A program made the translations under genes and the position numbers. Below are positions 1 to 29,259 of a stretch of 29,259 nt of DNA, one piece after another. Every line of letters begins with the position of its first letter. Positions within the stretch are counted from its first letter, which is position 1. This DNA comes from a virus. Under the pieces are notes generated by a model that worked only from the letters and a program-made list of their open reading frames with translations, was not told the DNA's origin and ran no database searches. The stretch spans positions 1-29,259 of the IMG/VR virus record IMGVR_UViG_3300044625_001350. The stretch is one strand, 5' to 3'.

Positions 1-242
1 ACGGGGTGGGCCCGCATCCACTCCTCAGCGATCTGGGCGATCTCAGAGCCTGGCAGCGGGTGCCACATAGTTTTGGTCCACCCGGTTCGAGACGACCAGC
101 GGCCGTGCCGCTCTTTAACCCTGTCGTTGCGGGTCAGGGTGGCTTTCACATTCCAGGTGCCAACCCCTGGGGTGGCTATCAAAGTCAGTTTCCAAGCGAC
201 GCCGTCGTCCTGAATTGGTTGGTTTTCACAGATGGTTGTCAT
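1..242 (-). CDS. Hypothetical protein, partial (C-terminus beyond left edge)
   Basis: An open reading frame on the minus strand begins with ATG at 242-240 and stays open to the window edge, giving 80 residues (start MTTICENQPIQDDG). The ATG overlaps the TGA of the upstream minus-strand gene in an ATGA junction, which supports real translation and coupling. The visible part is a small polar, beta-looking segment with several Trp residues (TWNVKAT, GRWSSRTGWTK, MWHPLP), ending in a helix-like EIAQIAEEWMRAHP. I do not recognise a family. It probably belongs with its partner to an accessory or early leftward phage operon. A plus-strand reading frame over the same bases looks like a shadow. Confidence 0.6.
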   Translation of the reverse strand, partial: MTTICENQPIQDDGVAWKLTLIATPGVGTWNVKATLTRNDRVKERHGRWSSRTGWTKTMWHPLPGSEIAQIAEEWMRAHP

Positions 243-655
243 TGGGCAGCCTTTTCCTTCGATTCGTCTAAAGTCGCTTGCAGCCTTTCTAGCGAAGCTT
301 TTAAAAAAGCAACTTCGCTAGTTAGCTTAGATATTGTTTCGTCGCGCTTTTCAAGAGTCTTTTTATTACTGACGTATGTTTCTGCGGTTGCTATAACAAA
401 ATCATCACCCAAGGTCTGTTTACTTGCGGGCACAACAATAGCAAGTTCGCTTTCCCTACCAGAGAGTTCCATTGTATCCTTAAGATGTATTGTCATGTTA
501 GGATTAACTACTTCTAACGTTTGATAGCCATTTCTTACAAAAACAGCATTTTGCTCAAGCATTGCCGCCAAAGCAGGCAATGACTTATCAGCGCCATCGT
601 ATGGGATGTGGATGGCAATGTGGGTCGCTTGGTTGGTTTCGATTAAAGCAAACAT
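239..655 (-). CDS. Hypothetical coiled-coil protein
   Basis: A 138-aa protein of unknown function. The first ~90 residues look like a small alpha/beta domain (start MFALIETNQATHIAIHIPYD; hydrophobic strands such as ELAIVVPAS). The last ~45 residues are a charged heptad-like helix (KRDETISKLTSEVAFLKASLERL), a probable coiled coil for self-association. There is no signal peptide or membrane segment. Its stop overlaps the ATG of the next minus-strand gene by 4 nt. The coding strand is AT-richer than the late genes. It is transcribed divergently from the replication block across the gap 656-1025. A regulatory or host-takeover role is possible from position only; no function can be assigned. Confidence 0.7.
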   Translation of the reverse strand: MFALIETNQATHIAIHIPYDGADKSLPALAAMLEQNAVFVRNGYQTLEVVNPNMTIHLKDTMELSGRESELAIVVPASKQTLGDDFVIATAETYVSNKKTLEKRDETISKLTSEVAFLKASLERLQATLDESKEKAAQ

Positions 656-1025
656 GAGAAAAACAGGGGGGGTAGATTGTGTAAAGAAAAAGCCGGGGAC
701 TTACTGGTCTGCGCTTGTTACCGCCCACCGCCTGAGAAACGTAAGCGGTAAACCTCGACGGGTCCCGTTGCAGGCAAGAGGCCGTTGTTTGCTACCACCA
801 GGAGTAGATGGCATTGCCAGGGAGCGCATATCCGGGAGCCATGAGCCCCGCCATGCCCCGAGTTGAAACAGCCCCAGACGGGGCACAAGAGCTAGAGCAT
901 GGCGGGACCTCACGGATCGGTAGCTGGCGGCCAGGTCATGGTTCGGCGGCCATGGGTGGACCATAGCACCCCTGACGCGGATCTTACGTGGATCTCCTGT
1001 AAAGTGATCCAACACGCCGCCGCAG
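656..1025. other. Divergent intergenic region with inverted repeats
   Basis: This 370-bp stretch lies between the leftward genes and the rightward replication block and carries no convincing gene. Three inverted repeats are visible: TTACCGC (718-724) with GCGGTAA (745-751); CCCGCCATGC (847-856) with GCATGGCGGG (897-906), a perfect 10-bp pair with TGCCCC/GGGGCA nested inside; and TGGATC (989-994) with GATCCA (1006-1011), just before the start of the small DNA-binding-like gene. This is where divergent promoters and operators would be expected, but I cannot point to a confident -35/-10 pair. Open frames across it on both strands have poor protein character. Confidence 0.5.
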
Positions 1026-1172
1026 ATGACAGGCTCGAACTTCACCTTCAAGTGCCCCCCTCGAATCCGCCAATGGCTTGAGGCCGAATCCAAGGAGCGT
1101 GGCATTCCCAAAACCACCGTGGTGCTGCTGTTGCTTGAGCAGGCGATGAGGGGCGGCAATGCAAAGCCCTGA
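1026..1172 (+). CDS. Small ribbon-helix-helix-like protein
   Basis: A 48-aa protein (start MTGSNFTFKCPPRIRQWLEA, end MRGGNAKP). The order is a short polar beta-strand-like segment (NFTFKCPP), a helix (RIRQWLEAESKERG), a turn (IPKT) and a second hydrophobic helix (TVVLLLLEQAMRG). This is the layout of CopG/MetJ ribbon-helix-helix proteins, which dimerise through the strand and bind operator DNA. The stop overlaps the ATG of the next gene by 14 nt, so the two are co-translated. A small palindrome lies 15 nt upstream of the start and could be an autoregulatory operator. The protein falls below common ORF length cut-offs and is easily missed. RHH membership is inferred from pattern, not from a profile search. 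Confidence 0.6.
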   Translation: MTGSNFTFKCPPRIRQWLEAESKERGIPKTTVVLLLLEQAMRGGNAKP

Positions 1173-1551
1173 ACCCACCATCCTGACCCGCTGGGGGCGT
1201 CTCACCGGGGCCCAGTGGCTGCAGAGGCGCTATCAGCACGAACTGGATGAATGGCTTACTGATGAGGCATTGCATTACATTTACAATCGTATTCCTTATC
1301 ACGATCACAACAGACAAGAGATTGTTAATCTTGCATTTCGTGAACTCCTGGAAACAGACCCAAGCGCCGCAGCTACTCAACTTTTAAGCGAGGAGCGCCA
1401 GTATCTGGAATGGCTGGTACAACACCAGGAACATCGAAAACAGGAAGAGGCGCAGGCAGAAGCCGCCAAAACCAGATGGGTTTACGGCAGGCATCGCCGT
1501 GACAAGAAAGCTGCCAAATCAACCCCAGCCAGCCAGCTTCAGATTCTGTGA
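1159..1551 (+). CDS. Hypothetical protein upstream of primase-helicase
   Basis: A 130-aa, largely helical protein of unknown function. The centre (QRRYQHELDEWLTDEALHYI and onward) is rich in Glu, Arg and aromatic residues; the C-terminal third is strongly charged and basic (KTRWVYGRHRRDKKAAKS), suggesting nucleic-acid or protein contact. It begins inside the end of the RHH-like gene and its TGA overlaps the GTG start of the primase-helicase by 4 nt (GTGA). It therefore sits in a tightly coupled replication operon, and an accessory replication role is the natural guess from context. No catalytic motif, signal peptide or membrane segment is visible. Confidence 0.65.
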   Translation: MQSPEPTILTRWGRLTGAQWLQRRYQHELDEWLTDEALHYIYNRIPYHDHNRQEIVNLAFRELLETDPSAAATQLLSEERQYLEWLVQHQEHRKQEEAQAEAAKTRWVYGRHRRDKKAAKSTPASQLQIL

Positions 1552-4178
1552 ATATTCCACCAATTGACCGCAGCCAGGCAGATCAGTTCCTGCAGCTGCT
1601 TGGTAAGGATCCGGCCACGGCGAGGCTCCGGGCGTTTCCGCATCGGCTCAACCCAAATCGGCACGATCCAAAAACCAACCCCAACGGGATCAAGGCACGT
1701 GCAGGGGCCTACGACCTGGCTCTTGCCAGTCGCTGGCAGCGTGAAGAGCGGGGGATCTATTTGGTGATCAATGACGGTGGGGACCGCGACGAAGGCGCTG
1801 TCGTCAAGGGTGTCCACAGGCCAGGGATCACCTCCTGCCTGGCCTTCTGGGTCGAGTGGGACAACCGACCCGTCGAATGGCAGCTTCAGGGGTGGCGAGA
1901 GTTTGGCCTCGGCGAGCCATCGATCACCGTCACCACCGGCGGCAAATCAGCACACCTTTACTGGGTGCTCGATCAGCCCATCACTCCAGACCAATGGCGG
2001 CCGATCCAGCAGGCCTTGATCTCCGTCACGGGCGCCGATCCGGTCAACAAAAACCCAAGCCGGGTGATGAGGTTGCCCGGGGCCTACTACCTGGGGCCCG
2101 ATGGCAACGCTTCCGGCCAATCCAGGATTCACGCCAGCACCGACCGTCGCTACACCGTCGCGGAGGTTGAGGCATGGTTGGCTGCAGCCCCACAGCCGGC
2201 AGCCCCACAGCCGACCCGGGGCCAGTCGTTGTCACCCGGGACCCTGCCTCCCAGACCGACCGACGCCCTGAAACAGGCACTGGACCAGGTGCCGCCATTC
2301 GCTCACGGCGCAGGCCAGTACGACCAGCTTGTTGGCCTGGCGATGCGGTTGCATGTGGAGCTTGGTGCAACCGCAGCAGAGCAGTTGCTGGCGGAAACCT
2401 GCTGCGGGGCAATCACCGACCTCTCGGCCTACTTCAAAGGCACCCCTAATCGGATCGCGCCAGGCAGCATCTGGCCCTACCTGCGCGATCAATGGGGGAT
2501 CGACATCCGACGCCATGACCTGGCGCGCAACGGCAAGGACATCGACAACCAGCGATCCGATCGAACACCCCCTGATCAGCACCGCACACCCCACCCCGTC
2601 GAGCCCCCGCCTCTCACGCTGGACGAGGTACGCGAGCAGTTCAGGTATGCGGTCCAGGGCGGGGCCTCTCGACAGGACTTAGAAGCCGAGCGGATCCGGT
2701 TGTCCGATGCCAGCAAGATCCCGGCATCCACCCTGCGCGATCTGTTGAATGCCATTCAGCGGGAGGAGGAGTCAGGCGTTCAGGTGGCCCAAGAAGCACA
2801 GCGTCTGGCCAAGGCGATCACCCGGGCCGATGGCAACGCCGGCATCCGCCTCGATCAGATCATGCCCCCCTTGCTGGCGGATGCCCTGGCGACACGGACC
2901 CGGTACCTCCCCTCAGACGATCTCAGCGCCACCATGGCCTTTCTGGCCTGCGTAAGCGGGGTGGTCAAGTTGGGCACCGAGTTGGTGGCCAGCCACGCCG
3001 CGGCCTATCGGGTCCCGTTGAACCTCTATGTCGCGTTGGTCGCCAAGACTGGGGCCAAAAAAACGCCCCTTTCCAAGGCCCTTGTCGATGAACCAACCAG
3101 GGCCTTAAGGGCCGAACTGAAACAACATCACAGCAGGGCCATGGCCGAATGGACCGAGCAGAACCGAGGCGTCAAGCCGGCAGAGCGACCAGACCCCCCC
3201 TCACCGGTTTTTATCTCAACCAGCGATTACACCGCCGAGGCCTTGGCCTCGCAGCTGCAAGTTCACGAAATTCGCAAAGCGGCGCTGTCAATTCATCGCG
3301 ACGAGCTGGCGGGGCTGTTTGGCAGTTTTGGCCGCTACACGGGCGGCAGAGGGGCGGACTCCGAACAGCTGCTCGAGACCTGGGACGGGACCGGTTTTCG
3401 ATCGTTGCGGGTGGCCGCAGCTAACGGTGGCCGCAGCTACGAGCGCTGCCACCTGAGCATCTGGGGCACCATCCAGCCCGAAATACTGCAAGGCCTGGTA
3501 GCCAGCGGCGATGCCTCTGGGCTTTGGGCGCGATTTGGATTTGTGCCCCTACCACCCCGAGCGGTCCGAATTGCTGACGATGAAACCCAGGCGGAGGTTG
3601 ACGCCACCGATGCGGCCGCAGAGTTGTTGGCTGCGGCCTGCAGGTTTCTCTACTGCCTGCCCATCACCAGCCTGGCGATGGAGGCCGATGCCAGGCGCCT
3701 TTTTATGGACTACGAGTTTGAGGCCCAGGGCCAGGCTCTCAAGGCCACCCTGCCGGCCTATGGAGCCCTGATGGGTAAGGCCGCCGGCAAGGTGCTCAGG
3801 ATCGCCGGCCTTTTGCATTTGTTGTGGTCCTGGGAGCTTGGCAGCAGCCCCTCAGCGCCGGTCACCATCGGCGTGGTTGAGCGGGCGATCCTGCTGGTGG
3901 AAGCGATCAACCAATGGACCGTTGGCATCCACGAGAGCGTTGCAGAGGCCGGTGAGGCCTCGGACCTGATGCGGATGATCCACAAGCTCGCAGAGGCCAG
4001 CGAGGGGCCCATTGCGTGGCGTGACGTGGCGCAGAGGCTTACCAAAGCGCAGAGGCGGGAGATCGACAGCGGAGCGGCAGCCACGGCGGTTGAAGCCCTT
4101 GCTGCCATGGGCATGGGCACGGCAGGGACTGGCTCAAGAGGGGCCTGGACCTACCAGGCGACCGGGAGCCTGCCATGA
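1548..4178 (+). CDS. Primase-helicase (AEP-like primase plus DUF3987-like ATPase)
   Basis: An 876-aa replication protein with a GTG start that overlaps the preceding stop. Residues ~1-200 resemble archaeo-eukaryotic/RepB-type primases: motif I-like FWVEWD (Glu103, Asp105), motif II-like SAH (134-136) and motif III-like NPSRVMRLPG with Arg172 and Arg175. A linker rich in Pro and Gln follows. Residues ~440-800 resemble the DUF3987 P-loop helicase domain, with a Walker A-like VAKTGAKKTPLSK near residue 495 and a Walker B-like SIHRDELAGLFGSFGRY near 580, then a C-terminal helical tail. The expected role is priming and unwinding phage DNA at the origin. The iteron-like repeat block lies immediately downstream. 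The P-loop is atypical (GAKKT rather than GSGKS), as is Glu-x-Asp in motif I. Confidence 0.85.
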   Translation: MNIPPIDRSQADQFLQLLGKDPATARLRAFPHRLNPNRHDPKTNPNGIKARAGAYDLALASRWQREERGIYLVINDGGDRDEGAVVKGVHRPGITSCLAFWVEWDNRPVEWQLQGWREFGLGEPSITVTTGGKSAHLYWVLDQPITPDQWRPIQQALISVTGADPVNKNPSRVMRLPGAYYLGPDGNASGQSRIHASTDRRYTVAEVEAWLAAAPQPAAPQPTRGQSLSPGTLPPRPTDALKQALDQVPPFAHGAGQYDQLVGLAMRLHVELGATAAEQLLAETCCGAITDLSAYFKGTPNRIAPGSIWPYLRDQWGIDIRRHDLARNGKDIDNQRSDRTPPDQHRTPHPVEPPPLTLDEVREQFRYAVQGGASRQDLEAERIRLSDASKIPASTLRDLLNAIQREEESGVQVAQEAQRLAKAITRADGNAGIRLDQIMPPLLADALATRTRYLPSDDLSATMAFLACVSGVVKLGTELVASHAAAYRVPLNLYVALVAKTGAKKTPLSKALVDEPTRALRAELKQHHSRAMAEWTEQNRGVKPAERPDPPSPVFISTSDYTAEALASQLQVHEIRKAALSIHRDELAGLFGSFGRYTGGRGADSEQLLETWDGTGFRSLRVAAANGGRSYERCHLSIWGTIQPEILQGLVASGDASGLWARFGFVPLPPRAVRIADDETQAEVDATDAAAELLAAACRFLYCLPITSLAMEADARRLFMDYEFEAQGQALKATLPAYGALMGKAAGKVLRIAGLLHLLWSWELGSSPSAPVTIGVVERAILLVEAINQWTVGIHESVAEAGEASDLMRMIHKLAEASEGPIAWRDVAQRLTKAQRREIDSGAAATAVEALAAMGMGTAGTGSRGAWTYQATGSLP

Positions 4179-4460
4179 CCTGCGCGAATGTTGGTGTGTT
4201 GGTCCAATGTTGGTTATCGACCAACATTCAAAAACGTAGTCCCCATAAGGGATATAGATATATATATGTATCTATGTTGGTATGTTGGTCCTTTTGGGCT
4301 TCTTTTTTTTCTTACCCCTTTTTTCACGAAAACGGACACCCGGAACGACCAACAGACCAACATACCAACATTGGGCCAAAATTCCTTGAGATCCTTTGCG
4401 GTGGAAAGGATTTGAGTGTTGGTCGCACCCGCCAACATTCGACCTAGCGACCAACATTCA
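4179..4460. repeat. Iteron-like repeat array, candidate replication origin
   Basis: The repeat core TGTTGGT occurs on the plus strand at 4189, 4197, 4208, 4275, 4283 and 4417. It occurs on the minus strand (ACCAACA) at 4220, 4348, 4356, 4364 and 4450, with a one-base variant at 4431. Several adjacent copies are spaced exactly 8 nt apart. AATGTTGGT (4206-4214) and ACCAACATT (4220-4228) form a 9-bp hairpin with a 5-nt loop. A perfect 17-bp inverted repeat pairs 4274-4290 with 4355-4371. Between them lie an AT-rich run of TA steps (4250-4275) and T-tracts (4302-4325). Iterons plus an AT-rich unwinding element next to a primase-helicase is the classical layout of an origin; a repressor-binding region is the main alternative. 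Reading frames through it, with recurring MLVCWS, are repeat artefacts. Confidence 0.65.
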
Positions 4461-4505
4461 GGCCGGCGCAGCCCTCCCCAACCACGAAGAGCCCCACCAA
4501 GAGCC

Positions 4506-4616
4506 ATGACCCAGCCAGCACCCAAACGCCAATGGAGGCGATGGACACCAGAAGACATCGAGATCCTTACCGATCTCACCGGGGAGCTGCCCTGGCAAAT
4601 GGTTGTTTTGGCGTAG
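4506..4616 (+). CDS. Tiny Myb/SANT-like ORF, possibly a fragment
   Basis: A 36-aa reading frame (start MTQPAPKRQWRRWTPEDIEI). The stretch RRWTPEDIEILTDLTGELPW resembles the first helix of SANT/HTH-type DNA-binding proteins found near phage replication genes. The family is normally longer; here translation stops after LPWQMVVLA, so this may be a degraded remnant or a mini-protein. The stop precedes the nuclease-like gene by 6-9 nt. The reading frame extends upstream to a GTG at 4416, but that part runs through the repeats and has no protein character, so ATG 4506 is preferred. Confidence 0.35.
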   Translation: MTQPAPKRQWRRWTPEDIEILTDLTGELPWQMVVLA

Positions 4617-4622
4617 GCTGGC

Positions 4623-4970
4623 GTGATGGCGAACCCTTCCAAGGCAAAAGGCGACAGAGGGGAGCTGGAAGCCGCTGCGATCTGTACTCAGCTGTTTGGC
4701 CTGCCCGTGCGCAGAAAGCTCGGGGCTGGGCGCCAGGATGACACCGGAGACTTGGAAGGGCTGCCGGGGCATGTGGTGCAAGTGGCAAACTGGAAAGACA
4801 TTGCCGCAGCATTGAGAATCAAGCCCAAAGAGGCAGAGCAACAGCGCATCAATGCTCAGGCAGAGCATGCTGCCACCCTTATCAGGTTGCGTGGGGGGGA
4901 GTGGCGCGTAGGCCTCACCTTGGAGCAGTGGGCGCGCTACTTGCAGGCCATGGGGCTAGTGGAGGGATAG
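4623..4970 (+). CDS. PD-(D/E)XK nuclease-like protein (Holliday junction resolvase type)
   Basis: A 115-aa protein. GDRGELEAAAI (Glu14) matches the N-terminal helix of phage-type resolvases, followed by a basic segment VRRKLGAGRQDD, then GDLEG with Asp43 as the motif-II Asp, and a helix-rich C-terminus ending in LTLEQWARYLQAMG. Such proteins cleave branched DNA during replication and packaging. The motif-III strand reads VVQVANWKD, so the canonical Glu-x-Lys is Gln53-x-Ala55 here and activity is uncertain. GTG at 4623 and ATG at 4626 are both possible starts. It lies behind the candidate origin, and its TAG is immediately followed by the ATG of the next gene. Confidence 0.65.
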   Translation: MMANPSKAKGDRGELEAAAICTQLFGLPVRRKLGAGRQDDTGDLEGLPGHVVQVANWKDIAAALRIKPKEAEQQRINAQAEHAATLIRLRGGEWRVGLTLEQWARYLQAMGLVEG

Positions 4971-5624
4971 ATGCTTAACATCCACTTAGATATTGACAGC
5001 AGCGGCCTAAACAAGGCTCAGGCATGGCTGGCAGGGATTCAGAACCAGATGCCTTTCGCAGCATCGAGGGCGCTTAATGAGGTCGCCAAAGGCGGGGTTA
5101 AGGATCTCAACGAATCGACTAACAAATACTTCGACAGGCCCACCCAGTTCACCCAACGGGCTTACAAGGTCTCCAGGTTTAGCAACAAGCGCGACCTAAT
5201 AGCTGAACTTCGCCCCCAGCAAATCCAAGAGCGTTACCTGCTGCCATCCATCCAGGGTGGCGTTAGGCCCCAAAGGCCATCAGAGCGGCGCCTCACCGCT
5301 GCACCAGCCTGGAGGCCAGGGCGTGGGGCACGGCTTAATGCATCGGGCAATATGACCAAGGCAGCAGCCGTCAAGGCGCTCAGGGGTTCGCCTGACACTT
5401 TCATGCTCGACAGGCGACGCGGCAAGCTCCGGCCTGGTGTTTACCGCCGCATTGGCTCAGGCAAGATGCGTAGGTATCGGGTCGAGTCGCTGCTGCTCTT
5501 CAACCAGCTGCCCAACATCCCGAGGCGCTGGCCGATCCAGAAGATCACCCAGGAGAGCGTGAGCAGGACCTGGGGGCCAGCACTGCGGCGATATGTGACC
5601 GAGGCGTTGAAGACGGCACGATGA
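4971..5624 (+). CDS. Virion-associated protein, minor tail GpZ-like family
   Basis: A 217-aa basic protein. The N-terminal segment (DIDSSGLNKAQAWLAGIQNQ, then MPFAASRALNEVAKG) matches the pattern of prophage minor tail proteins that start with a helix, a PFA-x-ALN motif and later YFDRPTQFTQRAYKV. The middle is rich in Arg and Pro (RPQRPSERRL) and the C-terminus is basic. The fold is probably that of tail-completion proteins that join tail tube and head. It starts directly after the nuclease stop and lies upstream of the terminase genes, away from the other tail genes, which is unusual for a tail-completion factor. The family call rests on motif memory only. Confidence 0.5.
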   Translation: MLNIHLDIDSSGLNKAQAWLAGIQNQMPFAASRALNEVAKGGVKDLNESTNKYFDRPTQFTQRAYKVSRFSNKRDLIAELRPQQIQERYLLPSIQGGVRPQRPSERRLTAAPAWRPGRGARLNASGNMTKAAAVKALRGSPDTFMLDRRRGKLRPGVYRRIGSGKMRRYRVESLLLFNQLPNIPRRWPIQKITQESVSRTWGPALRRYVTEALKTAR

Positions 5625-5826
5625 GCCACCCCCCCATGGCTTGGGTCCTCCGACAGGGGCCTTGGTCGTGGGTCATCTCGCGCGCGATCTTTTTCTAGCG
5701 AGTGGCCAAAAATTAGCCTTACTCGATCACCCAGCAAGGCACGCCAACCCCTGCCCCGCCTCAAGCGTCTGCAAGGCTTAGGTTAGCCGTTAGGATAAGG
5801 CTAAGGCTAAGGGTTGACCTGAAAAC
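5625..5826. other. Non-coding gap before terminase, candidate packaging (cos/pac) region
   Basis: This is a 202-bp gap in an otherwise tightly packed operon, directly upstream of the small terminase gene. It contains TTAGCCTTA at 5713-5721 and its inverse TAAGGCTAA twice in overlapping register at 5796-5804 and 5802-5810, plus GGCTTAGGTTAGCC at 5775-5788. It also contains the short palindrome TCGCGCGCGA near 5680. In lambda the cos site and its terminase-binding R sites lie just upstream of the small terminase gene, so these repeats are candidate TerS-binding sites. No cos cut site can be identified by eye. No clear Shine-Dalgarno sequence precedes ATG 5827. Confidence 0.4.
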
Positions 5827-6390
5827 ATGCCATTGATGACGCAGGCGCAGTACGCCAGGCACAGGGGCTGTAGTGCTCCAACGGTGAAGGAGGCCAGGCA
5901 AATCAGAATTAAGCCGGCGGTGGTCCACCAGGAAGATGGCTCATTTCTGATTGATTCTGAAATTGCCGACCGCCTTTGGGATGCAGTCAAGGTTCGCAAT
6001 AGCCACAAAAAAAGCTCCCCCGAACCTGGCGGCTCTGTTGCGCCTCCGCCCGGGCCCGATCGATTACCCAGTGACAGCGAACTAAAAAAACTGATCCTTG
6101 GCCTGCCAGAAGATGAGATCCAGGCCGCCGATGTCAGCATGAAACGCAAGCTGCACTACGACGCCGAGCGGGCGAAGGTCGGAGCCCTGAGAGATCGAAA
6201 CGAGGTGGTTACCGAAGTGGATGTCCGCAACAGGGCCGCCAAGCTCGCTCGCCAGGTGCGGGACCTGCTGCTGATCATCCCAACCCGCAACGCTGCGCGG
6301 CTGGCTGCGATGAGTGACCCCGAGGATGTGCGGGCCCTGTTGGAAGAAGAGATTGAGAACGCCCTTAAGGGGCTCAAGCAACATGCCTGA
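5827..6390 (+). CDS. Terminase small subunit (Nu1-like)
   Basis: A 187-aa protein. An N-terminal helix-turn-helix (MTQAQYARHRGCSAPTVKEA) followed by a wing-like segment (HQEDGSFLIDSEIADRLWD) matches the DNA-binding domain of lambda-type small terminases. A Pro/Ser-rich linker (residues ~60-80) leads to a charged helical C-terminal domain (MKRKLHYDAERAKVGALRDR), the usual oligomerisation and TerL-contact region. It recognises the packaging site and loads TerL. ATG 5836 (MTQAQ) is an alternative start 3 codons downstream. Its last codons overlap the ATG of TerL by 8 nt. The repeat-bearing gap upstream may hold its binding sites. Confidence 0.8.
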   Translation: MPLMTQAQYARHRGCSAPTVKEARQIRIKPAVVHQEDGSFLIDSEIADRLWDAVKVRNSHKKSSPEPGGSVAPPPGPDRLPSDSELKKLILGLPEDEIQAADVSMKRKLHYDAERAKVGALRDRNEVVTEVDVRNRAAKLARQVRDLLLIIPTRNAARLAAMSDPEDVRALLEEEIENALKGLKQHA

Positions 6391-8269
6391 CGGCGGCCAG
6401 GTTTACGAGGATGCGTTCATCGAGGCCATTCAGCCGCCGCTGCATCTCAGTGTCAGCGAGTGGGCCGACGCCGAGCGGCAGCTGACCAGACGCAGCAGCT
6501 CAGAGCCTGGGCAGTGGCGAACCGATCGGGTGCCCTTTCTGCGGGAACCTATGGACCTGTTGAGCCCACGTGAGAAGAAGATCAGGCGCGTGATCTTGAT
6601 CTTCGGCAGCCAGTCAGGGGCCAAAACCGAATGCGGCCTGAACTGGCTGGGGCGAACCATTGCGATGGATCCGGCGCCTTTCCTGATCCTGTTCCCGACC
6701 GAAAGCTTTGCCAAGCGGCAGGTAAGGCAACGGCTTGACCCGCTGTTTAAGGACACCCCTGCCGTAGCAGCGAAGACCATTAGCAGCAGGTCCAGGGACG
6801 CGGCCAACGCCATGTTTCTGAAGGAGTTCCAAGGGGACATGCTGCTGTCGATCATTGGCGGCAACAGCGGCAGCGCTGCCCAGGGGATGCCGGCCCAAAA
6901 CCTATGGGTTGATGAGGCGTCAAGCTTGCCCCTGGAGATTGACGACAAGGGCGACCCGATCGAAAACGCCGAGGCGCGGCAGACCAACTTCCCCGACCGC
7001 AAAACCTTGATCACCAGCACCCCCGGCACCAGGGGGGCATGCCGGATCACCAAGGAGTTTGAGGAGCGCAGCGACCGCCGCCGCTATGCCGCGTTCATGC
7101 CCTGCTGCGGGGCCAACGAGGTGATCCGCTGGGAGCACATGGTTTGGGACAAAAAGGATGGGGAGGTTTGGTGCAAGTGCCCGGCGTGCGGTGAGCGCCT
7201 GCCGCAGCACCACAAAGTGGCGATGCTGGCCGGGGGGGTGTGGGGAGCTACTGCCAAGGGCGATGGCGAGACGGCAGGGTTCCATCTGCCTGGCTGGTAT
7301 GCCCCCTATGGGTGGCTGAGCTGGGAGAAGATCCGAGATGAATTTCTGCGTGCCAAAAATGACACCCTGCTTCTGAAGGGCTGGGTGAACAAGCGGGCAG
7401 CCGAGGCCTGGGAGGATCCTGCAACGGCAAAGGTGAGCCCCGATGGTTTGATGCAGCGTGCCGCAGCAAACCCGTATCCGAGCGGGTTCTGTCCAGATGG
7501 CGTGTTGCTGTTGCTGGCTGCGGTTGACGTTCAGGACACGTGGCTAGAGATCAAGGTCAAGGGCTTTGGGGTGGGCGAAGAAAGCTGGCTGATATGGCAC
7601 GAGAAGGTATATGGAAATCCAGCAGAAGATAAGGTATGGAAGCAGATTGACGTGATTCGAAAGACTGTATTTAATCATGCAAGCGGCAGCACCATGACCG
7701 TTCACAAGACAGCGGTTGACACTGGGGGCCACTTTACGCATGAAGTCTATGACTACTGCCGCCAAAGGGTCAATGAGGGAGTGGTAGCAGTCAAAGGCGG
7801 CAGCGACAAAAATGCAAAAACCCTTGGCGATGGCACAAAGCAAGACGTAAATTTACGCGGTCGCAAAATAAAAAAAGGGGTTACTCTTTATATGATAAAC
7901 ACGCACACGTTAAAACGAACTATCTACGGAAGGTTAAATATTGAGCAACCAGGGCCGGGATTTATGCACTTTGGGCAAAATGCAAAGGATGAATACTTTA
8001 AGGGTTTAACTTGCGAAAAACTTGTAACCACAATTGACGGCAGAGGGTTTGAGCAGTCTGAATGGCGGAATGAGAAGGGGGCCCGCAATGAGCCGTTGGA
8101 TTTGGAGGTCTACATCTTGGGGATGTTGGAGCTGGTGAAACGCAACTACGCAGCAGGAACCATGTGGGCCCAACTCGCCCGCACCCTGGGCTCCCAGGCG
8201 CCGGGGACAGGGGGGGGAGGGGGCTCCGCTGTCTCCGATGGCAAAATCAGCCTTGCCGGCTGGAACTGA
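6383..8269 (+). CDS. Terminase large subunit (GpA family)
   Basis: A 628-aa packaging ATPase-nuclease. I chose ATG 6383 (MPDGGQVYEDAF), which overlaps the TerS stop by 8 nt; the frame is open to an ATG at 6314, but that extension lies inside TerS. Visible motifs: Walker A-like GSQSGAKT (75-82), Walker B LWVDEAS (Asp177, Glu178), coupling motif TSTPGT (211-216), and a zinc-finger-like set Cys241-Cys242 with Cys264-x-Cys266-x-x-Cys269. The C-terminal nuclease-like region includes AAVDVQDTW and AVDTGGHFTHEVYDYC. Length and order fit lambda GpA. It cuts concatemeric DNA and pumps it into the prohead through the portal. Base composition shifts to AT-rich between about 7590 and 8040, within the nuclease domain. 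Confidence 0.93.
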   Translation: MPDGGQVYEDAFIEAIQPPLHLSVSEWADAERQLTRRSSSEPGQWRTDRVPFLREPMDLLSPREKKIRRVILIFGSQSGAKTECGLNWLGRTIAMDPAPFLILFPTESFAKRQVRQRLDPLFKDTPAVAAKTISSRSRDAANAMFLKEFQGDMLLSIIGGNSGSAAQGMPAQNLWVDEASSLPLEIDDKGDPIENAEARQTNFPDRKTLITSTPGTRGACRITKEFEERSDRRRYAAFMPCCGANEVIRWEHMVWDKKDGEVWCKCPACGERLPQHHKVAMLAGGVWGATAKGDGETAGFHLPGWYAPYGWLSWEKIRDEFLRAKNDTLLLKGWVNKRAAEAWEDPATAKVSPDGLMQRAAANPYPSGFCPDGVLLLLAAVDVQDTWLEIKVKGFGVGEESWLIWHEKVYGNPAEDKVWKQIDVIRKTVFNHASGSTMTVHKTAVDTGGHFTHEVYDYCRQRVNEGVVAVKGGSDKNAKTLGDGTKQDVNLRGRKIKKGVTLYMINTHTLKRTIYGRLNIEQPGPGFMHFGQNAKDEYFKGLTCEKLVTTIDGRGFEQSEWRNEKGARNEPLDLEVYILGMLELVKRNYAAGTMWAQLARTLGSQAPGTGGGGGSAVSDGKISLAGWN

Positions 8270-8295
8270 TAGGCCATGGTTGCTATACTGGGCCC

Positions 8296-8523
8296 ATGGC
8301 AGGTATCACACTTTCACAGGCACAGGAGCAGCTAGACGCCCATCTGGAGGCCGTCAAGCAGATCTTGGGTCAGCAAGAGGTGACGGTAGGGGACGATAAA
8401 TTGCGTCGAGCTTCATTGATTGACGTGCAAGCCGGTGTCAAGTTCTGGGATGAGCAGGTGACAAGGCTTTCAATGCGTGCAAGCGGCCGGTCGCGTTCGC
8501 GTTTAATCATTCCCGGCTGGTGA
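8296..8523 (+). CDS. Head-tail connector-like protein (DUF6148-like, gpW position)
   Basis: A 75-aa protein (start MAGITLSQAQEQLDAHLEA). It has a long first helix with SLIDVQAGVKFWDEQVTRL as a second helix and a basic C-terminal tail (RSRSRLIIPGW). Size, composition and the position between large terminase and portal match the small DUF6148/gpW-type proteins that sit at this place in lambda-like phages and are thought to act in head completion. The frame is open upstream to 8164 but overlaps TerL there, so ATG 8296 is preferred. One base separates its stop from the portal ATG. Confidence 0.7.
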   Translation: MAGITLSQAQEQLDAHLEAVKQILGQQEVTVGDDKLRRASLIDVQAGVKFWDEQVTRLSMRASGRSRSRLIIPGW

Positions 8524-8524
8524 C

Positions 8525-10198
8525 ATGAGCAAGAAAAGGGGCCAACAAAAAGCGGTTAAAGCTCAAGGCAAGGTTGCAGCGGCAACAACAACCAGCCAAG
8601 CCAGCAACGTTTTTGGCGCTTATCACGGCGCTGATCCGGCCGACTATGGCATTATCAACAACATCGGTAATTCTGCCAGGTTTGCAGCCTGGAACCCAGG
8701 CCAGGCTGACGCTGACAGCGACACAATTCCAGGACTTGATGAGTTGCGTGGACTGTGCCGCGATGCAGAGCGCAATCAACCAATTGCCACTGGGGCGGTT
8801 GAAAATTTAGTAACTTACACAATTGGCACGGGGTTAACGCTTCAGAGTGCCATTAATGCAGAATATTTAGGGTTAAGCGACAAAGAAGCCCGTGCGTACC
8901 AGTCAGAGTTTGAGCTTTACTTTAATACTTGGGCCAGCTCTAAGTTTGCAGATTATTCCAATAAACAGAATTTTTACGATATTCAAGACTTAACAGAGCG
9001 TGCTGAGTTGGTTTCGGGCGATGCTTTTGTAGCGCTTGTTCAGCCAAAACGAGTGCCCACAGGATGGCCTTATCGCATTGCACTGCAGGTAATTGAAGCC
9101 GACAGAGTATGCAATGAAAACAGAGTAGCAGACACAAATGAATGCACGCAAGGAATTGAAAAAAAAGACGACGTTCCAGTAGCTGCTTGGATTGCCAATT
9201 GCCATCCACGCCGAACGCTGACTTACAAGCCTGGTGGCATTAAGTGGAGCAGGGTTGAGTTCTTCACTCCTGCGACTGGACGCCACAATTTATTGCACTT
9301 ATGGCGCATGAAGCGGCCACAGCAAACCCGTGGCATTCCCTGGCTAGCCCCAGTACTCGGCAAGCTAAAACAGGCCGATCGCTACAGCAATGCAGAGCTA
9401 GACGCTGCGGTAAACGCGGCAATCAATACCATTTTTATGACTATGGATCATGAATCTTTTACTGATTTGCTAGATCAAGACTCCAAAGAGAAGTACATTC
9501 AAAAGGCTTTAGGGTTTGATCGAGTTCTAGAGTCCGCAACGGGAAAGGTCGTAAACCTATTTCCCGGTGAAACAATTGAGACCCCCGCCCCAGGCCGGCC
9601 TAATCCGTCATTCACACAATTCTTTGATGCCGTAACAGGCGAAGTGGCCGTGGGGTTGAACCTGCCCAGGGAAGTGGTCATGAAAGTTTTCAAGGCCAGC
9701 TACTCGGCATCGCGGGCGGCCCTGATGGATGCCTGGAAAACCTATCAAGTGCGGCGGTTCAGGAAAGCATTTAACTTTTGTCAACCGATCTACGAAGAGA
9801 TCCTGGCCGATGCCGTGGCGCTGGGCCGGTTCAACCTGCCGGGCTTCCTGACCGATCCGATTGCCCGTGCTGCGTGGTGTGGTTCTAAGTGGTCTGGCGA
9901 CGGCATGATGGCCCTTGACCCGCTCAAGGAAGCAAGCGCAGCAGCTAAGCGAATTGAGACAGGTATCACAACACTGCCAGCCGAGACCATTGCCTATGAC
10001 GGCGGAGACTGGGAGGCTAATCACAAGGTTTCCGCGAAAGTCCAAGCCGAACGACTGAAGGATGGCCTAGTGGCCCCGCTGGTGGCTTCAAAGGCAAACG
10101 GCGAGCTGCCCATGGACCCCGACTATTCTGAAGATCTCGAAGACCTCAAAGACGATGATGATGACGATAATGATGAGTCAACCGAGGACCGACAATGA
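8525..10198 (+). CDS. Portal protein (lambda gpB family)
   Basis: A 557-aa portal subunit that forms the dodecameric ring through which DNA enters and leaves the head. Features: a basic Ala/Gln-rich N-terminus, GAVENLVTYTIGTGLTLQ, DIQDLTERAELVSGDAF, QVIEADRV, HLWRMKRPQQTRGIPWLAPV (typical of lambda-family portals), LNLPREVVMKVFKASYSASRAAL, and a C-terminal segment SGDGMMALDPLKEASAAAKR that is nearly diagnostic for this family. It ends in a strongly acidic tail (DLKDDDDDDNDESTEDRQ). Its TGA overlaps the ATG of the protease gene (ATGA). The stretch 8790-9560 is AT-richer than its flanks. Confidence 0.93.
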   Translation: MSKKRGQQKAVKAQGKVAAATTTSQASNVFGAYHGADPADYGIINNIGNSARFAAWNPGQADADSDTIPGLDELRGLCRDAERNQPIATGAVENLVTYTIGTGLTLQSAINAEYLGLSDKEARAYQSEFELYFNTWASSKFADYSNKQNFYDIQDLTERAELVSGDAFVALVQPKRVPTGWPYRIALQVIEADRVCNENRVADTNECTQGIEKKDDVPVAAWIANCHPRRTLTYKPGGIKWSRVEFFTPATGRHNLLHLWRMKRPQQTRGIPWLAPVLGKLKQADRYSNAELDAAVNAAINTIFMTMDHESFTDLLDQDSKEKYIQKALGFDRVLESATGKVVNLFPGETIETPAPGRPNPSFTQFFDAVTGEVAVGLNLPREVVMKVFKASYSASRAALMDAWKTYQVRRFRKAFNFCQPIYEEILADAVALGRFNLPGFLTDPIARAAWCGSKWSGDGMMALDPLKEASAAAKRIETGITTLPAETIAYDGGDWEANHKVSAKVQAERLKDGLVAPLVASKANGELPMDPDYSEDLEDLKDDDDDDNDESTEDRQ

Positions 10199-11589
10199 GC
10201 ATTCTTGACCTGCTGGGCCGGCCCTGGGCAATAGAGCCCGATCGGCTAATCCAGCTGCACGAAATCTACGCGGCGCGGTTGCGCGGAGAGCAAGACCTAG
10301 AGGCTGTGGAAGCCGCCATGGGCCGCCAGTTACAGAAGCCGCCCCAAGGCTACGAAGTGCTTCCTGGTGGCGTCGCGGTGATCCCGCTGATGGGCGTGAT
10401 GGCTCCGCGGATGAACATGCTCACGGCTGTATCGGGGGGTGCCAGCGCAGAGCTGCTGGTGCGTGATTTGAAGGCGGCAAAGGCTGACCCAGCCGTCCGA
10501 GCGGTTCTAGTGCGGGTGGACTCTCCCGGCGGGGCAGTTGCTGGAACACAATCAGCAGCAGCTGCTCTGCTGGCGTTGCGCGGTGTCAAGCCCACGGCAA
10601 CCCTGGCCGAAGGCACCATGGCCAGCGCCGCTGTCTGGTTTGGTTCTGCCGCCGATCGCACATACCTCTCCTCTGGTGTTGACGTGGCCGGATCGGTTGG
10701 TGTGGTCGGGACCCATGTGGACACTTCGCAGCAGCAAAAGGCGGCCGGCGTGGTGCGAACCGAGATCGTTGCTGGCAGCTACAAGCGAATTGCCAGCGAA
10801 AATGGCCCATTGACCGAGCCAGGGCGCGAATACATGCAAAGCCAAGTTGATTATTTCTACAGCCTTTTTGTCCAGGATCTGGCGATGCACAAGGGGCTAA
10901 GCACCGAACAGGTTTTGGAGCAAATGGCAGATGGCCGTATCTTCATTGGCCAGCAAGCAGTAGATGTGGGACTGGTAGACGGGATTGCTAGTATGGATGC
11001 AGTTGTTGCCGAGCTAATTGCTCGGGCTGACTCGGCTACCGGGTCGCTCCCCATCCTGTCCCAAGCACCCAAAATGTCTGAACAGATCACTCCCACAACT
11101 GCCGCAGAGCTGGCCACGGCATTCCCTGCCGCTGCTGCTGCTCTCAAGACCGAGGCTATTGCCGAGGGTTATTCGGCGGGCCACGCCGCTGGCCATTCTG
11201 AAGGCTTGATTGATGGTGCCGCTGCCGAATGCGCCCGAATCCAGGCCGTACGGGCGCAATCGCTCTCCGGTCATGAAGCTTTGATTGAGCAACTGGCCAA
11301 CGATGGCCGCACCACTGGACCTGAAGCCGCTATGGCCGTCAACGCTGCCGAGCGTCAGCGACAAGCCACGGTCGGCAGTTCCCGGCTTGCAGGCGTGCAA
11401 CCGGCGATCCCGCAGGCGGGGGCCCCCGAGGGCTCAGAATCCGAGACCATCAAAGCCGTCGAGCCTGACCCCGTGGCGGTCGGGAGGCTAGCTCAGGAGC
11501 TGATTGCTGACGCGACTGCGCAGGGCCGCAAGCTTGAACCCATGGCGGCCTTCTTGAAGGCACGCGAATCCCTGAAAACCCCTAACTGA
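10195..11589 (+). CDS. S49/SppA-type head maturation protease with C-terminal scaffold
   Basis: A 464-aa lambda gpC-like protein. The protease half shows VDSPGG (109-113) forming the oxyanion region, TMASAA with catalytic Ser144, and AGSYK with catalytic Lys197, the Ser-Lys dyad of SppA peptidases, followed by DGRIFIGQQAVDVGLVDGI. The C-terminal part (from ~294) is Ala/Glu-rich and helical, ending at LKARESLKTPN, and is the likely internal scaffold. An in-frame ATG at 11074 (MSEQITPTTAAEL) could start a separate scaffold like lambda Nu3. The enzyme would process portal and scaffold inside the prohead. It overlaps the portal stop by 4 nt and precedes the decoration protein gene. Confidence 0.9.
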   Translation: MSILDLLGRPWAIEPDRLIQLHEIYAARLRGEQDLEAVEAAMGRQLQKPPQGYEVLPGGVAVIPLMGVMAPRMNMLTAVSGGASAELLVRDLKAAKADPAVRAVLVRVDSPGGAVAGTQSAAAALLALRGVKPTATLAEGTMASAAVWFGSAADRTYLSSGVDVAGSVGVVGTHVDTSQQQKAAGVVRTEIVAGSYKRIASENGPLTEPGREYMQSQVDYFYSLFVQDLAMHKGLSTEQVLEQMADGRIFIGQQAVDVGLVDGIASMDAVVAELIARADSATGSLPILSQAPKMSEQITPTTAAELATAFPAAAAALKTEAIAEGYSAGHAAGHSEGLIDGAAAECARIQAVRAQSLSGHEALIEQLANDGRTTGPEAAMAVNAAERQRQATVGSSRLAGVQPAIPQAGAPEGSESETIKAVEPDPVAVGRLAQELIADATAQGRKLEPMAAFLKARESLKTPN

Positions 11590-11599
11590 GGACGATCCC

Positions 11600-11986
11600 A
11601 TGCCTTTAAGGAATCCTGGCCTTTGCAAGACCTTTACCGCTGGCTCCGACATTGGCGCCAATGGTCGTTTTGTCAAATTCGGCTCTGATGACCAAACCGT
11701 GGTTGTCGCCACTGCCGCGTCTGATGCAATCATTGGCGTCTCTGACGTGCTTGCCGTTGCGTCTGGCGAGCGAGTTGACGTGTTTATGAATGGAATCGCA
11801 ACTATTACTTACGGCGGAACCGTCACCCGTGGTGCGTTGTTGATTTCAGACTCAACTGGACGCGGTATCGCCGCAACTGCGGCTGCTGGCACCAACGTCC
11901 GAACCGGGGGCGTTGCCACTGAAAGCGGAGTCGTCGGCGATGCCAGCGGTTCTGTGAACATCGTACCTGGATCGTTCCAGGGCTGA
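11600..11986 (+). CDS. Capsid decoration/cement protein (DUF2190-like)
   Basis: A 128-aa protein (start MPLRNPGLCKTFTAGSDIGA). It is rich in Gly, Ala, Val and Thr with a beta-sheet pattern: GRFVKFGSDDQTVVVATA, IIGVSDVLAVASGERVDVFM, then GGTVTRGALLISDSTGRGIA. The repeated DAIIGV and GERVDV elements are typical of DUF2190 capsid decoration proteins, which trimerise on the outside of the mature shell at local three-fold axes and stabilise it. A GAGGA ribosome-binding sequence lies about 8 nt before the ATG. The gene sits between protease and major capsid gene, the usual place. Confidence 0.8.
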   Translation: MPLRNPGLCKTFTAGSDIGANGRFVKFGSDDQTVVVATAASDAIIGVSDVLAVASGERVDVFMNGIATITYGGTVTRGALLISDSTGRGIAATAAAGTNVRTGGVATESGVVGDASGSVNIVPGSFQG

Positions 11987-12029
11987 TCAATTTCTATCGA
12001 CCTAAACCCACTATCCCCGGAATGATCCA

Positions 12030-13004
12030 ATGTCTAACATGAATTTTCCTTTTGTAGTATCTCCTTACTACACTGGAATTACTCTCAGTGTTCCACCTGG
12101 CAAGATGATTGCCGACCTTGTGCTCCCTCGCGTTCCTGTTGGGGGTCGCGAGTTTAAGTATCAAGTCATCAACAGCAGTGATTTTTACATTCTCCCCGAC
12201 ACTCGGGTTGGGCGTAAAGGTATCCCTAACCAGGTCGAATTCGGCGCAACCGAAGAAGGGTCTTTCGTGTTTGACGATGGGCTCCTGGATCTTGTGCCTC
12301 AAGCTGACATTGATGCTGCAAACTCCAATATGCACAAGTGGGACCCGGTTGCCCAGGCCACTATTAACACTACTCGACTTTTAGATAAATCACGCGAAAA
12401 GCGTGTCGCTGATTTAGTCTTTAATACCTCTAGCTATACTGCCGCAAATCGCGTAACGTTAAGCGGTAGTGATCAATGGTCCGACGCAACATCGGATCCT
12501 ATTGATGCAATCTTGGCAAAGTTTGACGGCATGTTGATTAGGCCAAATAAGGGCATTTTTGGGCGGCTTGGTTGGAGCAAGTTTAGGCTTCATCCCAAGG
12601 TCACATCTCGTTTAGGTAGCGCTTTGTACGGCAACACTTCGACGACCAACGCTGCCGCTCCCCCCGCCAGTTTGCAGGCTGTTGCAGACCTACTGGAGCT
12701 CGATGAAATCCTTGTTGGCGAGGATTGGGTGAATACTGCCAAGAAGGGTCAAACTCCTGTTATGACTCGCGTATGGGGCAAGCACGCTGCTTTTATTCAC
12801 CAAGAGCCCGTGGTGTCTACCACCGAAGGTATTGCGACCTTTGGCTATACCGCTGAATATGGCAACCGCCGGACCTACACCACCCCAATGGCGCCTGGTA
12901 CCCTGGGCGTTGATGGCGGTCAATCGGTTGTTGTGGGCGAAAGCCTCCGCGAGGTTCTGACCGCTCAAGACTGCGGCTTCCTGTTCTCCAACATTATTGC
13001 CTAA
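12030..13004 (+). CDS. Major capsid protein (lambda gpE-like)
   Basis: A 324-aa shell subunit of the HK97 fold. The N-terminal part contains MIADLVLPRVPVGGREFKYQ; then DTRVGRKGIPNQVEFG and a GLLDLVPQADIDAAN segment occur in the order usual for lambda-type capsid proteins. DKSREKRVADLVFNTSSY, IRPNKGIFGRLGWSKFRLHP and RTYTTPMAPGTLGVDGGQSV follow. No long N-terminal delta domain is present, consistent with scaffold supplied by the C-terminus of the preceding protease. The TAA overlaps the ATG of the next gene by one base. The 5' half is AT-richer than the surrounding late genes. Confidence 0.92.
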   Translation: MSNMNFPFVVSPYYTGITLSVPPGKMIADLVLPRVPVGGREFKYQVINSSDFYILPDTRVGRKGIPNQVEFGATEEGSFVFDDGLLDLVPQADIDAANSNMHKWDPVAQATINTTRLLDKSREKRVADLVFNTSSYTAANRVTLSGSDQWSDATSDPIDAILAKFDGMLIRPNKGIFGRLGWSKFRLHPKVTSRLGSALYGNTSTTNAAAPPASLQAVADLLELDEILVGEDWVNTAKKGQTPVMTRVWGKHAAFIHQEPVVSTTEGIATFGYTAEYGNRRTYTTPMAPGTLGVDGGQSVVVGESLREVLTAQDCGFLFSNIIA

Positions 13005-13165
13005 TGGAATCCTCTTACAAGCTGGTCAATGGCCCCCTCAGCCATGATGGGGTCCTCTATGAAGGTGATGACAAGTTACCCGCTCTCACAGAAGAGCAGG
13101 CAGCCCCATTGCTTGCCATTGGGGTGATCGAGCCCATCAAGAAAACTCCGGCACCCAAAGCCTGA
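13004..13165 (+). CDS. Small head protein of unknown function
   Basis: A 53-aa protein (start MESSYKLVNGPLSHDGVLYE, end IKKTPAPKA). The central DDKLPALTEEQAAPLLAIGV looks like a strand-turn-helix, and the tail is basic. The ATG shares one base with the TAA of the capsid gene, and its TGA lies 2 nt before the GTG of the next gene, so it is embedded in the head operon. Small proteins of this kind (ending in a KVxIVEP-like strand and a Lys/Pro tail) often sit behind the capsid gene of siphophages as connector or Rho-like N-terminal-domain proteins; I cannot assign it further. Confidence 0.65.
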   Translation: MESSYKLVNGPLSHDGVLYEGDDKLPALTEEQAAPLLAIGVIEPIKKTPAPKA

Positions 13166-13167
13166 TC

Positions 13168-13575
13168 GTGCCACTCATCAGCGCTACCGATCTACAGGGA
13201 ATGCTTGAGGCGGTTGGTGGCGTCCCCATTACGGCGGGCGCCATTTCTGGTGTTGGAGTGTACAAGAAAAACCATAAAATCATTTTTGATGAAGACGCGG
13301 TAATCCTTGAGCATTCACTTAGGGCCAGAAGCGATCAGTTTGGCCACCTTAAATACGGTGACTCTTTGGTAGTTTTTGACGCAAACGCAGCCAATGGGGT
13401 TTTTTTTAAGGTCAAACAAGAGCCAATGCAAATCAACAGCGGGCAGGATTGCATTATTGAGTTAGCCCGCACCACAGCCATAGCCATCCCCCTAGTATCC
13501 CGCATCCTCCGCACTGGCTCCGGCCAGTTGCTGGTTACCGGCTCCGGCCGTTCGCTGCAAACCCAGCCGTCCTAA
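13168..13575 (+). CDS. Head-tail joining protein (putative)
   Basis: A 135-aa protein with a GTG start two bases after the preceding stop. It starts MPLISATDLQGMLEAVGGVP, followed by a beta-rich domain: KIIFDEDAVILEHSLRAR, YGDSLVVFD and VKQEPMQINSGQDCIIELAR. Position (after capsid gene and small head protein) and size fit the FII-type head-tail joining proteins that cap the connector and dock the tail. The basic C-terminal repeat (LRTGSGQLLVTGSGRSLQT) contains a short duplicated TGSG motif. The joining role is inferred from order; no profile match was made. Confidence 0.55.
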   Translation: MPLISATDLQGMLEAVGGVPITAGAISGVGVYKKNHKIIFDEDAVILEHSLRARSDQFGHLKYGDSLVVFDANAANGVFFKVKQEPMQINSGQDCIIELARTTAIAIPLVSRILRTGSGQLLVTGSGRSLQTQPS

Positions 13576-13578
13576 GCC

Positions 13579-15507
13579 ATGACCCAAACACCGCTACCGC
13601 TCACGATTTCCCAACTGCCAGACCTGGGCAGCGTCCAGGGCAGCGACCGCTTGGTGTTGGACCGCATCGGCGCGGCGGTAACGGCCGGGGCGTTTGTTGT
13701 TGGGCAAGCGTATCAAATTATCAGCGTAGGCAATACCTCTTTCACGGCAATTGGCGCCGAATCAAATACAGTTGGTGCTTATTTTGTAGCCACTGGTGCG
13801 GGCACTGGCACCGGCACGGCGGGGCCGATCAATACCGGGGATGCGCCGCTGTCGTCGGTGGTGGCGTTAGCGGCAGCAGCCGCCCCTGTGCAGTCGGTTG
13901 CGCTGTCGGTTCCTAGTGGTTGGACTACCAGCAGTACCAACACGGGCGGTGGTGTCACCCTCACACTGGCATTGCCGTCAGGATCCAGCCTGCCGAGCAA
14001 CAGCAGCCAGGCCAACTGGGATACGGCCTACTCAATGCGCGGGCAGTGGACCGGCGGGGCCACGGGGCTTAATGCGGCCACTGGGCGCGCAAGTCTGGAG
14101 CTCGGCTCAGCGGCGCTGGCGGCATCGGGAGATTTTGCCACCTCTGCCCAAGGGGCCCTGGCCGCGACAGCGGTGCAGCCTTCAGGGCTGACCTCAGCAT
14201 TGGCCGCCTACCTGACCGCAGCCAACGCAGCCAGCAGCTATCAGCCTCTCTCCGCAAACCTGACGGCTCTGGCGGCAAACAACGCGGCCTACTACCTGGC
14301 CCGAAGCAACCACAGCGGCACACAGCCCCTGAGCACCATCAGCGGCCTGGGGACCGGGATAGCCAACGCCCTAGCGGTGAACGCCGGCGCTGCGGGGGCC
14401 CCCGTGCTGTTCGACGGGGCAGGGGGCACTCCCTCCAGCCTGGGCCTGTTGAACGCCACTGGGCTCCCCCTGGCGACCGGGGTGTCTGGGCTGCTGTCAA
14501 TCGCCCATGGCGGCACGGGAACGGCCACCCCTGGGCTGGTGGCTGGCACACATGTAACCATCACCGGCACCTGGCCCAACCAAACAATCAACGCCACGGG
14601 CGGCGGCGGCGGTGGTGGCCATGGCACCGTCACCAGTGTTGGGCTGAGCCTGCCGGCCCTGTTCAGTGTTACCGGGTCGCCTGTGACCACGTCGGGCACC
14701 CTGACCGCCACGCTGGCGGCCCAGTCTGCAAACCTGGTGTTAGCCGGTCCCGCGACCGGTACAGCAGCAGCCCCAGCGTTTCGGTCCCTGGTGGCTGACG
14801 ACGTTCCGACGATCCCATCAAGCAAGGTTTCGGGGCTCGGCACCCTGGCTACCCAATCGGGCACATTCAGCGGCACCAGTAGCGGCACCAACACAGGAGA
14901 CCAAGACCTATCGGGGCTGGCGGTCAGAGCCAACAACCTGAGCGACCTGGCCAACGCGGCGACGGCGAGGGGCAACCTAGGCGCTGCTGCGTCTGGCGCG
15001 ATTACTGGATCAGGTTTGACCACGGCGACCAACCGCCTTGTTGGCCGCAGCGCAACAGGCACGGGCCCGTTGGAAGAGTTTGCTCCCCTTGGCCTGGCAT
15101 TCTCCGGCGCCAACCTTGCTACGCTGGCGGACATTTACATAGACCTATCGGATGGGTCCACTCCGTTAACACACTCAACAACTGTAGCCAAAAAACTTAC
15201 GCAGTATCTGCGTACTGCAATGGCGCTCACTGATCTGCCAGTGTTTGCCGTTGCGACAGCTCCAACCGGCGCAGCATTGCAATTTGACATTAAGGTCAAT
15301 GGTACGTCAATTTACGCAACCCTGCCAACAATCGCAGCGGGTTCCACTAATTCCACCGCTAGTCCTGGGACATTTGCTTCGGCATTTGTTACCGCAGGCC
15401 AAGTTATAGCGACGGGTTCTGTAATAGCTTATTTTGTTACTCAAGTTGGGTCAACTGTTGCGGGAGCTGGGCTTTTAGTAATTCTGCCAACTAGGAGGGC
15501 AGGATAA
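13579..15507 (+). CDS. Tail fibre protein
   Basis: A 642-aa Gly/Ala/Ser/Thr-rich fibre. Residues ~36-81 form a compact domain with the pattern G-x-x-Y-x-I-x-x-x-G, TSFTAIGA, N-x-VG-x-x-FVATG-x-G-x-GTGTA, which I associate with fibres of cyanophages and other aquatic phages. The shaft contains repeated fibre elements such as SNHSGTQPLSTISGLGTGIA, LLSIAHGGTGTATPG, KVSGLGTLATQSGTFSG, TSSGTNTGDQDLSGL and NLSDLANAATARGNLGAAAS. A distinct ~140-aa C-terminal domain (from DIYIDLSDGSTPLTHS) is probably the receptor-binding head. It adsorbs the phage to the host surface. Its place between head connectors and tail terminator is unusual. Confidence 0.8.
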   Translation: MTQTPLPLTISQLPDLGSVQGSDRLVLDRIGAAVTAGAFVVGQAYQIISVGNTSFTAIGAESNTVGAYFVATGAGTGTGTAGPINTGDAPLSSVVALAAAAAPVQSVALSVPSGWTTSSTNTGGGVTLTLALPSGSSLPSNSSQANWDTAYSMRGQWTGGATGLNAATGRASLELGSAALAASGDFATSAQGALAATAVQPSGLTSALAAYLTAANAASSYQPLSANLTALAANNAAYYLARSNHSGTQPLSTISGLGTGIANALAVNAGAAGAPVLFDGAGGTPSSLGLLNATGLPLATGVSGLLSIAHGGTGTATPGLVAGTHVTITGTWPNQTINATGGGGGGGHGTVTSVGLSLPALFSVTGSPVTTSGTLTATLAAQSANLVLAGPATGTAAAPAFRSLVADDVPTIPSSKVSGLGTLATQSGTFSGTSSGTNTGDQDLSGLAVRANNLSDLANAATARGNLGAAASGAITGSGLTTATNRLVGRSATGTGPLEEFAPLGLAFSGANLATLADIYIDLSDGSTPLTHSTTVAKKLTQYLRTAMALTDLPVFAVATAPTGAALQFDIKVNGTSIYATLPTIAAGSTNSTASPGTFASAFVTAGQVIATGSVIAYFVTQVGSTVAGAGLLVILPTRRAG

Positions 15508-15509
15508 AA

Positions 15510-16379
15510 ATGCAGTATTGGGGCGATTCGTTTACTACCTTTCCACCCCCGGCTGGCCCTGGTGGCGTAGTTGCCACAGGCGGCACCACCCAGGACATAA
15601 ATGTAGGCGGGATAAATTACCGCGTCCATACCGTTAATTCTTCGCAAACAATAAATATAATCAGCGGCGGCACGATTGAATACCTGCTGGTTCCCGCAGG
15701 TGGCGGTGGCAATGGCGGGGACAATTCAGAAGGCGGCGGCGGCGGTGGCGGTGGCGGTAGACCGCTAGAGGGTTCGCTGGCTGTTGCTGCGGGCTTGTAC
15801 CCTGTGACTATCGGCCTCGGCGGGCTAGGGGGAGCTGACCAATCTCGAACCGCTGCACAACGGGCGGGCGGCAATTCATCTGCATTCGGATTAACGGCAA
15901 TCGGCGGTGGCGGCGGCGCCAGGTTCACAGGCACAGCTGCCCCGTTTGTTGGTGGCAGCGGCGGCAACGGCGGTGGCGGGTTCCGGTCTGGTGCCGCTGG
16001 TGGGGCGTCAACCGCAGGGGGATTTTCCGGCGGTGCCGCTGGCGCTACCGCGACAGCGGGCGGAGGTGGCGGCGGCGGCGGCAGCGGAGCCGGGGGCAAT
16101 GGGGTAGCCAGCGGAGTTGGAGGGACTGGCGGCATCGGTTTCGAGTCATCGATCACCGGCACGGCGCAGAGATATTGCGGTGGCGGCGGTGGCGGCAACC
16201 AGACAGGCGCCACCGGGCCTGCCGGCGGCCTTGGCGGCGGCGGCAACGGCGGAGCGCAGAGCGGCGCTGGCCAGGCCGGGGCCGCCAATTCAGGCGGCGG
16301 CGGTGGTGGCGGCGGCCGAGGCGGCGGCGTCGGCGCTGCCGGCGCTGATGGCAGGCTAATTTTTCGCTATCAAATCTGA
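15510..16379 (+). CDS. Glycine-rich phage fibre/adhesin protein
   Basis: A 289-aa protein, mostly glycine in the middle. The N-terminal ~45 residues are ordinary (MQYWGDSFTTFPPPAGPGGV). Then comes the signature of phage glycine-rich domains: IEYLLVPAGGGGNGG, a Gly run, GLYPVTIGLGGLGG, NSSAFGLTAIGGGGG. Long GGNGG/GGGG tracts continue to a short C-terminal strand DGRLIFRYQI. Such domains form polyglycine-helix sandwiches at fibre tips and vary quickly. GGC/GGT triplet repeats in the DNA (e.g. 15734-15763, 16065-16083) offer slippage sites. It follows the fibre gene by 2 nt and is probably its tip or partner. The long Pro-rich reading frame on the other strand is a shadow. Confidence 0.75.
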   Translation: MQYWGDSFTTFPPPAGPGGVVATGGTTQDINVGGINYRVHTVNSSQTINIISGGTIEYLLVPAGGGGNGGDNSEGGGGGGGGGRPLEGSLAVAAGLYPVTIGLGGLGGADQSRTAAQRAGGNSSAFGLTAIGGGGGARFTGTAAPFVGGSGGNGGGGFRSGAAGGASTAGGFSGGAAGATATAGGGGGGGGSGAGGNGVASGVGGTGGIGFESSITGTAQRYCGGGGGGNQTGATGPAGGLGGGGNGGAQSGAGQAGAANSGGGGGGGGRGGGVGAAGADGRLIFRYQI

Positions 16380-16384
16380 ACCCC

Positions 16385-16972
16385 ATGAATTATTTACTTC
16401 TCAACCGCGCCACCAACGTCCTAACTGCATGGCCCCGTGGCGACAGCCAGCCGGTTATTGGACTAGACCGCAATGCCTACCATGTAGTGGAGGCGATTCA
16501 GGAGCCCGAGCCCACTGGGTTCAACCCTGCGACGCACGGCGCGCAACCACTGGCGCCAGTGGTCAGCATCACAGATGTTGATGCCGATGTGAACGGCACC
16601 GTGACCTATGGGTGGGAGGTGGTTGAGCTGCCCCCAGGGCCAGAACCTGGGCCAGACTGGCCAGGATTCCGGCAGGCGATTTTGACCGAGAACGGGTACG
16701 TGGCCGCAATGGCAGCAGCCCTGGATTCTGAAAACGATTCCGCACGCCTTGCAGTGACGTTTTCCCATTCTCGGCTGGATCGCTTCCAGGATAGGGGAGA
16801 TTTTGCCGAATATTTACAGGGCTTAGTTCTAATCGTTTCGGTACAGCCCGAGCAAGAGAAAGGGCCTTTAATTCAGGAATTTCTAGATTTGGCCGTGCGG
16901 TGCAATCTACCAACGGCATTTATAACTGCTTTGAATGGGGCTATAATCGCCATGACTCCGCCTCCCGCCTAA
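16385..16972 (+). CDS. Hypothetical protein, possible tail-fibre assembly factor
   Basis: A 195-aa protein. The N-terminal half (MNYLLLNRATNVLTAWPRGD, then TGFNPATHGAQPLAPVVSI and GWEVVELPPGPEPGPDWPG) resembles the small beta domain of fibre-assembly or fibre-cap proteins that follow fibre genes. The C-terminal half is a helical domain (FRQAILTENGYVAAMAAALD, then LDRFQDRGDFAEYLQGLVLI). No signal peptide or membrane helix is seen. It sits 5 nt after the Gly-rich fibre gene, fitting a chaperone for that fibre. The family call is tentative. Confidence 0.45.
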   Translation: MNYLLLNRATNVLTAWPRGDSQPVIGLDRNAYHVVEAIQEPEPTGFNPATHGAQPLAPVVSITDVDADVNGTVTYGWEVVELPPGPEPGPDWPGFRQAILTENGYVAAMAAALDSENDSARLAVTFSHSRLDRFQDRGDFAEYLQGLVLIVSVQPEQEKGPLIQEFLDLAVRCNLPTAFITALNGAIIAMTPPPA

Positions 16973-16974
16973 CC

Positions 16975-17097
16975 ATGGATCTATGGGATGTTGTCGCCAT
17001 GACGGCGCTGCACCTGGTGTTGTTTCTGCCGGCGTGGTGGTTGCTGACTGCGGATCCCGCTATGCGCCGCTGGCTGGTTGAGAGGCTGAAGCCGTGA
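16975..17097 (+). CDS. Small single-helix membrane protein
   Basis: A 40-aa protein (start MDLWDVVAMTALHLVLFLPA, end RRWLVERLKP). Residues ~5-24 form one hydrophobic helix, followed by a positively charged tail, suggesting an inner-membrane miniprotein with the basic end in the cytoplasm. It begins 2 nt after the preceding stop, and its TGA overlaps the GTG of the coiled-coil/membrane protein gene (GTGA). It could be a holin or antiholin component, or a membrane partner of the nearby peroxidase; the sequence does not decide. The frame is open upstream to 16900, but ATG 16975 fits the spacing best. Confidence 0.55.
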   Translation: MDLWDVVAMTALHLVLFLPAWWLLTADPAMRRWLVERLKP

Positions 17098-17582
17098 ACG
17101 ACCAATCAGCAATGCAGCCAGGAGGGCAGAGCGAAGTAGCTGCAGTCCTTGGCATGATGGCAACGGCGTGCAGTCGCTTGGCCAGTGTCGAAGGTAAGTT
17201 GGAGAATGTTCCGTTAATGCAGCGAGATCTTGGGTCTTTAGTAAGGGGGCAAGAGAAAATGGAAACCACTGTCGAAAGAATAGAGCAGGCTCAGCGAGAT
17301 GCACAAACACAATTTGAGAAACAATTTCAATTACAGCAACTTCAGATTCAAGCAACTCAGATAAAGCTAGAAAGTTATGAGGCTACTGCTAAAAAAGTTG
17401 CGGATCTAGAAAAGCTGTATGGCGAATTGGATAAAAAAGTATTCGCTTACGCTTTGCTGGCTGCTGCTGTGGGCGCGGTTGTAAGCACTCTGTTTACCGG
17501 CTTGCCCGCTTGGCTTGAACGCCATCCATTGCAGAAGGCCAGCTTTATGATGTCTTCGGCACTGGTGAGGGGCCCGGGCTAA
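17094..17582 (+). CDS. Coiled-coil membrane protein, XhlA/holin-like topology
   Basis: A 162-aa protein with a GTG start coupled to the previous gene. Residues ~25-115 are a long charged coiled-coil helix (SLVRGQEKMETTVERIEQAQ, FEKQFQLQQLQIQATQIKLE, VADLEKLYGELDKKV). A transmembrane segment follows at ~117-137 (FAYALLAAAVGAVVSTLFTG), then a short tail. The order coiled coil then C-terminal membrane anchor is that of XhlA-type phage membrane proteins, which work with holins. Its TAA shares one base with the ATG of the cyclooxygenase-like gene, so the two are translationally coupled. No endolysin is adjacent, so a lysis role is only a possibility. Confidence 0.6.
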   Translation: MNDQSAMQPGGQSEVAAVLGMMATACSRLASVEGKLENVPLMQRDLGSLVRGQEKMETTVERIEQAQRDAQTQFEKQFQLQQLQIQATQIKLESYEATAKKVADLEKLYGELDKKVFAYALLAAAVGAVVSTLFTGLPAWLERHPLQKASFMMSSALVRGPG

Positions 17583-19270
17583 TGCTCCTGCCAGCCCTGA
17601 TGCGGTCCCGATTGTTGCGAAGGGTCCTTGTGTGGGCATCATCAATCCCCTGGCTCGGAAAACATGTAAACCGACTTCTCACCAATCTGATCGCTAACTC
17701 CACCACGCCTCGGCCCAGACCATTCAGCCTGTGGTCTCCTGTGGCAGTTGCAACAGGTGGCCCCAGTGGTCCGATTTCCGATTACACATCCTGGCCTGCC
17801 CTGACGGATCGTCAGTTTTCTGCGCGTCATTTGCCTCCTGCCAGTAAAAGCAACATTGCGGCGCTCCCTGATGATGCCCCAAGCGGGCAAGGTGGTTGGG
17901 GCCCGGTTACATCCCTGTTCGCCAGGGGCGAGGTGATGCAGGCGGATCGATCATCTGTTCTGTTCATGTTTTTTGCGCAATGGTTTACCGACAGTGTGCT
18001 CCGCACCGACCCTGACGACCGACGCAAGAACACCTCCAACCATGATGTTGATCTCTGCCAGATATATGGGCTGTATGAGCACCAAGCCCGGTGTCTACGG
18101 AGTCACTCTGGAGGACGCTTAAGCTCTCAGATCATTAATGGGGAGGAATATCCTGATTATCTAGGCGAGCGAAACGAGGCAGGCGAATGGCAGGTAAAGG
18201 CTAAATATAGCTGTTTGGATTCTGAAGGGCGGGTGATCCCCTCACAGGGGCTTTACCCCCATGGCAATACCGAATGGGTAAAGGCAGCCCTAGACAAGAG
18301 TTTCCCCCCTGGCACGCTGACGCCAGAGCAGCGTGATGCAAGGCTTGACAGGCTCTATGCAACCGGACTGGAGAGGGGCAATTCATCGGTAGGGTATGTG
18401 GCCCTGAGCACCATTTTCTTGCGGGAGCACAACCGCATTTGCCAGGAGCTAAGCAGCATTCCAGGGCTTGACTGGAAGGACGATGACGAACGCCTGTTTC
18501 AAACAGCGCGAATGATAAATACCTGCTTACTGCTAAAGCTAACTATTGAAGACTACATCAATCATATAGCCGGAGATTCATTATTTCGGTTTGATCCCAG
18601 CTTTGCAGAAAGTCAGCCCTGGTATCGCGCCAACTGGATGGCCCTCGAATTTAACCTGCTCTATCGCTGGCATGGCCTTGTTCCAGATCATTTGATTGTA
18701 AATAATGCAATCGTAAAACATTCATTTTATCGCTGGAACAATGAACTGCTGGAGGCGCAAGGCTTGGCTAGCATTATCGGCAACGCCTCAGCCCAGGTCG
18801 CTGGACGTATCAGCCTAGGGAACAACCCTGATTTCCTAATGGGAGCAGAATCTCAGACAATTAAGATGGGTAGAGACTTTAGGCTACAGGGCTACAATAA
18901 ATACCGCCAAAACTTTGGCCTTGCCAAGCTACGGGACTTTACAGAGCTTACCAAGGATAACGGCTTACGTCAAAAACTGGAAACCCTCTACGGAGATATT
19001 GACAGGCTAGAGCTAGTGGTGGGCCTGTTTGCCGAAGATCCCCAGCCTGGCGCTTTGTTCGGATCGTTAATGCTGATCATGGTGGCCCATGACGCCTTCA
19101 CGCAGATTTATACCAATCCGCTGCTTTCAAAAGCTATCTATACAGCCGAAACCCTTACCGCCTATGGGCTAGAGCTAATCGACACAACATCAAGCATTGC
19201 CGGCCTAGTGCGCCGCAACGTGCCTGGGGGATTATCGCAGAAGGTTGCGCTATCATTTCCCCATCATTAG
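17582..19270 (+). CDS. Cyclooxygenase-like haem peroxidase (animal haem peroxidase superfamily)
   Basis: A 562-aa protein whose whole catalytic domain follows vertebrate prostaglandin H synthase. Matches include SWPALTDRQFSARHLPP, LFMFFAQWFTDSVLRTD, NTSNHDVDLCQIYG, FLREHNRICQEL, ERLFQTARMINT, IEDYINHIAG, ALEFNLLYRWHGLVPDH, QVAGRISLGNNP, YGDIDRLELVVGLF and GALFGSLMLIM. By this alignment Tyr361 is the cyclooxygenase Tyr385, His364 the proximal haem His388, Gln133 the distal Gln203, and Ser537/538 lies near Ser530; the distal His207 position is Asp137. The N-terminal ~40 residues are amphipathic and basic (RSRLLRRVLVWASSIPWLGK), like the membrane-binding helices; there is no EGF domain or signal peptide. 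Family members oxygenate fatty acids with a haem tyrosyl radical. The start shares one base with the upstream stop, inside a phage operon. Confidence 0.93.
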   Translation: MLLPALMRSRLLRRVLVWASSIPWLGKHVNRLLTNLIANSTTPRPRPFSLWSPVAVATGGPSGPISDYTSWPALTDRQFSARHLPPASKSNIAALPDDAPSGQGGWGPVTSLFARGEVMQADRSSVLFMFFAQWFTDSVLRTDPDDRRKNTSNHDVDLCQIYGLYEHQARCLRSHSGGRLSSQIINGEEYPDYLGERNEAGEWQVKAKYSCLDSEGRVIPSQGLYPHGNTEWVKAALDKSFPPGTLTPEQRDARLDRLYATGLERGNSSVGYVALSTIFLREHNRICQELSSIPGLDWKDDDERLFQTARMINTCLLLKLTIEDYINHIAGDSLFRFDPSFAESQPWYRANWMALEFNLLYRWHGLVPDHLIVNNAIVKHSFYRWNNELLEAQGLASIIGNASAQVAGRISLGNNPDFLMGAESQTIKMGRDFRLQGYNKYRQNFGLAKLRDFTELTKDNGLRQKLETLYGDIDRLELVVGLFAEDPQPGALFGSLMLIMVAHDAFTQIYTNPLLSKAIYTAETLTAYGLELIDTTSSIAGLVRRNVPGGLSQKVALSFPHH

Positions 19271-19283
19271 CGAGGGGGAGAGG

Positions 19284-19508
19284 ATGAACTGGTTTACCGC
19301 CCTGCTGATTGTCGGCTACATCGGGGTCTGTGAGGCCAGGGTGCCGAGCCCATTCCAGGCCTGCGAGAGCCGCTGGAACTGGGCCCTAGGCGTGCTGGTG
19401 CCGAGCCCTATCCAGGGGGCCATCCCTGCGGTGAGCAACCTGCTGCGCGGCCGGCGGCGACATGACGCCCATGCCGAGCCCCAACAGGACCGCACTCCCA
19501 ACCCATGA
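19284..19508 (+). CDS. Small membrane protein of unknown function
   Basis: A 74-aa protein (start MNWFTALLIVGYIGVCEARV). A strong GGGGGAGAGG ribosome-binding stretch precedes ATG 19284, which is therefore preferred over the in-frame ATG at 19245 inside the peroxidase gene. Residues 3-17 form a hydrophobic helix or signal-like segment; a second weaker hydrophobic stretch (WNWALGVLVPSPIQGAIPAV) and a basic, polar tail follow. The motif VPSP-(F/I)-Q occurs twice. It overlaps the tail-terminator ATG by 4 nt. It may be a membrane partner of the peroxidase, a lysis component, or a small tail-region protein; none can be chosen from sequence. Confidence 0.5.
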   Translation: MNWFTALLIVGYIGVCEARVPSPFQACESRWNWALGVLVPSPIQGAIPAVSNLLRGRRRHDAHAEPQQDRTPNP

Positions 19509-19984
19509 CCCTCCCCATCGACGCGCAAATCATGGATGCCCTGGCCGATCTGCTGCAGGGCGCAGCGGCCACCGAGGACCGGAGCGATATTGCTGGGGTC
19601 GGGCTGTTGATGCTTGACCCCAGCCGCGTGGCGACTGAAGGCGATGGCGTGGTGGTTCGATTGGAGCAGGGCGACCCAGGCGAGGGCATGGCCAGGGACC
19701 AGATCGCTGACACCTGCCGGGTGCAAACAACGCTGCCGATCATGGTCACGATCTACATGCCCAGGAAACCAGGCGATCCGCCCAACTGGCGTTTACTGGG
19801 CCCGTTCTACGCCGAGGTGCATCGCCGGATCATGGCCACCCCTCGCACGCTGGGGGGGCTGTGCCAGGGCATCCAGTCAAGCGGCCGGCAGTTTCCGGAG
19901 CCTGACTCACAAGCGTGTTGGCTGAGGTTGCTTTATGCTGTCACTTACAAGACTGCAGAGTCTGATGTGACTTTGATCAGATGA
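19505..19984 (+). CDS. Tail terminator/minor tail protein U-like (putative)
   Basis: A 159-aa protein (start MTLPIDAQIMDALADLLQGA). An N-terminal helix is followed by a beta segment (VATEGDGVVVRLEQGD), then TTLPIMVTIYMPRKPGDPPN, AEVHRRIMATPRTLGG and a C-terminal strand SQACWLRLLYAVTYKTAESD. This helix-strand-strand-helix-strand plan and the place directly before the tail-tube gene fit tail terminators such as lambda gpU, which cap the tube and join it to the head. ATGA overlaps occur at both ends. The assignment is by order and overall pattern. Confidence 0.65.
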   Translation: MTLPIDAQIMDALADLLQGAAATEDRSDIAGVGLLMLDPSRVATEGDGVVVRLEQGDPGEGMARDQIADTCRVQTTLPIMVTIYMPRKPGDPPNWRLLGPFYAEVHRRIMATPRTLGGLCQGIQSSGRQFPEPDSQACWLRLLYAVTYKTAESDVTLIR

Positions 19985-20223
19985 GCACTGAAGACCCCAC
20001 GCCTCCCCCACTTCCCCAAGGGGCCGGCCAGTTCACCTGGAAGCCGGGTCAGGCCGACTGGCAGGAAGTTGCGCCCCCTGTCGACGTAGAGCCCCCTGCT
20101 ACCGACCAACTAGCCCCTCAACCATCACCCCCCGAGGATTCGACCGATGCCCTACCGCGACCAAATCTTCCTGCTGGGCCCCGAAACAACCAGCGGCACA
20201 GCGGTAACGCTGACCGGGGCTAA
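19981..20223 (+). CDS. Small proline-rich protein overlapping tail-tube start
   Basis: An 80-aa frame starting with an ATGA overlap on the tail terminator. The first ~57 residues (start MSTEDPTPPPLPQGAGQFTW, then KPGQADWQEVAPPVDVEPP) have plausible protein character, with a Trp-containing motif between Pro-rich segments. The last 25 codons (20147-20223) overlap the tail-tube gene in another frame and read like shadow sequence. It could be a disordered tail-assembly adaptor. A 166-nt gap between terminator and tube would otherwise be empty in this packed operon, which supports it being translated. Function unknown. Confidence 0.5.
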   Translation: MSTEDPTPPPLPQGAGQFTWKPGQADWQEVAPPVDVEPPATDQLAPQPSPPEDSTDALPRPNLPAGPRNNQRHSGNADRG

Positions 20224-21091
20224 CGCGATCCCCTGCGGATCGTTTGACCCCAATGTGGCCGACTGGGTTGAGGTTGAGCGGACGCAGCTAGGCGCTCGTC
20301 CTGGCACGCAGCGGGCGGCGGCGATCACCGAGCGCAAGGTTTCCGCTGACATCCCGTTTGAGTTTGCGGGTTCGGGCACCCGCGGCGCGATCTCGGCCCT
20401 GAATCCGGTGATGCTGGCCGCCGGCTTCAATTCCAGCGTAATCGCCGGGGCGAGCGGCAGTGTGAGCTACGCCCTGGCATGGCCGCCGCCAGCGGTAACT
20501 CATACCGCACGGTTTCACCGCGATGGTGTGGTGTACAGCGCTGCTGGCGGGCGAGTCAGCAAGCTGGTAATCAGCGGCCAGGCTGGCCAGCCATTGAGCG
20601 CCGTTGCCAGCTACATGGGCCTCTACCGCCCCCCTGCAACCGTTGCCAACCCAACCCCGAGCTATCCGGCGCCACTGGCCAATTCGGTGCCGTTTGATTC
20701 GTCCAGCACTACACCGGGCTCGCTGACGTTTGCCGGCGTTGGGGTTTGTGTAGAGGCGTTCGAACTGACCATCGAAAATATCACCCAGTATTACGATAAT
20801 GCCGGGTGCGTGCCTCACATTGATTTTACCGATCGAACTGTAACATTTACTCTTACAATTGCTCGCCCTCCAATTGAAACATTGGACGTGTTCACCAATG
20901 CTTCTAACTCTCAGCTAGGCGCGTTGGTGCTTCCAGTCGGTACGGTGGCTGGCAACATCAACACCTTCAACTTGCCACAAGTTCAGGTAATGCCCAGCCT
21001 TGTCAATGTCAAGGATAGCAACTACATTCAACTTCAAGGCCGGATGGTTGCCGAAGCGGCTAACCAAGAGCTGACGATTGTTCAGACCTGA
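20147..21091 (+). CDS. Major tail tube protein
   Basis: A 314-aa tail-tube subunit. It starts MPYRDQIFLLGPETTSGTAV, with GAGGA about 8 nt before the ATG, and continues with WVEVERTQLGARPGTQR, AAITERKVSADIPFEFAGSG, ISALNPVMLAAGFNSSV, then a second beta-rich half with FAGVGVCVEAFELTIENITQ, IDFTDRTVTFTLTIARPPIE and QLQGRMVAEAANQELTIVQ. The two-lobed beta architecture and position between terminator and tail chaperones fit tube proteins of long-tailed phages (gpV-like). A typical tube domain recurs as hexameric rings, with length set by the tape measure protein downstream. Confidence 0.78.
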   Translation: MPYRDQIFLLGPETTSGTAVTLTGANAIPCGSFDPNVADWVEVERTQLGARPGTQRAAAITERKVSADIPFEFAGSGTRGAISALNPVMLAAGFNSSVIAGASGSVSYALAWPPPAVTHTARFHRDGVVYSAAGGRVSKLVISGQAGQPLSAVASYMGLYRPPATVANPTPSYPAPLANSVPFDSSSTTPGSLTFAGVGVCVEAFELTIENITQYYDNAGCVPHIDFTDRTVTFTLTIARPPIETLDVFTNASNSQLGALVLPVGTVAGNINTFNLPQVQVMPSLVNVKDSNYIQLQGRMVAEAANQELTIVQT

Positions 21092-21132
21092 TTCGCTGAG
21101 CCTGTTGCTTCCAATCCTTTGCCCTAATTTCC

Positions 21133-21594
21133 ATGTTTGACAAGCTCAATGTAGACGGCACCTATCCTTGCCGAGTAGTGCTAAAAGGTGCTATTTTGAA
21201 AAATGGCGACACCGAAGACTTAGCTTTTACGGCTAAGTTCAATCGGATGGACCAAGAGGAAGTTAATGCCTTAACTCAAGCTATTTGGCATTGGGACCAA
21301 ACTCGAAAGGCTATTGCCGAGGGGCGTCTTTTGCCCGAAGCCGCCAAGGGCGCCACGAATGTCAGCGACATTGATTGGGCTGATCGCATTCTGGGCGGCT
21401 GGGGTGAGGACGTGCGCAATTCAAGCGGTGATGCCCTTGAGTACACCGAAGAAGAAAAAAGCAAAGTGCTCCGGATTGAGGGCATGGCCAGTGCCATTGT
21501 TGCGGCATGGCTAAAAATCAAAGGCCTTGACGGTGACAGCGAGGGAAAGTTGCCAACCTCCAAGAAATCGCGAGGGAATGGTTTCGACAGATGA
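21133..21594 (+). CDS. Tail assembly chaperone (gpG-like)
   Basis: A 153-aa protein (start MFDKLNVDGTYPCRVVLKGA). A beta segment (TEDLAFTAKFNRMDQEEV) is followed by helices (VNALTQAIWHWDQTRKAIAE, VLRIEGMASAIVAAWLKIKG) and a polar tail. It lies between tube and tape-measure genes, the place of the lambda G gene, whose product coats the tape measure protein during tail assembly. A G GGA AAG heptamer at 21543-21549, in the correct zero frame (codons GGA AAG), would let a fraction of ribosomes shift -1 after residue 139 into the following frame, giving a G-T fusion of about 274 residues. Confidence 0.8.
   Translation: MFDKLNVDGTYPCRVVLKGAILKNGDTEDLAFTAKFNRMDQEEVNALTQAIWHWDQTRKAIAEGRLLPEAAKGATNVSDIDWADRILGGWGEDVRNSSGDALEYTEEEKSKVLRIEGMASAIVAAWLKIKGLDGDSEGKLPTSKKSRGNGFDR
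21543..21549 (+). promoter_or_regulatory. Programmed -1 ribosomal frameshift site (G GGA AAG)
   Basis: The heptamer GGGAAAG is identical to the lambda G/T slippery site and is phased as G GGA AAG in the upstream gene. In the -1 frame, stops lie at 21528-21530 and 21534-21536, just before the site. From 21537 onward that frame is open through 14 codons (VANLQEIAREWFRQ) into the DUF1799-like frame ending at 21956. Frame, position and downstream openness all agree with a G-GT mechanism. The ratio of short to fused product would be set by slippage efficiency. Confidence 0.82.
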
Positions 21595-21956
21595 CCCAGG
21601 CGCCAGCCAAAACGCGGGAGCAGGAAGAAGCGGGGCAGCGCAAGGCAGCCGAAGCCATGGGCATCGTCTACGCACCCCTGCCCCGCGAAGATCGGCCCAG
21701 GCCTGCTGAGCCCATCTGCTGGATATGGCCCGAGAACTGGGAGGCCTTCCTGCTCTGGTGCCAGGTGCAAACCCAATGGCAGTGGGCCACCGAGTACACC
21801 CCAGAGAGGCATCCCTGTCGGGTGCGCACCGGGCTCAATTATCCGGCGGTGATCGCCCTGGCGGGCCTGCGGCGTGGCCGTGGTGCGGTTGCTGCGTTGA
21901 TGGATGATCTGCGCGTCATCGAGTTGGAACTACTGACGCTGCTGAGGGGTTCCTGA
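21591..21956 (+). CDS. Tail assembly chaperone T-part (DUF1799-like)
   Basis: A 121-aa frame (start MTQAPAKTREQEEAGQRKAA). The core PICWIWPENWEAFLLWCQVQ, TQWQWATEY and CRVRTGLNYPAVIALAG matches the DUF1799 pattern of tape-measure-associated tail proteins. It starts with an ATGA overlap on gpG but also lies in the -1 frame reached from the slippery site at 21543. The main product is therefore probably a C-terminal extension of gpG (the T domain that recruits tube subunits) rather than a free protein. Independent translation from ATG 21591 cannot be excluded. Confidence 0.75.
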   Translation: MTQAPAKTREQEEAGQRKAAEAMGIVYAPLPREDRPRPAEPICWIWPENWEAFLLWCQVQTQWQWATEYTPERHPCRVRTGLNYPAVIALAGLRRGRGAVAALMDDLRVIELELLTLLRGS

Positions 21957-24832
21957 TGGCCGTCAATTTTGACGCGATTCTGAAGATTGGGGCCCAAGTT
22001 ACTGGCATGGGCCAGGTGGCGCAGCTGGGTAATGAGATTAACAAGGTCGCAGAAGCCACCCGTGGAGGCTTCAAGGCCACGATCGATAGCGCATCCTGGC
22101 AGGCTGCCGCCGCCCTGGCTGCTGGGGTTGGCGTTGCGCTGGCGACCAGCACGAAAGCTGCCATTGAATTTGAAACCAGCATCTCCCAGGTCCGCAAGGT
22201 GATGGACGGCCTGGAATCACCGAAAGCAATTGCGGAAATCTCAGACGAGATCAGAAAACTATCCCTAGAGCTGCCGATCTCAGCCAAGGGATTCGCGGAG
22301 ATCTACGCCGCTGCCGGCGCGTCAGGTATCGCAAGGGAAGAGGTACGGCAGTTTGCCGAAGATGTTGCAAAGATAAGTATTGCTTTCACTATGACAGCAG
22401 ATGAGGCCGGTTTGTCTATTGCAAAGATGCGCAATAGCATGAATTTAACGCAGCCAGACGTATTAAAGCTGGCCGATACAATGAATGAACTTGATAAAGC
22501 CGGTGCTGCCAACGGTAAACAACTGATTGAATTTTCTTTACGGTCTGGAGCTGTTGGGCAGCAGGCAGGATTGACGGCGGAGCAGGTTGCAGGTTTTGGC
22601 GCGGCGATGATCTCCGCAGGCGTTGAAACCGAAGTCGCTGCTACCAGTTTCAACAACATGGTTAAGGCCATGACCCGTGGCGACTCCATGACGGATCGGC
22701 AGATTCGAGCGCTGCAGACCCTAGGGATGGCATCGGGCCAGGCCGCTACCGCCATCAGCCAGGCACAGGATCAGATGGTGCAATCGGCAGAGGATCGGCG
22801 CTATGAGAACGCCCTGAGCCGTCGGAAGGATGGCGCGATCAGGCTGGCCGAGGAGGAAACAAATGGCGTGTTGCGCGAAGCCCAGAGACGAGTGGATGAA
22901 CAGTTAAAAATTCTAGATCAATTTGTATCCCAAGAGGAAAAAACGCTAAATTTAAATTACAGAAATTACGAGACGGCAGAGCGTCGAAAAACCGAAGACC
23001 TATTAGAGGAACTCCGCAAACGGGTTACTGGCACTGATGAAGCCTCGCAGCAATACCTAAAGAGTGAGCGGCGGGCCATAGAAGATGCTGCTACATTCCG
23101 GATGGACGCGCTTAATGAACGTAAGGATGCAGAGCTGAAAATACTTAGAGATATGGCCGATGAGGAAAAAAAGGCATACGAAGAAAGTGTCGCCGCGTTT
23201 AAGCAAGCAGAGCAAGAGAGGTTGGACGACAAAAAGAAAGACATAGAGGAATCGTTTACAGAAGAAAGAGCTTTACATGATGGCCAGCAAAAGATGCTAA
23301 AAATCCAACAAGACGAAGCGGCTAGGAAGTCAGGCGAAAGCGCAGGATTGCTGTTGGCTAGAAACATGGTAACTAACGCAGAGCCTACAATAATTGCGAT
23401 GCTGGATAAAATCAAGAGCCTGCCGCAAGAGCTGCAGCTGCCTACGTTTAGCGACTTTTTCGGCGATGAGGCCAGGGGGTTATTTAATATGATCAACAAT
23501 ACAGAGAAGCTAGCCGAAATGCTAAAGGTTGCAAATGATGAAACTAAAAACATGGGATCAGTAACCGCTGAAGCTGGAGTGATGATGGAAACAACGGCGG
23601 CGCAGATGCAGCTAGCCAAAAACAATGTAGAAAACTTGCAGATCGAAATAGGTAATCAGTTGTTGCCCGTGATTAAAGAATTGATCCCTGGATTTGTTGC
23701 AGTAGTTCAAGCAGTCTCAGGCTTTGCCCAGGCCAATCCCCTGCTCACGCAAATAGCAATTGGGATTGGCGCCATTGGGGCAGCAGTCGTCATTGCTCTG
23801 CCCGTTGTGGTTGGCCTTGGGATGGCCATCCAGACCTTGGCCGGCTTTGGCCTCGGCGCCACCCTTGCCGGCTGGGCTGGGGCCATGCCAGCCGTAACGG
23901 CAGGTCTGGCTGGCATCGCCACCACCGTCGGATCAGTAGCCACCGGCCTGGCTGCCCTGGTCGCCGGGTTCGTGACCGCCCCGGTGCTGATCGGCGCGGC
24001 AGCCGTGGCCACGGCGGTGGTGGTTTTCAATTTCCGCGACCAGATCGCCGATGCGTTCCGCGGCCTCTGGGATCTAATCGCCAACCCTGAAACCGGGTTT
24101 GTCGCAATGATCGGCGGTGGCTGGAACCTGATGATGGACGGCCTCGCCAGCTATGCCGGCAATATCCTGACCAACCTGGGCGAGAACTGGACCGCCTTTA
24201 TCGACACCATCATTGGCCCAGAGAATGGCCTGATTGCCCGCCTGGGGCAGACCTGGAATGCTGGCATGGATGGCATTAGGGACTACGCGCTAGGCCTGGT
24301 GAAGCCCATCACCGATGCCTGGAAGTCGATCGTTGGCACGGTGCGGGGGGTGATCAATTCAGCCCTCAGCCTGGCAGGGCTGGCGGTCAATGCCTTCATC
24401 GAGCAGATCAACCGCCTGATCGCCGCGGCCAATTCGGTGAGCGCCGCCGTGCGGGGCCCGCAGTTGGGGATGATCCAGCCGGTGCAGGTGCCCCAGTTTG
24501 CCGGCGGCGGTTACACCGGCAACGGCCCCCGGTCTGGCGGGCTCGACGGGCAGGGCGGATTCATGGCGATGGTCCACCCGCAGGAGCAGATCATCGACCT
24601 GGCGCGGTCGGCCCCTCGTGCTGCCACAAGCGGCGGCAGCGGGGCAGGGGGCTCCAGAGGCGGCACCTTCGCCCCAACGATCCAGGTTCAAACCGGCCCG
24701 GTCCAGCAGCAGCCCGACGGCTCCCAGTGGATCAGACGCGAGGATGCCGAGGCCATGGTGAGCGATGGGATTGGTCAGCTCTGGGATCACATCCAGAGTT
24801 ATGACGGCCGCCAGGCGCTGGGAATGGCCTGA
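21956..24832 (+). CDS. Tail tape measure protein
   Basis: A 958-aa protein whose length sets the tail length. The N-terminal ~280 residues resemble the TP901-type tape-measure domain (WQAAAALAAGVGVALATSTK, FETSISQVRKVMDGLESPKA, MTADEAGLSIAKMRNSMN, QQAGLTAEQVAGFGAAMISA). Residues ~280-465 are a highly charged coiled coil (RRKDGAIRLAEEETNGVLRE, EQERLDDKKKDIEESF). Residues ~580-690 contain hydrophobic, Gly/Ala-rich membrane-like helices (IAIGIGAIGAAVVIALPVVV). A Gly-rich tail follows. It fills the tube and may enter the host membrane during DNA delivery. The coiled-coil part (about 22890-23690) is AT-richer than the rest. The ATG shares one base with the previous stop. Confidence 0.92.
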   Translation: MAVNFDAILKIGAQVTGMGQVAQLGNEINKVAEATRGGFKATIDSASWQAAAALAAGVGVALATSTKAAIEFETSISQVRKVMDGLESPKAIAEISDEIRKLSLELPISAKGFAEIYAAAGASGIAREEVRQFAEDVAKISIAFTMTADEAGLSIAKMRNSMNLTQPDVLKLADTMNELDKAGAANGKQLIEFSLRSGAVGQQAGLTAEQVAGFGAAMISAGVETEVAATSFNNMVKAMTRGDSMTDRQIRALQTLGMASGQAATAISQAQDQMVQSAEDRRYENALSRRKDGAIRLAEEETNGVLREAQRRVDEQLKILDQFVSQEEKTLNLNYRNYETAERRKTEDLLEELRKRVTGTDEASQQYLKSERRAIEDAATFRMDALNERKDAELKILRDMADEEKKAYEESVAAFKQAEQERLDDKKKDIEESFTEERALHDGQQKMLKIQQDEAARKSGESAGLLLARNMVTNAEPTIIAMLDKIKSLPQELQLPTFSDFFGDEARGLFNMINNTEKLAEMLKVANDETKNMGSVTAEAGVMMETTAAQMQLAKNNVENLQIEIGNQLLPVIKELIPGFVAVVQAVSGFAQANPLLTQIAIGIGAIGAAVVIALPVVVGLGMAIQTLAGFGLGATLAGWAGAMPAVTAGLAGIATTVGSVATGLAALVAGFVTAPVLIGAAAVATAVVVFNFRDQIADAFRGLWDLIANPETGFVAMIGGGWNLMMDGLASYAGNILTNLGENWTAFIDTIIGPENGLIARLGQTWNAGMDGIRDYALGLVKPITDAWKSIVGTVRGVINSALSLAGLAVNAFIEQINRLIAAANSVSAAVRGPQLGMIQPVQVPQFAGGGYTGNGPRSGGLDGQGGFMAMVHPQEQIIDLARSAPRAATSGGSGAGGSRGGTFAPTIQVQTGPVQQQPDGSQWIRREDAEAMVSDGIGQLWDHIQSYDGRQALGMA

Positions 24833-25311
24833 TGCCCGACTACGGCCCCCACGTCTACACCCAGACCCTGAAGTGGATGGACCCCAGCGGCAACGCAAAG
24901 GGGAGATGGCACCGGCTCGATGGGATCAACAATGCCCCCTTTACCGCCTTTGATGCTGGCGATGGCGACGGGCTGCAGAGCTGGGAGTTTCAGGAGTTCA
25001 ACTGCCCGGGCCTTGATTCGGGCCTGGTATCCGGATCGGTCACGATCACCTGCGCGCATTCCCCCGCCGTCAAGTCGCTGGTGTTCCAAGCAGCTGCTAA
25101 TCAGTGGCTCATCGAAGTGACTCAATTCGAGGTTACCCTGGCCGGCCTCTCCAGGATCTCCAGCGGGCTATTCCAGGTCAGCGGCGGTGGTGGCACGCTG
25201 ACCACGGTTTCATTCTCGGCCACCAGCACGCCGCCCCCGGTCATGGCGATGATGCCGCCTAGAATTGCGACTACCGAATTGATCGGGACGCCCTGCGTGC
25301 TGTCTTTCTAA
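24832..25311 (+). CDS. Minor tail / distal tail protein (putative)
   Basis: A 159-aa beta-rich protein (start MPDYGPHVYTQTLKWMDPSG). Strands include LQSWEFQEFNCPGLDSGLVS and GSVTITCAHSPAVKSLVFQA, then QWLIEVTQFEVTLAGLSRI and LTTVSFSATSTPPPVMAMMP. It lies between the tape measure and the large tip protein, with one-base overlaps at both ends, where distal-tail or gpL/M-type minor tail proteins are found; these form the ring that closes the tube and anchors the tip. No enzymatic motif is visible. Confidence 0.55.
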   Translation: MPDYGPHVYTQTLKWMDPSGNAKGRWHRLDGINNAPFTAFDAGDGDGLQSWEFQEFNCPGLDSGLVSGSVTITCAHSPAVKSLVFQAAANQWLIEVTQFEVTLAGLSRISSGLFQVSGGGGTLTTVSFSATSTPPPVMAMMPPRIATTELIGTPCVLSF

Positions 25312-27614
25312 TGGTTGCCCCCATAGTGCGGTCGGGAAATAGCGGGGGCGGTGGAAGGACTGGCGGGGCTTTGATTGCTGGTGACGTATCTGGGTACTCC
25401 CTTTTAAGCGTAGGCGCCAAGGCGCGGCCTTCTCGCTATGCAACGGGCGCCAATGCTGTGGCCTTGGGCGGGAGCATGGCCATTGGCAGCGGCAATGGAA
25501 TATCAGGAGGGCTAGATCTGGGCAAAAACCAGGAGGCGATGTTGCTGTTTGAACGAATCCCGATTGTATGGACCCGTCGCGTAGGCGATACAGGCGGGGT
25601 TCTAATTGCACCCAAGGCGACTGCCTGCAGATTTGAAACCCCAGCAGAGCTGCGCGAGGAACCTTATAGCGTTACTTTGGGCGGGCAAATTCAGTACAGA
25701 ACCGTTAGCCTTGACCTTCCCAATACTGTAAAGGCTTTCTATCATCTTGTCTTAAGTGAAGGCAGTATAGGGGGTATTCAGGTGCGCGATATTTTTCATG
25801 GTCGTTGCAGGGTTGGCCAGTTCAGTCAATCACGAAACAAACGCGCAGGAAGGTGGGCGCCTGGCAATTTTCTTAAAGACGTTTATAGAAACGTTTTATA
25901 TTTTAGGACCACCACTTTTGTTGACGGGAAAAATCAGTCCGAGATTTTATTAAATAATAATTACTTGGTTGCCAAAGCCGTTCCAGCGCCCACGATATGT
26001 GGCACCGCCGGCACTTACGAAGGCATGTCCACGCTTTCGTTTTCAGTTGTTTACATTAATGGCGACGATCCTTATGGCGTTGCAAATGAAGATCAAGGCT
26101 ACTGGAAGCGCTCGGTCCATGCCTTTATCCGCAACGGTGTACAGTCCACCCGGCTAACTGATGACACCTACGGCAGCAGTAACAACCTTGCAGAGCTTTA
26201 CTACTGGCTGCTGACTCATACTCGCAGGATTCCAGAGATACAAATAGACCGTGCTTCATTGACAACAGCCGCTAAATTCATGGCGGCCAATGGTTTGTTC
26301 TGGGATGGCATTCTGACCGAGCCAACCAGCACCAGTGATTGGCTGAGCAGGGTGGGACCCTACTTCCTGGTGCGTTCCAGCACCATTGGCGGGCGGTACG
26401 GCATGAGGCCATTGCTACCCGTCACCCCGTCAGGGGCAATCGACACTGAACCGCAAAAGCCTGCGTGGGTGTTCGACAGTGAAGCGATCGTTGCTGGCAG
26501 CTATTCATATCAGCTCGCAGACCCAAAGGCCCGGCAGCCATACAGAGCTGAGGTGGCATGGCGGCAACAAGGGGATGACGGGCTGTCGGGGATCACTAGA
26601 ACTACAACGGTCAAATATGACGACACCCCGGACTCGGCACCAATTGAACCGCATGATATGACGCAGTTTGCCACATCTAAAGGTCATGCTGTTAAGGCTA
26701 TGCGATTTGCGCAGGCAAAGCGGCGATACGTTACGCATACTGCGCAGGCGATAGTTAAGGCAGGATATTGGAATGCACGGACAGGAGAAGGTGATTTAAT
26801 CGCTATTCAACTTGGTCGAGAAGATGTAGAGGGCGTTAATGATCCGTTGGTAGAGTGGTATTTAATTGTAAGCATGAAACAAGGTAGAGAGGGGCAGCTA
26901 TCGCTAGCCCTGGAGCATTTCCCCGTTGACTCACGGCGCCGGTCGTTGGTTGCGTTGGATGTTGCAAGTGTTTCGGTGGAGGAGGATTTATTTATTACCG
27001 GCAATAGCGGGCTGTCTTGCGATGCAGACCCTAGCAGGGCCACCGATACGTCGATTCCAGAGGAGGATGCCGACAGCCGGACTGCTGAGGAAGTCTATTT
27101 CTACAACAAAAATGGGCGGTTTCCTAACAGCGGAGAGTATGCGGGCGGCGATCCTGCAGGCGGCGACATCTTTGTCGATAGCGGCACTCCTGCGGGCGAT
27201 CCTGGCGGTGGAGGTGGAGGCGGCGGAGGAGGTGGGAGCCCTGCCCCACTGCCACCCACCGGCCCGGTTGAGCCACCCGAGATCCCCTATTCTCCAGAAA
27301 CCAAGGACGGCAAGGCAAAACCGAAGCTGCCACCGACGCCGCCAGGCAACTTCACAAAATACGATCTGCTCCTAAATTTCACTAGGAGATCCAGGCCTGG
27401 TGGTCTGATTGAACAGGTAATTATCCCCGTGACACCTGGTCAGAAGCTAGTTAAAACCGGCGAAGACGAAAACTTTACTTATGTAACTAAATATGGTGCA
27501 GATGGTACTCAGATTGGAATTGTGCAAAAATATCAGCATTTAGTAGACGGCAGCTTTATAGCAACATGGGATTGGAAATTTGAATATTCAACGCTAGACG
27601 GCGGCTACCTGTAA
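25311..27614 (+). CDS. Tail tip/hub protein (gpJ-like host-interaction protein)
   Basis: A 767-aa tip protein. The Gly-rich N-terminus is followed by hub-like beta domains (IPIVWTRRVGDTGGVLIAPK, YSVTLGGQIQYRTVSLDLPN, YHLVLSEGSIGGIQVRDIFH). A middle region with NNLAELYYWLLTHTRRIPEI and KFMAANGLFWDGILTEPTST resembles the lambda gpJ core that handles the tail opening. Further beta sections end in LEHFPVDSRR. A Gly11/Pro-rich hinge (27205-27300, around residues 630-660) separates a ~105-aa C-terminal beta domain (KYDLLLNFTRRSRPGGLIEQ, TKYGADGTQIGIVQKYQHLV), possibly a receptor-binding or fibre-attachment module. It starts and ends with one-base overlaps. Confidence 0.72.
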   Translation: MVAPIVRSGNSGGGGRTGGALIAGDVSGYSLLSVGAKARPSRYATGANAVALGGSMAIGSGNGISGGLDLGKNQEAMLLFERIPIVWTRRVGDTGGVLIAPKATACRFETPAELREEPYSVTLGGQIQYRTVSLDLPNTVKAFYHLVLSEGSIGGIQVRDIFHGRCRVGQFSQSRNKRAGRWAPGNFLKDVYRNVLYFRTTTFVDGKNQSEILLNNNYLVAKAVPAPTICGTAGTYEGMSTLSFSVVYINGDDPYGVANEDQGYWKRSVHAFIRNGVQSTRLTDDTYGSSNNLAELYYWLLTHTRRIPEIQIDRASLTTAAKFMAANGLFWDGILTEPTSTSDWLSRVGPYFLVRSSTIGGRYGMRPLLPVTPSGAIDTEPQKPAWVFDSEAIVAGSYSYQLADPKARQPYRAEVAWRQQGDDGLSGITRTTTVKYDDTPDSAPIEPHDMTQFATSKGHAVKAMRFAQAKRRYVTHTAQAIVKAGYWNARTGEGDLIAIQLGREDVEGVNDPLVEWYLIVSMKQGREGQLSLALEHFPVDSRRRSLVALDVASVSVEEDLFITGNSGLSCDADPSRATDTSIPEEDADSRTAEEVYFYNKNGRFPNSGEYAGGDPAGGDIFVDSGTPAGDPGGGGGGGGGGGSPAPLPPTGPVEPPEIPYSPETKDGKAKPKLPPTPPGNFTKYDLLLNFTRRSRPGGLIEQVIIPVTPGQKLVKTGEDENFTYVTKYGADGTQIGIVQKYQHLVDGSFIATWDWKFEYSTLDGGYL

Positions 27615-28828
27615 TGGCCGACTTCCCCGCCCTCCGCCCCGCTACCGTCTCGATCACCCCTGGCGTGGTCCTTGCCACCCTGCAGCTTGGCTACGACGGC
27701 AGCAGCACCACCAGCACCGCCGACCTGGTGCCGGCGGGTGACACTTTGGCGATGACGTTCCTAGGGCTCACCGAGGCCGAGGCCCGCAGCGTGCCAGACC
27801 ACCAGCTGAGCCAGCAGGGCCGGTCGTTCGGATTCAACTCAGCCACCCTGGCGCCATCAGAAACCCCGCCAGGATTCCGCTGGACCTATGCCCGGCCAGT
27901 CGAGCAGGACGACATTCGAGCGGTACCGGGGGCTGAGTTCTATGCCCTGACGGTTGAGTTTGTTGGGGTCTGGATCCGTCGGGCCTCGACGCCATCGGCA
28001 TCGGTCCGGATCCGGCTGCGAACCACGGGGGCCAGGGCGCTGCCCGCCGGCACGCCATCGGCATCGGTCAACCTGACGCTCACCACCACGGGCGCGGGGA
28101 TGCAAGTTGGCACGCCATCGCAATCAACGCTGCTGCTACTGCGGACCACCGGGGCAAATGCTATAACAACACCATTAAATGATCCTGATTATAGTTCTGT
28201 TATCCTGCATTTATCGCTTACAAATGACAGCGGTTTTACTGATGTAAGTGGCAGGGCGGCGTCAGTGACGCAAGGCAATGTGTCAATCAGTTCAACGGTA
28301 GGAAGATGGGGCGCTGGCAGCGCGTACTTTAGCGGCGCCACTGGTGCCTGGATGTCTGCTGCGCTGGCGGATGTCATAGGCGAATCAGACTATACAATAC
28401 GGTTTTGGTTTAGGAAGCCTGCGGGCGCAAATACTGATGGATTATTCGAATTTTATGACAACTTTGATGGGTCTAACTTTTTTGTTCCCGGCGATGCTTT
28501 GCAGTCTTTGTGGGGGTCTAATCGGGTTACCGTCAGCGGCGCCGGATTTTCTCACAATGGACCGATCAACACCCCGGCCGATGATGAGTGGGCATTCCTT
28601 CAACATACCAGAGCAAGCGGAATTGTAACAACAACTATAAACGGCGCGGCAGATCCAGATCCCGACACCAGTTCTTACGGCAGTAGCATTACCCAAACTC
28701 TTCTAGCAATTGGCTTGCAAAGTGGTAATTTTGCATCTCGCCGATGGCTTGGATATATTAGCGACTTTCAGGTGTCTCTAGTCGCACGGCCTCACGTTGT
28801 CCCGACCGGGCCGTTGCCGATTTTCTAG
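27614..28828 (+). CDS. Tail protein with C-terminal LamG-like lectin domain
   Basis: A 404-aa protein. Residues 1-~120 are a tail-type beta domain (start MADFPALRPATVSITPGVVL). Three tandem ~20-residue repeats follow, each beginning TPSxS: TPSASVRIRLRTTGARALP, TPSASVNLTLTTTGAGMQVG and TPSQSTLLLLRTTGANAI, forming a short shaft. Residues ~190-400 look like a concanavalin/LamG jelly roll: LHLSLTNDSGFTDVSGRAAS, FSGATGAWMSAALADVIGES, DYTIRFWFRKPAG, WAFLQHTRASGIVTTTING and RRWLGYISDFQVSLVARP. Such domains bind surface glycans, so this is a likely receptor-recognition protein. The lectin part is AT-richer than the shaft. It ends 4 nt from a convergent minus-strand gene. Confidence 0.75.
   Translation: MADFPALRPATVSITPGVVLATLQLGYDGSSTTSTADLVPAGDTLAMTFLGLTEAEARSVPDHQLSQQGRSFGFNSATLAPSETPPGFRWTYARPVEQDDIRAVPGAEFYALTVEFVGVWIRRASTPSASVRIRLRTTGARALPAGTPSASVNLTLTTTGAGMQVGTPSQSTLLLLRTTGANAITTPLNDPDYSSVILHLSLTNDSGFTDVSGRAASVTQGNVSISSTVGRWGAGSAYFSGATGAWMSAALADVIGESDYTIRFWFRKPAGANTDGLFEFYDNFDGSNFFVPGDALQSLWGSNRVTVSGAGFSHNGPINTPADDEWAFLQHTRASGIVTTTINGAADPDPDTSSYGSSITQTLLAIGLQSGNFASRRWLGYISDFQVSLVARPHVVPTGPLPIF
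27989..28171 (+). repeat. Three tandem ~60-bp coding repeats
   Basis: Units begin with ACGCCATCG at 27989, 28052 and 28112, giving spacings of 63 and 60 bp (21 and 20 codons). They encode the TPSxS...TTGA shaft repeats of the LamG-like tail protein. The first two units share ACGCCATCGGCATCGGT; the third is more diverged. Tandem units of this kind can change number by recombination and so alter shaft length. Confidence 0.7.
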
Positions 28829-28832
28829 CGGC

Positions 28833-29174
28833 TCACACCGCACGCAGCACAACTCCGCTCACCTGCCACAGCCCTCCAGGCAGCAGCTCCCAGGATGGTG
28901 CCGAGGCATAGCGCCACCTGATCGGCGGCGGCGGGACCGCACGCCCCACCCACGCCGCAGCCGGCAGCTCCCAGGATGACAGCAGCCCCACTGTCCGAAA
29001 GTGGCCCTTGAAATCGCTGAACTGCGCAGCCGTGAACACCGGCAGGGGCAGGCTCACGGGCTGGCCGGATAGGCCATCGCTCAATCGAAACCGCCGATCA
29101 AGTTCGACCGCGATATTAAAATCCCCCAGGCCATGTGGCCTGCCGATTGGCAAGCAAGATTCAGGGAAATTCAT
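28833..29174 (-). CDS. Hypothetical protein, convergent with late operon
   Basis: A 113-aa minus-strand protein (start MNFPESCLPIGRPHGLGDFN). The N-terminal half reads as beta strands (IAVELDRRFRLSDGLSGQPV, FTAAQFSDFKGHFRTVG). The C-terminal half has a Trp-containing duplication, with LLSSWELPAAAWVG and SAPSWELLPGGLWQVSG as similar halves. Its ATG overlaps the TGA of the gene upstream on the minus strand (TGATG), which supports translation. I do not recognise the family; a phage structural or accessory role is possible. It converges on the late operon with a 4-nt gap, and I see no obvious bidirectional terminator hairpin. Confidence 0.6.
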   Translation of the reverse strand: MNFPESCLPIGRPHGLGDFNIAVELDRRFRLSDGLSGQPVSLPLPVFTAAQFSDFKGHFRTVGLLSSWELPAAAWVGRAVPPPPIRWRYASAPSWELLPGGLWQVSGVVLRAV

Positions 29175-29259
29175 CAGGAGTAAACCCCGCCGATTTTCAT
29201 CTCATTAGGATTGATTGGATATACTACACCAGTAGCTGGATACACAATGCCCCAATCTA
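29174..29259 (-). CDS. Hypothetical protein, partial (N-terminus beyond right edge)
   Basis: The last 27 codons of a minus-strand gene that enters from the right edge and ends at TGA 29176-29174. The visible C-terminus reads DWGIVYPATGVVYPINPN followed by EMKIGGVYS, a beta-strand-like tail with two similar VYP segments. The stop overlaps the ATG of the next minus-strand gene by one base, so both belong to one leftward operon. Too little remains to assign a function. Confidence 0.5.
   Translation of the reverse strand, partial: DWGIVYPATGVVYPINPNEMKIGGVYS

Follow-up and report, generated by a model that had tools for sequence, protein, structure and literature searches.

A mobile gene for a probable haem fatty-acid dioxygenase in the late operon of Synechococcus siphophages

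The stretch of DNA analysed here (the window) is the entire 29,259-base IMG/VR virus record IMGVR_UViG_3300044625_001350. Its upstream part encodes, in order, a helicase, RusA, a neck protein, TerS, TerL, a head-tail adaptor, portal, protease, scaffold and MCP; after MCP come fibre-type genes, a 162-aa ORF, the haem dioxygenase gene that is the subject of this report, a small ORF, and then the tail terminator, tube and tape measure genes (Table 1). By Pfam, by PHROG and by comparison with related phages, the siphophage late operon is intact around the dioxygenase gene. The original prediction described this gene as a 562-aa reading frame whose start shares a base with the preceding stop, and it is present in that form, the A of its ATG overlapping the upstream TAA (TAATG). 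It was also placed between phage fibre/membrane genes and the tail terminator; its neighbours are indeed phage structural genes, but the small ORF intervenes before the terminator.

Table 1. Features of the dioxygenase locus, in window coordinates
Feature	Position	Strand	Evidence
Upstream fibre-type genes (642-aa, Gly-rich and 195-aa ORFs)	13579..16972	+	second ORF: Gly_rich_2 and phrog_2295; position as S-CBS3/S-LBS1 fibre genes
162-aa protein, probable coiled coil with C-terminal transmembrane helix, translationally coupled	17094..17582	+	no Pfam family
Mobile cassette: block of DNA similarity to L002 in this region	17535..19277	+	blastn against occupied and empty sites; aligned junctions
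Haem dioxygenase gene (562 aa, PF03098, 10S-DOX-like)	17582..19270	+	ORF listing; Pfam; PDB sequence match; AlphaFold model and COX-2 alignment
Residues 1-38: three predicted N-terminal helices where COX has membrane-binding helices	17582..17695	+	model; COX-2 alignment from chain residue 84; hydrophobic moment up to 0.54
QWFTD, residues 133-137: distal haem helix, Asp137 at the place of COX His207	17978..17992	+	COX-2 alignment; all relatives scored; Nostoc 10S-DOX FTDSF (PMC13049297)
YRWH, residues 361-364: catalytic Tyr and proximal haem His	18662..18673	+	aligned with COX-2 YHWH (Tyr385-His388); conserved in relatives
VAHDAFTQ, residues 501-508: terminal substrate motif, Ala505 at the place of Ser530	19082..19105	+	COX-2 alignment; 10S-DOX GxDAFxQ; relatives
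Small ORF, 74 aa from ATG, directly 3' of the dioxygenase gene	19284..19508	+	
Tail terminator	19505..19984	+	phrog_4204, E 6.6e-7

The window TerL is 60% identical to that of S-CBS3, and a 767-aa tail protein has matches only in S-LBS1, S-CBS1 and S-CBS3; judged by sequence, the window phage is a Synechococcus siphovirus, and the phages carrying the dioxygenase gene are viruses of freshwater-type Synechococcus. The MCP (12030-13004) is closest to B3-like Pseudomonas phages, at 43%, and TerL and the tail proteins are closest to Synechococcus phages; the head module can be read as a mosaic.

A homologue of the 162-aa protein precedes the dioxygenase in every carrier. Proteins of this type (17094-17582 in the window; 6289-6783 in L105, 6451-6759 in L107, 691-999 in L109 and 9284-9778 in L008) are probable coiled coils with one C-terminal transmembrane helix, in which the transmembrane segments are interchangeable and the tail is shared, and the family spans several cyanosiphophage lineages, both carriers of the dioxygenase and non-carriers. 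It is possibly a family of lysis proteins; a comparison with known lysis families gave no Pfam match above cut-off for the 162-aa ORF or its homologues. On one carrier contig, G004, the next gene on the same strand is a C39-type peptidase.

Eight further IMG/VR contigs carry the dioxygenase gene at 84-96% protein identity, making nine in total; a family-signature scan of 2.9 million IMG/VR contigs returned no carriers beyond these, and 50,697 named phage records, cultured phages included, held no match to the gene. Two carriers, L002 and L003, share 95% identity in the dioxygenase, with 24% in MCP and 29% in the upstream ORF, and DNA similarity between the window and L002 in this region is limited to the gene and a few tens of bases. 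In G005, where the contig end truncates the gene, the copy matches that of the window at 96% identity; of the other window proteins, this contig has a detectable counterpart of the upstream ORF alone, at 40%. G004 is a sister of G005, about 79% identical to it across much of the backbone DNA, and the dioxygenase genes of the two are only 80% identical (DNA). These comparisons show transfer between lineages. Because two backbones with hardly any other detectable protein in common share the gene, in one case at 96% identity, it is a single-gene cassette that moves. Relatives with an empty site run directly from the upstream 162-aa-type ORF into the small gene that follows, their match to the window stopping at 17573 (L121, L122) or 17570 (L123) and restarting at 19271 (L105) to 19284 (L123). 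S-LBS1 (L101) has an integrase (10085-10939) in the fibre-terminator interval where the window has the dioxygenase, which marks this interval as a variable cargo site. A shared GAGGGG-type junction was considered as a recombination signal and rejected: the longer motif GAGGGGNARGG does not occur exactly in the window, and with one mismatch allowed it occurs about as often as chance predicts, so the sequence at both junctions is only ribosome-site-like. Separately, the 53-kb viral contig IMGVR_UViG_3300044613_003466 (L110, L115) has two tail-terminator relatives near its ends and may be joined or composite.

The position of the gene between fibre-type genes and the tail terminator, adjoining a transmembrane protein and in an interval with variable cargo such as the S-LBS1 integrase, would suit a protein of the virion or membrane, one that is packaged with the tail or close to it or that bars superinfection by altering the host envelope, in place of a metabolic enzyme. 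We consider this unlikely: in close relatives that lack the gene the flanking tail genes are intact, which makes it dispensable for tail assembly, and G004 and G005 have it on other tail modules.

The protein itself matches Pfam An_peroxidase (PF03098, E = 2.6e-40) and has neither a PHROG nor an NCBIfam family; its best PDB match by sequence is human COX-2 (E = 5e-59). An AlphaFold model built from a 54-sequence alignment (pLDDT 91.4, pTM 0.92) aligns over residues 1-560 with COX-2 chain residues 84-583 (Z 41.5, rmsd 1.9 A over 484 residues), so that the predicted COX fold spans the whole chain; elsewhere the model scores Z 27-28 against plant alpha-dioxygenase and about 25-30 against peroxidases. 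This fold match, together with the nine carrier contigs, agrees with the original claim that a genuine phage encodes a haem oxygenase with the complete COX fold. A structure model lacking the haem and fatty-acid channels had been named as a refuting outcome; at the level of the overall fold, which is that of COX in full, this did not occur. The amphipathic N-terminus noted at the place of the membrane-binding domain also appears in the model, as three predicted helices (residues 2-8, 10-20 and 23-38) with an amphipathic stretch near residues 10-36.

Active-site residues were located through the COX-2 alignment, in which COX Tyr385, Trp387, His388 and Tyr348 correspond to Y361, W363, H364 and Y325 of the phage protein, Y325 being the central Tyr that also belongs to the 10S-DOX-like enzymes. 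Prostaglandin-synthase motifs had been read throughout the catalytic domain; the YRWH segment stands, but His207 is Asp137 and Ser530 is Ala505. The distal helix accordingly carries FTD(S/G) in place of FTH (FTDS, residues 135-138), the terminal motif is DAFxQ with Ala for Ser530 (DAFTQ, residues 504-508), and Gly526 of the COX oxygenase channel is Val501. Conservation was scored by aligning 83 relatives to the window protein: every row has the distal Asp, and the terminal motif DA(F/L/I)x(Q/H) is found in all rows that extend to that position. One bacterial relative (L040, 5941-7503) has YRWS for YRWH and thus no proximal haem His; it may, on this reading of its sequence, be inactive or differently liganded.

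Both replacements are features of the linoleate 10S-dioxygenase (10S-DOX) of Nostoc punctiforme (B2J5P4; Brash et al. 2014, via PMC13049297), for which we took residues from the 2026 review PMC13049297: its distal helix reads F143-t-d-s-F and its terminal motif GxDA487FxQ490. That enzyme converts oleate and linoleate to 10S-hydroperoxides, and a catalase-related lyase encoded by a separate gene consumes the product; across the superfamily, a haem-generated Tyr radical strips a hydrogen from the fatty acid, whereupon O2 adds (PMC13049297). Two cyanobacterial 542-aa proteins (L160, L163) have the length and numbering of 10S-DOX (F143, Y305, Y342, A487), and each adjoins a catalase-related gene; the phage protein matches them at 35-36% identity along about 545 aa, and its identity to other cyanobacterial members reaches 39%. 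A catalase-related hydroperoxide lyase adjoins the dioxygenase at 18 of 30 cyanobacterial loci. Some cyanobacterial relatives (L098, L099, L166) lie inside ORFs of more than 900 aa that are probably fusions, with a catalase-related stretch after the dioxygenase match in L098 and L099.

From these sequence comparisons we assign the phage protein to the bacterial 10S-DOX-like branch of the peroxidase-cyclooxygenase superfamily. The tree places the phage subclade outside the cyanobacterial clade containing the 10S-DOX type, and for this reason we do not claim 10S specificity; the regiochemistry may differ, with V501 for Ile483, A330 for Thr310 and a separate subclade. A fatty-acid dioxygenase best accounts for the intact Tyr361 and His364, the COX-type N-terminal helices and the 10S-DOX signature. 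We think it probable that the gene specifies a membrane-associated, late-expressed haem fatty-acid dioxygenase from a Synechococcus-like source, and that this enzyme is catalytically active in making fatty-acid hydroperoxides.

Peroxides arise in infected photosynthetic cells, and a member of the PF03098 superfamily might instead act as a haem peroxidase against the oxidative stress of infection, with no physiological oxygenation of fatty acids. Such a role seems improbable, however, given that the distal His of peroxidases is Asp in every relative scored, that the fold match to COX is far better (Z 41 versus 25-30 for peroxidases) and that the predicted N-terminal helices are of the COX membrane-binding type. 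Still less credible is a true cyclooxygenase, meaning a prostaglandin-type bis-oxygenase with peroxidase activity: COX-2 is the best PDB match by sequence and by fold, and the catalytic Tyr and proximal His are present, but the exchanges of His207 for Asp and Ser530 for Ala are both 10S-DOX features, and the nearest sequences are bacterial, where arachidonate is unusual. We rejected it on the replacement of the distal His and Ser530, and the original description of the protein as a cyclooxygenase therefore fails in the catalytic sense. Because the phage protein has the 10S-dioxygenase residues where COX has its distal His and aspirin Ser, the expected product would be a fatty-acid hydroperoxide and not a prostaglandin endoperoxide; arachidonate is unlikely to be the natural substrate.

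The nearest cellular genes, annotated as 'peroxidase family', are found in Synechococcus CS-1325, J7-Johnson and Tobar12-5m-g (65-73% identity), and among 300 sampled genomes of the Synechococcus family only these three have the gene. All viral copies form one clade (SH-aLRT 99) within a clade (100) that includes these three Synechococcus genes. A prophage location for the three was considered and rejected, as their flanks match no window gene besides the dioxygenase. The J7-Johnson homologue (L021, 130-2747) has one in-frame TGA, and the gene that comes after it belongs to the fatty-acid hydroxylase family (PF04116), which hints at a lipid context. Purifying selection acts on the protein, given a dN/dS of 0.10-0.24 among viral copies, where dS reaches 1.0; values computed with L021 are void, since its TGA puts the aligned codons out of register. 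One might suspect a misassembly, or a piece of host DNA that entered the phage contig recently and has no function, where carriers number only 9 of 2.9 million contigs and host homologues are rare, but we reject it as barely conceivable given nine contigs from different metagenome records with open reading frames on at least two unrelated backbones, this range of dN/dS, and clean empty sites resolved to the base; the misassembly that had been named as a refuting outcome for the original prediction did not materialise.

The gene thus lies inside a genuine phage genome (the late operon) and is structurally dispensable (the empty sites); it derives from a cellular gene (the tree) and is retained by selection. 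An auxiliary metabolic gene acting on fatty acids, as first proposed, is plausible on this phage context, dispensability, cellular origin and selection. We infer catalysis, substrate, timing and benefit as follows. A Synechococcus siphophage would have acquired the gene from a Synechococcus-like source, after which it would have spread among unrelated cyanosiphophages as a single-gene cassette. Translation would be late and coupled to that of the upstream membrane protein. Peroxide would prime the ferric haem, which would oxidise Tyr361 to a radical; this radical would abstract an allylic or bis-allylic hydrogen from an unsaturated host fatty acid (oleate or linoleate type), O2 would add, and the fatty-acid hydroperoxide would be released. 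With Asp for the distal His, the COX-type peroxidase step (hydroperoxide reduction) is expected to be weak. Unlike many of its bacterial relatives, the phage gene has no hydroperoxide-lyase or P450 partner on the phage, and no catalase-related lyase was found in the window, G004 or G005; a scan of viral contigs with a cyanobacterial catalase-related protein, which reaches close relatives only, gave no relative. A weak peroxidase step and no lyase found on the phage would together mean that hydroperoxides accumulate or pass to host enzymes. The benefit most likely falls in late infection, through destabilisation of the host membrane that aids lysis or through disposal of free fatty acids from degrading membranes, which would fit the position of the gene.

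These observations suggest that oxidised fatty acids are produced by the virus as its host dies. More tentatively, and at somewhat less than even odds in our estimation, tailed phages of picocyanobacteria may be active makers of oxylipins, a mobile late haem dioxygenase converting fatty acids of the host membrane to hydroperoxides, which would promote lysis or serve as a chemical signal to neighbouring cells or grazers. The presence of a mobile, conserved copy in at least two cyanosiphophage lineages suggests that oxidation of host fatty acids benefits the phage, and offers a testable connection between infection by phages and cyanobacterial oxylipin chemistry; if the proposal is true, phage oxylipin production would be a class of auxiliary metabolism so far undescribed. 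Fatty-acid dioxygenases with the COX fold have been described in animals, plants, fungi, algae and bacteria. The open-licence literature searched contained no relevant report of a phage or viral cyclooxygenase, oxylipin dioxygenase or haem-peroxidase auxiliary gene. In BFVD, divergent superfamily members are present in giant viruses (A0A5K0U9G0 and A0A2I2L5A1, a Yasminevirus alpha-dioxygenase and an Orpheovirus haem peroxidase), and we accordingly restrict the claim of novelty to tailed phages; a third viral match there, A0A7T7DFZ6, is unnamed and 308 aa long. The enzyme family is known, whereas a mobile version kept by selection in tailed phages seems not to have been described previously.

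Compared with known systems, the window phage has related TerL and tail proteins and a gene order in common with S-CBS1, S-CBS3 and S-LBS1, but these named phages, among the 50,697 records, lack the dioxygenase. The three Synechococcus genes, which fall in the same clade as the phage copies at the identities given above, differ in being located on cellular contigs, where no further window gene lies near them. Plant alpha-dioxygenase has the superfamily and fold in common with the phage protein (Z 27-28) and is farther from it than COX is, by fold and by sequence. COX-1 and COX-2 (PGHS) share with it the overall fold and the equivalents of Tyr385, Trp387, His388 and Tyr348, but have a distal His207, Ser530 and an EGF-like domain that the phage protein lacks (the alignment starts at COX residue 84). 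The phage protein is unlike Nostoc 10S-DOX in its subclade, in Val501 for Ile483 and Ala330 for Thr310, in the spacing from distal helix to central Tyr (190 residues versus 162), in being phage-borne, and in having no adjoining catalase-related lyase gene; in common with that enzyme it has the COX fold, the catalytic Tyr and proximal His, the distal FTD, Ala for Ser530, DAFxQ, and N-terminal helices of the COX membrane-binding type with no EGF-like domain.
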